Below are positions 1-64,000 of a stretch of 64,000 bases of DNA, one piece after another; position 1 is the stretch's first letter; each line of letters begins with the position of its first letter. Both the position numbers and the translations under genes were made by a program. Where the stretch lies: NCBI RefSeq assembly GCF_002277025.1, contig NZ_NIWD01000019.1:1-64000 (forward strand). Reading direction: 5' to 3'. Source of the stretch: Sphingopyxis sp. GW247-27LB (lineage in GTDB: Bacteria > Pseudomonadota > Alphaproteobacteria > Sphingomonadales > Sphingomonadaceae). The notes beneath the pieces are model-generated. The model had not been told where the DNA came from. It saw nothing but the letters and a program-made list of their open reading frames with translations, and did not search any database.

Positions 1-1
1 G

Positions 2-615
2 GCAAACGTGCAGGGGCGAACCATCAGAGAGACCGGAGCCAAGGGCGCGGTCCTGGTTGCTGTTGACGACGGCGAGGTTGCCTCCGTCGAGCGGATCGAG
101 CTCGACGTTATCCGATGGGTGCGTCTCGACGTGAACTGCGCCGAAGCGCGAATGGATGAGGTCGGGGATCTGCTGCGCTCTGCACTCGTGGGCTTCACGG
201 CGCGAACGCCTCGGGTCGGCCGTTAATCGCGCGCGTGACGCTGTGCGGCGAGACGGTCGAGGCGGGCGCGCTCCATGATAATGCCCCGGCGCTGCGCGAC
301 GAAGTCCGCGCGCTCGCATCTTCGATATCCCCGGCCCTGTTCGTCGAGAAGGTCCGGGTCGAAGTTACCGAGCCGGCGCGCACGGGCCTCGTCGTCGGCG
401 ACGACCTGGGCGCCATGATCGACGAGGCGGCGAGCGACCCGGACCTCATCGATGCGCTGAGCCGCGACCTCGAGCGCTTCATGCTGGCGGCCAGCACGTC
501 CCTCGGCGATCCCGATGAGGGCGAACTTCGACTAGCCGCCGCCCGCGGCGACTGGTCGGGCGTCCTCCGTACCGCGTCGACCGCGTTGCGGTCGCGCCTC
601 ACGGCGGAGGGCTAA
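2..615 (+). pseudogene. YhaO/SbcD-like DNA exonuclease, C-terminal part, frameshifted
   Basis: The gene begins before the window. The frame opening at base 2 reads a C-terminal part of a metallophosphoesterase-type DNA repair exonuclease (QGRTIRETGAKG, then LDVIRW) and stops at 224-226. Matching sequence resumes in another frame at about base 190 (GRPLIARVTLCGET) and runs to the stop at 613-615. One base missing in the GC run at about 199-207 would rejoin the halves as GFTAANASGRPLIARVTL. The stop lies 2 nt before the SbcC/YhaN-like ATPase, its expected partner in a Mn-dependent nuclease/ATPase repair complex. The catalytic phosphoesterase domain would lie upstream, out of view. Either the protein is truncated or the shift is a sequencing error; I cannot tell which. 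Confidence 0.65.
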
Positions 616-617
616 CC

Positions 618-3600
618 ATGCGCCTCTCCCGCCTATCGCTCGAGCGCTATGGGCGCTTTGAGGACTGCGAACTGAACTTCCGCCCGGGCATTCCGGATCT
701 CCACGTCATCTACGGCGAGAACGAGGCGGGCAAGACGACGTCGCTGGCGGCCGTCTCCGACCTGCTGTTCGGGTTCCCCGTCCGCTCGCCGTACAACTTC
801 CTCTTCGACTATTCTCTGCTGCGCGTCGGCGCGGTGCTGGAGGATGGCGGCACGACGCTTGCCTGCCGCCGAAAGAAAGGTACCAGCGGCACACTGCTCG
901 GTGCCGACGACGTCCCGATCGACGAGGCTCCACTCGCTGCGATGCTGCGTGGCCAAACCCGGGATACATTCGGCCTATCCTTCAGTCTCGATCAGGAGAC
1001 ACTCCGCTCCGGCGGAAAGGCGATGGTGGAGGCGAAGAACGACGTCGGGCGGACGCTCTTCGCCGCCGGCTCCGGGCTGACCGGCGTATCCGACGAATTG
1101 CGGCGCCTGGAGACGGAGGCCGACGCTATATGGGGCCCGACCAACCGCGGGAGCCGCACGTTCACGGTGGCCCAGCGTCAGCTCGCAGAATCCACGCGGT
1201 TGGTTCGTGACGACGCATTGAAGCCGAAGGCGTGGTCGGACGCGCGGGCCGCCACCGAGCGGACCCGCGAGGCGCTCGAGGCCGCGCGCCTCGATCGTGA
1301 CGCGGTGCAGGCGGAATCCCGGGCCGCCGAGCGCGTTCGACGCCTCGCGCCGCTCGTTCGGCGGCGCGAGGAGCAGACCATAGCGCTCGCTGGATATGAC
1401 GGTGTCGTCGACCTGGGCCGGCAGCGCGAAACGGCTGCGGAGGAACTAGTGCGCGAGGCCGAGGAGGCAGTGCGGGCGATAGCGGCCGCTGAGGGCCTTC
1501 GGGCCGACATCGCCAACCGCCGCGCTGCGGTGTTGACCGACCCACAGGTGCTGGGCGTCGCCGATGAGATCGATCGCCTGGTCGCCGATGCGGGTGCCGA
1601 GGTGAAGGCGAAGCGCGACCTCGTTGGCCTTGAGGCTGAGCATGCCGATGCCGCGGCGACGGTCCGTCGGCTTCGCGCCGAGGCCGGCCGGAACGCCGGC
1701 GCGACGCTTCAACGCGAACTGGCGGCCCTGCTGCGCGAACTCGCCCGCGTGCACAGCGAGCAGCGCTTGGCCATGCGTCAGGTCGAGGACGACCGACAGC
1801 GCGTCGAGGAGCGGCGTGGCCGTGCTGCGGCGGCGCTCGCCGCGACAATCGTCAGCGACGCCGTCGATGCGCTGACCTCCGCCGTCGATCACGCGCGCGC
1901 GCTCGGAGCCGATGCCGACGCACGCTGCGATGCGTTGCGGGTCAAGCTGGACGGTGCAACGCGCCGAGCCGACGCCGCCCTCGCGCGACTCGCACCCTGG
2001 ACGGGCGACGGGGACGCGTTGGCCTGCCTCCCAAGGGTTGACGACAGCGAGGTTCACGACGCGCGCGACGCACTGGCGGCGCTGGTGGCTGAGGTCCGCC
2101 GGGAGGAGGAGGCAGCGCAGCGAGCCTCGGACCAGTCGGCGGCCGCCGCGTTGGAGATCTCTCAATTGGCGACCGGCACCGCGGTGTCGCCCGAGGAAAT
2201 GGCTGAGGTACGGACCGAGCGTGACCGTCTCTGGCGACCGCTGCGCGAGCATCTGCTGAATGGCGCGGCCTTGCAGGCACCCGCTGAAGCCATTGCGGGA
2301 TACGAGTCGGGCGTAGCGGCGGCGGACGACCGCGCCGATGCGCGGTTCGCCAGCGCAGATGCCTCGGGCAAGCTCTCGCTTCTCGAACAGACGCGGGCGT
2401 CGCACGACCTCACTCGTAGGCAGGCGGAAACTCGCGCGCAGTCAGCGAGGGATTGTCACGAGGAGACGGTCGCCGGCTGGAAGCGACGGCTCGCCGATGT
2501 GGGCCTACCGGCACTCGAGCCCGGCAGATTCCACTCCTGGCAGGCGGACCGCGACGTCGCTGAGGCGGCACAGGCCGAGGTGCGCAACCTGATAGCGGAC
2601 GTCGAGCTGTCCGAGGCCAAGCGCGACGCCGCTCGGGCGGCGATGAGTGCTGCGCTCGGCGTCGCGGACGGAGGCGGTCCGATCGCGCCGGTGCTCGCCA
2701 GGGCGGAGAGGCGCCGCGCGGAATTCGAGGACGTCGCCCGCAAGCGGCTTCTGGCACAAGCCGAACTCGACCAGCTCGACGTCGAGACGGCGGCCCTCGA
2801 TCGCAGGCAGAGGGTGGCCGAGGACGCGCTGGATGCGAACGGCGATGCGTGGCGCGCAGCGTTGACCGAGGCCGGTCTGGACATCGACGTGTCGGCTTGT
2901 TCCGCGGTCCTCGACCTGCTCGACGAGTTGCGCGAGGCGACGGCGTCTGAGGCGTCGATGCGGCGGCGCATCGAGGGCATCGGCCGGGACACGCGCGAGC
3001 ATGCGGCGGCGGTGAGGCAGCTTGCCGATGCGATCGGCGTCCCGGCGGGCGAGGTCCAGGAACGCCTGCGCTCACTGCGCGACCGGCTCGCGGCCGCGCG
3101 GAGCGCCGCGACGGTGAACGGATCCTTGCACGACGAGGACAAGCGCCGCCACGGCGAGCTTCAGGAGGCGCAGGCCAAGCTCCAAGCGACCGAGGAGGCC
3201 CTAGCGCCGCTGCTCGCCGAGACAGGTTCGGCGGACAGGGTCGCGCTCGGCGCGGCGATCGAGCGGTCACGGGCCAAGCGCGGGTTGGCCGATGAGATCG
3301 CCGCGACCGAGCGCGCGATCTTGGAGGCAGGCGACGGCCTCAGACTCGACGAGCTGCTGGCGGCCGTTGGCGCGGCCGATCCCGACCAGGTTGCTGCGCA
3401 ACTGGAGTCACTCGGCTCCCGGCTCGAAGAGCTTAACGCCGCGGTCGACGAGGCTGCTACCGCGCATGGCGATGCACGGGCGACGTTCGCCGCCCTCGAT
3501 ACGGATGGGACCTCCGCAGTAGACGCAGCCGCCGACGCCGAGCAGGCCCGTTCCGAGCTGGAGGTGCTAGCGGAGGACTACATTCTGAAGCGGACTCAGG

Positions 3601-4058
3601 CCGTGACGCTTAAGTGGGCGATCGAGAAGTATCGCGAACGGCATCAGGATCCATTGCTCCTGCGGGCGGGCGAGCTTTTCTCGACGCTCACCACGGGGCG
3701 TTACGCTACGCTCAAGGTAGACACCGACGCTCCCAGCCCGCGACTTCTGGGTATGCGCGACGACACGCGGACCATGGTCGAGGTTGACGCGATGAGCGAG
3801 GGCACCACCGACCAGCTTTTCCTCGCGCTGCGGCTAGCCGCGCTCGAGCAGTCTGTCGCGGCTGGGGTCGGCCTGCCGTTCCTCGCCGACGACCTCTTCG
3901 TGAACTTCGACGACCGGCGCGCTGAGGCAGGCTTCCGTGTCCTCGCTGAGGTCGCTCGGACCACACAGGTGCTGTTCTTCACGCACCATCCGCACCTGGT
4001 CCAAATCGCAAAGTCGGTGGTCGGCACCGAGCTTCATTCGGAATGCGCTCTCTCGTGA
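618..4058 (+). CDS. YhaN/SbcC-like SMC-type ATPase
   Basis: A 1146-residue ATPase of the SbcC/Rad50-like YhaN group. Walker A is GENEAGKTT at residues 33-41, and Walker B with an adjacent acidic pair (PFLADD) is at about 1087-1092. A His-switch-like segment (FFTHHPHL) follows at about 1114. Between the ATPase halves is a very long Ala/Arg/Glu-rich region typical of a coiled coil, so the protein should fold back as an SMC-like arm. A clear ribosome site (GGAGG, 606-610) precedes the ATG, which is 2 nt after the nuclease gene. Family members work with a YhaO/SbcD nuclease in processing DNA ends. If the nuclease frameshift is real, this subunit may lack a working partner. Confidence 0.85.
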   Translation: MRLSRLSLERYGRFEDCELNFRPGIPDLHVIYGENEAGKTTSLAAVSDLLFGFPVRSPYNFLFDYSLLRVGAVLEDGGTTLACRRKKGTSGTLLGADDVPIDEAPLAAMLRGQTRDTFGLSFSLDQETLRSGGKAMVEAKNDVGRTLFAAGSGLTGVSDELRRLETEADAIWGPTNRGSRTFTVAQRQLAESTRLVRDDALKPKAWSDARAATERTREALEAARLDRDAVQAESRAAERVRRLAPLVRRREEQTIALAGYDGVVDLGRQRETAAEELVREAEEAVRAIAAAEGLRADIANRRAAVLTDPQVLGVADEIDRLVADAGAEVKAKRDLVGLEAEHADAAATVRRLRAEAGRNAGATLQRELAALLRELARVHSEQRLAMRQVEDDRQRVEERRGRAAAALAATIVSDAVDALTSAVDHARALGADADARCDALRVKLDGATRRADAALARLAPWTGDGDALACLPRVDDSEVHDARDALAALVAEVRREEEAAQRASDQSAAAALEISQLATGTAVSPEEMAEVRTERDRLWRPLREHLLNGAALQAPAEAIAGYESGVAAADDRADARFASADASGKLSLLEQTRASHDLTRRQAETRAQSARDCHEETVAGWKRRLADVGLPALEPGRFHSWQADRDVAEAAQAEVRNLIADVELSEAKRDAARAAMSAALGVADGGGPIAPVLARAERRRAEFEDVARKRLLAQAELDQLDVETAALDRRQRVAEDALDANGDAWRAALTEAGLDIDVSACSAVLDLLDELREATASEASMRRRIEGIGRDTREHAAAVRQLADAIGVPAGEVQERLRSLRDRLAAARSAATVNGSLHDEDKRRHGELQEAQAKLQATEEALAPLLAETGSADRVALGAAIERSRAKRGLADEIAATERAILEAGDGLRLDELLAAVGAADPDQVAAQLESLGSRLEELNAAVDEAATAHGDARATFAALDTDGTSAVDAAADAEQARSELEVLAEDYILKRTQAVTLKWAIEKYRERHQDPLLLRAGELFSTLTTGRYATLKVDTDAPSPRLLGMRDDTRTMVEVDAMSEGTTDQLFLALRLAALEQSVAAGVGLPFLADDLFVNFDDRRAEAGFRVLAEVARTTQVLFFTHHPHLVQIAKSVVGTELHSECALS

Positions 4059-4926
4059 TCCACGGGCGATGTAATGCGGGAGGATGACGCCCAACACCTG
4101 CTGCTCCGCTTGCGGCCCCGTTGTAGTCGACGGCAAATGCCTGGCGAGCTATTCATGGCAGCTATGGCGGCGCCCCTCGCCGAATCCTACCATTCCGTTC
4201 GCGGCCCATCCCGTCGCCACCCTGCGAGCCAACGGAGACGAACACGAGAAAATGCCGGGGGCGGCTTTAAAGCGCGCGTGACTCCAACTCTATCTGTGGA
4301 ACGGCACGCCGCTTTGTCCCTAACATGTCCGAATTCTCTCAGACGATGACGACAGTCTGCTGATATATTTGACGTTCGACTTCAACAAATGCATCAAGAA
4401 CCTGATGATTGCGCTGTCGCGCCGGTTACAGACTAGTTCGATCCCACCGAGCGACGTGAAAGTTGGAATGCGTGGTCGATGGTTTTCCGCTGTTTGTCCG
4501 AAAGCGCCATGGAAAAGCCGGCGATCCCGACACAGGTGCAAGTTGGCGGCGTCCGGGCTCAGATTGCTGCTGCGATGGCGCAGGTGCCGCCAGCCTACGA
4601 CGACCGCGCTCATCATCATGTTGCCGCCGAGCTGACGATGTAGGAGCTCACGGCTATGCTCTCGCTGCGGTGGGTCGCGATCCTGCGGGGCTTGCCAAGA
4701 TGGCCGATGCGGCTGCAACAGCCTCGGCTGGGGCTTGACCTCCGGCGGGTCTCGCTCGCGGACCAGGGTGTTCGCCTGGCGCTAGAAAGCGGCGACATGG
4801 GCCAAGCATCGCCGACAAGACCGGCAGGCCCACGCCAGAACATGCTGATATTTAACATAATCTTTGTTATCGAACAATTATTTATCCCACATTTGACAGA
4901 CTTTGGAAATTGTGGGATAACTCCTC
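4059..4926. other. 868-nt gap without a convincing gene
   Basis: No reading frame here has convincing coding character on either strand. The most gene-like piece is a 54-codon frame at 4479-4643 (plus), starting MVFRCLSESAMEKPAIPT and containing an alanine-rich stretch. It has no clear ribosome site and I do not recognise it. It could be a remnant of a mobile-element gene. A 65-codon frame at 4084-4281 has a CCxxC cluster but no usable ribosome site. The last 70 nt are distinctly AT-rich and hold the promoter and inverted repeat listed separately. Confidence 0.5.
4882..4921 (+). promoter_or_regulatory. Promoter overlapped by a perfect 10-bp inverted repeat
   Basis: TTATCCCACA at 4882-4891 is repeated perfectly inverted as TGTGGGATAA at 4911-4920, with 19 nt between. 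A -35 box TTGACA (4893-4898) lies just inside the left arm, and 17 nt later GATAAC (4916-4921) overlaps the right arm as a possible -10. A start 6-7 nt after the -10 would fall on the ATG at 4927, which has no Shine-Dalgarno sequence, so the mRNA may be leaderless. A repressor dimer on this repeat would cover the whole promoter. No regulator gene is adjacent, so autoregulation by the downstream protein is possible but unproven. Confidence 0.55.
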
Positions 4927-5928
4927 ATGGACACCCTTCGCACCTTCAGCGATGAGCAATCCCGGCTTCTCGTCAACCTCCGGCAACGATATGAAGCCTG
5001 GGTCGTAACCGAACGCGCCCGGGCCGCGCTGCCTTATGATTTGCGCCGCAAGACAGTGGGCGAATATGAATATCTCTATCAGATCCATGATCGCAGCGGA
5101 AACGGCAAGTCGCTCGGTCGCATGGACGCTGCGCGGGAAGCCGAGTTCCAAAAATATCGCCAGCAAAAGGCGGAGCTGAAAGAACGTGGCGCACTACTGA
5201 GCGCCAAACTTGCCGAAAGCGCCGCTCTGTACCGGGCTCTGCGACTTCCCCTGCTTTCCAGCGATGCCGGTCCCATTCTTCGAGAATGCGATCGTCGCGA
5301 TCTTCTTGGCTCGCACCTCCTCGTCGTCGGCACCAACGCGATCGCGGCCTATATGATAGAGGCCAATGGCTTCATTCTCTTGCCCGACGAAACCGAAGAC
5401 TTCGATCTCGCCTGGGTCGCCGCCGAGCAAGACAATTCCGAACAAACCGTCTGGCAGATGCTGAAGACCGTCGACCCGACCTTCACAATCAACAGCGAGC
5501 GTGATTTCCAAGCACGGAATGCCCGGGCGTATGAGGTCGAGCTGCTCGTAGCGCCGTCTCGTGCCGAAACACTGAGCGACCGCGATCAACCGCGGCCGAT
5601 TCCTTTGGAAGAGCAGGAGTGGCTGCTGCTTGGTCGACCGGTCGATCAAGTCGTCGGCTGCCGCGATGGGTCCCCTGCCCGGATCGTAGCGCCGGACCCT
5701 CGATGGTTTGCGCTCCACAAACTCTGGATGTCAGAGCAGGCCAAGCGCAACCCTCTTAAGCGTCCGAAGGACCGTAAGCAGGGGCTGGCGCTGCTCGACG
5801 CCGTCGTCGAGGCCATGCCACATTATCCGCTCGATGAGGCATTCGAAGCGGCGATCCCGCCCGATTTGCAAGAAATTTTCGAGAATTGGCAGAAAAATAC
5901 CACGGCTGGACGCAAGTCCAATTGGTGA
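4927..5928 (+). CDS. GSU2403-family nucleotidyltransferase-fold protein
   Basis: A 333-residue protein. The N-terminal ~110 residues are charged and helical. A nucleotidyltransferase core follows, with GTNAIAAY at 135-142 and the acidic pair in ETEDFD (D158, D160) after a predicted strand, matching the G-x-(A/S) plus DxD layout of minimal nucleotidyltransferases. The C-terminal part (WFALHKLWMSEQ onward) resembles the conserved tail of GSU2403-type proteins. The biochemical role of the family is poorly known; related folds include toxins of type IV toxin-antitoxin systems. It stands alone behind its own operator-like promoter. The ATG at 4927 is chosen because it fits the promoter; no SD is present. 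Confidence 0.6.
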   Translation: MDTLRTFSDEQSRLLVNLRQRYEAWVVTERARAALPYDLRRKTVGEYEYLYQIHDRSGNGKSLGRMDAAREAEFQKYRQQKAELKERGALLSAKLAESAALYRALRLPLLSSDAGPILRECDRRDLLGSHLLVVGTNAIAAYMIEANGFILLPDETEDFDLAWVAAEQDNSEQTVWQMLKTVDPTFTINSERDFQARNARAYEVELLVAPSRAETLSDRDQPRPIPLEEQEWLLLGRPVDQVVGCRDGSPARIVAPDPRWFALHKLWMSEQAKRNPLKRPKDRKQGLALLDAVVEAMPHYPLDEAFEAAIPPDLQEIFENWQKNTTAGRKSNW

Positions 5929-5952
5929 TGTGAGAGCGCCTTTCGGAAGAGG

Positions 5953-6150
5953 TTATGCGGCTTTGTTTACGTCGTCGATCAGCGCCTGAACCTTCCCAAT
6001 CGGTGTTTCGTCAATTGGCCGGATCGTCTCGCCGCAACCTTGGCATTCGACCGTTCGCCGCAAGCGCAACGTCTTGTAAGTGAGGTTCAGCACGAAACCG
6101 CATGCCGGGCAGTTCGCCTGCGCCCTGATGTCGTCCAGTTCGTTCGCCAT
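5953..6150 (-). CDS. Small zinc-ribbon protein
   Basis: A 65-residue protein with two CxxC pairs, CPAC and CQGC, about 22 residues apart (CPACGFVLNLTYKTL, then VECQGCGE), the usual spacing for a single zinc ribbon. The rest is hydrophilic, with no signal peptide. Such small ribbons may bind nucleic acid or act as adaptor subunits; nothing here picks one. The ATG is preceded on its strand by TATTAT 6 nt upstream and no ribosome site, so this may also be a leaderless gene. It converges with the nucleotidyltransferase gene, with a 24-nt gap. Confidence 0.55.
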   Translation of the reverse strand: MANELDDIRAQANCPACGFVLNLTYKTLRLRRTVECQGCGETIRPIDETPIGKVQALIDDVNKAA

Positions 6151-6197
6151 AGGTCATAATACCACACTGATGGTGCCCCGGCTACGCAGCGATGTCC

Positions 6198-6926
6198 TCA
6201 GCCTTTGGTGATCTCGTTTAATTGCTTCTTTTCGTCGGGTGAAAGCTCCCAACGCTCAACCGTGTCAGGCTCGGAAAATTCTGCACCGATGCTGCACGTC
6301 GTGTTCGACCCGAGAACCATATAATGGGAAACTAGCAATATCCGACGCTTATCCGAGAGATTTTTCTGAAAACTGGCGATAAACGTCGTGCCGTCGAGAT
6401 AGTAAGAATATTCACTACCCTTGGCTGTCTTGACGATTTCTACGCCCTTTTCCTTCTTCTGCTCGAAGGCTCCGAAGTCCTTCACGAGCCAATCAGCCGT
6501 CCGCTCATGGATGGCTCTACAATCTTCCAACGACATCTTCTGGTCCGGGTCGTCGATCATCTCGCGCTCGTATTTGAGCGAGATGTCGGTCAGTTTGTCA
6601 AACCGGTTGAAGGACAGCGCGAGCGTGTATGGGATGCCATCCACACTGGTGTAGGAGATAAGATTATTGTCGGGCGTAAGATAGCAGCCGCGCACGGCTA
6701 GTTCGAGCAAGCACCCTTTGACGGCTGCTGGATTGAAGCGGCTCAAGCCGGTCAGCCCGGTCGATTCTGCGAACGACATTCCAAACTTCAAATTGCCGTA
6801 GCCACCGATCCCGGAAGGTTTTGCGTTTTCCGATTGGGCGGCTGGTGCCGTGGACCCACAAGCTGCAAGAGCAAGTGCGATAGGTAACAGCCAACGAAAG
6901 CGGCGCGCAAAGCCCGTCACTTCCAA
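6198..6926 (-). CDS. Putative lipoprotein of unknown function
   Basis: A 242-residue protein starting with a basic segment (RRFRW), a hydrophobic stretch and a lipobox LAAC at about 20-23, so it is probably lipid-anchored in the envelope. The mature part begins with a short GYGNLKFGMSF segment and contains several Cys (GCLLEL, GCYLT, DCRAIH, TTCSIG) that could form disulfides. I do not recognise the family. Its start overlaps the 3' end of the upstream 216-residue membrane protein by 10 nt, so the two are probably translated together. Confidence 0.55.
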   Translation of the reverse strand: MEVTGFARRFRWLLPIALALAACGSTAPAAQSENAKPSGIGGYGNLKFGMSFAESTGLTGLSRFNPAAVKGCLLELAVRGCYLTPDNNLISYTSVDGIPYTLALSFNRFDKLTDISLKYEREMIDDPDQKMSLEDCRAIHERTADWLVKDFGAFEQKKEKGVEIVKTAKGSEYSYYLDGTTFIASFQKNLSDKRRILLVSHYMVLGSNTTCSIGAEFSEPDTVERWELSPDEKKQLNEITKG

Positions 6927-7567
6927 TCCAAGCCTGCCGTGTCGAAGGCGAATTGCTGGTTACCCTGCTGGTAGAATTCGGCTTCGATGATGACCTTCTT
7001 CGACTTTTTCAGGTTGGCAAGAAATCCGGATTCGTTGCTGAGGAACGCGATGTCCGAACTCCCGTCGCTGGCACCGTCGCAAGCATAGCGCTTGATAGGC
7101 TGATCGTCGAACTTCACCGACACATGACCATCGCTGTAGCTACGGCAGAGGATTTGCCCTTTATCGACAAGGAACATCACGTTCAGTCCGTCAGTCGGGC
7201 GCTTGCGAACTTCAATATATCCGCTGACCGTTCCATACGGGAATTGAAGGTTCACTTCGTTCGAACTGGTCAGGCGCGCCGTTTTCGTGACGGTCCCGCG
7301 CATTTCGTCCATCTGTTCGTTGTAGGTCCACTTCGACGGCAGCGCAGAGGGCGCTGCGTCCTCACCCTTCGCGCTCGGCTCTGTCGTGCTGGCGACTGGA
7401 TCACTTGCCGCCATTGTGGTGCTTGCCTTCGGATCAGCAAACGAGCCGACAAGGATCAGCGAGACGATCGCAGCTATGGCGAAATGCCAACGCTTGAGGC
7501 TCCCAATGTAGGGTTTGAAAACCCCGACGACAGCCGCCAAGAAAATGATCGCAAAAAGTCCTGACAC
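6917..7567 (-). CDS. Membrane-anchored protein of unknown function
   Basis: A 216-residue protein with two hydrophobic segments near the N-terminus (about 2-18 and 29-43), then a Ser/Thr/Ala-rich linker and a soluble domain from about residue 80. The soluble part has an alternating pattern suggesting beta structure (VNLQFPYGTVSGYIEVRK) and two Cys (LCRSYS, YACDG). It is first of a two-gene unit with the downstream lipoprotein (10-nt overlap). I see no recognisable catalytic motif; an envelope role is an inference from topology only. Confidence 0.5.
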   Translation of the reverse strand: MSGLFAIIFLAAVVGVFKPYIGSLKRWHFAIAAIVSLILVGSFADPKASTTMAASDPVASTTEPSAKGEDAAPSALPSKWTYNEQMDEMRGTVTKTARLTSSNEVNLQFPYGTVSGYIEVRKRPTDGLNVMFLVDKGQILCRSYSDGHVSVKFDDQPIKRYACDGASDGSSDIAFLSNESGFLANLKKSKKVIIEAEFYQQGNQQFAFDTAGLDWK

Positions 7568-7793
7568 ATCCGCCCCCGCGTGTTGAATTCATCACGGAGC
7601 ATTACCCGGACAGGCGTTAAAGGGCAATTACGTCGGCGACACAGATGCCGATGATCTTACAACCAGAATAGCTGTGTCCCGACGTTAAGGGAGGATCGGG
7701 AGGCACGAACGTTCCGGGCACGTATGTTTCTACCCGTGTACAATCGGATTACATCTTCAGCGACAGAAGCTGTTCACCAATTGCTGCTAGTGT

Positions 7794-8303
7794 GTGCCCA
7801 TGATGGAACTTGCCGATCACGACCGAGCCTTTTGGGACGATGGCGAATGGGTCAGCTGGGACGAGATTAATCAGCAGATCGAATACAAGGAATGGCGGGC
7901 GAAATATCCAAACGCCGACATCTCCCTTGTCCCGATCTTCGAAAGCCTTCTCTCAACGGCATGTAGCTACAATGCCCACACCGGGAAGCATTTGCACGTC
8001 TACGGCGATATCGGCGAATTATACGGCGCGATCACCCACGGTATCCGGTTGAACCGAAACTACGCGCAAGGGTCCGACGGACGACTTGGCAACGACCTGA
8101 TCGAAATCAAAACGATCACGCCGTTCAAGCGGACGGACACCGTTGAAATCAACATGGCGCGGAACTTCAGCAAGGTTCTGATCGTCCGCATCAACGACGA
8201 GTTCGATATCAGCGGGAAGCTGATCGACCGGAAATCACTCCCCAAGGCGAAGGGGAAAATCCGCGTAAGCTGGAGTGAGGTTTCCGGTCAAGCGATCATC
8301 TAG
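7794..8303 (+). CDS. DUF6998-like, possible PD-(D/E)XK-fold protein
   Basis: A 169-residue protein with a GTG start assumed at 7794; the ATG two codons later would also serve. The centre reads GDIGELYGAITHGIRLN, then SDGRLGNDLIEIKTITP at about 99-115. An early Glu in a helix, an Asp and a D-x2-E-x-K strand are the expected catalytic layout of restriction-endonuclease-like folds and resemble what I recall of DUF6998 proteins. Enzymatic activity is unproven. Its stop codon shares the palindrome CTAG (8300-8303) with the stop of the convergent minus-strand gene. No partner methylase or ATPase is adjacent. Confidence 0.5.
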   Translation: MPMMELADHDRAFWDDGEWVSWDEINQQIEYKEWRAKYPNADISLVPIFESLLSTACSYNAHTGKHLHVYGDIGELYGAITHGIRLNRNYAQGSDGRLGNDLIEIKTITPFKRTDTVEINMARNFSKVLIVRINDEFDISGKLIDRKSLPKAKGKIRVSWSEVSGQAII

Positions 8304-8875
8304 TCGAACACCATCTTCCGGGTGACAGACGTCGTTCCCAACGTCGCATAGGAACCGTCGTCCAATAGCTTGGCTAAGCCCACGCAGTTGAACCATTTGG
8401 CGCTGATGCCATTGTCCGCCAGATATTTGGTCACATACGCCTTCGACCAACCCTTGCTGGTCGATGCCAACCGGTTGCCGCGACCTACGATTGTCTCTTC
8501 CGGATTGCCGATGCCTATCGAAGAGCAACGGTAGGCGTCCGGTATGATCAACTTGTCGCCCTCGAAACCGATCCCGCTGATGTTGCCATCGTTCGGCAGG
8601 GTCTTCACTTCCCCCGCAGAGATGTCGATGGTCTGAGACATTTGCGCCGCATGAACGCATTCGTAGCCGTCTTTGATGGACCAGCAGCGGGTCAGCGCGT
8701 CAGAGAAGCCTCCGACGCCCGATTGCGCAACAAAGCTTCCATCCGCCATCTTCTCCCAAGTCACCTGCTTGCCAGCCGATGGCGGCATATCGACCGGGCG
8801 CGACAGGAAGTTCCAAGCGCCGTAACCGGTGGCGATGGTCGCGACGGCGGCTACGCCGATCCAAATCTTGCTCAT
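8300..8875 (-). CDS. Membrane-anchored protein, third gene of the PLD operon
   Basis: A 191-residue protein with one N-terminal hydrophobic segment (IWIGVAAVATIATGYGAWNF), probably an uncleaved anchor or signal peptide, followed by a soluble domain with four Cys (RCWSIK, YECVHA, YRCSSI, FNCVGL) that could pair outside the cytoplasm. I do not recognise a family. Its ATG overlaps the stop of the upstream PLD-fold gene as ATGA (8872-8875), which implies translational coupling and makes it part of the three-gene operon running from 12758. Its contribution there is unknown, and chance apposition cannot be excluded. Confidence 0.5.
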   Translation of the reverse strand: MSKIWIGVAAVATIATGYGAWNFLSRPVDMPPSAGKQVTWEKMADGSFVAQSGVGGFSDALTRCWSIKDGYECVHAAQMSQTIDISAGEVKTLPNDGNISGIGFEGDKLIIPDAYRCSSIGIGNPEETIVGRGNRLASTSKGWSKAYVTKYLADNGISAKWFNCVGLAKLLDDGSYATLGTTSVTRKMVFD

Positions 8876-11247
8876 TCAACTCCGTCCCTTTCCGAACCAA
8901 CCATGGTGTCTTCTGCCGCTGTCGCCGCGATATTGTCCGCGCTTGCCAGCAACCCCAGTCTCATTCCGATCGAGCGATCCAAGCCAGCGCGAATGTCCGC
9001 GGCGGTGGTGCCAGTTAGTTCCGCAGCGGTAAGGCCGAGCAGTTTTATCATCAGCACCCGAAGTTTTGAGACATATGGCAGGAAGTCGCGATTTGCCCGA
9101 TTGTTCGGCATCAGTGCTTCAATGGCGTCGAGCGCCCAAAGCGAGGTTACCCAGCATTCCATAAAGTCGACCGGCATTTCGCTATACTCTCGTGCCATCA
9201 TGAGCCGCGAGATAGCTGGCGATTTACCGCCAAAGAATGCGACGAGCGCCCGTACGACCAGTCGGGGCCATGACTGGGGTGCGCTCGAGCAATCGAGCCC
9301 CTTGGGGAGATCGTTGCAGCGCGCCTTGAAGAGCAGGAGCAGGATCCAATAGCGAAGACGGAGGACCTCGGCTGATCCGATGGCATCCCCGTCATCTTCG
9401 ATTTCCTCTGCATAGGCCCAGATATAATATTCGAACTCTTTGGCATCTATTTTCCGACGCTCGACGGGTTCCGGGTTGACCGAAGCTAGCGCTGCGGACT
9501 CGACGTCGGCATCCGGCACGTCATCTATATCATCCGTTTCTTCGCCCATATCGAGCCAGCCGTCATCGTCGCGATCGGCGCTGGGCTCACTGCGCCCGGT
9601 CAACAGATTGAGGAAATCGCGAATGCTGTCGGTGTAGGTGCCCGCGAGACTATTGGCTCCGTTCCCACTCCCCCGCGCACTGCCTGGGCGCGCTTCGGTG
9701 AATTCCTCATAGCTGAGATTTGTGGGGTCCGCCGCCGCCCCGACTTCTTTCGGTTCTCGCGGGCGGGCGCTTGCGATCGCGGCACCCTCTTTGCTCTGCG
9801 AGAAATCGGCCCGGACCAGCGTTTCGAATGCTTCGTGCATCCATAGCTCAAAATCGGTTCCATCGGTGAATTGAGAAAGCGCACGAGCAACGCGGCCGCT
9901 GGCTGCTTCCCGGCGACTTTCTCTCAGCGCCTGACGGTGCGAAACATGGGCCGTCGTTGACACAAATTCGCCGCGGACAATGCGCGCAAAGAACAGCTTC
10001 TGCTGAAGTTCCGAGGTGATCGGCACTGCTAGTCGAGAGCCCGCGCTTGCAAAGGACGCCGCTGGAATGTCGTCTAGCAGTGCGCCGGCACGGTCTAGGA
10101 GCTGGATGATACCGTCTCCCGCATCGCCGATAGGTGGCTGCCAGAACAGGGAACCTTGATCCGTTTCAAAGGAGCCAGGACGCCGCGCCTCCAAGATCGC
10201 CAGCGGGATTTCAGGCAGGTCTTCGCGGTCCGCCAATTGGGAAAGCTCAAGCCGATCAGCGTCGATCCAGCGATCGAGGCCCAATGCTTTGACTGCGGTC
10301 CCCGCGGGCAGCCGCCGATAGACGCAGGCCTCCGCGTTGCTGCCGGCGCTACTAAGCGCCGCAGTCGTGCAATTCGCGCTCCCAAAAAGGATATGGTCAT
10401 GATGCTTCGTCAGCGCGACGAAGACTTTCGCATGAGTGAAGCGCGAGTTCGGGGAATTGAGATCTACGAGCCGAACCTTTTTTGCGAAGGCAGCTTCGGC
10501 GGGGAATTCGTGGTGTTCGCTGTCGATAGGAAGGATGATTTCTTTGGGCGAGAGCTCCGCCGCCAATTCAGAAAGGGCGCTGAGGTTGCTATCCCAATAA
10601 GGGCTGACAACGAGCAGCTTCCGCACCTTCTCGTTGCCGATCCATTCCACAAACTGGTTCGAAATTCCGCGATCGGTTGATGAAGGAAGAAAGCCAATCG
10701 CAGAGCCGTCGTCGAGTTCCTTGAGCGGCGCTCCGACCGGCCCTTCCAGCCACGGCGCCCGTTCGCGTGCCCAGCGCAGCGCATCTCGTGCGGGCGACGC
10801 TTCCTCTGAAACTAAGGAGTTCAGATACTGCCAGATGGCGCGTAGGATTTCACGTTCGGGTCCATCTTCATTGCCAGACTCGATCTCGATGGCGATTTCC
10901 ACGTTTCCGCCGAGGCCGGCGCCGGTGGCGTTGGCCGAGCTGACAAATGCCCTTCCCGTTTCGCGACCGAGTTGCAGAATGATCTTCGGGTGGAAGATGC
11001 CGTCACTCGCTGGTGGGCTATGGAGTGCGTAATCGCGGCCGAGCGCGACGGGCAATCTCGAGCCGTCGGTAAGCGCCATAGCCGCCATGCGATCGTCGGC
11101 CACCAAGAGAAGATTGTTGGCGCCGCTGGCCCTAAGCTGCGGCAGCAGGATTTCTTCAACCGCCGCGAATTCGACCGCGAATGTGGTTGTGATGGCACTA
11201 TGAAAAGGCTTGCGGGGTCGACGGCCCAACCGTTCAGGTAGTTTCAT
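8872..11247 (-). CDS. Phospholipase-D-fold protein, putative nuclease
   Basis: A 791-residue protein with two half-sites of the PLD (HxK) type. The first is HPKIILQLG followed by VSSANAT at about 86-110. The second is THAKVFVAL followed by FGSANCT at about 284-310. Each has the His-x-Lys and the downstream Ser/Asn pocket expected when two halves form one active site. Bacterial PLD-fold proteins of this layout are often DNA-cleaving enzymes, frequently in defence loci. The region 560-600 is strongly acidic and residues 600-780 are helical with no motif I can name. It overlaps the 504-residue gene upstream by 4 nt (11244-11247) and the membrane protein downstream by 4 nt. No helicase or ATPase is encoded in the operon. 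Confidence 0.65.
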   Translation of the reverse strand: MKLPERLGRRPRKPFHSAITTTFAVEFAAVEEILLPQLRASGANNLLLVADDRMAAMALTDGSRLPVALGRDYALHSPPASDGIFHPKIILQLGRETGRAFVSSANATGAGLGGNVEIAIEIESGNEDGPEREILRAIWQYLNSLVSEEASPARDALRWARERAPWLEGPVGAPLKELDDGSAIGFLPSSTDRGISNQFVEWIGNEKVRKLLVVSPYWDSNLSALSELAAELSPKEIILPIDSEHHEFPAEAAFAKKVRLVDLNSPNSRFTHAKVFVALTKHHDHILFGSANCTTAALSSAGSNAEACVYRRLPAGTAVKALGLDRWIDADRLELSQLADREDLPEIPLAILEARRPGSFETDQGSLFWQPPIGDAGDGIIQLLDRAGALLDDIPAASFASAGSRLAVPITSELQQKLFFARIVRGEFVSTTAHVSHRQALRESRREAASGRVARALSQFTDGTDFELWMHEAFETLVRADFSQSKEGAAIASARPREPKEVGAAADPTNLSYEEFTEARPGSARGSGNGANSLAGTYTDSIRDFLNLLTGRSEPSADRDDDGWLDMGEETDDIDDVPDADVESAALASVNPEPVERRKIDAKEFEYYIWAYAEEIEDDGDAIGSAEVLRLRYWILLLLFKARCNDLPKGLDCSSAPQSWPRLVVRALVAFFGGKSPAISRLMMAREYSEMPVDFMECWVTSLWALDAIEALMPNNRANRDFLPYVSKLRVLMIKLLGLTAAELTGTTAADIRAGLDRSIGMRLGLLASADNIAATAAEDTMVGSERDGVE

Positions 11248-12758
11248 GCGGCTGCCTCCAGCAAGGGAAGCGCGCGCGAAGTCGGACCATCTTCATTCAA
11301 GAGGTGAATGTCTTCAAGAAACTGGATCGCAGGCATAAGGCGAGGTGTCGTCGCGACCGGCTGATAGTTTTTGAGATAGATCAGTCGGCCGTCCCGTACC
11401 TCGAACAGGAAGGTATAATCTCGCTGCCGGCGCAGCTTCTGCATCGCAACCCAGCTATGACGTCGAACTACACGTTCGATCATATAGTCGGCGATCTTCT
11501 CGATGACGGTCTGATCTTCCTCCGAGGCCAGCCAGTTTAGCTCGGTGCGCAGAGAATGCGCCATGCCGCGGAGAGGAAAGCCTCGATTGATCCGGTCAGC
11601 GAGATCGGGACGGTCCAAGGTCCGTTGATGGAGCGCCGCCATGAGCTGAACGGCCGCCATCGCCTTCTCATCAGGGGCGCCGCGCCAGTTTGTAATCTGG
11701 TTCCAGGTCTCTCTAAAGTCGTAGGTCTCGCGGACATTCCTAGACCGGAATTCACGCCATGATCCGGCGAATCCCAGCTCGGATTGCGACGTGAGCTCGT
11801 CGACGACTTGCGCGCGGATTTCGAGAATCGGCAATCCGCCGTCGGCGGAATTGAGCAGCGAGAGGGCCCAAGCCAGCAGGGACGCGGCCGCCACCTGCAT
11901 CAGGTCCTGACAGTTGTAGACTTCCCAGTTCAGTCGTTGAGCCTCAAGCTCGGCGGGCAGAGGATCCGCGGGCACATCGAAGAGGTGCCATCGGACATCT
12001 TCCGGTCCGGGAGCCGCTTCGATGGCGCGCGCTGTATGGAGGACGAGCCGCAGCGATGCGCTTCGACTGTGCGCGTTCTCCGAGGCAGTGTCACCTTCGG
12101 CGAAAAGGAGCATTTCGTAAAATTCGCGCTCGGCGCCGTCTTCGTCGATTTCGGACGGAGCAATTGGGCTAAGGCGCTCGAGTTCGCGAGCACTCACGCT
12201 GGCGTCGGCGATCTTCTTCCTGAGCAGCTTTGCGACGTCTGGGCCGATCGCATCGGCGAATAGGGTCGCGGCTCGCTTGCCGAGTTCGCGTGTGGCGACT
12301 TGGATGCCATGCTTATTGTAGGTGAAGAGCCCCATCTCTTCCATCTGGGAAAAATATGCGCCTCCGAAGACGCCAAGCGCTTGGCGCAAATATAGCTTCT
12401 GCGATCGATCGGTTGAAGCGGCGGCGGCGAAGTCGATGACCTTCTTGTCTACGGCGAGCCGGCCATTTGCCCATTCCGTTCCGCCGACACCCGTCTCTTC
12501 GGCATATGCGGCGACGAGGGCGTAGAGCGCCTCAGCTTTGCGGAGCCAGGTTCGCCATGCCTCGAAATCGTCGGACGCTCCGCTACGCGCATAGGTTTCG
12601 CTGACCCAGCAATAATAGCAGTAATAGCGCATTCTGAGGGTAACATTGCTGATACCCGGCAAAAGGGCTTGGTAGAGCAGCACGCCGCTATTTTGGATGC
12701 CTAGGGGGTCTAGGCCGCGCTTGTCAGCCTTCTCCGTCCACTGCGGTAATAGGTCCAA
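11244..12758 (-). CDS. Protein of unknown function paired with a PLD protein (DUF6361-like motif)
   Basis: A 504-residue cytoplasmic protein. The start is TTG at 12758, supported by a GGGGG ribosome site about 6 nt upstream. Near the N-terminus is a conspicuous motif, LPGISNVTLRMRYYCYYCW at about 33-51. It resembles the 'PG-S-x-T-x-R-x-RY' signature I associate with DUF6361 proteins, which occur beside PLD-fold genes; this is recalled, not searched. The rest is helical with a C-terminal segment rich in Arg. There is no Walker motif, HTH or nuclease motif. It is first in the operon with the PLD protein (ATGA overlap), so the two probably form one complex. Confidence 0.55.
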   Translation of the reverse strand: MDLLPQWTEKADKRGLDPLGIQNSGVLLYQALLPGISNVTLRMRYYCYYCWVSETYARSGASDDFEAWRTWLRKAEALYALVAAYAEETGVGGTEWANGRLAVDKKVIDFAAAASTDRSQKLYLRQALGVFGGAYFSQMEEMGLFTYNKHGIQVATRELGKRAATLFADAIGPDVAKLLRKKIADASVSARELERLSPIAPSEIDEDGAEREFYEMLLFAEGDTASENAHSRSASLRLVLHTARAIEAAPGPEDVRWHLFDVPADPLPAELEAQRLNWEVYNCQDLMQVAAASLLAWALSLLNSADGGLPILEIRAQVVDELTSQSELGFAGSWREFRSRNVRETYDFRETWNQITNWRGAPDEKAMAAVQLMAALHQRTLDRPDLADRINRGFPLRGMAHSLRTELNWLASEEDQTVIEKIADYMIERVVRRHSWVAMQKLRRQRDYTFLFEVRDGRLIYLKNYQPVATTPRLMPAIQFLEDIHLLNEDGPTSRALPLLEAAA

Positions 12759-12985
12759 AATTTCCCCCTATTGAGGGCTCCAAGACTTGGTCCCCCTTAT
12801 CGTATAAGACGTCTCGCGCGCCGTTTTCCGGAAGTTAGATCGAGACTGTGTAATCTGGCGTAGCGCCCCCAGACGCTGCCTCGACATATCGAATTTGGAT
12901 CGCAGCGCCATGAAGATTTGCGCCGTTGCGGAACGATATCGAGCGCGACGGTGCGGCCAAAAGGTAGTGCTAGCCCGAAGTGAGG

Positions 12986-13657
12986 TCAGTTGGTGATTGC
13001 AAGCTCAATCAGGTTTCGGCTGATATCCCTTGAATGCGCGACGAGGCTGCGCGTGTGTTCGCGCAGCATGAGCTGCCCGATGATCCCTTCGACATAGGCC
13101 GGGTTGGTCTTGTCGATGACTTCCAGCGCAGTCTTGCATTTGTCAGGCGGGCATTGCTTGAGGGCCGATAGCACGTAGTCGGACCCAAAATGCTCAGCGA
13201 CCGCGGCGAGATCGAACATGTCTCGCGGTTGGAGACTCCAACCGCGATAGAACACCTTTTTTGCAATAATTTCTGCCGGAGTTTCAAGCGCGACAGCGTG
13301 ACCTCGTACATCGGTCGCTGCGGTCGGGTCGAGCAGGATATTGTCGCAGCAAATGAAGTCGATTTCGCCCAACTCCTCATATGCGAGCTTTAAGACATCC
13401 GTGCCGGCCTGATAGCTATCGGGAGCCCGTTCGAGTTTGATACCCTGTGTTTCCGGGTTCAAAAACGGTAAATATTGTGGATCGTCCAGAAACAGATCGA
13501 TGTCGTGACTCTCCCGATGGTCGATCTGCAGCATGAGCGCAGTCCCGCCGCCAAAACTCCAACTGGGTGAAAAGCCGTTCGCTTCGTTGAAGTGCTTCAG
13601 GATATCGATTGCGAGATCGAAAAGGGCCGGCCATTCGCTTGGCCGCTTCTCGGGCAC
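12986..13657 (-). CDS. AbiEii-type nucleotidyltransferase, putative toxin
   Basis: A 223-residue protein with the classic AbiEii-like core. It has FGGGTA at 35-40 followed by SHDIDLF at 50-56 (D52 and D54 as metal ligands), then EIDFICCD as the third acidic strand and a conserved helix EIIAKKVFYRG. The start is GTG at 13657, 4 nt after the stop of the 88-residue gene upstream. Family members are toxins of type IV toxin-antitoxin or abortive infection systems and transfer nucleotides to tRNA or proteins. No AbiEi-type winged-helix antitoxin is present; the only candidate partner is the small gene in front. Confidence 0.75.
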   Translation of the reverse strand: MPEKRPSEWPALFDLAIDILKHFNEANGFSPSWSFGGGTALMLQIDHRESHDIDLFLDDPQYLPFLNPETQGIKLERAPDSYQAGTDVLKLAYEELGEIDFICCDNILLDPTAATDVRGHAVALETPAEIIAKKVFYRGWSLQPRDMFDLAAVAEHFGSDYVLSALKQCPPDKCKTALEVIDKTNPAYVEGIIGQLMLREHTRSLVAHSRDISRNLIELAITN

Positions 13658-13661
13658 GGCG

Positions 13662-13928
13662 TCAGGCCGCCAGCGGCAATGCGTAACCCGAAAGCTGGGA
13701 GACTTGCTCAGCGACTTGGCTCGCTAGTTGCTCATCCACATTCATGGCCCACATGAACTGCTTCTGGACCTGAAGCGGAACTTCGGAGAAGAATGCGAAA
13801 ACTGGCGCATTAAAGCTAATCGCGCTATCGGAATCGACGATCATAGCGGCAAGCTGATGTGCAGAAACAGCCGCCCCGTAAGGGGCGTTCACCGTAGTAA
13901 GCGCTTGAGTTACAGCGTTTGCCATCAT
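13662..13928 (-). CDS. Small protein upstream of the AbiEii-like gene, candidate antitoxin
   Basis: An 88-residue protein, Ala/Val-rich, with a helical C-terminus (LASQVAEQVSQL). I see no helix-turn-helix, signal peptide or metal site. It ends 4 nt before the GTG of the AbiEii-like nucleotidyltransferase, the normal spacing for a coupled toxin-antitoxin pair with the antitoxin first. Its lack of resemblance to the AbiEi family makes it interesting. The antitoxin role is an inference from position only. Confidence 0.5.
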   Translation of the reverse strand: MMANAVTQALTTVNAPYGAAVSAHQLAAMIVDSDSAISFNAPVFAFFSEVPLQVQKQFMWAMNVDEQLASQVAEQVSQLSGYALPLAA

Positions 13929-14122
13929 CCGACTCTTAACGCGACCCTCTCTGGATCGTTGCTCCTATATAGCTCTGAGCTGTTATCAAAACAAGAATGG
14001 CGGCTTTCCTGGGCAAACCCGGCTCAAATTCCGCTGCGTCGGAGCTTATCTGTAACCGCAAAACATGCAGAAACTTGCCGTTCTTGGGTGTTTCCTGTAT
14101 GTTCGCATCGAAGGATTGGCCC

Positions 14123-14332
14123 ATGAATGACGACGACAATTTCGCGAGGCGACTCTACGATCCGTCGCACCCGCTGTACGTTTCGTCAGCAGCGGAGGAT
14201 GGACTCGCACGACTAACCAAGAACCGTGGCGACATGAAGGAGCTTGGGCCTTGGGGTGCGCGCCTCTTGTATGCCGGGCTGGCGGTAGTTGCCGCCTATT
14301 TCGGGTTCATCCTTGTCTTCGGAACACATTGA
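14123..14332 (+). CDS. Small single-pass membrane protein
   Basis: A 69-residue protein with a charged N-terminal half (MNDDDNFARRLYDPSHPLY) and one C-terminal hydrophobic helix (LLYAGLAVVAAYFGFILVF), so a tail-anchored topology is likely. A frame extends further upstream, but the ATG at 14123 follows an AAGGA ribosome site by 7 nt and is chosen for that reason. It ends 35 nt before the 3' end of the convergent traG. No family is recognised; a link to transfer is only positional. Confidence 0.5.
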   Translation: MNDDDNFARRLYDPSHPLYVSSAAEDGLARLTKNRGDMKELGPWGARLLYAGLAVVAAYFGFILVFGTH

Positions 14333-14367
14333 CCACGGCCAGCGGTTAATTCCGCTGGCCGCGGGCG

Positions 14368-17300
14368 TCAGCGCTTGCGACCCTTCCCGCCACGCGGCTT
14401 TGGATCATGTTCGATGTGAAGATGATTGTTCGCCGGATTGTCGCGGAACGTCTCAAAATTGACGTCATAGTCCGGTCCGAGGCGTTCGCGAACATCGCGA
14501 GCCCACTGGCGGCCCTGCGCAATGCTGATGTCATTCCCGCGCAGATCAAGCCCCTTCCCTTCGGGATGCAAACTACCGCGAGAATGCTGACTGTCGCGGG
14601 CAGACGTTACGATGCGCTGCGGCAACCCGAGCGCGTGAGCCGAGGCAGCAGCGGCGGTCAACGCCGGCGCCATGCTCGAGTCCATTGAATTGAGATTTGC
14701 CCCGCCCTTAACGCCGAGGCCGGCGGCGGCGGCTACTCCTCCCAGATTTACCCGGTGCCCGCCGAGAGGCGCGTCCGCCGCGTTATCGAGCCCGAGCGCC
14801 CTCATCGCCGACGCCACGCCTGGCATGGTGCGGATGACCCACGAATCGTTCCGAGCCTCCGCCGTTGCACCCAGGCTGTCTGCCTGCCGCCGATCGCCGA
14901 GCAAGGTTGCCCTCATGCCGTGACCATATTCATCGAGGCGCGCGACGCTCCCATCGAGTCGACCGCTCACATTATCCTCGAGCGCTACGTCACGTGCCGT
15001 ACCGGAAACATCGACCGCAGGGCCGCGCGCTGCGATCTCGGCCATACCGGCAGCGCCGATCGCGCGTATGTCGTCGGCGGTAGAGAACGAGGGTCCCACA
15101 ATCGTGCCGGCAGGAGCGTCCGGAACCACGCCGAGGTCGCGGTGCATCTGATCAACGCGATCGTCCATGAACTGCTTCAGCAAAGCGTCTTGCGTCATCG
15201 CCTGCGTCGTCGTCATGTTGACCAGGCCCGGGTGATAGCTCTGATCGAGATGACGATTTTGCGGGTCCATCATTGCAGTTTGAGCATAGCGGACGAATTC
15301 CTGGCTCAAATTCTTGTTCAAGGCATAGCCGTCGCGCTCGAACTGCGAGAATTCGCTCGACCAACGCTGATACCGTTCTTCCGCGCGCGAAGCTTCCTCG
15401 CTGAGGCTTTGTGAGTGCCTCAGATCCTGCGATACTTCCTGCCCCAGACCACGGACCTGACTGTCGGTCGACGACGTGGTTGCACGATAGAAGCTCTCGC
15501 GCGCTTGCCGAGCAGCCTCCGAATTCGATTCCCTTTCAAGCCACTGATAGGCGTCAGTGTTTGCGTTCTGAGTTGAAACGCCCTGTTCTGTGTTCCTTCT
15601 GTCGCTCGAATTGCCGTCGATGCCGATCTTCCCATCGACTTGACCTGAGAGCGGCCCGCGTTTTCCACTTACCGCACCCGACGCACCAACTCCCGCCCTT
15701 CCGGTCAACACCGTATCACGAGCCAATTTATCCGCTTCGCTTTTCGTCATGCCAAATTGGGTCTGAAGCGTATTCGACCACTGTGACGAAAGATCTTGGA
15801 CCTGAGCGATCGACGACTGCAGCGAGCGACCTTCTTCGGTTGTTGAGCTCGCCGACGTCTGCGCCGTGTCGAACAGCCGCGCCGATTCCGTGCGCGTCGT
15901 CGCCCAGCTATCGTTCGCCGCAACGCGCTTCTGCTCGACGACACCCGACCCTTGGCTAAGCCCCTTCTGCAGCTGCGACCCATAATCCTTGCTCGCCGAG
16001 ATCGCGAAGCCAAGGTTCGAAATGCCCTGACTAGTGTCGTAAGCGAAACTTCCATCTTCGTTATAACGCATGAACGCGCCATCCCCGGCGCGCTGCTGGA
16101 TGGTCGCGGCGCCAGTGCTGAAGCTCGGGGCTGTCGTGTACTGGTCCCGCTGCAGCGTGTTGACTTGCCGGTTCATCAGCGAAGCGTTGCCGTACGAATA
16201 ATTGCCCGTGGTCGCTTCGGCCGCGGCCTGCTCAGCCGCATTCTGGCTTGGCGAGAGAAAGCTCGCGGAATGCGACGCGATCGCCATTGCGCCTTTCGCC
16301 ATGCCGGCAGCGATGAACGGCACGGACATGATCATATAGCCGGCGAGCGCGCCGACGTCCTGGTTGACAGCCGAGATGCCGGAGAAGTTGGCGGCCGTCA
16401 TCCCACCATTCGCGCCCCACGATGCAAGAGAATCCTGCCAACGCGACATGAAGATCATGTTCAAAATGACGAACAGCGGCCCCCAGGCAGCCAGATAGAA
16501 GAAGCCCGTGATATAGCCTTTGGCAACGGTCATGCCGTTGGTGGGCAGCAGCATCAGCAGGAACAGGATTGGGAAGAGCGAGTAGAAAACGACCGTCAGA
16601 ACGATGTTCAGCAAGGGAACCCATTTCATCGCGCCCGACGCGATCGTCGAATAGGTATTGCGGGTCTGAATGTCCGCGCGAGTCTGCGCGAACGCATCGA
16701 TCGAACCCTGCGCGGATCCGCTAGCAAAGCTGTCGCGCGCCTCCGTCAGCGCATTGATGAACATCGCCTGCCGAACGAGCTGACCGCTGCTCGAGCCCAT
16801 TCCTGCGGCGTTCATATTACTGATGTCGTTGTTCAGGCGGGTCGACGCTTGCGCAACCGGAATGCCGGGGAAGAACTGAGCTGCAATTTTGGGAGCTGCG
16901 ATGGCGTAGTAGTTGCTCCAGCCATTGCGAATGAAATTGTAGGCCGTCTCGCAGGTGACGATGCCCGATGTGCCATCGGGATAGATATACTGCTGCGAAA
17001 GCGCGACCGACCCCGGCCCCATCGCAGTGAGCAGATCCGAGGACTTCAGGGTGTCGTCATAGGTTTTGCGGCCGAGCAGGATGTCATAAAAGACGCACTG
17101 CTTGAAATGCTCGTTCAGGTTGGTCGCATAGACCGGATCGTCGATCCTCAGGCCCTGCGTAGCATCGAGCAACTTCGCGCCATAGATCATGCCTCCGGTC
17201 GAATAATTGAGCACTTGGGGCATGGCGAACACGGTCTCGGCGGCTCGCGTGAGATAATCGCCGATCTGGCTGGTGAAGCCGGCGACCAGGCCGAGGCCGA

Positions 17301-17592
17301 CCGGAACATTGTCGACGACCGCCGCCGTCACGCCTGGGTTGGTGCGATCGGTAACTTTTACCGAGATCGTGGGCACCATGACGACCAAATACATCAGGGT
17401 CGCCTGCATGAACCATTTGAGGAGCGCCCGCGGATCCATATTCCACGCCGTGACGAGGAGCGCCCAGGTGAACGCCATGACCATGACAACGCGAATGAGG
17501 CCACGGTAACCACCGGAGCCTGACCACGACGCCACCGCGTTGAAGACGTTGACGAGATACTCCCCGCCCCCGACCGTGAACACCTCGATCAT
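14368..17592 (-). CDS. traG: TraG mating-pair stabilisation protein with C-terminal M15-like peptidase domain
   Basis: A 1074-residue inner-membrane protein, last gene of the transfer operon. The N-terminal ~450 residues have several hydrophobic helices and match the TraG N-terminal domain needed for pilus assembly and mating-pair stabilisation. Residues ~470-900 are hydrophilic, Gln/Ser-rich and helical. The last ~130 residues look like a zinc D,D-peptidase: ITSARDSQHSRGS, then SLHPEGKGLDL with H1009 and D1016, and HLHIEH with H1057 and H1059. This fits the S-x-H-x2-G-x-(A/G)-x-D plus HxH pattern of M15-type enzymes. F-plasmid TraG has no such domain as far as I know. It could open peptidoglycan at the mating site. 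TraH lies 24 nt upstream. Confidence 0.85.
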   Translation of the reverse strand: MIEVFTVGGGEYLVNVFNAVASWSGSGGYRGLIRVVMVMAFTWALLVTAWNMDPRALLKWFMQATLMYLVVMVPTISVKVTDRTNPGVTAAVVDNVPVGLGLVAGFTSQIGDYLTRAAETVFAMPQVLNYSTGGMIYGAKLLDATQGLRIDDPVYATNLNEHFKQCVFYDILLGRKTYDDTLKSSDLLTAMGPGSVALSQQYIYPDGTSGIVTCETAYNFIRNGWSNYYAIAAPKIAAQFFPGIPVAQASTRLNNDISNMNAAGMGSSSGQLVRQAMFINALTEARDSFASGSAQGSIDAFAQTRADIQTRNTYSTIASGAMKWVPLLNIVLTVVFYSLFPILFLLMLLPTNGMTVAKGYITGFFYLAAWGPLFVILNMIFMSRWQDSLASWGANGGMTAANFSGISAVNQDVGALAGYMIMSVPFIAAGMAKGAMAIASHSASFLSPSQNAAEQAAAEATTGNYSYGNASLMNRQVNTLQRDQYTTAPSFSTGAATIQQRAGDGAFMRYNEDGSFAYDTSQGISNLGFAISASKDYGSQLQKGLSQGSGVVEQKRVAANDSWATTRTESARLFDTAQTSASSTTEEGRSLQSSIAQVQDLSSQWSNTLQTQFGMTKSEADKLARDTVLTGRAGVGASGAVSGKRGPLSGQVDGKIGIDGNSSDRRNTEQGVSTQNANTDAYQWLERESNSEAARQARESFYRATTSSTDSQVRGLGQEVSQDLRHSQSLSEEASRAEERYQRWSSEFSQFERDGYALNKNLSQEFVRYAQTAMMDPQNRHLDQSYHPGLVNMTTTQAMTQDALLKQFMDDRVDQMHRDLGVVPDAPAGTIVGPSFSTADDIRAIGAAGMAEIAARGPAVDVSGTARDVALEDNVSGRLDGSVARLDEYGHGMRATLLGDRRQADSLGATAEARNDSWVIRTMPGVASAMRALGLDNAADAPLGGHRVNLGGVAAAAGLGVKGGANLNSMDSSMAPALTAAAASAHALGLPQRIVTSARDSQHSRGSLHPEGKGLDLRGNDISIAQGRQWARDVRERLGPDYDVNFETFRDNPANNHLHIEHDPKPRGGKGRKR

Positions 17593-17616
17593 CGCACGCG
17601 CTCCTTCAGCCCGGAA

Positions 17617-19065
17617 TCAGGGCCGCAAACCTTGCGCCGACAAAGCGCGGGAGAAATTCAGGGATGCCGCCATCCCCGGCGCCATGCGCGTCTGCAGGGT
17701 GCTTTCGATCATCATCGCGCGATCGACGATCTCAAAGGTCCGCGTCACGCGCTGGTTCACCGTGCTTTCGCGCTCGAACAGCCGCTGGCGCACGCGCGCA
17801 AGCTGTTCGTTGAACTGGCGCAAATTTTCGGAATCGGCTTGATTGCTGTTGTTCGACTGGCCCGAGGCCACCTGATCGAGCATCCGCTGGACGATCGAGT
17901 TGAGCAGGTCGATCGCGGTGACTTCGGCGAGCGAGTTGAGCTCGCCCGGCGACAGGTTGAAGCCCGAGGCCGCCTGTACGGCAACAACCTTGTAAAGCGG
18001 GATGCTGGCAACGCCGAGGAGGTTCTTCTCTTCGGTCGTCAGTGCCGCATTGCTCCGCACCTTGTCGCTCATCGACTGGATCAACATTGCAACACGAGGC
18101 CGCAATGCCGTAGCCCCAAGCGCCGGGATCGTCCGCTTGCCCGGATTGAGGCACTTGTCGGTTTCGTCACAGCCGAGGACGTCGATCTCCTTGTCGCCGT
18201 CAAGCAGCGCATCGAGGATCGCGGGATCGCCCTCCCCCCTATAGATGATCGGGAGCGGGTCGTTGTCCGATGGACGCTTGCCCACGACGATCGTGCCCGT
18301 AAGCGTCATGACGAGCTCGCGCATCTGCCGATCCGAGCTTTCAAGCGGCGATTGCTTGATCATGTCCCAGGCGTAGTTTTTCGGGCCCGGGGTCATTGCC
18401 GCAAGCGCCAGGTCGGTATTCGAATTGATCGTCGACGATCGCTCGCCGCCATTACCGCATCCGCGACGCGACTTTGCCCAGTCGGAGAAGCGCCCTGCAG
18501 ACGTGCCGATCGACTGGCAAATTCGATCCTCCGCCGCGTCGACCTTCGGCCATACGGCGCCGACGGCCGCGGCGGCTGCCTCGCAGCTCTGCATGTTGAA
18601 CTGGTTCACTTTGTTGGCGATGTCCTGCATCTGGTCGATCACGCCGCCGATTTGCGGACTGATGCTGTCGATTGCGAGCTTGAAGGCAAAGCCGATGGCG
18701 TTATTCGCGATCGCCTTCAGGTTGGCGACGAATTCCGACATGTTGATGAAGGAGAAGGAGCCCGAGAAGATGTCGATGCCGCCGCAGCCAGCACGGACTT
18801 TCGGAAGCTGGATGTTGGCGGGATAGACGCTCTTTTGCGGGAACCGGGCCCATACGGAGCCGAGCGAGTAATAGCCCGCGGACTGGCCCTGATAGGCCGT
18901 CGCCCCGGTAGCATTAGCCGACGCGCCCATATCGTTGAAGAAGTCGCTCATCTCGTCGCCAACGCCCGCCTGTGCCGGCGCCGCGGCTACGGAAAGCGCA
19001 ATGATGCCAATCCCGATCCGGGAAACGGCCACGCGGATCCGCGCGATGAATTTGATGTCGACCAT
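17617..19065 (-). CDS. traH: TraH conjugal pilus assembly protein
   Basis: A 482-residue exported protein with an N-terminal hydrophobic segment ending AAPAQA, a likely signal peptide. The mature part matches F-type TraH: an early AGCGGIDIFSGSFSFIN block at about residue 90, then Cys-containing segments (QSCEAA, RRGCGNGG) and a helical C-terminal half that may be coiled. TraH belongs to the outer-membrane/periplasmic ring with TraF, TraW, TraU and TrbI and is needed for pilus extension. Its start overlaps the traF stop at 19065 by one base. Confidence 0.85.
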   Translation of the reverse strand: MVDIKFIARIRVAVSRIGIGIIALSVAAAPAQAGVGDEMSDFFNDMGASANATGATAYQGQSAGYYSLGSVWARFPQKSVYPANIQLPKVRAGCGGIDIFSGSFSFINMSEFVANLKAIANNAIGFAFKLAIDSISPQIGGVIDQMQDIANKVNQFNMQSCEAAAAAVGAVWPKVDAAEDRICQSIGTSAGRFSDWAKSRRGCGNGGERSSTINSNTDLALAAMTPGPKNYAWDMIKQSPLESSDRQMRELVMTLTGTIVVGKRPSDNDPLPIIYRGEGDPAILDALLDGDKEIDVLGCDETDKCLNPGKRTIPALGATALRPRVAMLIQSMSDKVRSNAALTTEEKNLLGVASIPLYKVVAVQAASGFNLSPGELNSLAEVTAIDLLNSIVQRMLDQVASGQSNNSNQADSENLRQFNEQLARVRQRLFERESTVNQRVTRTFEIVDRAMMIESTLQTRMAPGMAASLNFSRALSAQGLRP

Positions 19066-19898
19066 CAGAAGTCGCTCCCCACTTTGGTGCTCGTGAGCAT
19101 GAAAATGCGTTCGGTGATTTCGTCGGCCGACAAGATGCCGGTGCCGATCGGTATCGGGCGACGAGTCACGGTGTCATAGAGCACCAGCGTCGGGGTGGCC
19201 TTGGTGGTGAGGCCCATCTTGGCGTGCTGCCCGACGTCGACGACGTAATTCGGGAATTCGCGGTTCGGTCCGCCGTCCATCGAGACGGCAACGACATTGA
19301 AGCCGCTGTTCATCGAAAGCGATTTCAGAATGGGTGCAAAGATCTCGCACGCGCCACAGCTCTGCGCGTAGAAATAGAAGATCCCGTAGCGTTTCGAGAG
19401 ATTCCGGAGCGCCTGCTCCTGTTCAGCCTTGCGATTGTCGATCCAGGCGCGCTTGGCGAGCGTCGAAACGGGACGCTGAAGCGTATAGTCGAGCTCTGGG
19501 TTCTGCCACATCGACCGCTGCCAGACATCGGAGAACATCGAGGCCCGATCGAGCTGCTCGCGCTGGAAACGAATATAGGCTGTCACATTCACTTCCGACG
19601 GCTCGAGGATTGCCCGCGCCTTCAGCTCGTCGAGCTCCTTGGCGATCGCAGCCAGCCGTTCGCTCGCGGCTGTCGACGGCGGCGGCGGGGCATTCGGATT
19701 GGGTCGCGGTTTCGGTTTGTCGCAATAGAACCAAGTTCCGAGTTTGCGGGCGCCGCAGTAGAAGTCTTGGCTGGGAGAGGGCCTAGTCGCATCAGGAGAG
19801 CGATCTTCGACCGAAGATTGTGCTCGAATAGGTACGCCGGAAACGACGAGCAGTGCGCCGGCAAGAGCAATCGCGCTACGGATCGCCGTCTTCATCAT
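19065..19898 (-). CDS. traF: TraF thioredoxin-fold pilus assembly protein
   Basis: About 277 residues from the chosen start. The start MMKTAIRSAIALAG is preferred because it gives a normal Sec signal peptide (ending IRAQS) and has a GGAG ribosome site. The same frame is open back to 20069 (MIPSRRLSVLV) behind its own AGGAA site 5 nt after the traN stop, giving an optional 57-residue basic N-terminal extension. The C-terminal half is a thioredoxin fold with FYAQSCGACEIF. The CGAC pair suggests real redox activity; as I recall, F-plasmid TraF lacks such a pair. The context is a Cys-rich periplasmic complex (TraN, TraU, TraH). Confidence 0.8.
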   Translation of the reverse strand: MMKTAIRSAIALAGALLVVSGVPIRAQSSVEDRSPDATRPSPSQDFYCGARKLGTWFYCDKPKPRPNPNAPPPPSTAASERLAAIAKELDELKARAILEPSEVNVTAYIRFQREQLDRASMFSDVWQRSMWQNPELDYTLQRPVSTLAKRAWIDNRKAEQEQALRNLSKRYGIFYFYAQSCGACEIFAPILKSLSMNSGFNVVAVSMDGGPNREFPNYVVDVGQHAKMGLTTKATPTLVLYDTVTRRPIPIGTGILSADEITERIFMLTSTKVGSDF

Positions 19899-20073
19899 TC
19901 TTCTCCGTTTTGAAAGGCTGCTTTGCCGCGATCGCAGCGCCGCCTTGGCGAGCGACGATTTGTGCATTTCGAGAACTTCGCGCCCGAGCGGGGTTGTCTG
20001 AACCTCGCGCTCCTCGCCTATGTGATCCACCGCTCTGACGAGGACCGAAAGCCGTCGGGATGGAATCATCTCG

Positions 20074-23000
20074 TCAATTTCCTCCCGGTCCATGCTGCTT
20101 ATAATAGGCATCGATCTTCGCCTGGATGTCGCTCGCCATCTGCGCTTCATCGGGAAGCTTCACGGCTTCGAGGAAGTCCGCATAGATGTCGGAGAAATCC
20201 ATCTTGCTGAGGTCGAGGCGCGAGAATTCGTCGACCGTGAAACCGGCGCATTGTCCTTCCTTGGGCTTCCCCCACGGCTTGTTGATTTGCGGCCGCCCCT
20301 GCTCCTGCAGGATCCGCGTCAACTTCGATTCAAAGCAACAATAGGCCTTCCGCTTCGTCTGGCAGACGCCGAGGAAGCTCGATGAACAATAGCTGCCGAT
20401 CGAGACGCAAAGACCGAGGCGATCCTTTACGTCGAGCTGCTTTTCTTCATTCGAGCAAAGGAACGTGGTGAGAAACTGGGTGGCGACGCCTGCGAGCGCT
20501 GCAGGTCCGCCACTGAGCCCCGCCCAGGCGGCCGCCGCGGCGACGCCGCCGGAGAACAGGCCCGACACCTTACCAGCGCAGCAGTTGACCAAACCGAATA
20601 CGGGCTTGTGACACGTCTCGCGCGTGCCCTTGAAAAGCCCCATCGTATCGGGATCGAATTCCTTGCCGACCTGATCGATCGCGCCCATCGCAACGAGCGC
20701 ATCCTTGAATTCGTTCGAGGCTTCCTCCTCGATCTCGCTGCAGCTCCCGTTGATGCAATACATCGACCCGCCGCAGACATATTCCTTCACATCGGTCGGC
20801 GGAGAATTCGGAATCGGGCATTTGAAGGTGCGCTCGGTGACCTTGCAGGGGCCGTTCGGCTCCTCATCAAGGCACGTGTCCCGCACGTGACTGCATTTGG
20901 GATTTGACTCGAGCTCGGCGCACTCGCTCTGCCCCGCGCTCTCGCCGTAGCAGGTGCCATTCTGTTCGGTGGCGCCGGGCGGGCAGACCATCGTGACCCT
21001 CGCCGGCAGCGAGAGGGTCATTGAACAGGTCGTACCCGACAGCGTGTAATTCGCCGGGCAGCTATAGTTGGGCTGCGCCGGATAGGTCTTGGTGCAGGTC
21101 GTGCCCGAAAGGGTGAAGTCGGTCGGGCAGCTATAATTCGGGGTCGCAGGCTGCGTTTCCGTCTTGCTGCACATGTTGCCGCTGAGGCTGTACCCAGACG
21201 GGCAGGAATAGATCGGCGTCGCCGGCTGCGAGAGGACCGACTTGCACTTGTCCCCCTGAACTTCCCATCCGGTCGGACAGCTATATGTCACCTCCGCAGG
21301 CTGCGCGAGGTCGATCGTGCAAACCGAACCGGACAGCGAGCCGCCATTGGGGCAGCTATAGGTAACCGGCGCGCTCGTCTCATCGGTCCGCGAGCACGTC
21401 GTTCCCGAAAGATTATAGCCAGACGGGCAATAATAGACCGGGGTAGCAGACGTCGACGTGACGATCGTGCACGTCGTACCGTTGAGCGTGCCGCCACTCG
21501 GGCAAGTATGCGTGACCGTCGCCGGCAGCGAGCTGCTCGTATTACAGATGCTTCCGGCGAGCGTGCCGCCACTCGGACAGCTGTAAGTGACCGTCGCTGG
21601 GCTGCTCGAGCTCGTCTGGCACTGCGTGCCGTTAAGCGTCCCTCCGTTCGGACAGCTATAGCTTACGGTCCCCGGCGTCGCGGTCACCATCGTGCACATC
21701 GATCCCTCGACGACATAAGCGCCAGGGCAGGTATAATTGACCTTCGGGTGGAAGAAGCACTTCGTCCCGCTGTAACCCTGCGCTTTTCCTTCCTTATAGA
21801 AGCCGGTCCAGGTAGTCGGGCAGGTCTTGCCCGTCTTGGCGAAGCCGCAGTAGGGCGCATTTTCGAAGGTATAGAGATCCATCGGCAACGCCCAGCCACT
21901 GCACTGATAGACCGGCGTCCCCGGCGTCTGAGTCGTCGTCATGCAGTTGGTGCCGTTCGGCGTACCCCCGTTCGGGCAGCTATAGCTCGCTGTTGCGGCA
22001 TAGCTCCCGGAGGTAACGCATTCGGTGCCCTGCAGCGTACCGCCGTTCGGACAGCTATAATTGGGTGTCGCGCCATAGCTTCCGGTTGCCGTGCAAGTCG
22101 TTCCGACGAGGGTATAGCCTGATGGACAGCTATAATTCGGAATCGCCGTATAGGTCCCGGTCTGGGTGCAGGTCGTGCCATTCAGATCGTAACCGGCAGG
22201 GCAGGTATAATCGACGTCAGCCGGCTGCGAGAGCGTGCGCGAACAGGTGGTGCCCGAAAGATTATACCCGGCGGGACAGCTATAGCTTGCCGTGGCGGCA
22301 TAGGTCGATTTCGAGCGACAGGTTGTCCCTTCAAGGACGTAACCGGTGGGGCAGTTATAGTTCGGCGTCGCCGACTGCTCGAGCGTCCGCACGCAGCGAT
22401 CGCCTTCGAGCATATAGTCAGCCGGGCAGCTATAGCCGGTAATCACCGCGGGCTCAGTCGTCGTGCGCGTGCAGTTCGTGCCCTGCAGGGTGAACCCGGC
22501 GGGGCAACTGTGGCTGGATACCGAAGCGGGCTGAGTCACGACGCATGTCGTTCCCTGCAGCACACCGCCGTCGGGGCACGTATAGGTAACGTCCGCAGGC
22601 TGGGTCAGCGTCTTCGTGCAGGTCCGACCGACAAGGGTATAGCCATCGGGGCAGCTCAGCTCCTCGACGCGATCGGGCGTCGTGACGGTGACGCCAACGT
22701 CGCACGTCGCGTCATAATAGTCCTGCTTCTCACCAACCTTTACTTCCTCGCAAGTGCCAGGCGTGTTGCTGATGTTCTCGCCGAGCTCGGAGCTCCCGGC
22801 GTTCTGATTGATCTCCTCGCCCTTCTTCATGATGTCTTCGAACGACGAAGGATCAACGGTCGCGCGATTGGCGTCCGCGCCCATCATGAATTCCCAGGCT
22901 TCGTTACCGACCGCATTGCCGCCCGCGGAATTGAGCGCCCCATCGTCGGTGCCGAAAAGGCTCGAAAGATCGCTCGGCGCCGTCGAATAGCCCGGAATGA

Positions 23001-23259
23001 CGTCGCCGGTGACTTCCTGATCGGGAATCGAGGCGGCTCCCTCTTTCCCTGATTTGGCGAACGCTTCGCCATCCTTGCCGGCAGCCGAAATCTCTCCGGA
23101 TGGCTGCGATGTTTGCGCCTGAACAACCGGGATAGGACCGACCACCATGGCGACCGCCGCGACGATCGCGACGAGTGAACGGCCCAAGCGCCGAACGCCG
23201 GCGCCAGCGACGCCTTCAGGTTCGATCGAAGTTGCTGGTCCAGAGCTGGCGTCGATCAT
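20074..23259 (-). CDS. traN: TraN mating-pair stabilisation protein with an expanded Cys-rich repeat array
   Basis: A 1061-residue outer-membrane protein, much longer than F-plasmid TraN (about 600). An N-terminal signal-like hydrophobic segment (SLVAIVAAVAMVVG) ends at VVQAQ. Residues ~200-775 are about 21 copies of a ~25-residue Cys motif, listed separately, interrupted once near the middle by a ~55-residue insert (about 440-495). The C-terminal part (from about 790) has the Cys spacing typical of TraN (CLDEEPNGPC, FGLVNCCAGKVSG, YCCFESKLTRIL). TraN contacts recipient surface receptors and stabilises donor-recipient pairs. Its ATG overlaps the trbC stop by 4 nt (23256-23259). Confidence 0.85.
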   Translation of the reverse strand: MIDASSGPATSIEPEGVAGAGVRRLGRSLVAIVAAVAMVVGPIPVVQAQTSQPSGEISAAGKDGEAFAKSGKEGAASIPDQEVTGDVIPGYSTAPSDLSSLFGTDDGALNSAGGNAVGNEAWEFMMGADANRATVDPSSFEDIMKKGEEINQNAGSSELGENISNTPGTCEEVKVGEKQDYYDATCDVGVTVTTPDRVEELSCPDGYTLVGRTCTKTLTQPADVTYTCPDGGVLQGTTCVVTQPASVSSHSCPAGFTLQGTNCTRTTTEPAVITGYSCPADYMLEGDRCVRTLEQSATPNYNCPTGYVLEGTTCRSKSTYAATASYSCPAGYNLSGTTCSRTLSQPADVDYTCPAGYDLNGTTCTQTGTYTAIPNYSCPSGYTLVGTTCTATGSYGATPNYSCPNGGTLQGTECVTSGSYAATASYSCPNGGTPNGTNCMTTTQTPGTPVYQCSGWALPMDLYTFENAPYCGFAKTGKTCPTTWTGFYKEGKAQGYSGTKCFFHPKVNYTCPGAYVVEGSMCTMVTATPGTVSYSCPNGGTLNGTQCQTSSSSPATVTYSCPSGGTLAGSICNTSSSLPATVTHTCPSGGTLNGTTCTIVTSTSATPVYYCPSGYNLSGTTCSRTDETSAPVTYSCPNGGSLSGSVCTIDLAQPAEVTYSCPTGWEVQGDKCKSVLSQPATPIYSCPSGYSLSGNMCSKTETQPATPNYSCPTDFTLSGTTCTKTYPAQPNYSCPANYTLSGTTCSMTLSLPARVTMVCPPGATEQNGTCYGESAGQSECAELESNPKCSHVRDTCLDEEPNGPCKVTERTFKCPIPNSPPTDVKEYVCGGSMYCINGSCSEIEEEASNEFKDALVAMGAIDQVGKEFDPDTMGLFKGTRETCHKPVFGLVNCCAGKVSGLFSGGVAAAAAWAGLSGGPAALAGVATQFLTTFLCSNEEKQLDVKDRLGLCVSIGSYCSSSFLGVCQTKRKAYCCFESKLTRILQEQGRPQINKPWGKPKEGQCAGFTVDEFSRLDLSKMDFSDIYADFLEAVKLPDEAQMASDIQAKIDAYYKQHGPGGN
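20930..22665 (-). repeat. About 21 tandem ~75-bp repeats coding CP-x(n)-G-T-x-C units in TraN
   Basis: Each unit reads roughly YSCPxGYxLxGTTC followed by a ~10-residue Thr/Ser/Pro-rich linker, with two Cys per unit. I count 10 units before the central insert (about 21720-21900) and 11 after it; the last is degenerate (MVCPPGATEQNGTC). Units differ in sequence, so this is an old array under selection rather than a fresh slippage product, although some neighbours share DNA blocks that could recombine. Two Cys per unit suggest a chain of small disulfide-knotted modules outside the cell. Confidence 0.85.
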
Positions 23260-24014
23260 GACCCCTGCCCTTTTTTCAGGCGCGCCAGCGCTTGGCCCGC
23301 GATCGCCGAACCGGGGCCACGACCGTCGACGAATGTCTCGAGTGCATATTCGAGCGGCACATTGCCGCTCATCCGATCATAGGGCGGCACGGACGTCCGG
23401 CAGTTGAACCCGTCACAAAGTTCGAATTCCGATGTCACGACGACGATCGCCGGCACCGCCGTCACGTCGAATGCGCGAAACAATCGCGGATCGATGCCGA
23501 TGCTGCCGTAAGCATCCTGGTTGTCGACAACCTTCATGATCCCCTGTTGAAACGCCTTCATGGAATTCCCGGGGAAACCATTAAACACGACAGTGCCGCC
23601 TGCTTTCGCCGTATCGCGAATGAGCTGCTTCAGGCTTTGCTCCGGCATCGACAGCGATGCGAAAACGATGAGCTGAGGCGCGCCCTTGTCGCTGGCCTCA
23701 AGCTCTTTGGAGGCGGCCAGCATCTCGTCGAAATCTATCGCCCCGGTTGGCGCTCCCCCGAGCACAGCCTTATTCTCGCTGAGGTTGCGGTTCCCGCCGT
23801 CGGCCGCCTCGCGCGCATCGGCGCGCATTTCATCACCCCGGCGCGCCACTTCGCGGATGAGCGCCTCCGCGTCGGGATCGGCCGCTTCACCGCGGCTCAG
23901 GATATGCTGAATATCGAGGCCATCGACATTCTGCGCCAGCGCGATGCTGCCGCCGCAAGCCGCCAGCAGCACGGCCGCGGAAACAAATTTCCCTTTTCTG
24001 GAAAGGTTTTTCAA
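23256..24014 (-). CDS. trbC: TrbC F-type pilus assembly protein
   Basis: About 252 residues from a TTG start at 24014 whose last bases overlap the traU stop (TTGA). This start gives a clean signal peptide (KNLSRKGKFVSAAVLLAACGG, cut near IALAQ). The C-terminal ~150 residues match F-type TrbC: PQLIVFASLSMPEQSL, AGGTVVFNGFPGNSM and a cis-Pro-type loop in DVTAVPAIVV, i.e. a thioredoxin-like fold without a CxxC. TrbC is periplasmic and acts with TraW in pilin assembly. Reading further upstream in this frame only yields sequence antiparallel to traU codons, so longer starts are rejected. Confidence 0.8.
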   Translation of the reverse strand: MKNLSRKGKFVSAAVLLAACGGSIALAQNVDGLDIQHILSRGEAADPDAEALIREVARRGDEMRADAREAADGGNRNLSENKAVLGGAPTGAIDFDEMLAASKELEASDKGAPQLIVFASLSMPEQSLKQLIRDTAKAGGTVVFNGFPGNSMKAFQQGIMKVVDNQDAYGSIGIDPRLFRAFDVTAVPAIVVVTSEFELCDGFNCRTSVPPYDRMSGNVPLEYALETFVDGRGPGSAIAGQALARLKKGQGS

Positions 24015-25075
24015 AGGACGCAGCAATTTCGCTTCCTCCACACGAGATAGCCCATGTCTTCGCCAACGGCGGGATAGGTGTTGCCGGAACCCGGCTTCAT
24101 GTCGGAGGCGCCGATCGGCGGGCACGCCCAGCGGCCCTTGACCATCGGCGACGGCACCGTGGCCTGGAAGCGATATTGCTGCTTCTTCATGATCGGCATG
24201 ATGTATTTGCCGCAGAGGCCTTTCTTGCCCATCGTGCCCCAGGCAATGCCTTGCCGGTGAAGCTTGAAGGCGAAGCGCGAGAGGGCCAGCCGGCTCGACT
24301 GGACGTGGCCGATGTGCCCCGAGATGTTTCCGTTCATCGGGTACATTGGCCCTAGGCAGCCCGCGCACCAGAAGAGCGGATCGAGCGGCAGCTTGCCGGT
24401 GGCGGCACCGCAGTCCGCCGCGCACGCCGTCTGCGCGAGCGGATTGGCGAAGAGCGCCACTTCCGGATTGATCAGCGCTGTCAGCGTATCATCCTGCCAG
24501 AGCGGGTCGATTTCAGTGACATAGGCGATGTCGAACGACGACTGCTCGAGGCAGGCCATGTCCGTCAAAATCTCCATCCAGTAGAGGAGCGGATAGACGT
24601 ACCAATGGACATGCCATTTCGCGCCGCGATCGTGACCGTCGACACTATCGGCCGCGCGGCCGTGCCCAATGTTGAATCCCGGCGAGATCTTCTTGCCGCC
24701 GAGGCTGGCGAAGCACCACGGCTTCATTGTGACGTCCGCGAGCCTCACCGGCTCCCAAAAACCCATCGCAACGCCGATGCGCGGAAGCGGCGAGCCGCAA
24801 GCGCAGATCGGCAGATCGGGATTGTCGGTGTCGGGCCGATCGGACGGAAAAATCTTCAGCCCGCCAACCGAAAGGGGAAAGAGGCAAGACCAGCACACGT
24901 CGGTCACGGGGTTCACGAACTTGCCCGTGCACTTCCCTGGCGTGCCATCGATGCCGGCAGCGCTGGCAATAGCCGGCGCCGCCATTGCCACACCAGCGGC
25001 CGCGAGCGTCATGAACGCGGCCGACCGAAGTCGCCGCAGGCCCGACCGGAGCGAGGTGCGAATAAGGCCGATCAT
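24011..25075 (-). CDS. traU: TraU conjugal transfer protein
   Basis: A 354-residue exported protein with a signal segment (AAFMTLAAAGVAMAAPAIASA) and many Cys in the mature part, e.g. CTGKFVNPVTDVCWSCLFPL, ICACGSPLP, CAADCGAATG, WCAGCLGPMYP and a C-terminal RNCCVL. This matches TraU, a periplasmic protein needed for DNA transfer. The Cys density implies a need for the disulfide enzymes in this operon. It overlaps traW upstream by 4 nt (25072-25075) and trbC downstream by 4 nt. Confidence 0.88.
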   Translation of the reverse strand: MIGLIRTSLRSGLRRLRSAAFMTLAAAGVAMAAPAIASAAGIDGTPGKCTGKFVNPVTDVCWSCLFPLSVGGLKIFPSDRPDTDNPDLPICACGSPLPRIGVAMGFWEPVRLADVTMKPWCFASLGGKKISPGFNIGHGRAADSVDGHDRGAKWHVHWYVYPLLYWMEILTDMACLEQSSFDIAYVTEIDPLWQDDTLTALINPEVALFANPLAQTACAADCGAATGKLPLDPLFWCAGCLGPMYPMNGNISGHIGHVQSSRLALSRFAFKLHRQGIAWGTMGKKGLCGKYIMPIMKKQQYRFQATVPSPMVKGRWACPPIGASDMKPGSGNTYPAVGEDMGYLVWRKRNCCVL

Positions 25076-25722
25076 TTCCGCCCGACCCCGAGCGGAATTT
25101 CGGAAACCTTCATCGTCCTGCCATTCGGTTCCACGACCGCCGGCACCGCGCGGATCCCGAACCGCCCGACAAGAAATCCGCCCTGGTCGAAATAGAAGCG
25201 GCGCTGATGCAAGGTCATCGCGTCGAGCGGAGCGCCCTTCACCATGATGAGCTTCGCGGACTGATCATCGAACCGGCGCAAGGCCCAGCTCATTTGATCC
25301 TTGTCGTCGCCGTCGATGAAGACGAGCTTCTGGCGCACGGTCACGAAATCGAGCGGATTCACCCGCTGGCCCGCGCGGGCGATCACATTGCCCTTGTGAT
25401 CGAGAATGTCCTGTTCAACGCGCATCGCCGGATCGAAGATCCAGCTCCGATCGCGCACCGCGAGGCTTATACCGGCGACGGGGCGTGGCCGACGAACACC
25501 GGCTTCGGTTTTGCGGGTCAACTCGGCATTCATCCGCTCGATGCCGCCGCTTGCTTCCAGCGTTCGAAGCTTCTGCTCGATAGTCCGCAGAAGATCCGGC
25601 TCGGAGATCCGGAATACGGCGCCCTGCTGACCATAATCCTTGGCGCTGGCGATCGGCGCCATGCCGATGATCGCCATTGCCACGACGAACGAAAGAGCCA
25701 CGCGGTTCACAGCAACGACCAC
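25072..25722 (-). CDS. traW: TraW pilus assembly protein
   Basis: A 216-residue exported protein with an N-terminal signal (LSFVVAMAIIGMAPIASA, then KDYGQQG). It carries the TraW block YGQQGAVFRISEPDLL, then DPAMRVEQDILDHKGNVIARAGQRVNPLD and FIDGDD, typical of the family; the C-terminus (GRFGIRAVPAVVE) resembles a thioredoxin-like cis-Pro loop. TraW works with TrbC in the periplasm during pilus assembly. Its start lies 16 nt inside the 3' end of the upstream signal-peptidase-like gene. Confidence 0.87.
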   Translation of the reverse strand: MVVAVNRVALSFVVAMAIIGMAPIASAKDYGQQGAVFRISEPDLLRTIEQKLRTLEASGGIERMNAELTRKTEAGVRRPRPVAGISLAVRDRSWIFDPAMRVEQDILDHKGNVIARAGQRVNPLDFVTVRQKLVFIDGDDKDQMSWALRRFDDQSAKLIMVKGAPLDAMTLHQRRFYFDQGGFLVGRFGIRAVPAVVEPNGRTMKVSEIPLGVGRK

Positions 25723-26255
25723 TTCGATACGCCGACAATCTGCCTGGCGCAGACAAACCCGATTGCAGCATAACGGCTGTCAAATCCGTCAGGATGGGGA
25801 CTACCCATATAATAGCAGTCGTTCGGGATCACGCCTGTCGGCCCGGGCTCCAGTTCTTCGCCGGCAGACGACACGGGCTTGAGCTTTGCGACCAGCTGTT
25901 CCGACGGAGCTTCGTTGCCGGCGCCGGCGGCCCAGCTCACAACCACATCCGCTCCGCGATGCGTCACAATATCACCGGGCAGACCATAAACGATCTTGCC
26001 GAACACGGGCGGCTCGGCTCCAAAATGGGCATGGACGAGGGCATTGGACGGCGGCGCAAAAAACGCCACTTCGCCGCGCTTCACAGCCTTCCCGCGCTCG
26101 AAATAATAGGCCCAGTTCGGCAAGGAGGGCGAACGATTAATGAAGAACCCATGGCTCTGCGCGTAGGCGTCGAGCGACAACCACGCGCTCGTTCCTGCTA
26201 CCAGGCCGACAGCAAACAGCGAATTTCGCAGCATGGGCGAGCGAATGCGTCCCAT
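25707..26255 (-). CDS. trhF: S26-type signal peptidase of the transfer system (TrhF-like)
   Basis: About 182 residues from ATG 26255, which lies 4 nt after the trbI stop. A longer frame to 26294 overlaps trbI and is less likely. One N-terminal membrane helix (NSLFAVGLVAGTSAWLSL) is followed by FINRSPSLPNWAYY with the presumed nucleophile Ser, then GKIVYGLPGDIV supplying the general-base Lys, and GVIPNDCYYMGS, matching LepB/TraF-type peptidases. In TrhF-containing conjugation systems this enzyme is thought to process the pilin or other exported subunits. It overlaps traW by 16 nt. Confidence 0.78.
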   Translation of the reverse strand: MGRIRSPMLRNSLFAVGLVAGTSAWLSLDAYAQSHGFFINRSPSLPNWAYYFERGKAVKRGEVAFFAPPSNALVHAHFGAEPPVFGKIVYGLPGDIVTHRGADVVVSWAAGAGNEAPSEQLVAKLKPVSSAGEELEPGPTGVIPNDCYYMGSPHPDGFDSRYAAIGFVCARQIVGVSKWSLL

Positions 26256-26259
26256 GATC

Positions 26260-26841
26260 TCACTGCCCGCCGCCGGGCAGCAGACCGCCGCCACCGAACA
26301 CCGGATTCGCCGCTGGCGGCGCCTGCACCGGCGCTGTCGGCATCATTCCGGGCATCGCCGGTGCAGGCGCCGGCGCAGCGGTCGCTACGCGCGGCGGCGG
26401 GTTGCGCTTGATGAACTCGCCGACCGCCGCGCGGATCTCCGGTGTGATGTCGGGCATCGAGGCCGCTACAACTGCCTCGCTCACGACGATCGTCTCGCCG
26501 GCGGCCGCGCGCTCCTGAAGGGTGCGCTGCATGGCGGCCATGAAATGGCGCGTATCGGAATCAACCTGCTCGGGGCTCGCGCCCGATCGGGCCTCCGCCA
26601 TGATGAAATCATTCGCCATCCCGGCGAGGCTGATCGACACGATCCGTCGTTCCTTCAGGATCATGAGCTCGCGCGTGGCCCATCCACCCCAGAGCAGTGC
26701 CGCGACAAGGGCGGTGCCGCCCGCAATTTGCCCCCATGAGAAGCCGGCGAAACCGCGGCGACGGGAAGGGGGCGCCGCCGCGGCCTCAGTCGGAGGAACG
26801 AGCGGTTCCCCGCCGATGGTCAAAGCCAGTTGCTCAGTCAT
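26260..26841 (-). CDS. trbI: TrbI F-type conjugation protein
   Basis: A 193-residue bitopic protein. The cytosolic N-terminus is Pro/Ala/Arg-rich, a membrane helix spans about 39-57 (IAGGTALVAALLWGGW), and a helical periplasmic part follows (KERRIVSISLAGMANDFI). The tail is low-complexity Pro/Ala/Gly (about 155-193). This matches F-type TrbI, an inner-membrane protein affecting pilus extension and retraction. It overlaps the upstream small membrane gene by 8 nt. Confidence 0.75.
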   Translation of the reverse strand: MTEQLALTIGGEPLVPPTEAAAAPPSRRRGFAGFSWGQIAGGTALVAALLWGGWATRELMILKERRIVSISLAGMANDFIMAEARSGASPEQVDSDTRHFMAAMQRTLQERAAAGETIVVSEAVVAASMPDITPEIRAAVGEFIKRNPPPRVATAAPAPAPAMPGMMPTAPVQAPPAANPVFGGGGLLPGGGQ

Positions 26842-27193
26842 TGGACATGTCCCCCTTGGATGTTGCGGTGCCCGAGAGCAGCGCAGCGCGCCGCGTGATG
26901 CAGAAGAACAGCACCAGACCGCCGAAGAGATACAAAAGGATCTCGGAGAATTCGGAGCGGCGCTCGCTGTCGGCCGCGAGATAGTGATTGGAGAGATTGG
27001 CCGTTTCGGCGAAAAACTGGTCGACGCTGAGATTGGCCATCAAGGCGAAGAAACCGAGCATCACCCCTGCAGCAGCAAGGCAATTGATCGCCAGCCAGCA
27101 ACTGACCGAAACGAGCGAATAGGCGATGTCCTGGAACAACCGCCGAGGCGCGATAGCGGGCTTCCGCATCCGCGAGGTTGCCAGCGCCGTCAT
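26834..27193 (-). CDS. Small inner-membrane protein between traC and trbI
   Basis: A 119-residue protein with two hydrophobic stretches (about 27-52, SVSCWLAINCLAAAGVMLGF, and 86-105, ILLYLFGGLVLFFC) separated by a hydrophilic loop. The ATG overlaps the traC stop (ATGA, 27190-27193) and the 3' end overlaps trbI. I do not recognise a named Tra family. Its conserved-looking place in the operon suggests an accessory membrane subunit of the secretion channel. Confidence 0.6.
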   Translation of the reverse strand: MTALATSRMRKPAIAPRRLFQDIAYSLVSVSCWLAINCLAAAGVMLGFFALMANLSVDQFFAETANLSNHYLAADSERRSEFSEILLYLFGGLVLFFCITRRAALLSGTATSKGDMSND

Positions 27194-29766
27194 TCTGCAG
27201 CTTCCGCATAATCGGCGCGGACGCCCCGCTGTTCCTGCACCGATCCGGGGAAGGCGACTTCCTCGATCGCCTCCGCCATGCTCATGCCGGCGGCGGTCTT
27301 CGCGTCGATCGCGGCGAAGACCTGAGGGCTCGAGGAATAGAGCGTCGCCGAATAGGGATCGAGCACCAGACGGCCCATCGCGAGCATCTCGGGCCCCTTG
27401 ATGAGCACGTCCGAATATTCGGTGCCATTTCGTTTCAGCGACCGCATCATCGCTTCGACCGCATCATTCATGTCGAAGCGGTCGAGCTTCTTGAAGTCCG
27501 CGATGGTCTCGGGCTTCTGCTGAAGGATCAGGAACCAGTCGCTGTTCTCGAGCGCCGCGATCGATCCTTCCGACTTGTAATAGTCGTTGAGCGATTGGGT
27601 GGCGGTGATGAGCGACGCGCCATATTTGCGGCAGGTTCGGGCGTAGGTCTCGACGAAATCGGCCATCGACCCGCCCTTTAGGAGCTGCCAAGCCTCGTCG
27701 AGCAGCAGTGCCTTGCGGGTGCTGCGATCCTTCCGCATCGCCTGGCTCGACAGGAACATGATGGCCGTCAGGACCACCGAACGCAGCTCTTCGCGCGCCG
27801 ACAGGTCCGAGAGCTCGAACACGGTCAGATCGGCGCCGATCTTCAAGGTCGATTGCCCTGTGAAGAAGCGGCCATAGGTTCCGGCGCTGGAAAATGGTCG
27901 CATCGCGATCGCGAGCTCTTCGCCCTGGATATGCTGCCTTGCGATCAAGGCTTCGATCACCCCGTCGATCGAACCTTCGGCGCCATTCTTTTCCCATTCG
28001 GCGTTGACCGCGGCGTCGATCAGGCCGCGCTCGGTATCGTTGAGGCGGTCGATATGGCGACCCATCTGACCGATGATCGCCTTCAGCATGGCGATGCAAT
28101 CGAGCCGATAATCTTCGTCGCGCTCCGCCTCCGCCGCGTCGATCATCGAGAAGGGATTGAGGCAGAAACCAGAGCTCATCGTGAACTCGACGAATGCGCC
28201 ACCCTGCAGCTTGCAGCTATGCTCGAAGCTGCGGCCGTCATCGATCACGATGACCTTCGCGCCGGCGCCGACCAGCGCCGAGGTGATTTCCTGCAGGGCC
28301 ACGGACTTGCCCGAGCCGGACTTGCCGAAGACCGCGACATTATGGTTGCCGGCGCTGTTCTCGAATGGCGACCAGAAGAAGGGCTGACCGCGGCGACCTA
28401 GGAGCAACAAATGGGGGATCGGCCCGCCATTATATTCGCCCTGCAGCGGCGCAATATTGGCAACCGTCGTGGTCAGCATCGTGCGGAAGCGTTTCAGCCG
28501 CTCAAAGTCCTTCGCGAGGCCGTTGGCCATCGTGAGCGGCATGACCGAGATCAGCCCCGCCATCTGCAAATAGCGTTCGTCCTGAAGCTCCCAACCCGCC
28601 GCCTTGTAGACCGCCTTGAGATTGCGTTCGTGCCGATCGCCCTCACCGTAAGGCGAGACGCTCATCACGCTGTAGAAGACGCGCACGAGCTTCTGTCCCT
28701 GCCGGAGCTGGTCCTGGACATATTCCCACTCGCGAGACTGGTCGCGGATTTGCGGAGTAAACTTCGCGCTCTGCGAATTCGCGAGGCTGGTGGTCCGCAT
28801 GAACTTGAACGCCGCGCGCGACGTCGCCGCCTGTTCGTCGGGATAGGTGATGGTGAGCATCGTCGCCACCGGACAGGGCATCCGAAGCTTGTCGAAATAG
28901 GGATCGCCGATGAGCTTTACCGTGTCCCAAGGCGCCCAGCGCGGCGGGAGGTTGCGGATCGCGTAACAGCGAATGTCGAAGCGATCGGGCACGATCTCGC
29001 CGATGTCCGGCACGCCGTCCTGCAGCGCGCCGAGCGCGCGAAAACGCTCCGTTCGGATCAGGATGCGATTGGGATCGGTGACGATCTCCATATCGCGGCG
29101 CACCGCTTGGTCCGCGATCGGATCGAAGCGATTGTAATCAACGACATCTTCCCCCGACACTGTGGTTGGCGACGTCAGATCGTCGACGAGCTTCAGAAGG
29201 CCAACGGGATCGAGAATCTGCGCCTCGACGTCGATCGAGCGAAGCATCGACGCCATCGACTCCCGAAGGGTGATCAGCTCCTCGTCGCTGACCTTCGCGC
29301 CCTCCGGAACGCCAAGCGAAACGAAAACGCGGTGCGAACGGAGATGAAAGGGCGCGTCCGCCGACAGACTCGACCACACGCCGCCCTCGAGATAATCGGC
29401 GCGGTGCTGAGCAATCCGCTCATAGACGCCCTTCGCCATCTGGCGCGGGATGAACCATTGGACCATCCGTTCCGCGATGCGCGGACTCATCCATTGCAGG
29501 ATCTGGATCGACGTCTTGTCCGGGATGCCTTCGGACAGAAACTGCGAAATGATCTCGCTCGTCCTGTCGTCGGCACCGACCAGCGGAGACACCTCGAGGA
29601 TCCAGCCCCGCGATGCGCTGTTGTAATATAGTCCGTTCTTCTGGTCGAAGCTCCGATAGGGCAGCCAATCGGCGAACATCGGGATCGACGTCGACGGGAC
29701 GGCCTTGTCGACCTTGCGCGGCCCGCCGAGCAGATCACCGAGCAGCTTGTCGAACCACCCCGCCAT
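27190..29766 (-). CDS. traC: TraC type IV secretion ATPase
   Basis: An 858-residue ATPase of the VirB4/TraC class that powers pilus assembly from the cytoplasmic face. Walker A (GKSGSGKS) lies at about 476-483 and Walker B (ALLLDEAW) at about 689-696. The N-terminal TraC domain is recognisable (RSFDQKNGLYYNS, ISQFLSEGIPDKT). The stop of traV and the ATG share one base (TAATG at 29766), and the downstream small gene overlaps by 4 nt. Confidence 0.93.
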   Translation of the reverse strand: MAGWFDKLLGDLLGGPRKVDKAVPSTSIPMFADWLPYRSFDQKNGLYYNSASRGWILEVSPLVGADDRTSEIISQFLSEGIPDKTSIQILQWMSPRIAERMVQWFIPRQMAKGVYERIAQHRADYLEGGVWSSLSADAPFHLRSHRVFVSLGVPEGAKVSDEELITLRESMASMLRSIDVEAQILDPVGLLKLVDDLTSPTTVSGEDVVDYNRFDPIADQAVRRDMEIVTDPNRILIRTERFRALGALQDGVPDIGEIVPDRFDIRCYAIRNLPPRWAPWDTVKLIGDPYFDKLRMPCPVATMLTITYPDEQAATSRAAFKFMRTTSLANSQSAKFTPQIRDQSREWEYVQDQLRQGQKLVRVFYSVMSVSPYGEGDRHERNLKAVYKAAGWELQDERYLQMAGLISVMPLTMANGLAKDFERLKRFRTMLTTTVANIAPLQGEYNGGPIPHLLLLGRRGQPFFWSPFENSAGNHNVAVFGKSGSGKSVALQEITSALVGAGAKVIVIDDGRSFEHSCKLQGGAFVEFTMSSGFCLNPFSMIDAAEAERDEDYRLDCIAMLKAIIGQMGRHIDRLNDTERGLIDAAVNAEWEKNGAEGSIDGVIEALIARQHIQGEELAIAMRPFSSAGTYGRFFTGQSTLKIGADLTVFELSDLSAREELRSVVLTAIMFLSSQAMRKDRSTRKALLLDEAWQLLKGGSMADFVETYARTCRKYGASLITATQSLNDYYKSEGSIAALENSDWFLILQQKPETIADFKKLDRFDMNDAVEAMMRSLKRNGTEYSDVLIKGPEMLAMGRLVLDPYSATLYSSSPQVFAAIDAKTAAGMSMAEAIEEVAFPGSVQEQRGVRADYAEAAE

Positions 29767-30392
29767 TACTGGCCATCCGGAGCGGGTTGAGCAGCCAGTG
29801 CAGGCGCAGACACGACCGCATGGTCGGCGGCTGCAGCGGCGGCTTCGCTTTCGGAGGGCGGCACCGCCACCGGCTCGGGACCCTTGCGACCAGCAGCCAG
29901 CCGGCGTTCAACTTCGGCTCGGAAATTTTCGCCTGAAACCGGCTTGCCCGACGTCGGTACCGACGCGCTCGCTATCTCGGCGGGCGCCGGCGCGCCCGCC
30001 GCGAGCTCGACCAGCGACAAGCGTGCCGGGGCCGAGGAAACCGAGGCCGCCAATCGGCGATCGTCGCTTGCTGCGCCGGCAAGCTGCGGTTCGACGTACA
30101 CGACCGTTTCATCGCGCCAGCGACCGAACCGGTCGGTTCGCGCCGGCAGCACGACCTTCAACGACCCCGCCGAACGCGGCGCAGCGGGATCGGCGGTTAC
30201 TGCACCGGCAACCGCACCCGATGCCACGCCGCCGGTCATCGAGGCGATCGCCTGGTCATCGATGTTCGATGTGGGCGAACAAATCCCGTCGGGCGCACGG
30301 CAAATGAAATTGCCTTTGACGTTGCCCCCCAGCGAGGCACACCCGCCGAGGCAAATGAGGCAAGCACCTGCAAGCAGACCCAAGCTACGCAT
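29766..30392 (-). CDS. traV: TraV outer-membrane lipoprotein
   Basis: About 208 residues from ATG 30392. The signal has a lipobox LGGC at about 15-18 (CLICLGGCAS), then the TraV-type segment GNVKGNFICRAPDGICSP with paired Cys. TraV forms the outer ring of the transenvelope core with TraK and TraB (the VirB7/9/10 equivalents). The C-terminal half is Ala/Pro-rich and low-complexity. A longer frame to 30470 overlaps the preceding small gene and would bury the signal peptide, so it is rejected. Confidence 0.8.
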   Translation of the reverse strand: MRSLGLLAGACLICLGGCASLGGNVKGNFICRAPDGICSPTSNIDDQAIASMTGGVASGAVAGAVTADPAAPRSAGSLKVVLPARTDRFGRWRDETVVYVEPQLAGAASDDRRLAASVSSAPARLSLVELAAGAPAPAEIASASVPTSGKPVSGENFRAEVERRLAAGRKGPEPVAVPPSESEAAAAAADHAVVSAPALAAQPAPDGQ

Positions 30393-30396
30393 GTCG

Positions 30397-30654
30397 TCAG
30401 CTCCTTCCGTTGCCGATTTCGAAAATCTGAACGCGCCTCGACCGAAGGGCCCGCAGCGCCATCGCTCCACCCGCCATGCTGGCGAACAGGATCATGCAAA
30501 TCGCCAAGGCCTTGAAAAAGGCGAACATGAGAGCAAAGCGGCCAGCGGGTCCGAACTCCGCGAAGTAGGAATTGACGATGATGATCATCCCGACCTGGCT
30601 CGCGAGGAAGAGGACAAAGATCGCGCCGCCCAATCGATCGACCGGAGCCATCAC
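30397..30654 (-). CDS. Small membrane protein in the tra operon
   Basis: An 85-residue protein with two hydrophobic helices (GAIFVLFLASQVGMIIIV, and FFKALAICMILFASMAGG). Its ATG lies at the dsbC-like stop (overlap 30651-30654), and traV starts 4 nt after its stop. No named family is recognised. Its position, coupled on both sides, supports translation as part of the transfer operon. Confidence 0.55.
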   Translation of the reverse strand: MMAPVDRLGGAIFVLFLASQVGMIIIVNSYFAEFGPAGRFALMFAFFKALAICMILFASMAGGAMALRALRSRRVQIFEIGNGRS

Positions 30655-31478
30655 CGGCCTCCCTTCAGCCAGGTCTCGAGGACCGCTCGCGGGCGATAGC
30701 CCTCGAGAACCGTTCCATCGGACCGGACGAGGACGGGCGTGCCGCTGAACCCGTTCGATCGGGCAAAATTCTCATTCGCATCGAGGCCGCTGGTGTCGCA
30801 GCTCGCCGGGGCCACTTCCGCGCCTGCATAGGCTGCCCTCAGGGCACGCGGCTTGTCCTTGGCGCAATAGACGCGATTGGACAGATCGCGCGTCCCGAGG
30901 GTCGAAATCGGCCGTTCGATCACCCGGACATTCATTTGCTCGAGCTCGTTCGCGAGCGCACGGCAGAAACCGCAATGAAGATCGGTGAAGATGGTGACGG
31001 GCGTGCCCGATGGATTACCCCAGACGATCGCGCCCGAGGCAGGCAGTTTCGAGAGGTCTACCTTCTGCGCGGCAGCCGGCGGCTGGGCCGCCCGTCCTGC
31101 AGGACCAGCCGCCGCCATCTGCGGGACCGGCGTTTCGCTTTCCTCCTCGAGACCAGCTTTCGCCGCACCACCGAGCAGCATGTCCGGATTCATCTCGAGC
31201 AGCTTTGCCGCCGTCAGGTCCTGACGCGACTCCATATCGTAGACGCGGCCGACGATCAGATACCGCGCGGTCCCGTCGACGTAGAACAATGTCTTGCCGG
31301 CAACGACCTCGCAGAGCCCCGCAACCTTGTCGCAGTCGATCTGCGAGACCTGCGTTTTCGGGAGGCGAGTCTTGAGGAGCGCCGAAACGCGGGTCGGCTC
31401 AAGCCGATCGGCGGCATAGACTGCGGTCGCTGCGCCTCCGAGGAGCAATGCGGCGACCAAACCAACTTTGAGCTTCAT
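30651..31478 (-). CDS. DsbC-like periplasmic thiol:disulfide isomerase
   Basis: About 275 residues from ATG 31478, which follows an AGGAAAGG ribosome site. The signal peptide is KLKVGLVAALLLGGAATAVYA. An N-terminal DsbC dimerisation-like domain (YLIVGRVYDMESRQDLT) is followed by a Pro/Ala linker and a thioredoxin domain with the active site CGFC (TIFTDLHCGFCRAL) and cis-Pro loop (GTPVLV). DsbC-like proteins in transfer operons fix disulfides in Cys-rich subunits; here TraN alone has more than 40 Cys. Confidence 0.85.
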   Translation of the reverse strand: MKLKVGLVAALLLGGAATAVYAADRLEPTRVSALLKTRLPKTQVSQIDCDKVAGLCEVVAGKTLFYVDGTARYLIVGRVYDMESRQDLTAAKLLEMNPDMLLGGAAKAGLEEESETPVPQMAAAGPAGRAAQPPAAAQKVDLSKLPASGAIVWGNPSGTPVTIFTDLHCGFCRALANELEQMNVRVIERPISTLGTRDLSNRVYCAKDKPRALRAAYAGAEVAPASCDTSGLDANENFARSNGFSGTPVLVRSDGTVLEGYRPRAVLETWLKGGR

Positions 31479-31492
31479 GTTCAGCCCTTTCC

Positions 31493-32827
31493 TCAATTGC
31501 GAATGAAGGCGCCGTCGAGAAACACGATCTCGACTTCAACGCCGGTGGGCATCTCGATGACGGGCTGATATTGTTCAGCGCGCTCGATCAGATATTGGGA
31601 GAGCATGTCGCCGGCCTGGCTTACGCCTTCACCGATACCGCCCTTGGCGATGTCGCCGGTCGACAATTTCTGGCGCTCGCCGTTGACGACGGTCGTGGTC
31701 CCCGAGAGGAAGCTGTTCGAGTTGGCCGAGAAGCCGCGACCGATCCCGCCGACCAGACCGGCGAAGAATGCTTGCATCGTCAAACTGCCTTCGCGGCTCA
31801 CCACGCGGCCACGGACCCCGGTCTTGCCGCCGAACGCGATGAAGCCCTTGACCTCGCTTTCGGCATAGCGGCCACCCGGTTGCGGGCAGGTCATCTTGGC
31901 GAGCTTCACATAGACTTTCTCGGATGAGAGATCGCCGCGCGCTGCGCCGTTGACCAGACACCCATCGATGCGCGTCGTCAGCACCTTGCCGTTCTGCGCA
32001 ACCGACCGCGCGGGCCCCACGATACGGAGGACCACCGGAAGCGGATCCGACTGCGATTGAACATTCGACGCTGCATCGACCCCGACGATGACCCGGGCTT
32101 TCGCATAGCTATTCGCCGGGAGATAATTGGGGCTGTCGGACGCGAAGAGATTGCTGGTCGGCGCAGATTTGCTGCCGCCACCGGTCGCTGCCGGCGTCGC
32201 CGCGAAACTGATCACCTTGAGCTCGCGCCGCGCTTGCGCCCCCGCGATCGCACCGCCGCCGGCTGCATCATAGGCTGCAGGACCACCGGCACCATAGAGC
32301 GCCGTCGGGCCAGCGGAGGGCCGCGACGACGCTTGCGCCGCCGCGAGCTGTTCCTTCAGCTGGCGATTTTCATCGTCATAGGCCGAAAGGACCCGCGTAC
32401 CTTCCGATGCCATGTTGGAATTTTCAGAGCGCAGCGCGTCAATCTGTGCCTGCATCTGCTCGAGCTGATCGCCCTGCCCTTGCATGCGGCGAAGCTGGTT
32501 ATCCTGGCTGTTCAGCCGGTTCTCCGACATCGACAGCCATTCCTTTTCGGAAAGGTTGCGCGCCGCCAGATCGTCGGTCGAAACCTTGATATTCTCCGAT
32601 GCCAGATCCTTGCCCGGCGCATTCGGACCCTCGTCCGTATTGCCGGTGAAGAACAACCAGTAGACCGCTGCGGTCAGGAGGAGACCGCCGACACCGAACA
32701 AAAGCATCCGCTGGCGCTTTTCGACGCCTTCGTTGACCGACAAGCTCGCGCCTTCGGGAACTGCCGGCGCTACGGCCGCCTCACCGCGCGGCGAACCGCG
32801 TTTCAGGAATGACCCCAGACCTGTCAT
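31493..32827 (-). CDS. traB: TraB core-complex protein
   Basis: A 444-residue bitopic protein. It has a short cytosolic N-terminus, a membrane helix at about 41-60 (MLLFGVGGLLLTAAVYWLFF), and a coiled-coil stretch at about 93-165 (NRLNSQDNQLRRMQGQGDQL). The C-terminal TrbI/VirB10-like domain holds NSYAKARVIVGVDA, RIDGCLVNG and GYAESEV-like blocks. TraB spans the envelope and links the inner-membrane machinery to the TraV/TraK ring. traK ends 2 nt upstream. Confidence 0.88.
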   Translation of the reverse strand: MTGLGSFLKRGSPRGEAAVAPAVPEGASLSVNEGVEKRQRMLLFGVGGLLLTAAVYWLFFTGNTDEGPNAPGKDLASENIKVSTDDLAARNLSEKEWLSMSENRLNSQDNQLRRMQGQGDQLEQMQAQIDALRSENSNMASEGTRVLSAYDDENRQLKEQLAAAQASSRPSAGPTALYGAGGPAAYDAAGGGAIAGAQARRELKVISFAATPAATGGGSKSAPTSNLFASDSPNYLPANSYAKARVIVGVDAASNVQSQSDPLPVVLRIVGPARSVAQNGKVLTTRIDGCLVNGAARGDLSSEKVYVKLAKMTCPQPGGRYAESEVKGFIAFGGKTGVRGRVVSREGSLTMQAFFAGLVGGIGRGFSANSNSFLSGTTTVVNGERQKLSTGDIAKGGIGEGVSQAGDMLSQYLIERAEQYQPVIEMPTGVEVEIVFLDGAFIRN

Positions 32828-32829
32828 GA

Positions 32830-33636
32830 TTAGCTCCCTTGCTTCCGGGTGACGACGTAGGCCGACGTCGCCTGTCGCGGCGCCAGCTTCGGGTTGGCGA
32901 TCGACACCGCGATCGCGTCGACGGGGGCTATCCGCCCCTCAGTGATTTCGACGGGAGCGGGCGAGCTGTTCTCGATCCGGACGACGCGGCCGACGACATC
33001 GAGGCCCTCATATTCGGCGACGAGCTGCACGGTGAGATCGCCGGCCTGGACGGGGACAAGAGCGGAGCGACGCATCCGATAGCCCGGGACGATTTCCTGC
33101 GACGCCATCGCCTGGATGAGGCGCACTGCCGTCTCGTCCGCGTCGGGCGCGTCCTCTTCTGATTCCGTGACCGCCTCCGCCTTTGCCAAGGCGAGCGGGT
33201 TCGACACGAATATCTGCTGGGCCTCGATCGCCTCGATCCGGCAGCCGAACTTGTAGACATAGCCCTTCTTCGTCGTCCCGAAGAACGACAGGACTTTCAG
33301 GCGAAAGCCCTCCGGGACCGACAAATAGATGTCGCCGCGCGTCGGCTCGTTGACGACCGAGAAATCATCCAGCGGGTTCGTCGGCTGTACCTTCGACACG
33401 CTCGCGAACTCGTCACCGATAAGGCTGATGCGCGTCAGATCCTTTTCCGACGCGACGCACGCGACACGGGAATTGTCCTCGACCATCACAGTCTCGTCCG
33501 CGCGGGCGCTTTGCGCGGTTAGGATAGCCGCGCCGATCATCGTCACGCCGAGAACGCGCTGGAGCCGATCCATTGGGCGCGACGTAAACAGCACGCCGCC
33601 GGTGCCGAGTGCCATAGGCATGAGCATCTCCATCAT
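32830..33636 (-). CDS. traK: TraK secretin-like core protein
   Basis: Up to 268 residues. The start at 33636 overlaps the traE stop by 4 nt. An internal ATG at 33573 (MDRLQRVLGVTMIGAA) would give a tidier signal peptide ending SARADE, so the true start is uncertain. The mature part matches TraK: DEFASVSKVQPTNPLDDFSV, a FGTTKKGYVYKF strand block and a C-terminal LAPRQATSAYVV. TraK is the periplasmic/outer-membrane core subunit that binds TraV and TraB. Confidence 0.82.
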   Translation of the reverse strand: MMEMLMPMALGTGGVLFTSRPMDRLQRVLGVTMIGAAILTAQSARADETVMVEDNSRVACVASEKDLTRISLIGDEFASVSKVQPTNPLDDFSVVNEPTRGDIYLSVPEGFRLKVLSFFGTTKKGYVYKFGCRIEAIEAQQIFVSNPLALAKAEAVTESEEDAPDADETAVRLIQAMASQEIVPGYRMRRSALVPVQAGDLTVQLVAEYEGLDVVGRVVRIENSSPAPVEITEGRIAPVDAIAVSIANPKLAPRQATSAYVVTRKQGS

Positions 33637-34232
33637 TGGGGAGCGGGTTCAGTGGCGCCAATGGGCGCGTCTTCACCCGGCTTGTTCGGGACCACGATGC
33701 CGAAGCCGATCAATCGGAGCTCGACGCCCGTGTAATTCCAGTCGAAACGGAAGGTGCGCTTGACCGCGCCAACCTCTTGACGGCCGACCATCGTGTGGAG
33801 CGTGCCCGTCGTCTCCGACATCAGGCTCTGCGGATCCACCCGCATCGATTCCATCGTGAAATATTGCGACACACTGGAGCCGCGCTGGTCGTTGACGATC
33901 TTGAGCAAATCGCCCTTGATCCGACCGTAGGCGGAGGGGTGAACGATCTTGAGGACCGAATCCATCCAGTAATCGAGGTTCTGCGGACTGCGATTGAGCA
34001 TCATCACGGCCGCGTCGCGCGTCACCAGTTCCAGATACTCTCGGCTGACGCCCGCGCTGCTCAGCTCGAGCTGCCGCGTCAGGACCGGCTGCAGAACAAT
34101 CGCCCGATCACGCTCGGAGGCCGCGATCAGCGAGAAGATGGTAACGATCGCAAGGCCCGCGCTCGCCATCACGAGCATATTGCGCTGTTTGAGAACGCGC
34201 TGCGCCTGCGCCTGGCTGAATCCCGCTTCCAT
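33633..34232 (-). CDS. traE: TraE conjugal transfer protein
   Basis: A 199-residue protein with one N-terminal membrane helix (NMLVMASAGLAIVTIFSLIA at about 18-37) and a periplasmic VirB5/VirB8-like region containing VSREYLELVTRDAAVMMLNR and a C-terminal FRFDWNYTGVELRLIGFG block characteristic of TraE. It is an inner-membrane assembly protein needed for pilus formation. traL ends 3 nt upstream and traK starts within its last codons. Confidence 0.87.
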   Translation of the reverse strand: MEAGFSQAQAQRVLKQRNMLVMASAGLAIVTIFSLIAASERDRAIVLQPVLTRQLELSSAGVSREYLELVTRDAAVMMLNRSPQNLDYWMDSVLKIVHPSAYGRIKGDLLKIVNDQRGSSVSQYFTMESMRVDPQSLMSETTGTLHTMVGRQEVGAVKRTFRFDWNYTGVELRLIGFGIVVPNKPGEDAPIGATEPAPQ

Positions 34233-34235
34233 CGC

Positions 34236-34520
34236 TTACCCCGCCATCAATCGAAGATATGAAGGCGGGACGGCCCGGATGCCCATGACACCGCTGGGAA
34301 GATACCAATAGGCCATATGGAGGAGCCACGAACCAGCACGGCCTGCTTTTGCCTTTCGCAAGACCCACCAACCCAGGATTCCGAAACATATGCCCCAGAT
34401 GATATGCTGTGCGAGGATCCCGATAAAAAAGGGTCCGGCCATCGCGACGAACTCGTCCATGGTCCAGAGCCCGATCCGTTCGGGTTCATCCAGCTTCCCG
34501 GGAATCACATAGCGATCCAT
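34236..34520 (-). CDS. traL: TraL conjugal transfer protein
   Basis: A 94-residue protein with the TraL pattern: YVIPGKLDEPERIGLWTMDE, then two hydrophobic helices (VAMAGPFFIGILAQHIIW and GICFGILGWWVLRK) and a YWYLPSG segment near the C-terminus. TraL is a small inner-membrane component of the pilus assembly complex, analogous to VirB3. It follows traA by 59 nt. Confidence 0.88.
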   Translation of the reverse strand: MDRYVIPGKLDEPERIGLWTMDEFVAMAGPFFIGILAQHIIWGICFGILGWWVLRKAKAGRAGSWLLHMAYWYLPSGVMGIRAVPPSYLRLMAG

Positions 34521-34579
34521 AACCGCCCCGCCCCAATTGCCCGGTTAAGCGCGCTTGGCGCACTCCCGGGACGCCCACA

Positions 34580-34915
34580 TCAGATGATCGCAGTCACAGC
34601 CGAGGTGACGATCGGAACGCCCGTGCCGACACCGATGCCGACGCCGACGGGAAGAGCGATCTGACCGAGGCTGAAGCGGCCCGAGGCCATGCCGGCGAGG
34701 CCGAGCGCCAGCGAGATGATCGTGATGATCTTGCCGCCCGAGCCTTCGAGAAACGCGGTGAATTTGTTAAACGCGGTGTCGAAGGTCGTATCGGTGCCGG
34801 CGAACGCCGGCCCTGCGAGCAACACGAACGCAAGGAGCGTTACCGCGGCCAGAAGCGGAAGATGATCGCGACCGAACGCCCCCTCCCGGTCTTTCATCAG
34901 TGACATGGTTTGCAT
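34580..34915 (-). CDS. traA: TraA-like propilin
   Basis: A 111-residue precursor. A long leader ends GPAFAG with likely cleavage after Ala39, leaving about 72 residues, close to the size of mature F pilin (70). The mature part has the two hydrophobic segments of a pilin (GKIITIISLALGLAGMASG and IALPVGVGIGVGTGVPIV). It is the first gene of the operon, so pilin would be made from the leader-proximal end. The next upstream feature is the divergent regulatory region. Confidence 0.75.
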   Translation of the reverse strand: MQTMSLMKDREGAFGRDHLPLLAAVTLLAFVLLAGPAFAGTDTTFDTAFNKFTAFLEGSGGKIITIISLALGLAGMASGRFSLGQIALPVGVGIGVGTGVPIVTSAVTAII

Positions 34916-35210
34916 GATTTTTTCCCATCTTGTGAACGACGCCCGGAACGGGAGCCGCTCAGAAAGGGAAACCGTGGCAAATGCTGGTCAAGCCAGCGCT
35001 GACCGATTATTACCTGATTTGCGTGGATATGGGTATTTTTGCTTCAAAAATCTGTATAAATGCGAACGAAATATTCGTCAGTTTGACCATGAAATTCGTT
35101 ACTCGGATGAAGTTTCTGCTCGCGGCAACGAAAATTTCAGGCACTTTGGACTCGAAGACTGTGTGTGAAGATCGAAGTGCATAGTTACGAGGCCATCGAA
35201 AGCTTATGGA
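34916..35210. promoter_or_regulatory. Divergent control region between the tra operon and the regulator genes
   Basis: This 295-nt region is AT-richer than its flanks in the half around 35030-35110. ATTTTTG-CTT-CAAAAAT (35035-35051) is a 7-bp hairpin. ACGAA-ATA-TTCGT (35066-35078) is a 5-bp inverted repeat, and a second ATTCGT follows at 35094-35099. On the minus strand, CTGACG (35081-35076) and TATACA (35058-35053) are 17 nt apart and could drive traA, with the ACGAA repeat in the spacer as operator. On the plus strand TTGACC (35083-35088) is a weak -35 candidate. The transfer origin could be here, but no nick motif was recognised. Confidence 0.4.
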
Positions 35211-35570
35211 ATGCCAAAGACTCAAACAGTGACCCTGCGCTACAGGGCTAGCGAGGCGTTCTGGGAGATACAGTGTCGGGCGATATGCGAATTATCCATA
35301 TGCGAACGACGGGCCTACTCCCTGCCAAGCCTGCTAGCGCACGTGGCCGAGAAAAAGCTTGGTGAATTGGGAAAACTAACCCCGAAGGACCTGCTATATT
35401 TTGCGAGCACGGACTCGGTTTGTGGTGATATCCCAATCAACATCGGGGTAGATAAATGGGTCAACGACCGGCTCAGGAGGGTCCGGTGGCGCCTCTCTGA
35501 ATCGTCTGGCACCCGCGTTACCAATATTCAGCTACATCGACTCGCATTCTACATCATCACAGGGGCATAA
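35211..35570 (+). CDS. Small protein of unknown function upstream of an HTH gene
   Basis: A 119-residue soluble protein with several Cys near the N-terminus (IQCRAICELSICERR) and a basic C-terminal half (KWVNDRLRRVRWRLSES). It resembles no family I can name. It is transcribed away from the tra operon and lies just before an HTH protein and a lytic transglycosylase, so a regulatory role in transfer is plausible but unproven. Codon choice is less GC-biased than in the tra genes. Confidence 0.45.
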   Translation: MPKTQTVTLRYRASEAFWEIQCRAICELSICERRAYSLPSLLAHVAEKKLGELGKLTPKDLLYFASTDSVCGDIPINIGVDKWVNDRLRRVRWRLSESSGTRVTNIQLHRLAFYIITGA

Positions 35571-35685
35571 TATTCAAACCAGATTTGGGGCTTTCTCAAC
35601 TTGACATTTCAGCGCTCTGTCGCTGCCCTATATAGGAACGAATTAGTTCATATGATGGAATTTATTCATTTCTCTGGGGCACCGA

Positions 35686-36117
35686 ATGTCATTGTCAAAT
35701 CTCTACCGTTCTCTTTGTCAGGAGCAACAATCGAGGACCGGTCTGTCGATCCGGCAGGTCGCCAGCACCGCAAGGTTGAGCCCTGGAACAATCGATCATT
35801 TTTTGGCGCACGGCGGAACGCCGAGTTATGATCGCCTGCTAGCGATCAGTGACGCTTTGCGGATTGATCGACTTAGAGCCCAGATCGCTCTCCAGGTGCT
35901 TGGTTGCCCGGGATCATATTACGCGCCAGGCACCATATTGGCTTCGCGCTTGGTAGCCAGACTAGCCGAAGCGATTTCTCACCCGGACAATGAACCCGAG
36001 GAAGAATTGAATAGCTGGCAGACGGAAGCAATTCTAAATCAGGCCGAGCAAGCGGTTTGCAAAGGCCTTGAGGCAAACAGACAGATTAAACAGCGCTTCC
36101 TGGCCCTCGGTCGATGA
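35686..36117 (+). CDS. XRE-like helix-turn-helix protein
   Basis: A 143-residue protein with an XRE-type HTH at about 19-65: GLSIRQVASTARLSPGTIDH, then the second half PSYDRLLAISDALRI. The C-terminal part is helical with no clear ligand domain. It overlaps the lytic transglycosylase by 4 nt (ATGA at 36114-36117), so both are made together. It is the most likely local regulator of the divergent tra promoter, though its operator is not established. Confidence 0.6.
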   Translation: MSLSNLYRSLCQEQQSRTGLSIRQVASTARLSPGTIDHFLAHGGTPSYDRLLAISDALRIDRLRAQIALQVLGCPGSYYAPGTILASRLVARLAEAISHPDNEPEEELNSWQTEAILNQAEQAVCKGLEANRQIKQRFLALGR

Positions 36118-36998
36118 AACGATTTCTGCTTACTTCGACTGCATTGATCTTCGCCCTCCAAACAGGAGTGGCAGACGCGGAGGAAATGGTAGTCCGACAG
36201 GCCCAGCTGATCGACTTTGCTCGACCTCTGCCACAGAAAGAGAATATTCCCGCCGTCGAAAACGATATGCGGAACCAATTCGCAGCGATCGCCCCAGAGG
36301 AGATGAATCGTGACCCCGCCCGCCTGCGCCTTGGTCGGATCAAATATCTCCGGCCTTCGCGAGGAGCACCAAGAGCACCCACGCATACCCAGTCGCCGCC
36401 CCTAGGAATTTCAGATCGCTTCGCGGCCGGAGATTGCGCGGTCAAGCCGTACCGCCCATCTCCAATTCTGGGTCAACGCGCCGATCGACGTAGGGAGCTG
36501 CTCTACCCTTTAGTGCGGCGAGCAGCGTGCGAAGCACGCCTCCCGGTCGGACTGATAGACGCCCTCATCATGCAGGAGAGCCGTTACAATCCGTCAGCTC
36601 TAAGTCCGAAGGGTGCCTTTGGACTCGGTCAGCTCATGCCGGCGACAGCGCGGCAGCTTGGCGTTGACCGCTACGATCTGATGCAGAACCTTACCGGAAC
36701 AGCAATGTATCTCGCGCAGCAGCTCGATGAGTTTGGCAGGGTCGACTTCGCGCTTGCAGCATACAATGCGGGGCCTGGCCGGGTACGATCAGTACGACGC
36801 ATCCCAAGAATAGCAGAAACACAAAACTATGTTCGCCAAATCATGGCCAATTGGCGTTCCATTGAAGCTGGCGGCGCAATACCAAATCAGCCCTCCATCG
36901 TTCGGGCTGCGGGGATTCTCTCTTTTCTCTCAGCCCCGCAACTTGTCCAAAGTCATAGCATGTCTGGTCGCAGCACCGAATTCTCAGAAGGGACATAG
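36114..36998 (+). CDS. Lytic transglycosylase of the transfer system (VirB1-like)
   Basis: A 294-residue exported protein with a signal peptide (FLLTSTALIFALQTGVADA). The SLT domain is at about 130-280: Glu155 in MQESRYNPSAL is the catalytic acid, followed by GAFGLGQLMPATA and the motif AAYNAGPGRV. It would cut peptidoglycan to let the secretion channel through. The segment 25-120 is a Pro/Arg-rich linker. The 3' end overlaps the convergent acyltransferase gene by 46 nt. Confidence 0.85.
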   Translation: MKRFLLTSTALIFALQTGVADAEEMVVRQAQLIDFARPLPQKENIPAVENDMRNQFAAIAPEEMNRDPARLRLGRIKYLRPSRGAPRAPTHTQSPPLGISDRFAAGDCAVKPYRPSPILGQRADRRRELLYPLVRRAACEARLPVGLIDALIMQESRYNPSALSPKGAFGLGQLMPATARQLGVDRYDLMQNLTGTAMYLAQQLDEFGRVDFALAAYNAGPGRVRSVRRIPRIAETQNYVRQIMANWRSIEAGGAIPNQPSIVRAAGILSFLSAPQLVQSHSMSGRSTEFSEGT

Positions 36999-37909
36999 CC
37001 TGTGCCGGCGAACACTTCGAGAAGAACGATGCGCGATCCCAGAAAGATCAGTTCCTGATCTTTCACCAGCGTAGACAAGCGGCCGCTTTCGATCGGATCG
37101 GTCTGCGAGCGCAGCGTCAGGTCTCGCACATCGCGCGCACCACTTGTCCTCGGCCACCAATGCCCGACGGTCGAGCCGATTCTCAGCGGTGAAGCGCTCA
37201 AACGCGCCGGCGCATCTGCCCAGCAATCCAGATCATACGGTTTTTCGAGATAGGAGCCCATCAAAGGCGTGTGATACCCACCGTCCAGCCGTAACCGGCT
37301 TGCTCGAACCGCCATTCCTCCCCGCTTGTCGAGTGTAGCCAGAAAATCAACCATCAGCGCCCGGGGGCCCACAAAATCCATGACGCCTACGTTTCGCCGG
37401 TCCTGCAAATATATGCCCCCGTCAAACTTCTTGCGAATCAACTCGAAAACCTCTTCGACTTTCCAGTCCGATTCCGAGAAGTCGATGCAGCATGCGCTAA
37501 CCCCCTGCTCGCGATTCCGCAGAGCATGATTTGCGACTTCGAGATTCAGGTCGGCAACCTCGGCAGGGAAACTCGATGCCGTGAAAATCTCGGCTGCGAG
37601 CAACCCGGGCTGTATACCGCCCGAATATCCTAAGATGCCAGTGATATCGGGGCGCTTCAGCAGCAACGCGCGAGCGAGCATAGTGTAGAATGCATATTGG
37701 AAGTGGTAGATTTGGAGTGGGCTGCGCGCTTTTTGATGGCCGCCCGCGAGCATTTCAGTAACCCTGGTCCCGTATTTCGCGACCGTCGATGCATCGGAGG
37801 CCCGAATGACAGGGTCTCCTTCGTAGGCCGAGAGGCCGTCAATCCATTTCGGCGACGCCTGGATTGCTTCGCGTGGGCCAGCTGCGATGAAGCCGATGAA
37901 CAGGATCAT
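36953..37909 (-). CDS. FabD-like acyltransferase-domain protein
   Basis: A 318-residue stand-alone acyltransferase of the malonyl-CoA:ACP transacylase fold. The nucleophile elbow is GYSGG at 94-98 (Ser96), replacing the usual GHSxG. GGYHTPLM at about 213-220 supplies the catalytic His, and MDFVGPRALM matches the conserved pre-C-terminal block. Such AT proteins load extender units on carrier proteins in fatty acid or polyketide synthesis, but no carrier protein is nearby. Its ATG overlaps the ceramidase-like gene by 4 nt (37906-37909). The 3' end overlaps the convergent transglycosylase gene by 46 nt. Confidence 0.7.
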   Translation of the reverse strand: MILFIGFIAAGPREAIQASPKWIDGLSAYEGDPVIRASDASTVAKYGTRVTEMLAGGHQKARSPLQIYHFQYAFYTMLARALLLKRPDITGILGYSGGIQPGLLAAEIFTASSFPAEVADLNLEVANHALRNREQGVSACCIDFSESDWKVEEVFELIRKKFDGGIYLQDRRNVGVMDFVGPRALMVDFLATLDKRGGMAVRASRLRLDGGYHTPLMGSYLEKPYDLDCWADAPARLSASPLRIGSTVGHWWPRTSGARDVRDLTLRSQTDPIESGRLSTLVKDQELIFLGSRIVLLEVFAGTGYVPSENSVLRPDML

Positions 37910-39096
37910 GTCGGTATCTTGTTTCGCCCCATAATATGTTCCGCATTCGCGATGGCCGCGGATACATAAGCTTCCGCGCCGGACTCACTGAGCATTGATG
38001 CCGCCGGTTCATAACCTCCCTCGCCATAATGCTCACGTGTGGGCAGATACCCGACATAGTCGTTGGCATAGCTCACGACCAGACAGTCTCCAACCGCGCT
38101 TTCGATTATTCGGGCGGTGTCGAAAAGACACTCTCCGCCCATCGCCACGAAAGGCATATTGCCCAGCCGGAGCACCTGACTTTCGACATACAAGCCCCCT
38201 TCCTCGCTGGTTCGCAGCCGCTGCTCCACGGTCAGGTAGGGGTGCGATCGCTCTTCATAGACTCCATCGAGAATTCGCGATCCCATAGTCTCGACTGCGA
38301 ACGGACGCGCCGAATTCAAGGCTTGCTCAGCGCAGTCCGCCGCGGCGCGCGCAACGCTGCACATTGCGTCATAGTTGTTATGACCGCTCCATATCTTCGG
38401 GTTGTTGTCCCCTGCGGCGCCGTTCAAAAACAGCCAGATCCCACCCGCTCGCGTGCCAAGCTCTGCCATCGCGATACCGCACCAGTCGCCGCTAATCGCG
38501 TGGCTGTCCGCGCCGAGAACAACGGGGTGCATTGCTGCATGAACGATTCCTCCGAGGCTGCGATCTCCCGCAGAAAATTGGAGTATCGACAGGCGCTGGT
38601 CGGTATGACCCATTTCATATGGCAGGCGATAAATTTGTCCGTCCACCGGGCGCCGTCGATTGACAGCGAGATCGAATCTGGCCTGGCCTCTGACCGCAGT
38701 GCAATCGTCAACGTTGTTTAGGGCAAGGTACACGGTGCTCGCGACCATCTGCGCTAGCCATTCCATCCACCAGCCGGCTATCGGCGGCGCGAAGGCATAC
38801 CAGTTAAGTGTGTCGGGCCCGGAATGTGTATGCGTGCATGCAATCATCACGTTCTCGGGACGAATGGCCGAGGAACGCGAAATTAGGTCCCGAACCTTGC
38901 GAATGAAGCGGCGCGGTAACCAGATGAGATCGAGCGAGACGATCGCGTAGAGGGTATCACGGTCGGAACAAACCAACGCTTTTGCTAACAAATCGTCGCC
39001 AATCGAAGTGGCCATGCGCGGCCCGCGATGTCCTGCCAATTGGATCGGCAGCGGCGGCGTGATTACTGATTGGGCAAATCCCGCCTTCATCTCCAT
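37906..39096 (-). CDS. Neutral/alkaline ceramidase-like metallohydrolase
   Basis: A 396-residue protein with the N-terminal catalytic domain of the neutral ceramidase family: GDDLLAKALV at about 33-42, the zinc-binding THTHSGPD at 88-95, HAAMHPVVLG, and the later block DYVGYLPTREHYGEGGYE. It lacks the C-terminal Ig-like domain of true ceramidases (about 650-700 residues) and has no signal peptide, so it may cleave an amide in another, cytoplasmic substrate. It is coupled to the acyltransferase gene and lies 59 nt downstream of the radical SAM remnant, all in one direction. Confidence 0.75.
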   Translation of the reverse strand: MEMKAGFAQSVITPPLPIQLAGHRGPRMATSIGDDLLAKALVCSDRDTLYAIVSLDLIWLPRRFIRKVRDLISRSSAIRPENVMIACTHTHSGPDTLNWYAFAPPIAGWWMEWLAQMVASTVYLALNNVDDCTAVRGQARFDLAVNRRRPVDGQIYRLPYEMGHTDQRLSILQFSAGDRSLGGIVHAAMHPVVLGADSHAISGDWCGIAMAELGTRAGGIWLFLNGAAGDNNPKIWSGHNNYDAMCSVARAAADCAEQALNSARPFAVETMGSRILDGVYEERSHPYLTVEQRLRTSEEGGLYVESQVLRLGNMPFVAMGGECLFDTARIIESAVGDCLVVSYANDYVGYLPTREHYGEGGYEPAASMLSESGAEAYVSAAIANAEHIMGRNKIPT

Positions 39097-39155
39097 ATCC
39101 TATCGCTGAAGCTTACACGCTTTCGCTGTCCGGCAACCGAAGCGCTGCTCGAAAT

Positions 39156-39824
39156 CTAATTTGCGATTTTGTCGGGGGTCAGTTGATCGCGCAAGTCGAT
39201 CGGGGCGCGCGGGGGGCGCGGCTTTCCCGACACTTTGAAACAGGATGCGCACAGCGAAAATGATTGGCGCCCGTCGATTTCGAGCCGCTCTCTAAACGCG
39301 GACGCTCTGCCGATGATAGCATCCATGGAATCATTGCGGAGATTGCCAAGGAGCGCCTCCGGATTGGCAATTTGCGTGAGGATGCATGGCGACACGTCCC
39401 CCGTCGGCGACACGGATAAGCTGTAGCCGGCCCAAAAACAGGCTCCATTGGGCTGCGGGCCGCGCGCGTCCGCCTGCCAATGGAGCGTCGGATCGAGGCT
39501 GTCGTTGTAGGTGGGATCGGACCCATTTGCCACGATCGGGGTGACTCGCTGCCAAACGTCGCATTGCGCCGCTAGGTTCAGAAATTCCGCATCGTATGTA
39601 GCTTCGTCGACCCCGAGATCGAGCTGATAAAGGCTGACGTGCGGCCACGCGCTTTCGCCACGATGACGGAGAAGGCAGTGCCCCCCCCTTACGGCTCGCC
39701 GGAAACTGTCCTTTCCACGATTGCTGTCGTGCGCCTGCTCGTTGCCGCCGTCTATCGACAGATAGACATGGTAAGGCTGCCGAATTCTACATAGGCTTTC
39801 AGCCACTCGATTGCCGAGCAGCAT
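39156..39824 (-). pseudogene. Radical SAM protein, C-terminal part, cut by a transposon end
   Basis: The readable frame (222 codons) ends directly at the transposon inverted repeat, which starts at 39825. It begins in mid-domain with YHVYLSIDGGNEQAHDSNRG and continues LYQLDLGVDEATYD. The C-terminal region looks like an auxiliary cluster (SPASM-like) domain (GACFWAGYSLSVSPTGDVSPC and LCASCFKVSG). The N-terminal part with the CxxxCxxC [4Fe-4S] motif is missing and is not found on the other side of the transposon. The enzyme is therefore presumably dead, unless the lost part lies elsewhere. Confidence 0.7.
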
Positions 39825-39880
39825 GGCGTCACCTCAAGGTTTGTGCGCCAGACAACGATTTGGCGGACATAATGAGAACA
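39825..39880 (+). repeat. Left terminal inverted repeat
   Basis: It begins GGCGTCACCTCAAGGTTTGT and is identical to the right end over the first 40 bases, differing only at positions 41 and 51 of 56. This exceeds the ~38 bp usual for Tn3-family repeats, so the conserved block probably includes adjacent transposase-binding sequence. The tnpA stop codon lies just inside (39885-39887). Confidence 0.9.
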
Positions 39881-39884
39881 CTGG

Positions 39885-42854
39885 CTATGCCACGAGTTTG
39901 AGGCGGGCCATGGGATCGTTGAGGGTGCGGAACTCGCCAGGGGAGAGCCGGTTTGCCCTTTGCCACAGATAGTCGCCGGTCAAACTGATATGCACCCAGC
40001 CCATCGGCGAGAGATGGGCAAGCAGCGCATCATCGAAGGTGCCGCCGGATGATTGGAGATGCTGGGCGGCCCTGTCCATATAGACGGTGTTCCAGTAAGA
40101 AATCGCCGCGATCAGCAGATTGAGGCCCGATGCCCGATATTCCTGATTCTCGATCGAGCGATCGGTGAACCGCCCCTGTCGGTTGGTGTAGATCGCGGCG
40201 GCAAGGGTATGACGTGCTTCGCCTTTATTGAGGCCGGCCTGGCAGGCGCGACGCAAGTCGGGCTGTTCAAGCCAGTCGAGCGCAAATAGCGTCCGCTCGA
40301 TGCGGCCGAGTTCGGCCAGCGCAAAATCCAGCCTGTTCTGGCGCTTGTAGGCGGCCAGCTTGCGCAGGATCGCGGAGGGCGCAACGGCTCCTTCCTTAAT
40401 GGAGGCGACGATCCTGACGATGTCATCCCAATCGGCTTCGATCGCCGCCGTCTTGATCGTGCGGCCCATGAGGCTTTCGATGCCTTTGTAGGTCGAAGGC
40501 GCGGCGATCGAGCCGAGTTTCCGGTCGGCGATGTCGCGCAGACGGGGCACGAACCGGAAGCCGAGAAGATGGCAAAGGGCAAAGACATGGTCCGTCGCGC
40601 CGCCGGTATCAGTGTAATGCTCATGCAGCGGTAGCGCGCCGGCGCCGAGCATCAGGCCATCCAGCACGTAGGGGGCCTCGCCGGCGGTGGCCGACATGAT
40701 CCGCGATCCGAACGAGGCAAAATGATCGGACAGGTGGGAGTAGATCTTCAGGCCCGGCTCGCTGCCATATTTCGCATTGATGTCGGCCGCCGCCGATCGG
40801 TTGCGGCCCGAGCGGAAGAACTGCCCATCGGAGGATGAACTAGTGCCGGCTCCCCAATGGCGCGTGAAAGGAAGATCATGGTGCGCGGCAACGATCATCC
40901 CCAACGCGGCCTGATAGTTTTCGGGCGACAAATACCAGTTGTGGGTCCAGGCAAGCTGGGCGTAGCTCACCCCGTCGCTGGCGTTGGCCATGCGCTCTAG
41001 ACCCAGATTCGATCCATCAGCGAGAATGGCGGCGAGGATCGCGTGCGGGTTGTCATGCTCCTTGCCGGACCGAAGATCGCGAAATGCGCTCAGGAACCCG
41101 GTGCGCTCGGCCACCTCGACCAGGAGTTCGGTGATCCGCACGCGCGGAAGCAAGGCGTCGAGCCTGCGATCGAGAGCCTCCGCCTCGGGTGGAGTGATCG
41201 CCGGCATGGGTTGCAGCTTGAGCCGGTCGCGTTCGAGCGCCACGCCCGCGAGCCTGTTCGCCTTGAGTTGCTTGGCGAAACGGCGCAGCCGCCAGTCGAG
41301 CGTCCTTGCCCGCTCCTCCAGATAGGCGGCCGCATCGGTCTGGAATGGCAGGCTGTCGGCCACCTTATCGGCATCGCGTCGACTCAGCAAATAGGTGTCG
41401 AAGCGGCGATAATTGCGGGTTCCTTCGACCCATATGTCGCCGGCGCGCAACCGATCGCGCAGCGTGGCCATGATGGCCGTCTCGTATCGCCGGCGATCGA
41501 CCTGGCCACCTTCGGTGATGAGGCGCTTCCACTGCCGGTTGGCGAATGGGAGCGGAACGCCCTCGGGCAGGCTGCGGGCCTTGCGGGCATTGGTATCGCG
41601 GATGACCTCGATGGCCTTGACCAGTTGCGATCCGCTCCCCGATGCCTTGAACGTGAATGTATCGAGGAAAGCCGGGCTGAACCGCCGCAGCGTCGCATAG
41701 CGACCAGTCGCCGCGACAAGCGCATCTTCGCCCGCCAGCTCGGCCAGCGCATCGACCTGCGATTTGGCTGCGACCAGTCTGTGCCAGCCTACCGCTTCGT
41801 CGATCAGTTCGAGCGGATTACCGCCATGTTCGACCGCCTCTCCCAGCGCGGCGATCGTCGCGCCGAACAGCCGCATAAGTTCGCCGACCGAGCGGATGCT
41901 GTCCTGATAGCGCCTTTCCCGCCCGCGCCGCGCCCGTGTGAACAGGCTTCCGACAAGCCTGTCGAACATCTGGATCGCACCATCGGCGAGCCTGGCATCG
42001 AGGTCGATGACCGCCGCGATCAGCGTCGCGCGGCGCCTGTTAAGGCTATAATCGGAGAGCAGGAACGCCGGCGCAACGCCACCTTCGCGCATGAACTGCG
42101 CGAACCGGAAGTCGGGGATTTTCGCGCCGATCGCCGGGTCGATGCCGATTCCGCGCACATAGCGTAGCCGTTCCAGCAGCCCGTTGATGTTCGCCGTGGT
42201 GGGCGCTTCCTCGAAATTGCGCAGCCAGGCCAGCGGCGTCATGCCGAAGTCGCTGTTGTTGACGATCAGATCATCGATCCGCGCCAGTTCGGCATGACCC
42301 AGGCTTTCGACAATGAGCGCCGCCGCGGCTTTGCGGGCGCGTGCCCTGCCGGCGAGGCCCGCACGTTCGAGCGTGTCTGCCGATGGAAGAATGAAGCGTT
42401 CCTGCTTCAGCCCCTCCATCAATGCGCGGACAATAGGTTCGCCCCGATCGGTCCGCTCCGCAGCTCTTGCGGCGAGATCGAGCGCGAGCGGTATATCCCC
42501 TCGCCGAAAAGGGTGTAGCCCCAGATGCCGTGCCGCAATGTCGGCATGATCGTTACGTGTTTGCGCGCGCTGGCCATAGTCGGCGAACGCATCAACATCG
42601 ACGAAGAGCTGGGCGGCGAGATAGTGAAGGACCGCATCGGGGACGTCGACGTCGGGCTGCAAACCGAAGCCGGGATGCCGCATAAGCGCGATCTGCGTTG
42701 CCAGACCGAGGCGGTTGGCAGGGCGATAGCGGCGACCGACCAGTTCGAGATCCTCGGCGGCAAGGGTATAGTGGCCGACGATCGCGGTTTCGTCATGGGG
42801 GATATCGAACAGGCGACGCCTTTCTTCTCCGGTCAATAATCGCCGCCGCGCCAT
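39885..42854 (-). CDS. tnpA: Tn3-family transposase TnpA
   Basis: A 989-residue DDE transposase of full Tn3-family length. Candidate catalytic residues are Asp in SSSDGQFFRSG, Asp in APYVLDGLM and Glu in LNKGEARHTLA, in the right order in the C-terminal third. The N-terminal region (TGEERRRLFDIP) is the DUF4158-type part that binds the terminal repeats. The ATG follows a GGAGG site. It makes the cointegrate step of replicative transposition. The gene reads toward the left repeat and is divergent from tnpR. Confidence 0.95.
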   Translation of the reverse strand: MARRRLLTGEERRRLFDIPHDETAIVGHYTLAAEDLELVGRRYRPANRLGLATQIALMRHPGFGLQPDVDVPDAVLHYLAAQLFVDVDAFADYGQRAQTRNDHADIAARHLGLHPFRRGDIPLALDLAARAAERTDRGEPIVRALMEGLKQERFILPSADTLERAGLAGRARARKAAAALIVESLGHAELARIDDLIVNNSDFGMTPLAWLRNFEEAPTTANINGLLERLRYVRGIGIDPAIGAKIPDFRFAQFMREGGVAPAFLLSDYSLNRRRATLIAAVIDLDARLADGAIQMFDRLVGSLFTRARRGRERRYQDSIRSVGELMRLFGATIAALGEAVEHGGNPLELIDEAVGWHRLVAAKSQVDALAELAGEDALVAATGRYATLRRFSPAFLDTFTFKASGSGSQLVKAIEVIRDTNARKARSLPEGVPLPFANRQWKRLITEGGQVDRRRYETAIMATLRDRLRAGDIWVEGTRNYRRFDTYLLSRRDADKVADSLPFQTDAAAYLEERARTLDWRLRRFAKQLKANRLAGVALERDRLKLQPMPAITPPEAEALDRRLDALLPRVRITELLVEVAERTGFLSAFRDLRSGKEHDNPHAILAAILADGSNLGLERMANASDGVSYAQLAWTHNWYLSPENYQAALGMIVAAHHDLPFTRHWGAGTSSSSDGQFFRSGRNRSAAADINAKYGSEPGLKIYSHLSDHFASFGSRIMSATAGEAPYVLDGLMLGAGALPLHEHYTDTGGATDHVFALCHLLGFRFVPRLRDIADRKLGSIAAPSTYKGIESLMGRTIKTAAIEADWDDIVRIVASIKEGAVAPSAILRKLAAYKRQNRLDFALAELGRIERTLFALDWLEQPDLRRACQAGLNKGEARHTLAAAIYTNRQGRFTDRSIENQEYRASGLNLLIAAISYWNTVYMDRAAQHLQSSGGTFDDALLAHLSPMGWVHISLTGDYLWQRANRLSPGEFRTLNDPMARLKLVA

Positions 42855-42892
42855 CCTGCCTCCATCCCGAGTCGAGAGCGACAGGCTAGCGT

Positions 42893-43020
42893 CAATCTGG
42901 AGTATAGCCTAACCGGACGTCAGGATGCAGCGGCGGTTTCTGTCAGGATAGGGTTATGGCAAGCATTTATTGACGCATGTTCCGCCGTGTCATAGAATTC
43001 AACCTGACATTTTGACCGGA
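42893..43020. promoter_or_regulatory. Probable res site and divergent tnpA/tnpR promoters
   Basis: The 173 nt between the tnpA and tnpR starts is where Tn3-family elements keep res. It contains repeated motifs such as CGTCAGGAT (42917-42925) and TGTCAGGAT (42938-42946), and CTGACA near 43005, which may be resolvase half-sites, plus an AT-richer core around 42960-43005. I cannot assign subsites I-III exactly by eye. Confidence 0.45.
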
Positions 43021-43027
43021 GGCGGCG

Positions 43028-43588
43028 ATGAAAGGCCAGAGGATCGGTTACGTCCGGGTGAGCACATTCGATCAGAATGTCGATCGCCAGTTGGACGGGC
43101 AGTCGCTCGACCGGATTTTCACCGACAAGGCATCGGGCAAGGACATCAACCGCCCCGAACTCGATGCCATGCTCGCCTTCGCCCGCGAGGGTGACACCGT
43201 CGTGGTCCACAGCATGGATCGATTGGCGCGTAATCTCGACGATCTGCGCAAACTGGTTCAGTCCCTCACCAAAAGAGGCGTCCGGATCGAGTTCGTTAAG
43301 GAAAGCCTGGCCTTCTCGGGCGAGGATTCCCCGATGGCCAACCTGATGCTCTCGGTCATGGGTGCGTTCGCCGAATTCGAGCGCGCCCTGATCCGGGAGC
43401 GGCAGCGCGAAGGCATTGCGGTCGCCAGACAACGCGGTGCTTATCGCGGGCGGAAACGTTCCCTCTCCGACGAAATGGTCGCCGAGCTGCACCGCCGTGT
43501 TGATGACGGCGAGCGCAAGGCCGTCATCGCCCGTGACCTGGGGATCAGTCGCGAAACCCTCTACCAGTATCTCCGCGCTGCCACCTGA
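43028..43588 (+). CDS. tnpR: Serine resolvase TnpR
   Basis: A 186-residue small serine recombinase. The catalytic Ser12 is in YVRVSTFDQN. The family blocks VVHSMDRLARNLDDL and MGAFAEFERALIRERQREG follow, and a C-terminal HTH (KAVIARDLGISRETLYQYL) binds res. It resolves the cointegrate formed by TnpA. The ATG has a GGAGG site 5 nt upstream. Length and motifs appear complete, so the gene should be functional. Confidence 0.95.
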   Translation: MKGQRIGYVRVSTFDQNVDRQLDGQSLDRIFTDKASGKDINRPELDAMLAFAREGDTVVVHSMDRLARNLDDLRKLVQSLTKRGVRIEFVKESLAFSGEDSPMANLMLSVMGAFAEFERALIRERQREGIAVARQRGAYRGRKRSLSDEMVAELHRRVDDGERKAVIARDLGISRETLYQYLRAAT

Positions 43589-43672
43589 GCCGGTTTCACC
43601 CAGCCTCGCTCACCCTTAGGCTTGTCTGATTGATACGACCAATGTCACGTCTCTTGAATTGCTTGAATCATA

Positions 43673-44752
43673 TCAATGAGGATTGGAGGTCTCCTTCGTC
43701 AAACGAATGGCAAGAGCGCGACCGATTGCCGCTGCGGCGACTGGCTGGACGGCGCTTGGCGGAAATGGTGCAACCGAACTAGCATTGATCTCGCAAAGCG
43801 CATAGGAGCCATCGCTGATGGCTTCACCAGGGCGAAATAGGAAGTCGGCGTCCCAAAGAAGCGGAAGATCGTGGTCGGCGATCGACAGCAACCTTTGCAT
43901 CTCTGGAATCCAGCGATCCTCCATCGCTTTCCGTAAGGCTACGAAGCGCGTCACCTCCGGTCCGAACATGGCGCGGCCCATCGGCTGTGGGGTTGACGAC
44001 GTTGTATCAATGGCCGTTGGCGTCATCAGCGCAGTGATCAGGTTGTGCCCAAAGCCAACCACTCGGTGCCCGCACACGTAGCAGCGGACCATGCCCTCGG
44101 ACGACTGCGGCTGATAAGCCTGATCGATCAGCACGCCGCCGTCGTTTAGAAACGGCACCCACCTTTCCAAGCACTCGGCTAGGCTGATGCGCTCCGATTT
44201 GCTTCCTTGGCGGGCCTCTTGAACTTTCACCGACGTTTTCAAAGCCGGAGCGTTTCCCGCTTCGTCTAGTTGGACACGCCATACATTCCTGCCGCCGTTG
44301 CCGTAGTTCGGCTTCAGCACGCGCGGGCCTGCGGCAAGATGTTCGGGGAAACGAGCGCGAAGGCCTTCAGCGTCCACGTATCGATCGACATCGCTGCCCC
44401 ATTCCATGGATCGCGTTGTGTAGAGCACTTCCTTGACGCCGATTTTGGCGATCACGTCAGGATGCGCGCTGACGACAACGCCGCACCCCGCGACTTCGCG
44501 CAGCATTGGATCGAGCTGCGAGCGGTCGCCTGAAATGTCCAACGGATTCACCCAGACCAGCACTGCGTCGCACGACAGCAGCTCGTCCCGAATCTCGCGA
44601 ACCGCCTCGTCCCTGTACAGTACAGGCCTTGCGGTCGCCCCGAGCGCCCGCAAGGCCTGCATTATCGGCCACTGCCGGGCTTCATGAAAGCGATGCGTCC
44701 ACTCGGCTGCTTGCCCACGCCAAAGAAGAGCGATGTACGGGCCGGATGTCAT
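43673..44752 (-). CDS. ATP-grasp-like protein (Cj0069 type) of unknown function
   Basis: About 359 residues from ATG 44752 (MTSGPYIALLWRG). A longer frame exists but is antiparallel to the SOD region and lacks coding character. The layout fits an ATP-grasp ligase: an N-terminal Rossmann-like part (VLVWVNPLDISGDRSQLDPM), a central GPRVLKPNYGNGGRNVWRV with Lys and a Gly loop for ATP, and a C-terminal metal-binding DADFLFRPGE followed by ALCEINASSV. Family members join a carboxylate to an amine; the substrate is unknown. It is last in the chrB-chrA-SOD operon, 88 nt after SOD. Confidence 0.6.
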   Translation of the reverse strand: MTSGPYIALLWRGQAAEWTHRFHEARQWPIMQALRALGATARPVLYRDEAVREIRDELLSCDAVLVWVNPLDISGDRSQLDPMLREVAGCGVVVSAHPDVIAKIGVKEVLYTTRSMEWGSDVDRYVDAEGLRARFPEHLAAGPRVLKPNYGNGGRNVWRVQLDEAGNAPALKTSVKVQEARQGSKSERISLAECLERWVPFLNDGGVLIDQAYQPQSSEGMVRCYVCGHRVVGFGHNLITALMTPTAIDTTSSTPQPMGRAMFGPEVTRFVALRKAMEDRWIPEMQRLLSIADHDLPLLWDADFLFRPGEAISDGSYALCEINASSVAPFPPSAVQPVAAAAIGRALAIRLTKETSNPH

Positions 44753-44840
44753 TGTTGCATCTCCCCATCGGACCTGTCCCCTTTGTGGTCGCGAACTCAG
44801 GTGTCGCGCAGCAGTGGGTGTTAAGCCACGGCGGTCGGGT

Positions 44841-45572
44841 TCAGCCGCCGCCGCGCAAAGCCGCGGCATAGCGCCGGTCGACCACTTCCCAGTCGATGTT
44901 GCGGAAGAAGGCGTCGACATATTTGGCGGCGGCGGTGCCGTAATCCATGTGGAAACTGTGCTCGTACATATCGAGCGCGAGCAGCGGCACGCCGGCAATC
45001 GCACCGTGCATATGATCCCACGCCCAATGGTTGTGCAGCGAGCGCGTGTGGAGATTGTAGACGAGCACGCACCAGCCCGATCCGCCGGCAAGGCTCATCC
45101 CGGTACGGCGGAAGTCGGCTTCCCAGCGGTCGAACGAGCCGAACGCCGCGCCCAGCGCGTCGCGGATGGAACCGGCTGCCTGGCCGTTGCCGCCGAGCCC
45201 GTCGAAATAGACCTCATGGAGCACGACCGAGCCGGTGCGGTGCAGCTCCTCGCGCTTCAATCCGCCATAGACCACCGGCGGCAGGTCCGTGTCAGCGAGC
45301 GCGGCGGCAAGTCGTGTCTCGATCATATTCAGGGCCTTGACCGAGCCCGCATAATTGTTCTCGTGGTGCGATGTGATCAGCCTTTCGGAGAGGCCGTGAA
45401 GCCTGGCGGGATTGAACCTGAGCGGCTTGACCTGATGATTTCCGGCAAAGGCGGGGACAGCCGCCGGCGCTGCGGCCGGCGTCTGCGCAGAGGCTTCGTT
45501 GATAGTCATGGCGGCGGCTCCGATGCCAAGAGTTGCGATTGCACTGCGTCGGGAAAGATGGTCGATCGTCAC
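44841..45572 (-). CDS. Exported Fe/Mn superoxide dismutase with Tat signal
   Basis: A 243-residue protein. The N-terminus carries a twin-arginine-like motif ([11 protein letters not shown]) and a cleavable hydrophobic stretch ending EASAQ, so the enzyme would be exported folded. Metal ligands of the Fe/Mn SOD fold are visible: His in SHHENNY (69/70), His119 in LHEVYF, Asp201 in [10 protein letters not shown] and His205. The WAWDHMHG block replaces the usual active-site loop and makes Fe versus Mn choice uncertain. Its place after chrA suggests protection from superoxide made during chromate reduction. Confidence 0.82.
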
Positions 45573-45583
45573 GCGTCACTCCT

Positions 45584-46981
45584 TCAGATGATCATTACAT
45601 ATGCGGCCCCGAGGACCGAGCAGACGCCGAGCACCGGCAGCATGCCGGCCTTGAACCGGAACATGGCGAGTATCGCACCCACCGCGAGCGCCAGCGCCGG
45701 CCAGTTGACGGACGTTAGGACTGGGAGATCGATGGTGCCGGCTGCGAACGGCACTTCGCGGACTTGCTCGAACAGAGTGTGGATACCAAACCAGACCGCC
45801 AGATTGAGGATCACGCCGACCACTGCGGCGGTGATCGCCGAAAGCGCGGCCGACAATGCGCGGTTGCCGCGCAGCCGCTCGATGAATGGCGCGCCGGCGA
45901 AGATCCACAGGAAGCATGGCAGGAAGGTAACCCAGGTGGTGAGGATTGCGCCGAAGGTCGCGGCGACGAGCGGCGGCAGCCCGGTCGCTTCGCGGAAGGC
46001 CGCGAGGAAGCCGACGAACTGCGTCACCATGATCAGCGGCCCGGGCGTGGTCTCGGCCATGCCGAGCCCGTCGAGCATCTCGCCGGGCTGGAGCCAGCCA
46101 TAGGTCTCGACTGCCTCCTGCGCGACATAGGCGAGCACCGCATAGGCGCCGCCGAAGGTCACCACCGCCATCTGGCTGAAGAAGGTGGCGATGCGGCTGA
46201 ACACGTCGTCGGGGCCGAACGCGAACAGCAGCGCTGCGACCGGCCCGAGCCAGAGCAGCAGCAGGACGCCGGAGATGCGCAGCGACCAGGAAAGGTTCGG
46301 CCGCGCATGGTCGGGAAGGCCCTCGCCAAGAGCGGTGTCGCGGTCGTGGATTATCTCAGCGCCGGCGGGACCATGTCCGCCGCCGCCCTTGAATGCGGCG
46401 TAACCAGCGCGGCCACCGAAGAAGCCGATCAGCGCGGCGGCAAGCACGATCAGCGGGAAGGGCACGTCGAGCACGAAGATCGCGACGAACGCCAGCGCGG
46501 CAAAACCGCGCATGACGTTGTTCTTCAAGGCACGCGAACCCACCCGGACCACCGCCTGTAGCACCACCGCCAGCACGGCGGCCTTCAATCCGAAGAACAA
46601 TCCCTCGACCAGCGGCACTTCGCCGAGCAGCACATAGACATAGCTGAGCCCTAAAATCGCGAGGAAGCCGGGCAGCACGAATAGCGCGCCCGCGACCAGG
46701 CCGCCCTTGGTCTTATGGAGCAACCAGCCAATATAGACAGCTAGCTGTTGCGCTTCAGGGCCGGGCAGCAGCATGCAATAGTTGAGCGCGTGGAGGAACC
46801 GCTCCTCGCCGATCCAGCGCTTCTCCTCGACCAGGATGCGATGCATCACCGCTATCTGGCCCGCCGGTCCGCCGAAGCTGAGCAGCGCGACCCTGATCCA
46901 GACGCGCACCGCCTCGCCAAAGCTGATGCCGTGCTCGTGCAGCGTCTCGACTGCGATTTCAGCGCGTGCGCTGGCCTCCAT
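45584..46981 (-). CDS. chrA: Chromate transporter ChrA
   Basis: A 465-residue membrane protein with two homologous CHR halves. The N-terminal half carries FGGPAGQIAVMH and LPGPEAQQLAVYIGW; the C-terminal half carries FGGAYAVLAYVAQ and TTPGPLIMVTQFVGF. About 10-12 hydrophobic helices are seen. Long-chain ChrA proteins export chromate by the proton motive force. It starts 2 nt after chrB and is followed 11 nt later by the SOD gene. Confidence 0.93.
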   Translation of the reverse strand: MEASARAEIAVETLHEHGISFGEAVRVWIRVALLSFGGPAGQIAVMHRILVEEKRWIGEERFLHALNYCMLLPGPEAQQLAVYIGWLLHKTKGGLVAGALFVLPGFLAILGLSYVYVLLGEVPLVEGLFFGLKAAVLAVVLQAVVRVGSRALKNNVMRGFAALAFVAIFVLDVPFPLIVLAAALIGFFGGRAGYAAFKGGGGHGPAGAEIIHDRDTALGEGLPDHARPNLSWSLRISGVLLLLWLGPVAALLFAFGPDDVFSRIATFFSQMAVVTFGGAYAVLAYVAQEAVETYGWLQPGEMLDGLGMAETTPGPLIMVTQFVGFLAAFREATGLPPLVAATFGAILTTWVTFLPCFLWIFAGAPFIERLRGNRALSAALSAITAAVVGVILNLAVWFGIHTLFEQVREVPFAAGTIDLPVLTSVNWPALALAVGAILAMFRFKAGMLPVLGVCSVLGAAYVMII

Positions 46982-46983
46982 CT

Positions 46984-47934
46984 TTAGTCCTCTTTTCGCC
47001 GGGTGAAGTGAGCATAGAATCCGTCGAGCGCGGTCGATCCGCGCGCGATCCGCTCCTCGTCGTCGTCGGTGCCGGCACAGATGCCGGCGATAAGCGCGCT
47101 CACTCCCGGAGTTTCCGGGCGCTCGAACCGAGCATCGGCAATATCAAGGTCGTGAACAATTTCGCCGAGCGCCCGCAGCGCGGGGTCGGTCTCGAGACCG
47201 GTGAGGAACACCAAGGTCTCGAAGGAGCAGCGGTCGCCTTCGTGGGTGAACTCAGCGTCCGCCATGTCGAACCTCAGTTCGTCAGGCTCCGGCACATATC
47301 CTTTGCCCTCGACGAACTTGAAGCTCGCCTCGGGGTCGATGAAGCGGCGAATGAGCCAGGCGGACGCGATGCGATCGACATGGACATGGCGGCGCGTCAC
47401 CCAAACGCGGCGCTTTAGCTCCGCCGGGGTCAGCTCGGGCGCACCGGGGCCGCTCACATCGGGATGTTGGTGAGAGCGGCGGTCCGCCTCGGTGATGGCG
47501 GCCTGTGCCGCCTGCCGACCATGCGCACCGAAAAAGTCGATCGCGGCGACCTCGTTCAGGCGTTTGCGCAGGCGGCCCACATCCGCCGCCGCGACATACT
47601 CGCCCTCACACAGCGCGCGCGCCTCGCGTGCCAACTCCTCATAGTCGGCGTCACGCGCAGCGTCGAACACTCCGCGCAGCTCCGCATCGCCCATGCCGCC
47701 GACAAGGCGCGCTTCGAGGATCAGCGCCTCGCCGCCATTTTCGGTGATCTCGCGATGCAGTTCTTCGAACAGCGCGCGCGTGTCCTCGCGATTGGGGAGC
47801 GCATGGACGGCGTTCTTGAGCGGCGCGGCCCCGATCGCCTGCAAACGCCGCCAGACCTTCACCCGCAAATAGGCAGGCTTAGCCGGAAGCTGCGGGATCA
47901 GGAGCAACCAAGGGGAAGCTTGTGTGTTTGTCAT
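46984..47934 (-). CDS. chrB: Chromate resistance protein ChrB
   Basis: A 316-residue protein of the ChrB family. It has an N-terminal segment LLIPQLPAKPAYLRVKVWRR and LQAIGAAPLKNAVHALPN. The C-terminal ChrB domain carries VWVTRRHVHVDRIASAWLIRRFIDPEA and EFTHEGDRCSFETL. In other bacteria ChrB acts as a chromate-responsive regulator or reduces toxicity, and it usually precedes chrA as here. It is first gene of the resistance operon. Confidence 0.92.
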   Translation of the reverse strand: MTNTQASPWLLLIPQLPAKPAYLRVKVWRRLQAIGAAPLKNAVHALPNREDTRALFEELHREITENGGEALILEARLVGGMGDAELRGVFDAARDADYEELAREARALCEGEYVAAADVGRLRKRLNEVAAIDFFGAHGRQAAQAAITEADRRSHQHPDVSGPGAPELTPAELKRRVWVTRRHVHVDRIASAWLIRRFIDPEASFKFVEGKGYVPEPDELRFDMADAEFTHEGDRCSFETLVFLTGLETDPALRALGEIVHDLDIADARFERPETPGVSALIAGICAGTDDDEERIARGSTALDGFYAHFTRRKED

Positions 47935-48102
47935 AGTTGTATCGTCACTAGCCTACAAGTGTAAGGGTTGCATCACAAGCCTCATGAGCATAGGACTGCT
48001 TATCCCGAAGAAAGAAACCGGAGCGCAATGTCGCGGCTCGCCGGCGGCGCGCTCGCATGACGTGAGGCTTTCCGTGTCGAGTGCGCTGATGAAGGATCAA
48101 TT
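47935..48102. promoter_or_regulatory. Divergent promoter region of the chromate operon
   Basis: The 168 nt between chrB and the DUF1259 gene must hold both promoters. Near chrB lies an imperfect repeat TTGTA at 47938-47942 and TACAA at 47955-47959, 12 nt apart, close to the chrB start and a plausible operator. I could not assign clear -35/-10 boxes. On the other side AAGGA at 48091-48095 is the ribosome site of the DUF1259 gene. Confidence 0.35.
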
Positions 48103-48993
48103 ATGCTGAAAAAGACCATCGCCTTGGGATTCGCCAGCCTCCTGCTGGCAAGCCCGGCATGGGCAGCGCCGGACTGGTCGGCTGTCGACCGGGCGATAGG
48201 ACGAGCGGGGGCCGAACAGCCGGGGGGCGTTCACCGCTACAGCTTCCCGCGTTCGGACCTGAGCGTCACGCTGGATGGGGTGACGATCAAGCCCTCCCTC
48301 GCGCTCGGCTCTTGGGCGGCGTTTCAGCCGATGGGCGACGAGGCGATGGTGATGGGCGATCTCGTGCTGACCCACGACGAGGTGAACCCCGTTTTGAGCC
48401 GCCTGCTCGCAAGCGGTTTTACGATCACCGCGCTCCACAATCACCTGCTCCGCTCTTCGCCTGCGACCATGTACATGCACATTGCCGGCCACGGCGACCC
48501 GGTGAAGCTCGCGGCCGCGCTCCGGCAAGCGCTATCAGCCAGTCGGACCCCGCTCGCCGCGCCGCAATCGCCTTCGGCCAGCGCAGCCGCATCGCGGCTC
48601 GACCTCGATGTGGCCGCGCTCAACCGGTTGATGGGCGGTGAGGGCAAGACGGCCGGTGGCATCCTCCAATACAGCTTTCCGCGCGCCGAGCGGCTGATGG
48701 ACGGCGATATGGAGACTCCGCCGACGATGGGCACGGCGACCGCGATCAACTTTCAGCCAACCGGGGACGGCCGAGCCGCCATCACCGGCGATTTCGTACT
48801 TGTCGCAAACGAGGTCGATCCGGTCCTGCGCGTGCTGCGGACGAACGGGATCGAGGTCACGGCGCTGCATAATCATATGCTAAACGACGAGCCGCGGCTG
48901 TTCTTCATGCACTTCTGGGCCAACGACGACGCAGCCAAGCTCGCCCGTGGGCTGCGCGCGGCGCTCGACAGGATGAACAATCAGAGGAGTTGA
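48103..48993 (+). CDS. Exported DUF1259 tandem-domain protein
   Basis: A 296-residue protein with a signal peptide (IALGFASLLLASPAWA). The mature part is two copies of a DUF1259 (LppY/LpqO-type) domain at about 25-150 and 160-293. Each copy carries the pattern HRYSFPR or LQYSFPR, then a GDLVLT or GDFVLV strand, ITALHNHLL or VTALHNHML, and a distal MH. The paired His could bind a metal. The function of the family is not known. It is divergent from chrB inside the transposon. Confidence 0.78.
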   Translation: MLKKTIALGFASLLLASPAWAAPDWSAVDRAIGRAGAEQPGGVHRYSFPRSDLSVTLDGVTIKPSLALGSWAAFQPMGDEAMVMGDLVLTHDEVNPVLSRLLASGFTITALHNHLLRSSPATMYMHIAGHGDPVKLAAALRQALSASRTPLAAPQSPSASAAASRLDLDVAALNRLMGGEGKTAGGILQYSFPRAERLMDGDMETPPTMGTATAINFQPTGDGRAAITGDFVLVANEVDPVLRVLRTNGIEVTALHNHMLNDEPRLFFMHFWANDDAAKLARGLRAALDRMNNQRS

Positions 48994-49070
48994 ACTCGGA
49001 CGACGGCTCATTGGGCCGTAACCGCCGCCCGCCCGACCCCACGGCCCTTATGCAGGAAGTGGAATGGAAC

Positions 49071-49394
49071 ATGGCTAGCAAACGAACTCTCACTGTTGTC
49101 GCAGGCGTGGGCGCGGCCGCGCTGGCGATCGCGGGCGTGGCGATCGCGCAAAACCACGAGGCGAACGAAAACCGGATAATCGGCAAGCACAGCGAACGAG
49201 ACATCCCGCTTGCTCAGGTGCCCGAGGCCGCGATGAACGCGGCACGCGCGCAACTCGCGTCAATAAGCAAAGCGGAGCAAGTCACCCGAAAGGCGGACGG
49301 AAGCACGCTCTATGAAATCAAGGGCAAGAACAGCGACGGAAAGACGATCGAACTGTTCGTCACGCCCGAAGGCCAGGTGCTCGGCCGCGAATGA
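49071..49394 (+). CDS. Exported PepSY-like small protein
   Basis: About 107 residues from ATG 49071 (MASKRTLTVVAGVGAAA), chosen for its signal peptide ending AIAQN. The frame is open upstream to 48990, but that start would bury the signal. The mature part shows the PepSY-type sequence VPEAAMNAARAQL, KADGSTLYEIKGKNSDGKTI and FVTPEGQVLGRE. Such domains bind or inhibit in the periplasm; no partner is clear. It follows the DUF1259 gene closely in the same direction. Confidence 0.65.
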   Translation: MASKRTLTVVAGVGAAALAIAGVAIAQNHEANENRIIGKHSERDIPLAQVPEAAMNAARAQLASISKAEQVTRKADGSTLYEIKGKNSDGKTIELFVTPEGQVLGRE

Positions 49395-49469
49395 TGGATC
49401 AGCACGGGGCGCCGGCCGTCGAGGGCCGTGCGCCCCTTCCGAAATGATACTGCGGAATAGGAGACGAAA

Positions 49470-49796
49470 ATGCGGCCAAGGCGATGGATATTGTTATGCG
49501 CCGCTTTGGCCGCCCTGCCTGATAGTGCGATCGGCCAAACCGAACCCGCGTCGGCGACGGGCTCGGCGTTGTTCGTAAGCTGTCAAGCGAATGAGCCGCG
49601 ATGCGGCGCTTACCTCCAAGGCGTGCTCGACATGATGATCGTCGCGCGAAAAGCGGAATGCCGCGCTCCACGCTATGACCGATCGGCGCTGCGCGCGGCA
49701 TATTTACGCTGGGCGGAGCAGAATAGCTATTTTATGAGTGTTCATATGGTGGCCGGAGCTGAACGCTCGTTAGCGAAGGCTTGGCCATGTCAGTAG
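49470..49796 (+). CDS. Small exported Rap1a/Tai-like protein
   Basis: A 108-residue protein with a signal peptide (WILLCAALAALPDSAIG). The mature part has four Cys in an order recalling the Rap1a/Tai immunity family: VSCQANEPRCGAYLQGVLDM, then AECRAPRYDRSALR and a terminal KAWPCQ. That family neutralises type VI secretion amidase effectors, but no effector or T6SS gene is nearby, so the role here is open. It is the last cargo gene before the right transposon end. Confidence 0.5.
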   Translation: MRPRRWILLCAALAALPDSAIGQTEPASATGSALFVSCQANEPRCGAYLQGVLDMMIVARKAECRAPRYDRSALRAAYLRWAEQNSYFMSVHMVAGAERSLAKAWPCQ

Positions 49797-49815
49797 CATC
49801 GTACCCCGCGGCGTA

Positions 49816-49859
49816 GCCTGCCCGGCGGCTGCCTTTGAGGGCAGGCGGAGCGTCCGCCT
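49816..49859 (+). terminator. Two overlapping GC-rich hairpins
   Basis: GCCTGCCC (49816-49823) pairs with GGGCAGGC (49839-49846), and AGGCGGA (49843-49849) pairs with TCCGCCT (49853-49859). The arms share 49843-49846, so only one hairpin can form at a time. The position 20 nt after the Tai-like gene suggests termination, but there is no T tract. The site is also exactly where the second transposase remnant begins. Confidence 0.4.
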
Positions 49860-49862
49860 GGC

Positions 49863-49916
49863 GGTGAATTCCGCCAGCTCAACGATCCCATGTCGCGCCT
49901 CAAGCTCGCTAATTAG
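49863..49916 (+). pseudogene. 3' remnant of a second Tn3-family transposase gene
   Basis: The 18 codons read GEFRQLNDPMSRLKLAN then stop. The intact left transposase ends GEFRTLNDPMARLKLVA. The similarity begins near 49855 and the stop lies 60 nt from the repeat tip, exactly as on the left. It therefore derives from a related but diverged transposon lying in inverted orientation, with everything upstream deleted. Confidence 0.8.
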
Positions 49917-49920
49917 CCGA

Positions 49921-49976
49921 TGTTCGCATTATGTCTGCCAAATCGTTGTCTGGCGCACAAACCTTGAGGTGACGCC
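49921..49976 (-). repeat. Right terminal inverted repeat
   Basis: Read on the minus strand from 49976 it begins GGCGTCACCTCAAGGTTTGT and matches the left repeat at 54 of 56 positions. The outermost base is 49976. The adjoining host sequence (GAGTC) does not duplicate the left flank. Confidence 0.9.
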
Positions 49977-50078
49977 GAGTCCGAAGGGTGATTTCACAAG
50001 CGATGGCGCTGCGATTGATCGCCGCCGAATAGTTGCCCGGGTTGCCTTTCCTGGAGAAGCCGAAGTAGGATCCTGACC

Positions 50079-50246
50079 ATGTCCTCGCCCAAGCAATTCA
50101 AGATCATTCTGCGCCTCTATAGCGGAGTGGAAATTCCGATTGGGCCCGGGAAAGCTGACTTGCTCGACGCCATCAGGGGATTCGGTTCGAGCTCGGCGGC
50201 CGGCCGGGCTTTTTGGCCTGCTCCCGATCGGTCGGCACGACAGTAG
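50079..50246 (+). pseudogene. ModE-like winged-helix regulator, N-terminal remnant
   Basis: A 55-codon frame opens MSSPKQFKIILRLYSG and shows the ModE-like winged-helix signature GPGKADLLDAI, then GSSSAAGRA. After about residue 45 it degenerates (FWPAPDRSARQ) and stops, where intact members (about 110-120 residues) continue the HTH with a MSYxRAW segment. It therefore looks like a truncated gene. It begins about 100 nt from the right transposon end and is likely scar sequence from the same rearrangements. Confidence 0.5.
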
Positions 50247-50256
50247 AAGGAAGAGC

Positions 50257-51033
50257 ATGATGCACCACGAAGAGTCAGCACTCGAGCCCAAACTGGCAGC
50301 CACCATTCTGCTTCTACGCGATGAGCCTGAGTTTCAGGTGCTGATGGTCAAGCGGCACCAGCAGATAGATTTTGCCTCAGGCGCGCTCGTCTTTCCTGGC
50401 GGCAAACTGCACGACCGGGATGCAGATCCTGCCTGGGCCGAACACTGTACTGGGTGGCCCCAATTCGACGAGGTGCAGCGGAAACTTCGGATCGCCGCGA
50501 TTCGCGAAGTATTCGAAGAGGCGGGAATTCTCCTTGCCCACCACCGTGACGGCAGGCTTTTCGAGCACAGCTGTGAACCAGCGGTGCGCAGCGCCGTAGA
50601 TCGGGGAGATCTGGCCTTCCTCGACGTTGTGCGCGACCTTGGTGTACAATTGCGGCTTGATGCATTGAGGGTATTTGCGCGCTGGATCACGCCGCCAATC
50701 ATGCCAAAGCGCTTCGACACCTTTTTCTACGTCGTCCATGCCCCCGCCAATCAAGTCGCCGCTTGCGACGGTCATGAAACCGTCGATGCCGAATGGATAG
50801 CTCCAAGGGATGTTTTGCGCCTAGCCGGAAGCGGCGAACGAACGGTCATTTTCCCGACCCGGATGAATGTGCAGTTGCTTTCCGAAGCAAGCGATGCGTC
50901 GGACTGTCTGCGTCGCGCCGAAGAGCGGCCACTCGTTACCGTGCTTCCCCGGCTTGAAGAACGGAACGGCCAGCGCGTCCTCGTCATACCCGACAATGCT
51001 GGTTATGGTCCCGTTGTTGAAATTGTCGGTTGA
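50257..51033 (+). CDS. Nudix hydrolase
   Basis: A 258-residue Nudix-fold protein. FPGGKLHDRDADP with a long insertion, then AAIREVFEEAGILL, supplies the Nudix box (REvxEEaG) glutamates. Long versions with this insertion resemble human NUDT19-like CoA diphosphatases rather than MutT. The start ATG 50257 follows GAAGGAAGA; a longer frame to 50140 overlaps the ModE remnant and is rejected. It converges with the alpha/beta hydrolase of the catabolic operon, so a role in acyl-CoA turnover is conceivable. Confidence 0.75.
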   Translation: MMHHEESALEPKLAATILLLRDEPEFQVLMVKRHQQIDFASGALVFPGGKLHDRDADPAWAEHCTGWPQFDEVQRKLRIAAIREVFEEAGILLAHHRDGRLFEHSCEPAVRSAVDRGDLAFLDVVRDLGVQLRLDALRVFARWITPPIMPKRFDTFFYVVHAPANQVAACDGHETVDAEWIAPRDVLRLAGSGERTVIFPTRMNVQLLSEASDASDCLRRAEERPLVTVLPRLEERNGQRVLVIPDNAGYGPVVEIVG

Positions 51034-51093
51034 GGCCTGACCATCGCATGATCAACAGTCTTGGAACTTGGGTGATTCCGAAGCCTCCTCACC

Positions 51094-52071
51094 TCAGTCC
51101 GAAGCGGCCTCATGCCATTGAGCCAGCAAAGCGCGCACGGCGGTCACAAAAGCCAGCGGCTGATCGAGCATCAGGTGATGGCGTGCTCCCGGAACAGCGA
51201 TTATCTGGATGTCTTTTCCGCCAAGATCGTGCACGAAATCCCTCGAGTCACGTGTGAACAGCAAGCTTTCCTCGCCATGGATGATCGCCTTGCGGCCTGG
51301 CGCCGCCACAAGTTTCGTGCCGATTGTAAGCCAATCGGTGCGCGCATTGTCGCGCTTGAAAACTGCGGGTGAGAACTTCCAACTCCAACCGCCTTCGACC
51401 CTTCGCAACGAATGATAGGCCATATAGTCGAACAGGAACGGTTCCCCGACTTGCTGCGGCGGCGATAGCTTGTAACGGCCGCGCGCAGTCGCAAAGTCCG
51501 GGTAGATGCGGAGCGGCTTGTCGGGATTGCCTGAACCCGGGCTGGTGTGGCCGCCCGCCCAGAATGCTTCAAGCATGGCGGGGCGCAGGGTCATCATGTC
51601 GCAAATGGCTGCACCGGCAAAGCCTCCGGGCAATTGTTCGAGCGCTTCCAGCGCGACGCTGGCACCGAAGCTGTGCGCGACGATCGCTGGTTTCGGGGCG
51701 CCGTCGAACAGACCCAGCGCCCGCGCCACCCCGATCATTTCGCGGCCTCTCGCCGCTAAGTCGCAATTTTCGCGCACCGCGCTGTCGCCCATCGCAGACA
51801 GGTCGTAGGCCACAACGTCGTAATCCTTTGCGAGGAATGGCGCGATGAATGCGAAACAGCGGGCGTGGGCGAGGAAGCCATGGGTCATCAACACCGGTGG
51901 CGCTCCGCGGCGGCCCCACCGGAAATAGTGGATCCTGGTGCCATCGACCTCGACGAAGCCTTCATCGCGGGGAACGGCAAGGGCATCGACAAACCATCGG
52001 GGCAATTCTTCAGGGTTCGGCGCCCACTCTGGATCGATATCGCCAAGGCCGTTCGTTATGTCACTCGACAA
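51094..52071 (-). CDS. Alpha/beta hydrolase, last gene of the catabolic operon
   Basis: A 325-residue hydrolase with no signal peptide. LMTHGFLAHARCF gives the oxyanion loop, AHSFGAS (Ser at about 142) the nucleophile elbow, and GARHHLMLDQP the catalytic His near the C-terminus. It lies 18 nt downstream of the Baeyer-Villiger monooxygenase, so hydrolysis of the ester or lactone made by that enzyme is the natural guess. Confidence 0.8.
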   Translation of the reverse strand: MSSDITNGLGDIDPEWAPNPEELPRWFVDALAVPRDEGFVEVDGTRIHYFRWGRRGAPPVLMTHGFLAHARCFAFIAPFLAKDYDVVAYDLSAMGDSAVRENCDLAARGREMIGVARALGLFDGAPKPAIVAHSFGASVALEALEQLPGGFAGAAICDMMTLRPAMLEAFWAGGHTSPGSGNPDKPLRIYPDFATARGRYKLSPPQQVGEPFLFDYMAYHSLRRVEGGWSWKFSPAVFKRDNARTDWLTIGTKLVAAPGRKAIIHGEESLLFTRDSRDFVHDLGGKDIQIIAVPGARHHLMLDQPLAFVTAVRALLAQWHEAASD

Positions 52072-52089
52072 GGTAATCTCCGATAAAAT

Positions 52090-53697
52090 TCACGACCCCA
52101 GCGTGAAGCCCCGATAGCCATTCGCGGTGACGTCCGCGCAGATCTGGGCATAGGTTGACACACTCGGGAAGTTGATGAGCTGGCGCTTCTTGCCCGGGAT
52201 ATTGTCACCCATGTACCAGGACCTGGCTTTGGGAAAGAGCGTCATCGCGCCGATCTGTTCGACCATTTCGGTCCATTCGCATTCCGCCGCCGGGTCGGGC
52301 TCAAACCGCGTGAACCCCTCGTTCCTCAGGTGAAGGAGGAAATCCGTTGTCCAGTCACCCTGCAGCTCGGCAGCAGTCGGACCGTTCGAAAATCCGGACG
52401 GGCTCAGCGGGCCGTAGTGAAAAAGCATGTTGGGGAAGCCGGTAACCGAATAGCCTAGATAGGCGCGCACCCCGTCCTTCCACGCCTCGCCCAGGTCAAA
52501 GCCTTCGGTGCCGCGAAGCTTCATGTCGATCAGTCCGCCGCTACCGGCATCGAAGCCTGTAGCGAACACAATAATGTCGCATTCGATCAGGGCGCTCGCG
52601 GTCTCGATTCCTGAGGTGACCACGCGCACGATCGGATCGTGCTTGAGATCGACCAGCGACACATTGCCCTGCGCGAATATCTCGTAGTAGTTCTGTTCGA
52701 GCGATGGACGTTTCGTACCGAAGGGATGCGGCGGTTCCATCGGCGCCAATGCCTCGTGAAGCGAGGGATCGGCAATCCGCGCGCGGACCCTGTCGCGCCA
52801 GAAATCGTAGGCGAAGCGGTTGGCCCGTTCATCGGTCAGCAGGTCGGAGAAATTGTTGTACCAGAACCGCAGGCCGCCGGCTCGCCATAGACGTTCGAAA
52901 GTTGCGGTACGTTCGACTGCATCGACGTCGAGCGCGCTGATTTCCATTCGATCGGCGTCGAAGCCGCCGTTCGAGGTCTGCCGTTTGGCAAAGATCGCGC
53001 GATAGGCAGCCTTTTCCTGCGCTTGCTGCTCAAGGCTCAGTGGCTGCTGCTGCATCGGCAGAGCCAGGATCGGGGTGCGCTGGAACAAGGTCAGCTGCGC
53101 GGCGTCGCGCGCGGCTTCCTGCGCCACCTGGACACCGCTTGCCCCGGTTCCGATAATTGCCACCCGCTTTCCGGCGAACGAAAGTCCGCCCTGCGGCCAG
53201 TGCGCGGTATGGTGCCGTTCGCCTGCAAAAGACTCAAGGCCGACAATGTCAGGAGTATAGGATTTGGCGGCGAAGCCAGCGCACGGTAGCAAGAACCGCG
53301 CGCTGATCTGCTCGCCTTGCGGCGTATCGACACGCCAGACATTGTTGTCGCCATCGAAGCGGGCACCGGACACCCGCGTCCCCATGGCCATGTCGGCCCA
53401 GAGCTCCAGCTTGTCGCAAACATAGCGGAAATATCGTCGCAACTCACCGCCGCCGGGGAACCGTTCGCTCCAGGTCCAGTCCTGCCACAGCTCGGGCAGC
53501 GAGAATTCGTAGATCGGAACGTGCGAATCGACCCGGGCACCGGGATAACAGTTCCAGTACCAGATCCCGCCTGGCTCCGCGGCGGCGTCGATCAGCTTTG
53601 CGCGAAACCCCGCCTCACGCAGCCGATGGAGCAGATAGATGCCGCTGAAGCCCGCGCCGATTATCAGCGCATCGCAGTCAGGTTCAGGTGTGCTCAT
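52090..53697 (-). CDS. Baeyer-Villiger-type flavin monooxygenase
   Basis: A 535-residue FAD/NADPH enzyme. The FAD Rossmann motif is GAGFSG (14-19), the BVMO fingerprint F-x-G-x3-H-x3-W-P is FAGERHHTAHWP (157-168), and the NADPH motif is GTGASG (183-188). This fingerprint separates true type I BVMOs from other flavin monooxygenases. It inserts oxygen next to a ketone to make an ester or lactone. The start overlaps the stop of the acyl-CoA synthetase gene by 4 nt (53694-53697). Confidence 0.9.
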   Translation of the reverse strand: MSTPEPDCDALIIGAGFSGIYLLHRLREAGFRAKLIDAAAEPGGIWYWNCYPGARVDSHVPIYEFSLPELWQDWTWSERFPGGGELRRYFRYVCDKLELWADMAMGTRVSGARFDGDNNVWRVDTPQGEQISARFLLPCAGFAAKSYTPDIVGLESFAGERHHTAHWPQGGLSFAGKRVAIIGTGASGVQVAQEAARDAAQLTLFQRTPILALPMQQQPLSLEQQAQEKAAYRAIFAKRQTSNGGFDADRMEISALDVDAVERTATFERLWRAGGLRFWYNNFSDLLTDERANRFAYDFWRDRVRARIADPSLHEALAPMEPPHPFGTKRPSLEQNYYEIFAQGNVSLVDLKHDPIVRVVTSGIETASALIECDIIVFATGFDAGSGGLIDMKLRGTEGFDLGEAWKDGVRAYLGYSVTGFPNMLFHYGPLSPSGFSNGPTAAELQGDWTTDFLLHLRNEGFTRFEPDPAAECEWTEMVEQIGAMTLFPKARSWYMGDNIPGKKRQLINFPSVSTYAQICADVTANGYRGFTLGS

Positions 53698-55307
53698 CGC
53701 GCGTCGCTCAGCTTGGCAGCGATTTGCGCAGCACCCTTGTAGTCCGCCTTGCCATTGGGCGCGCGCAGCGCCATCGCGGTTGCGAAAACGGCCTTGGGGG
53801 TCTTGTAGCCCGCCAGCTTGCTGCGGACGTGTTTCTTCACCTCCGTTTCATTGAGCGTTTCGCCCGCTGCGAGGTGAACCACCGCAGTCACCGCCTGGCC
53901 CCACTTGTCATCGGGCACCCCCACGACAAGCGCATCCTCGATCGCCGGATGGGTCTTGAGCGCTTCCTCGACCTCTTCGGGATAGACCTTTTCGCCCGCG
54001 GTGTTGATGCAGACGCTGCCCCGGCCGAGCAGGGTCAGGCTGCCATCGGGCTCGACCGTGCACCAGTCTCCGGGAATCGAATAGCGGACACCGCCGATGG
54101 TCTTGAAAGTTCGCGCCGATTTTTCAGGATCCTTGTAATATTCGAGCGGGATCGGTCCCTTGAGCGCGATGAACCCCGGTGTGCCGCTGCCCGGAAGCAC
54201 CAGCTGGTCGTTCTCGTCGAACACGTCGCACATGCTGCCGATGGTGAACTTGGCGGTTTCCGTAGTCCCCGCAGCCGTGGTCACCGAGCGGCCGAAACCC
54301 AGCCCTTCGGAAGCCCCGAAGCTGTCCATCAAGGCCACCTGCGGAATGTGCCCGATCAGCCCCTGCTTGACTTCCTTGCTCCACATCACGCCCGATGAAA
54401 CGATGGTGATCAGGCTGGACATGTCGAACCGGCCGGGGTTTTCGTCGAGCACCTTGAGCATCGGCTTGGCGAAGGCATCGCCAACAATCGCGATCGATTG
54501 CACCTTGTTCCGCTCGACCGCATCCCACAGCTCGACCGCGTCGAGCGATGGGTTGTCCAGCGTGACAAGGCATCCGCCCGAAGCCAGGGTGCCGATCGCG
54601 GTGATGAACCCGGTTCCGTGCATCAGCGGGCAGGCCGGCAAGGTCATCCGCCCGGGTCCGTCGGTGCGGATCATCGCGACCGCCTCGTCAAGGCTGTCGG
54701 GCACCGGCGCGAGCAGGCGCTGCGCATCGAGCTGCGCTTCGCGCATGTCGGTGTGGCGCCAGACTACGCCTTTGGGCATGCCGGTGGTCCCGCCAGTATA
54801 GATGAACAACTCGTCGTGCGGTGACCGTTCGATCCCTAATGGCGAGCCATCCCCCGCTGCTGCCAGGTCCTCGTAGGCAAGCGCAAACGGTGCCTTGGCC
54901 GCCGCATCGCCGATTTCGACGAAGATCTTGGCCTTTGCCAACCGATCCTTCAGTTCGACGATGCAATCGCGGAATTCGGCGCTGTAGAAAATGGCCTCGC
55001 TGTCGGAATCGTCGAAGATGTAGAACACCTCCTCGGGGCGGTAGCGATAGTTGATGTTCACATGGGTGAACCGGCCTTTGAAGCAGGCCGCCATCAGTTC
55101 GCCGTATTCGGGGCGGTTGCGCATGTAGAACGCCACCTTGGCTCCCGGCGAGAGGCCATGGGCCGCGAGCGACCGGGCGATATTGTTCGACCGCGCACCC
55201 ATTTCGGCCCAGGTGATGACGCGCGCGCCGTGGATCAGAGCCGGGGTGTCTGCGGGAAGCGCAGGCTCGATCGCATCAAGAATGTCACCAAGATTCCACT
55301 GCGCCAT
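53694..55307 (-). CDS. Acyl-CoA synthetase (AMP-forming)
   Basis: A 537-residue member of the adenylate-forming family. The P-loop-like motif IYTGGTTGMPKGVVW is at about 167-181. The later blocks YSIPGDWCTVEPDGSL and GRGSVCINTAGEKVYPEEVE (hinge), and a C-terminal Lys region AGYKTPKAVF, are all present. It activates a carboxylic acid as a CoA thioester. In the cluster it would feed the two acyl-CoA dehydrogenases downstream of the P450 step. The substrate class cannot be read from sequence, but FadD3/FadD19-type steroid ligases are similar in layout. Confidence 0.88.
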   Translation of the reverse strand: MAQWNLGDILDAIEPALPADTPALIHGARVITWAEMGARSNNIARSLAAHGLSPGAKVAFYMRNRPEYGELMAACFKGRFTHVNINYRYRPEEVFYIFDDSDSEAIFYSAEFRDCIVELKDRLAKAKIFVEIGDAAAKAPFALAYEDLAAAGDGSPLGIERSPHDELFIYTGGTTGMPKGVVWRHTDMREAQLDAQRLLAPVPDSLDEAVAMIRTDGPGRMTLPACPLMHGTGFITAIGTLASGGCLVTLDNPSLDAVELWDAVERNKVQSIAIVGDAFAKPMLKVLDENPGRFDMSSLITIVSSGVMWSKEVKQGLIGHIPQVALMDSFGASEGLGFGRSVTTAAGTTETAKFTIGSMCDVFDENDQLVLPGSGTPGFIALKGPIPLEYYKDPEKSARTFKTIGGVRYSIPGDWCTVEPDGSLTLLGRGSVCINTAGEKVYPEEVEEALKTHPAIEDALVVGVPDDKWGQAVTAVVHLAAGETLNETEVKKHVRSKLAGYKTPKAVFATAMALRAPNGKADYKGAAQIAAKLSDAR

Positions 55308-55328
55308 TCGAACTGTCCTCTCGCTCTG

Positions 55329-56423
55329 TCAGGCCGCTCTTGCGGTCCAGCCTTGCAATATCGCCGCCTCTTCCCGGACTGCTTCGGGCCCACCCAGAAC
55401 CTGCCGGTCAAAGCCGATCCGCTTGAACCAGTAATGCAGCCCCAACAGGTCGGTGAAGCCCATGCCGCCATGCACCTCGGTCGCGGTGCGAGCGACAAAG
55501 AGGCCCACTTCGCCGGTGTGGGACTTGGCATGGCACGCCATCAGGGCCGCCTCTTCCGGCGCCGCATCGAAGGCGTGGGCTGCATACCACACCAGCGACC
55601 TGCATGGTTCGTTCTTCGCGGTCATTTCGGCGCACATGTGCTTGACCGCCTGGAAGCTGCCGATCACCCGGCCGAACTGTTCGCGCTGCCCGGCATAGGC
55701 AACCGCCTGGGCGATCATCGCATCCGCGGCGCCCAAGCTGTCCGCCGCGAGCAAGATCCGCCCCGCCGCAATCACCCGCCGCGCCGCTGCGCCGCCATCG
55801 TCGGACAGAGCTTCCGCCGGGGTCGAAGCAAGCCGCAGTTCGCCGACCGAGCGCGTCGCGTCGATCGTCTTGAGGTCAATCAGCTGCAACCCGTCTGCCT
55901 GCACCGATACGATGTGCAGCCGCCCGGTTTGATCGGCGACCAGGAAGTAATCGGCGCCTTCGCAATCGAGCACGAACAGCGCCGCGCCGGTCAACTTTCC
56001 ATCAGTGCAGAGCAGGCCTGAACCATCACGGTTGCTGACCAGCTGTTGCACGCCAACGCCGAAACGCGCTTCACCGGACGCCATCTTAGGCAGCCATTGC
56101 GCCTTCTGCGCCTCCGTACCGGCCTCGATAAAGGCGAGCGGCGCCATCACGTTGCGACCGGCAAAAGGCACTGGGGCTACCGCCTCCCCCAGCGCCGCGG
56201 CGACGACCGCTGCATCGAGCATCCCCATGCCCAGGCCACCATGAGCCTCTGGCACAACCAGCCCGGGCAATCCCATCTCGGCGAGCGCAGCCTGGGTTTG
56301 CGCGCTGACTGCGCTTGCGCCTTCGGCGACGTGCCGGACCTCATCCAGCGGGCAGAGCTCGCGCAACAGGCGCGTCACGCTTTCCGCCAGCATCTGCTGT
56401 TCTTGCGAAAGTCCGAAGTCCAT
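55329..56423 (-). CDS. Acyl-CoA dehydrogenase, ChsE-like subunit 2
   Basis: 364 residues from ATG 56423, which shares a base with the stop of the neighbouring dehydrogenase gene (TGATG). It has the C-terminal block REQFGRVIGSFQAVKHMCAE and EVHGGMGFTDLLGLHYWFKR. The N-terminal part is short, and the usual middle-domain substrate motifs are weak. The C-terminal catalytic YEG-type Glu of MCAD-like enzymes is not seen. Two tightly linked dehydrogenases, one catalytically reduced, is the pattern of the heterotetrameric ChsE1/ChsE2 enzymes of steroid side-chain oxidation. Confidence 0.82.
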   Translation of the reverse strand: MDFGLSQEQQMLAESVTRLLRELCPLDEVRHVAEGASAVSAQTQAALAEMGLPGLVVPEAHGGLGMGMLDAAVVAAALGEAVAPVPFAGRNVMAPLAFIEAGTEAQKAQWLPKMASGEARFGVGVQQLVSNRDGSGLLCTDGKLTGAALFVLDCEGADYFLVADQTGRLHIVSVQADGLQLIDLKTIDATRSVGELRLASTPAEALSDDGGAAARRVIAAGRILLAADSLGAADAMIAQAVAYAGQREQFGRVIGSFQAVKHMCAEMTAKNEPCRSLVWYAAHAFDAAPEEAALMACHAKSHTGEVGLFVARTATEVHGGMGFTDLLGLHYWFKRIGFDRQVLGGPEAVREEAAILQGWTARAA

Positions 56424-57646
56424 CACTGCCCTCCCTGTGCCGACGGGCCTTTGGGCAGGTCCAGGCGCGGCTCGCGCGGCATGTTGAGGCCTCGCTCCGA
56501 AATGATGTTCTTCTGGATCTGGGCGGTCCCCCCGCCGATGATCAGGCCGAGCTGGAACATGTAGTTCCATTGCCAGCTGCCGTGCTCGCGCTCGTGGACG
56601 CTTCCGTTGTAGAGGATTCCCAATTCGCCCATAGCGTCGATCGCCAAAGCGGAAATCTGGTGGGCCAGCTCGCAGGCCTGGAGCTTGACGATCAGCTTGG
56701 CCAGGCCGCCCGGTTCGCCCTTGATCTGGTTCGAGAGGATCCGCATTCCGTTGTATTTCATCGCCGCGACTTCCGCCTGGAGAGCAACGAGCCGATCCCG
56801 GAAGGCCGGAAGGTCGATCGCCCGGACACCGTCAACCTGTTCCACCTTCATCAGCGCGATCAGGGCCAAAAGGCGGTTTTCGAGCGCGTCGGGATCGCCC
56901 AGCATCCCGCGCTCGTGTCCCAACGTGGCGTTGGCGACGAACCAGCCTTGCCCGCGTTGCCCCACAATCTGATCGACTGGCACGCGCACGTCGGTGAAGA
57001 AAGTTTCGTTGAATTCCGCATGGCCGGTCATGGTCCTGAGCGGGCGGACTTCGATCCCCGGCGTGGTCATCGGGAAGATCAGATAGCTGATCCCCTGATG
57101 CTTGGCGGCGTCCCCTTCGGTCCGTACCAGGCAGAAGATCATGTCCGCTTCCTTGGCGGTGCTGGTCCAGATCTTCTGGCCGTTGATGACGAATTCGTCG
57201 CCTTCGACCCGTGCGCTGGTCTTGAGACTGGCGAGGTCCGATCCCGATCCGGGTTCGGAATAGCCCTGGCACCACACCACATCGCCCGCGAGCGTCGGTT
57301 CGATCCAGCGCCGCTTCTGCTCTTCGGTGCCAAGCTCGAGCAAGGTCGGCACCAGCATCGAAATGCCCTGGTTGGCAAGTCCTCCGGGCACCCCGGCGCG
57401 CGCAAACTCCTCGGCGATGATCCGGGATTTGAGTATGTCTGGTTCGGCCCCGAACCCGCCGTATTCGCGAGGAATCGTGCGCGCGGTGTAGCCGTGCTGA
57501 ATCAGCAGCTTCTGCCAGGCTACGCCTTCTTTCGACGGGCGCGCCGCGCGACCGGCATTCGTTGGTGCGAGATGACGATTGGCGGCGATGAAGCCGCGCA
57601 CTTCCTCGCGGAACATCTCATACTCGGGGCCGTAACTCAGGTCCAT
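56423..57646 (-). CDS. Acyl-CoA dehydrogenase, ChsE-like subunit 1
   Basis: A 407-residue acyl-CoA dehydrogenase. WCQGYSEPGSGSDLASL and GQKIWTSTAKEADM form the FAD/substrate loops. LGHERGML provides a Glu at the IVD-type catalytic position. GGGTAQIQKNIISERGLN is the C-terminal FAD-binding block. It is complete in length. It precedes a second dehydrogenase with a one-base overlap, suggesting an alpha2beta2 enzyme that introduces a 2,3-double bond in a CoA thioester with a branched or cyclic acyl part. Confidence 0.88.
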   Translation of the reverse strand: MDLSYGPEYEMFREEVRGFIAANRHLAPTNAGRAARPSKEGVAWQKLLIQHGYTARTIPREYGGFGAEPDILKSRIIAEEFARAGVPGGLANQGISMLVPTLLELGTEEQKRRWIEPTLAGDVVWCQGYSEPGSGSDLASLKTSARVEGDEFVINGQKIWTSTAKEADMIFCLVRTEGDAAKHQGISYLIFPMTTPGIEVRPLRTMTGHAEFNETFFTDVRVPVDQIVGQRGQGWFVANATLGHERGMLGDPDALENRLLALIALMKVEQVDGVRAIDLPAFRDRLVALQAEVAAMKYNGMRILSNQIKGEPGGLAKLIVKLQACELAHQISALAIDAMGELGILYNGSVHEREHGSWQWNYMFQLGLIIGGGTAQIQKNIISERGLNMPREPRLDLPKGPSAQGGQ

Positions 57647-57660
57647 TGCACAGCGTCCTT

Positions 57661-58107
57661 TCAGGCCGGCCGGAAGACGGGCAAGCGGAAGTCTTCTCCG
57701 ATGGTCTCGAACGCGAGTGTCACCGGCAGGTCGAGACGGACAGCGTCAATCGGGCAATCGACCAGACGGGTGGCCATGCGGACCCCCTCGTCGAGTTCGA
57801 CCACGGCGGCGATATAGGGAATGTCGGCCGCGAAGGCGGGATGTAGCGCTTGATGGACCACGGTCCACGAAAACACTGTGCCCTTGCCGCTGCTCTGCTC
57901 CCAGGCGAAGTCCGGCGATCCGCAGCGCGCGCACATGTAGCGCGGCAGATGCCGCCACGAACCACAGCTCTGGCACTTCTGGAAATGGAGGTGCCCATCC
58001 TGACAGCGGTCCCAGAACTCCTGTTCGACCGGGTCCTGCGGTCGCGGCAGCGGCTTGGGCGGGGCTGCGACTGCAGCGCGGGCCTTGGGGGGGAGATCTT
58101 CGTTCAT
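57661..58107 (-). CDS. DUF35 OB-fold protein with zinc ribbon
   Basis: About 148 residues from ATG 58107, which overlaps the thiolase-fold gene stop (TGATG). A rubredoxin-like zinc ribbon CQSCGSWRHLPRYMCARC is followed by an OB-fold (GTVFSWTVVHQALHP, ... VVELDEGVRMATRLVD). DUF35 proteins bind thiolase-fold partners. With Ltp2-type partners they form the retro-aldolase that removes steroid side-chain pieces. Direct coupling to the thiolase-fold gene supports a complex. Confidence 0.82.
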   Translation of the reverse strand: MNEDLPPKARAAVAAPPKPLPRPQDPVEQEFWDRCQDGHLHFQKCQSCGSWRHLPRYMCARCGSPDFAWEQSSGKGTVFSWTVVHQALHPAFAADIPYIAAVVELDEGVRMATRLVDCPIDAVRLDLPVTLAFETIGEDFRLPVFRPA

Positions 58108-59279
58108 CAGTCGAACCTCCGCAGGATGGCGATGCTGCCGTCGCCCAGATCGCCCCACCCGGTGACCAGCCCGGTCCGGGCGCCTTCAACCTGGCGTTCG
58201 CCGCAATCGTGGCGCAACTGGCGGACCGCCTCGATTACGTGGTTGAGCCCCCAGACGTGGGCTTCGCTGAGCAGGCCGCCATGGGTGTTGAGCGGATAGT
58301 TCCCGCCAAGCTCGATCTGACCGTCCTTGACAAAATCGAGCGCGCCGCCCGGTTCGCAATAGCCCATCGCTTCGAGCTGGAGCAGAACGACATAGGAGAA
58401 ACAGTCATAAACCTGGAGAAAATCCATGTCGCTGCGCGATACTCCGGCCATTTCGAAAGCCTTGGGGGCGGCATAGGACAGGCCGATTCTGAACGGGTCG
58501 GGCCGGGATGGAATATCGTCGGCAGGGTACGGGTGCCCTTCGGCCGCGCCCGCAATCGTTACCGGAACGTGCGGCATGTCGCGCGCAAGATCGAGGCGCG
58601 ATACCACCACCGCACAGGCGCCATCGGTTTCAAGGCAGCAGTCGTAAAGCCGGAACGGTTCCGAAATCCACCGCGCCGAATGATAGGTGTCCCAGTCCAG
58701 CGGTTTGCCATGGGTAAAGGCCTTGGGGTTGAGCTGGGCGTGCTTGCGGCAGGCCAGAGCGATTGCCGCAGTCGCTTCCGGGCCTACCCCGTAGAGCCGC
58801 GAATGCCGCATCGCCAGCCAGGCATACATCTGCACCGGCAGGAACACACCATAGGGAATGTAGTAGCCCTGGATGGTGTTGGTCAGGGTGTTCATGTTCA
58901 TCGGCCGGGTCGGCGGAGCCCCGGGTTTGGGCCGAAGTGCCGAAAACCCGTTCCACCCGAGCGTGACCAGCACATGATCGCACAGCCCGGAGGCAATCGC
59001 CATCGCCGCGTTCTGCAGCGCTGTGGTCGGGCTGGCGCCGCCCATATGGACGGTCGCAGCATAGCGCAGCACCTCAATCCCAAGATTAGCGGCCAGCTCC
59101 TCGCTGGTGGTATAGATCGGCGGCGGCACCATGCCGTCGATGTCCGAAGGTTTCAGGCCGGCATCGGCAATCGCCTTGCGCGATGCTTCCAGCATCATGT
59201 CAACGGCAGTGCGCTCGGTTCCCTTGACGAAGTCGGTTTCGCCGACGCCGGTGATAGCTGCTTTGTCGGAAAAGCTCAT
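58107..59279 (-). CDS. Thiolase-fold lipid-transfer protein, candidate CoA-dependent retro-aldolase
   Basis: A 390-residue thiolase-superfamily protein. The position of the nucleophilic Cys in true thiolases (NxxCASG) is occupied by HMGGASPTT at about 78-86, so no thiolytic Cys is present. The later family blocks [19 protein letters not shown] and [19 protein letters not shown] are intact. Cys-less members such as Ltp2 are aldolases that need a DUF35 partner, and that partner is the next gene. It overlaps the COQ4-like gene by 4 nt (59276-59279). Confidence 0.83.
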
Positions 59280-60073
59280 GCCGGTTCCAGGTTTCTTTCG
59301 CGTTGCAATGCCAGTTCGCGGCGGACCTGGAATTCGACCTCGATCCGCTTGGCCTCGGGCTCAGCCGCGCGGTATCGGGGCGCGGGAGCCAGAAGTAGCG
59401 CTGCGCGAACCTCTTCGAGTGGGCGATCCAGAAATTCTTCCCACTGGATTTCGGAAAAGTTCCTGGCGGAGCGACCACGCCGCCAGGCTTCGATCATCGG
59501 ACCCAATACCGGCAATTCGGGGTGCTCGCGCCTTGATTTGAACAGCCCAAGTAGAAGCAGGAAGGCAATTCCGTGATTGTAGAATTGGGCGTTGCCAAAG
59601 GTCAGCACGCAAATTTCGCCCAGTCCGTCACGGCCATAGCCGGTGACAATGTGATAGAGATCATGCGAATCTCTCATCCGGTTGCGGAAAAGGGCAACAT
59701 CGGGGTCAACGAACGACCGGACACCACCTACTTTGCTCGCCTCGACCAGACCGTCGGCGCTCAGCCCTTCGCCATAGACAAATGCCAGATACCGCTGCCC
59801 CAGGCTTCCGATCGGGCAGCGTGCCAGCCGTTCGCGGTCGCGCAGGTGTTCGAGCAGATTGCTGCGGCTGGCCAGGATGCGCCTTCCGCCTTCGGATTCC
59901 GCAAATCGCCTGAAATGGTGATAATAGCTGTTTCCGGCCAAGGCCTCGACGATCCTGAAAACCTGAGCTGTGTCTTCCTTGTCGCGGAGCAGGACCTTCA
60001 TCGCCGAGAAGGCTTCCACCGGTCGGATTCTGCGCTTCAGTTCTAGACCCTGCATCTTCGCCTCGCTAGCCAT
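59276..60073 (-). CDS. COQ4-like protein
   Basis: A 265-residue protein of the COQ4 family. The zinc motif HDxxHx11E is complete: [17 protein letters not shown] at about 135-151. Mitochondrial and bacterial COQ4 act in ubiquinone head-group modification. Here the gene is translationally coupled to the thiolase-fold gene within a catabolic operon, so it may have been recruited for a decarboxylation or other step on a ring substrate. The C-terminal ~90 residues are extra helical sequence ([14 protein letters not shown]). Confidence 0.78.
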
Positions 60074-60088
60074 GTTGCCGCGGCCTCT

Positions 60089-61228
60089 TCACCCAAATCG
60101 CTTGGCCCCGGCCAAGGCCTTTTCGGCATCGGAGACCAGATCGCGCATCACCTCGGCCGCGGGCCGGACCGACTTGATCAGCCCGATGCCCTGTCCCGCA
60201 AAACCGGGAAGCACATCCATGCGCTTGTCGCGGATCGCCGCTGCCATGACCGGGCCGGCGACCATCGATTGGTACGGCATGGGTAATGGCTCTTTGCCGG
60301 CCTCGATCCAGGCATTGGCCCACTTGTTGGCGATCATCCGGGCCGGTTTGCCGGTAATCGATCGACTGACCACCGTGTCGCCATCGCCGCCTTCGGCGAT
60401 GGCCTGCTTCTGGAAATCCTCGATCCCTGCCTCGTCAGTTGCCAGGAATGCCGTTCCTACCCAAGCCCCTTCCGCACCCAACATGAAGGCCGCTGCCACG
60501 CCGCGACCGTCAGTGATGCCGCCAGCGCCGAGCACCGGAACCCGATCGCCAACGGCATCGACCACCTGGGGGATCAGCGATATCGTCCCGACCGGCGAAT
60601 TGTGCCCGCCGCCATCGTGGCCTTGCGCGACGATCATGTCGATCCCCGACTCTACAACCTGCAATGCATGTTTGACTTTGCCCACCACTGCCATGACGAT
60701 CGTGCCGTTGGCGTGAAGGCGGTCCATCCACGGTCCGGGATTGCCCAATCCCGCCGCATAGACGGGCACCTTTTCCTCGATCACCACTTCCATCTGCGCC
60801 TCGAAGAATTCCTTCGAGAACAGCGGCGGGCCGCCCTCGCTTTCCGCCCCGGCGGCGGCGCGCATCGCTGCGATGGGATCGACCTCATCCAGTCCTTCGC
60901 TGGACATGAAATCGCGAGCGAACTGCTGGTATTCGCCGAACACCGCCATCGGATCTGCGGGGGCTGCACCGGTTTCCGGAGCTTTGCCCCGGCGGACCGA
61001 AGCCGGCAGCAAGGTATCGACGCCAAAAGGTTTGTCGGTGAGCGAGCGCGTCTCGCGGATCCAGCTGCGCAGGCGTTCGGGTGAGCAGGCTGCCGCTCCC
61101 AGCACGCCCAGACCGCCTGCATTCGACACGGCGGCCGCCAGGGCGGGGACACTTGCTCCGCCCATCCCGGCCAGGACGATGGGATGTTCGATCCCGAGCA
61201 TTCTGCAAATTCGACTGTTCAGTGCCAT
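60089..61228 (-). CDS. Nitronate monooxygenase-family flavoprotein
   Basis: About 379 residues from ATG 61228 (MALNSRICRMLGIEHP). A longer frame upstream lacks a ribosome site and overlaps the GntR gene. TIM-barrel FMN enzymes of the 2-nitropropane dioxygenase family show PIVLAGMGGASVPALAAAV, the AQGHDGGGHNSPVGT loop with the catalytic His, and GAGGITDGRGVAAAFMLGAEG, all visible here. Many members are not nitronate oxidases but act on enoyl-type substrates. It lies between the GntR gene and the COQ4-like gene. Confidence 0.82.
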   Translation of the reverse strand: MALNSRICRMLGIEHPIVLAGMGGASVPALAAAVSNAGGLGVLGAAACSPERLRSWIRETRSLTDKPFGVDTLLPASVRRGKAPETGAAPADPMAVFGEYQQFARDFMSSEGLDEVDPIAAMRAAAGAESEGGPPLFSKEFFEAQMEVVIEEKVPVYAAGLGNPGPWMDRLHANGTIVMAVVGKVKHALQVVESGIDMIVAQGHDGGGHNSPVGTISLIPQVVDAVGDRVPVLGAGGITDGRGVAAAFMLGAEGAWVGTAFLATDEAGIEDFQKQAIAEGGDGDTVVSRSITGKPARMIANKWANAWIEAGKEPLPMPYQSMVAGPVMAAAIRDKRMDVLPGFAGQGIGLIKSVRPAAEVMRDLVSDAEKALAGAKRFG

Positions 61229-61259
61229 TGCCCTCTCCATCCAAACCCGTTTGGCCGAT

Positions 61260-62027
61260 CTAAGCCACCTCTCCCCACTGCACCTTTTGCGCCACAAGTT
61301 CGGGGCTTCGTTCGGCCAGATATTCGGAAGAACCCTTGACGAGCCGCTCCATATGGCGGCGGGCGGCGTCGGAATCACACAGGCGAACCGCACTCAGAAT
61401 GCGGGCCAGGCAGCGCAACTGGTTGGCCCGTTCCTGTGCGGAATAGCCAAGCTCCACCGCCATGTCGCGGGTCAGCAGATGCAGAGCTGAAGTGAGCAAT
61501 CCAAAGGTCGGGTTGCCGCTGGCCCAGCCCAGCAGGTCGTGAAAGCGGCGGTTGGTTTCCTCGAAAGCAGCAGTTTCGCTGTCACGTTCAAGCTGGGCAT
61601 AACAATCAGAAAGCGCGGCCAGATCGGCATTGGTCGCTCGCTCTGCCGCCCGCGCCGCCATGTCAGGCGCAATTGCTTCGCGCAATTCGAGCAGCGCGCG
61701 CAGATCGGTGTCCATAAATTGCAGGATCAGCGAGAGCGAACTGGCGAAATCCCGGGTTTGCGGTCGCGATACCACAGGACCACCGCCCCTGCCCAGCTGG
61801 AGATGAATAACGCCCTGGAGTTCGAGGAACCTGAGCGCCTCGCGCAACGTCGCGCGCGCCACCTCGTAGCGCGCGAGCATGTCTTCCTCTTGAGGCAGCC
61901 TGTCACCGATTTCCCGTGCATTCGACTGGATGTCCAGAACGATTGCCTGTGCAACCTGCAATGCGCGCTTGGCCTTGATTGCGGCAACCGTGCCGGGATT
62001 TAGTGAGGCGTTCGATTTCGAAATCAT
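61260..62027 (-). CDS. GntR-family (FCD domain) transcriptional regulator
   Basis: A 255-residue regulator. The winged HTH is at about 20-90 (LPQEEDMLARYEVARATLREALRFLELQGVI), with a following FCD-type all-helical ligand domain (LLELREAIAPDMAARAAERA, then FHDLLGWASGNP with a His that could bind metal). FadR-like regulators of this type respond to acyl-CoA or carboxylates. It sits between the catabolic operon and the divergent P450 operon and probably controls both. Confidence 0.85.
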   Translation of the reverse strand: MISKSNASLNPGTVAAIKAKRALQVAQAIVLDIQSNAREIGDRLPQEEDMLARYEVARATLREALRFLELQGVIHLQLGRGGGPVVSRPQTRDFASSLSLILQFMDTDLRALLELREAIAPDMAARAAERATNADLAALSDCYAQLERDSETAAFEETNRRFHDLLGWASGNPTFGLLTSALHLLTRDMAVELGYSAQERANQLRCLARILSAVRLCDSDAARRHMERLVKGSSEYLAERSPELVAQKVQWGEVA

Positions 62028-62033
62028 AAAAAG

Positions 62034-62063
62034 GGTATAAGCATTAATTCATTGCGATGTCTA
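62034..62063 (-). promoter_or_regulatory. Possible leaderless promoter of the GntR gene
   Basis: On the minus strand TAGACA (62063-62058) and TATACC (62039-62034) are 18 nt apart. The -10 ends 6 nt before the ATG at 62027, which has no ribosome site, so the transcript may start on the initiation codon. Confidence 0.35.
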
Positions 62064-62237
62064 GGCTCAAATCATCCATCGGGCATTGGCTTGAATACAG
62101 CAGAAATCCGGACGCTCTCGCCTTGACCCCTACGTTAGGCAGTTCATGCTTGAGGGAAAGGCGTAAAAGCTGATAATCTTTATTGACTCGTGCGATCCAT
62201 TTGGCTAGCAGCTGACGCATCAGGAAAGGGCAGATGC

Positions 62238-63491
62238 ATGGCAACCTCGGCAGTCCATAACCAAACCGTCGATTCCATTCCGCTTGGCGAGATCAATGTC
62301 GCCAATCCGTACCTCTTCCAAAATGACACGGTGGGGGAATATTTTTCCCGGCTTCGCCGCGAAGACCCGGTCCACTATTGCGCAGAGAGCCGGTTCGGAC
62401 CCTATTGGTCGGTGACCAAGTTCAACGACATCATGGCGGTCGATACCAACCACAAGGTCTTTTCGTCGGAAGCCAAGCTGGGCGGCATCTCAGTCCAGGA
62501 CATGCACAGCGACGAAAGCGCGCTTGAGCTTGAAATGTTCATCGCGATGGATCAGCCCAAGCACGATCAGCAGCGCAAGGCTGTAAGTCCTGTTGTCGCA
62601 CCTTCCAATTTGCTGCTGCTCGAGCCGGTCATCCGCGAACGTGCAGGCGCCATCCTCGATGCGCTGCCCATTGGAGAAGAGATCGACTGGGTCAAGCTGG
62701 TCTCGGTCGAACTTACCACCATGACGCTTGCGACGATCTTCGATTTTCCCTGGGAAGAAAGGGCCAAGCTTACGCGTTGGTCGGATGTCACCACCGCGTC
62801 CCCAGAGACTGGCATCGTTGAATCGTTTGAACAGCGCCGCGAAGAACTCATCCAGTGCGCGATGTATTTCAAGGGCCTGTGGGACCAGCGGATCGACCAG
62901 CCCGGCGGCAACGACCTGATCTCGATGATGGCGCATTCCCCGGCCACCCGCGATATGCCCTTCCTGGAATTTCTCGGTAATCTGTTGCTGTTGATCGTGG
63001 GCGGTAACGACACCACCCGCAATTCGATCAGCGGCGGGGTCCTGGCCCTCAACCAGAACCCCGGCGAATATCAGAAATTGCGGAACAATCCGGCGCTCGT
63101 TTCAAGCATGATCCCCGAGATCATCCGCTGGCAGACCCCGCTGACCCATATGCGCCGCACCGCGCTTGAGGACGTGAAGATTGGCGGGAAGCAGATCAGA
63201 ACAGGTGACAAGGTGGTGATGTGGTATCTCTCGGGCAACCGCGACGACACCGTGATCGACCGGGCCGAAGAGTTCATCATCGATCGCCAAAATCCGCGCC
63301 ACCATCTCTCGTTCGGGTTCGGTATCCACCGCTGCATGGGCAACCGTCTGGCCGAATTGCAACTTCGCATCATCTGGGAGGAAATCCTCAAGCGCTACAG
63401 CTTCGTCGAAGTTGTCGGCGAACCCGAGCGGCTACTGTCGAATCTGGTGCGCGGGATCACCCGGCTGCCGGTGAAGCTCCACGCGCACTGA
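62238..63491 (+). CDS. Cytochrome P450, CYP153-like
   Basis: 417 residues from ATG 62238. The I-helix motif is GGNDTTRN (255-262), ExxR is EIIR (294-297), and the heme loop [15 protein letters not shown] carries Cys366. The blocks [29 protein letters not shown] and [10 protein letters not shown] are typical of CYP153 alkane/terminal hydroxylases as I recall them. It should hydroxylate a terminal methyl group of an alkane or side chain. A ferredoxin follows 34 nt later; the reductase is not seen in the window. Confidence 0.87.
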
Positions 63492-63525
63492 AGCCTTGAT
63501 TTCGCTTGAAATACGGAACATCGAA

Positions 63526-63852
63526 ATGATCAAAGTGACTTTTGTTTCCGCCGATGGCACCCGTCGAACGGTTGAAATAGACGAGGGGCTCAGCGCTCGT
63601 GAAGCCGCCCTATTCAACAGTGTGCCGGGGATCGACGGCGATTGCGGCGGGGTCTGTGCCTGCGCCACGTGCCATGTCCATGTCGACCTGGCCTGGATGG
63701 ATCGGGTCGGGCCGCCGGAAGAAGGCGGCATGGAGAGCGATCTGATCCAGTTCGCTGAGGGGACGACCGAGACTAGTCGCCTCGCCTGCCAGATTTCGAT
63801 GGTCCCCGAACTCGATGGCTTGGTGCTGCATCTGCCAGAACTTCAGCACTGA
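63526..63852 (+). CDS. [2Fe-2S] ferredoxin
   Basis: A 108-residue adrenodoxin/putidaredoxin-type ferredoxin from ATG 63526. The cluster Cys are in DCGGVCACATCHVHVD (C-x5-C-x2-C) and the fourth in RLACQISMV. It lies 34 nt downstream of the P450 gene and is the likely electron donor. A start at 63496 in the same frame has no better support. Confidence 0.9.
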   Translation: MIKVTFVSADGTRRTVEIDEGLSAREAALFNSVPGIDGDCGGVCACATCHVHVDLAWMDRVGPPEEGGMESDLIQFAEGTTETSRLACQISMVPELDGLVLHLPELQH

Positions 63853-63862
63853 GCAATACGCC

Positions 63863-64000
63863 ATGCACATGACGTTTGACGGAAGCGGCGGCATCTCCAT
63901 CGCCGCAAGCCTTGTCGGCGATGGCCTTGGTCGACCGCCAGTCTTACTGGCGCATGGCGGGGGGCAGACCCGGCGAACCTGGCGCAAGACGATGCAGCAA
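63863..64000 (+). CDS. Alpha/beta hydrolase, N-terminal part
   Basis: The gene runs off the window. It starts MHMTFDGSGG 10 nt after the ferredoxin stop and shows the oxyanion loop VLLAHGGGQTRRTW typical of alpha/beta hydrolases. Its position suggests it belongs to the P450 operon. The Ser-His-Asp triad is not in view. Confidence 0.6.
   Translation, partial: MHMTFDGSGGISIAASLVGDGLGRPPVLLAHGGGQTRRTWRKTMQQ

Follow-up and report, generated by a model that had tools for sequence, protein, structure and literature searches.

A widespread two-gene unit from a Sphingopyxis plasmid-like contig, kin to the ZacA-ZacB pair of Azaca but without its helicase

Layout of the Operon

The window, by which we mean the whole stretch of 64,000 nucleotides that was analyzed, belongs to a plasmid-like Sphingopyxis contig with an F-type transfer region. 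In an accessory slot beside traG lie three open reading frames (ORFs) on the minus strand, here named A, B, and C (Table 1), which an earlier note had described as joined by 4-nt ATGA overlaps. Reading of the sequence bears this description out at both junctions, A/B and B/C, and gives A a TTG start codon. The 169-aa gene that follows on the plus strand (7794-8303) is convergent with C and overlaps its end by 4 nt. Promoter scanning returned scores at or below the shuffled mean, and terminator scanning returned scores near the shuffled mean.

Table 1. Features of the A-B-C operon in window coordinates.
Feature	Position	Strand	Description or basis
Gene A	11244..12758	(-)	504-aa ORF with a mostly helical model; distant ZacA relative
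Gene B	8872..11247	(-)	791-aa ORF; predicted double PLD catalytic region (residues 1-346) plus C-terminal extension
Gene C	8300..8875	(-)	191-aa ORF; co-transcribed passenger or local add-on
A stop/B start ATGA overlap	11244..11247	(-)	Sequence reading
AGGGGG, likely ribosome-binding site of A	12764..12769	(-)	Five bases upstream of the TTG start
A signature motif PGISNVTLRMRYYCYYCW, residues 34-51	12606..12659	(-)	Alignments; part common to ZacA/DUF6361
B first half-site HPK(86-88)...SSAN(103-106)	10930..10992	(-)	H86, S104, and N106 in 76/76; K88 in 75/76
B second half-site HAK(272-274)...GSAN(289-292)	10372..10434	(-)	H272, K274, G289, S290, and N292 in 76/76

Linkage and Distribution of A and B

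Relatives of A were gathered from plasmids, genomes of the class, viral contigs, and species genomes, which together gave 99 loci; the species-genome scan returned 203 relatives, of which the best 80 were examined. These loci are not all independent, since they include near-copies (L001, L005, L020, and L021, which are of the window type; L002 and L046; L049 and L050). In 96 of the 99 (15/15 for L001-L015, 4/4 viral loci, and 77/80 genome loci), A is followed in the same orientation by a B-like coding sequence. Of the three loci without it, L035 and L080 hold a fragment of A, which in L035 lies at a contig end, and L074 holds a broken A close to the end of its contig. B itself is imperfect in three of the 96: in L024 it is truncated beyond about residue 378, in L056 a frameshift and an insertion disrupt it, and in L075 the contig ends within it. 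The two genes overlap by exactly 4 nt in 65 of these 96 loci, and no ORF matching both A and B was found among the 99. Of 289 genomes of the class, the profile of A picks out four, the window's own included, and the profile of B picks out these four as well. The survey that the earlier note had called for thus finds the pair co-occurring well beyond this contig, and A and B are a tightly linked unit. Compared with their counterparts on the Sphingopyxis plasmid pDB-1, A, B, and C have dN/dS values of 0.12, 0.15, and 0.13, respectively, in keeping with purifying selection; for A and B, this selection, the consistent order of the pair, and the frequent 4-nt overlap establish both genes as real, beyond chance.

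Gene C does not share this distribution. It was found in 4 of the 99 loci, all from Sphingopyxis, in a search at E up to 1, with at least 700 nt available past B in 84 loci and with the window's own locus (L001) ending before C; it is missing at the same threshold from the other loci, including Sphingobium copies whose A is 64-68% identical. The conserved unit therefore comprises two genes rather than three, so that C, which had been counted as a component of the operon, stands outside it and is ruled out as a core subunit. A role for C in a three-gene system, as an anchor or regulator acting on the nuclease at the membrane, would accord with the B/C ATGA overlap and with the selection acting on C, yet the absence of C elsewhere, even beside closely similar copies of A, makes this reading very improbable. 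As for C having been described as a Cys-bearing, membrane-anchored protein, its four cysteines are there, whereas the anchor rests on an N-terminal stretch that is weakly hydrophobic (Kyte-Doolittle mean of 1.3 over its best 19 residues); judged by its sequence, C is likely membrane-anchored.

Within the family, A occurs in 8 of 298 genomes, the window's own included, and has no match in the six other listed genomes of its own genus, a patchy distribution that fits horizontal spread. Two Sphingopyxis plasmids, pSfKp5.2 (A 99.8% and B 100% identical) and pDB-1 (A 86.5% and B 85.3%), carry the same A, B, and C after traG and an AbiEii gene, with mobF on the other side of the block. This setting between traG and mobF, the presence of the same traG beside the pair in the window, and the predicted mobility of the 15 plasmid records with A (seven conjugative, five mobilizable) would suit a role in competition between plasmids or in the processing of conjugative DNA, as opposed to phage defense. 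However, plasmid pRW412b, which is not among the plasmid records matched by A or B, has a traG 82% identical in DNA to that of the window and other genes between traG and mobF, so the pair is not a fixed transfer gene. Relatives of A are also found on large contigs (4 of 80 exceed 1 Mb, one of them labeled chromosome 1) and in the single-contig genomes G678 and G804, and we consider a plasmid-specific role improbable.

Protein B

Pfam detects PLDc_2 in B at 27.1 bits, against a threshold of 27 (E 4e-6). In the AlphaFold2 model (pLDDT 84, pTM 0.74), residues 1-346 align with Tdp1 (Z 22.5, rmsd 3.7, 313 residues aligned) and with PLD3 (Z 22.4), and Foldseek with the same model returns PLD3 at E 6e-9 and Tdp1 at E 9e-9. 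Past residue 346, the prediction continues with a stretch rich in strands and a linker modeled at low confidence (parts of 488-596), and it ends in helices. The two HxK...(G/S)SxN half-sites that define the PLD superfamily are both present and intact; counting E117, D219, and E306, which are identical in 76/76 aligned proteins, 12 key residues of B are each found in 75 or more of the 76 relatives. The earlier note had read a PLD fold with both half-sites into the 791-aa protein and had named predicted loss of the HxK sites from one active center as grounds for abandoning its proposal; the model and the alignment uphold the former and give no sign of the latter. As modeled, the two half-sites should come together as one center.

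The first half-site places H, K, N, and E at a spacing of 0, 2, 20, and 31, which resembles what we take to be the spacing in BfiI. B departs from the canonical PLD motif, given as HxK(x)4D(x)6GSxN in excerpts of PMC11442185, in having HxK(x)14(S/G)SAN, with L instead of D five positions past the lysine of each half-site.

The fold of B is practically tied, within about 1 Z, with those of phospholipase D (Z 22.1) and phosphatidylserine synthase (Z 21.5), and PLD fold scores obtained from such a model cannot tell nucleases from lipid enzymes. That B acts on lipids, or serves as a non-catalytic scaffold, nevertheless strikes us as scarcely credible: Tdp1 and PLD3 head both fold comparisons, albeit by a margin of less than 1 Z, within PADLOC, B has as its neighbors ZacB, DrmC, and further PLD proteins from defense models, and neither half-site has decayed.

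Protein A

A matches no Pfam (E up to 1), NCBIfam, or PHROGs (E up to 0.1) family; in the same PHROGs search, B, C, and the 169-aa gene also lacked a match. A clear housekeeping annotation, which the earlier note had allowed might overturn its proposal, was likewise not matched. The family alignment comprises 77 rows with 13 invariant columns, and the predicted model is mostly helix (pLDDT 91, pTM 0.89).

Foldseek found no match to this model at E 0.001 or better among PDB and viral models. A second fold comparison was headed by FokI (1fok; Z 6.6, rmsd 5.6, 202 residues aligned), a score below the trustworthy level, followed by the repressor IdeR (Z 5.6) and many unrelated rows at Z 4-5. The aligned span of FokI, residues 8-280, is presumably its DNA-recognition part, and 1 of 14 relatives of A has a winged-helix match in Pfam. 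These leads are hints, drawn largely from a predicted model, that A may bind DNA, and they fall short of proof. Sequence profiles of A and B matched no solved structure, bar one chance match at E 0.65. It does not follow from the absence of a fold match in the lists searched that A has a new fold.

Relation to Azaca

Azaca is said to have been introduced by Millman and co-workers in 2022. Excerpts of later papers describe it as a phage defense system with a PLD-like domain and the helicase ZacC (PMC10952713, PMC12278908), and a survey of Actinobacteria, in its excerpted text, puts it among systems of unknown mechanism (PMC10482375). The PLD protein ZacB that characterizes Azaca has its counterpart in B, which matches the PADLOC ZacB profile at E 5.7e-18; ZacB is matched by 11/11 aligned B proteins, profile-profile comparison of B and ZacB gives a probability of 98% (E 9e-15), and the homology extends across the double PLD region. 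For A, the link to ZacA is, at the level of sequence, local and weak: the PADLOC ZacA profile matches residues 30-96 of A at E 8e-4 and, with E 0.01 as the limit, picks up eight of the 14 relatives aligned, and profile-profile comparison with four ZacA proteins gives a probability of 72% (E 3e-5) over 83 columns around a common motif, which reads PGISNVTLRMRYY in A and FPGTSTIQTRLRYMLF in ZacA. Gene order is also alike, A preceding B in an overlapping or closely packed arrangement.

A search of 398 genomes with the ZacA profile returned four full matches (E 1e-132 to 1e-88) and two further weak ones, both members of the window's branch. The four Azaca loci encode a ZacA of 388-439 aa, then a ZacB of 617-711 aa (both lengths by longest ORF), and then a third protein of 1,044-1,129 aa. 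Both third genes tested score above the cut-off for Helicase_C, with DEAD just above its cut-off in L107 and just below it in L108, and the one ZacA tested matches DUF6361 at E 1e-76. The window's branch differs from these loci in several respects. A is longer (504 aa vs. about 390-440), as is B (791 aa vs. about 620 in most Azaca loci); A has no Pfam match to DUF6361 (PF19888); and in a midpoint-rooted tree of 50 PLD regions, with long branches for L014, L015, L084, and L109, a well supported branch (100/98) separates the four ZacB proteins from those of the window's branch.

The most conspicuous difference is the helicase. A ZacC query had no match at E 1e-10 in 87/87 loci of the window's branch, and four ZacC seeds, which find one another at E 3e-69 or better, gave nothing beyond weak matches, in 3/87 loci, to helicases of the SNF2 type (best E 3.6e-10); one ZacC query also had no match in the window's own genome. 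Azaca membership is ruled out, since the pair lacks both the ZacC helicase and a DUF6361 match for A. The hunch that A might belong to DUF6361 pointed in the right direction, given that A weakly matches a protein family, ZacA, whose tested member is DUF6361, but A itself gives no Pfam match to that family at E up to 1. Nor can the operon still be called undescribed-looking, because ZacA-ZacB, which PADLOC already models, is distantly related to the pair; among the matches listed, in a search with preprints outside its scope, we recognized no description of a helicase-less pair. We infer that the pair works like the ZacA-ZacB core.

Genomic Company

At some loci, the pair keeps the company of known defense genes. 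Zorya genes immediately precede it in L008, hsdS and hsdR flank it in L011 and L083, HmaC lies 3 nt ahead of A in L037, the Tiamat gene TmtA lies 38 nt ahead of A in L085, and L019 has a type III restriction enzyme nearby; type I restriction-modification (RM) genes (HsdM, HsdS, or N6-methylase) occur near 11/87 loci. Helicases resembling Mokosh and Dpd proteins are found near the pair in L042, L095, and L092, although the MkoA and DpdF matches may reflect helicase domains in general. Eight neighbors, chosen by size, were checked against PADLOC, and 6/8 matched. In the window, the AbiEii-type gene is the sole neighbor with a clear defense-type family, and the ATPase at 618-4058 shows a weak likeness to PtuA and LmuB profiles (best E 1.5e-6).

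Taken over all loci, this company thins out. A seed search (RM, SNF2, Zorya, and ZacC) of 87 loci, which leaves out L001-L006, L020, L021, L035, L050, L074, and L080, found no match in 69 of them; once the five loci that supplied seeds are removed, the matches amount to 13/82 loci against 0/20 chromosomal control regions, a weak contrast. Nearest neighbors of the same 87 loci (200-1300 aa, within 3 kb, at most 50,000 residues in all) matched 314 PADLOC families at 1e-10 for 102/148 proteins, compared with 63 for 102/220 chromosomal ORFs. This enrichment is only suggestive, because the residues searched were unequal (49,472 for neighbors vs. 41,090 for controls), the tables are aggregate ones, and the controls are chromosomal and include a GajA/Old-type match. 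The accessory, defense-like setting that had been proposed is thus borne out at some loci, with Zorya, RM genes, HmaC, or TmtA, and the case for defense rests mainly on Azaca kinship and on individual islands. Clustering of neighbors revealed no gene common to more than 10 of the 99 loci, which rules out a constant third partner.

The same neighborhoods bear on the main rival reading, in which A-B is an add-on that borrows a translocase in trans, such as HsdR, ZorD, Hma, or a host enzyme. Insertion of the pair between hsdS and hsdR, its positions behind the Zorya genes and HmaC, and the presence of ZacC in Azaca itself would all be expected of such an arrangement. However, neighbors vary from locus to locus with no constant helicase cluster, the window and L012 show no annotated or recognizable helicase or RM gene beside the pair, and in L009 none is adjacent, though a UvrD-type helicase lies about 3.5 kb away. 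We therefore regard a borrowed motor as unlikely.

Comparison with Other PLD Systems

Among proteins with a comparable catalytic region, Tdp1 and PLD3 resemble B in forming a double PLD fold from a single chain (Z about 22) and differ from it in sequence (about 12% identity), whereas B has in addition a C-terminal region and a dedicated partner gene. The PLD half-site of B matches the DrmC profiles of DISARM weakly (E 3.5e-7), but its NCBIfam DrmC score is 25 against a cut-off of 133, and no drmA, drmB, or DISARM methyltransferase is among the matches listed for the 10 proteins of window positions 618-13928, for one of which, the ATPase at 618-4058, 25 of 30 families are listed. The matches listed for the 10 window proteins likewise include no methyltransferase of a cognate RM system.

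The earlier note had the unit devoid of helicase and ATPase and took this to set it apart from known PLD systems. The first part stands, with ZacC missing from the 87 loci searched and no partner constant; the second was too broad, since BfiI, to our knowledge, needs no helicase, and the Argonaute-associated PLD system offers a further counterexample. In that system, as excerpted, a helicase lies beside only some operons, and a separate partner appears to guide or restrain the PLD effector AgaP (PMC11442185), an effector-plus-partner arrangement that resembles B with A. Differences are that A has no match to Argonaute or any other Pfam family and that the AgaP motif is split (HxK...GSxN). The PLD nuclease chemistry of BfiI/NgoAVII-type enzymes would also be expected for B. 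The PLD-family enzyme BfiI has one active site for DNA cleavage, which excerpts of PMC7913695 describe as built by two protomers and as acting via a histidine-phosphate intermediate; its recognition domain is part of the same polypeptide, whereas B combines the two half-sites in a single chain and has its partner as a protein apart.

Proposed Function

We consider it moderately probable, arguing from sequence, that A-B is a two-gene, motorless immune module and a distant sibling of ZacA-ZacB, with A sensing or directing and B cutting. As the earlier note did, we infer that the two proteins form a complex that recognizes and cleaves nucleic acid, for which the following steps may be envisaged:

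(i) B would be a phosphodiesterase whose two half-sites, held in one chain, build one PLD active center.

(ii) B would attack nucleic acid through a phosphohistidine intermediate, in a metal-free manner.

(iii) A would be the recognition or gating partner of B, and the pair may need no ATP.

(iv) A-B would either cut incoming phage or plasmid DNA or kill the infected cell.

(v) The host would be spared either by conditional activation or by recognition of a structure peculiar to invaders, as the pair has no constant methyltransferase.

A bolder version, which we put forward tentatively and hold to be less probable than the module itself, is that A-B is a self-sufficient, ATP-free immune nuclease in which the sensor A holds or aims the metal-independent B while host DNA stays unmodified; the core of Azaca would then be ZacA-ZacB, with the helicase either dispensable or a later addition.

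Concluding Remarks

The pair is a widespread, tightly linked two-gene system that is kin to Azaca without possessing its helicase, and its function is put forward here on the strength of that kinship. Tools that demand ZacC would, by this reasoning, miss these loci as complete Azaca, despite the 203 relatives of A. The wide two-gene branch splits the nuclease-sensor core from the motor, and this core thereby becomes open to direct test.

Gene neighbourhoods of the A-B pair

The paired genes A (504 aa) and B (791 aa, double PLD) lie among the neighbours listed in the table, in the window and at loci holding relatives of A.

Features at and around A-B loci
Feature	Locus	Coordinates	Strand
Large AAA_27 (YhaN/SbcC-like) ATPase, near A-B	window	618-4058	+
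Relative of the window's AAA_27 ATPase, near A-B	L049	14240-17743	-
NTP_transf_8 nucleotidyltransferase (E 1e-32, Pfam search)	window	4927-5928	+
169-aa gene, convergent with C	window	7794-8303	+
AbiEii-type nucleotidyltransferase gene, small 88-aa gene just upstream	window	12986-13657 and 13662-13928	-
A-B within a type I restriction-modification operon, flanked by an hsdS-like and an hsdR-like gene	L011	8965-13082
Same arrangement	L083	9932-14201
SNF2 helicase gene and 587-aa gene, then A-B, then GIY-YIG gene	L010, Sphingobium plasmid p1	3979-13644
B stopping after about residue 378, its end overlapped by 4 nt by a different 362-aa ORF	L024	11512-13850

The AbiEii-type gene and its 88-aa companion, whose layout resembles a toxin-antitoxin pair, are kept next to A-B on the Sphingopyxis plasmids pSfKp5.2 and pDB-1; the NTP_transf_8 gene is a second nucleotidyltransferase-fold gene of the same accessory slot. 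The 169-aa gene shares its four loci, all from Sphingopyxis, with C, the 191-aa gene that follows B (clusters 17 and 18 of the neighbour clustering), and its Pfam match to DUF6998 is sub-threshold (15.4 bits, cut-off 27).

Neighbour clustering placed the L049 relative of the AAA_27 ATPase in cluster 20, with further members from L050, L052 and L020, and the presence of such ATPases near A-B in two distant lineages may reflect either chance or a second defence-like unit.

At the Sphingobium locus, where the 587-aa gene ahead of A-B is without a Pfam match, the surrounding gene set possibly constitutes a larger composite system. The truncated B of L024, together with the ORF overlapping its end, suggests that the PLD part of B may be able to exchange its C-terminal part.
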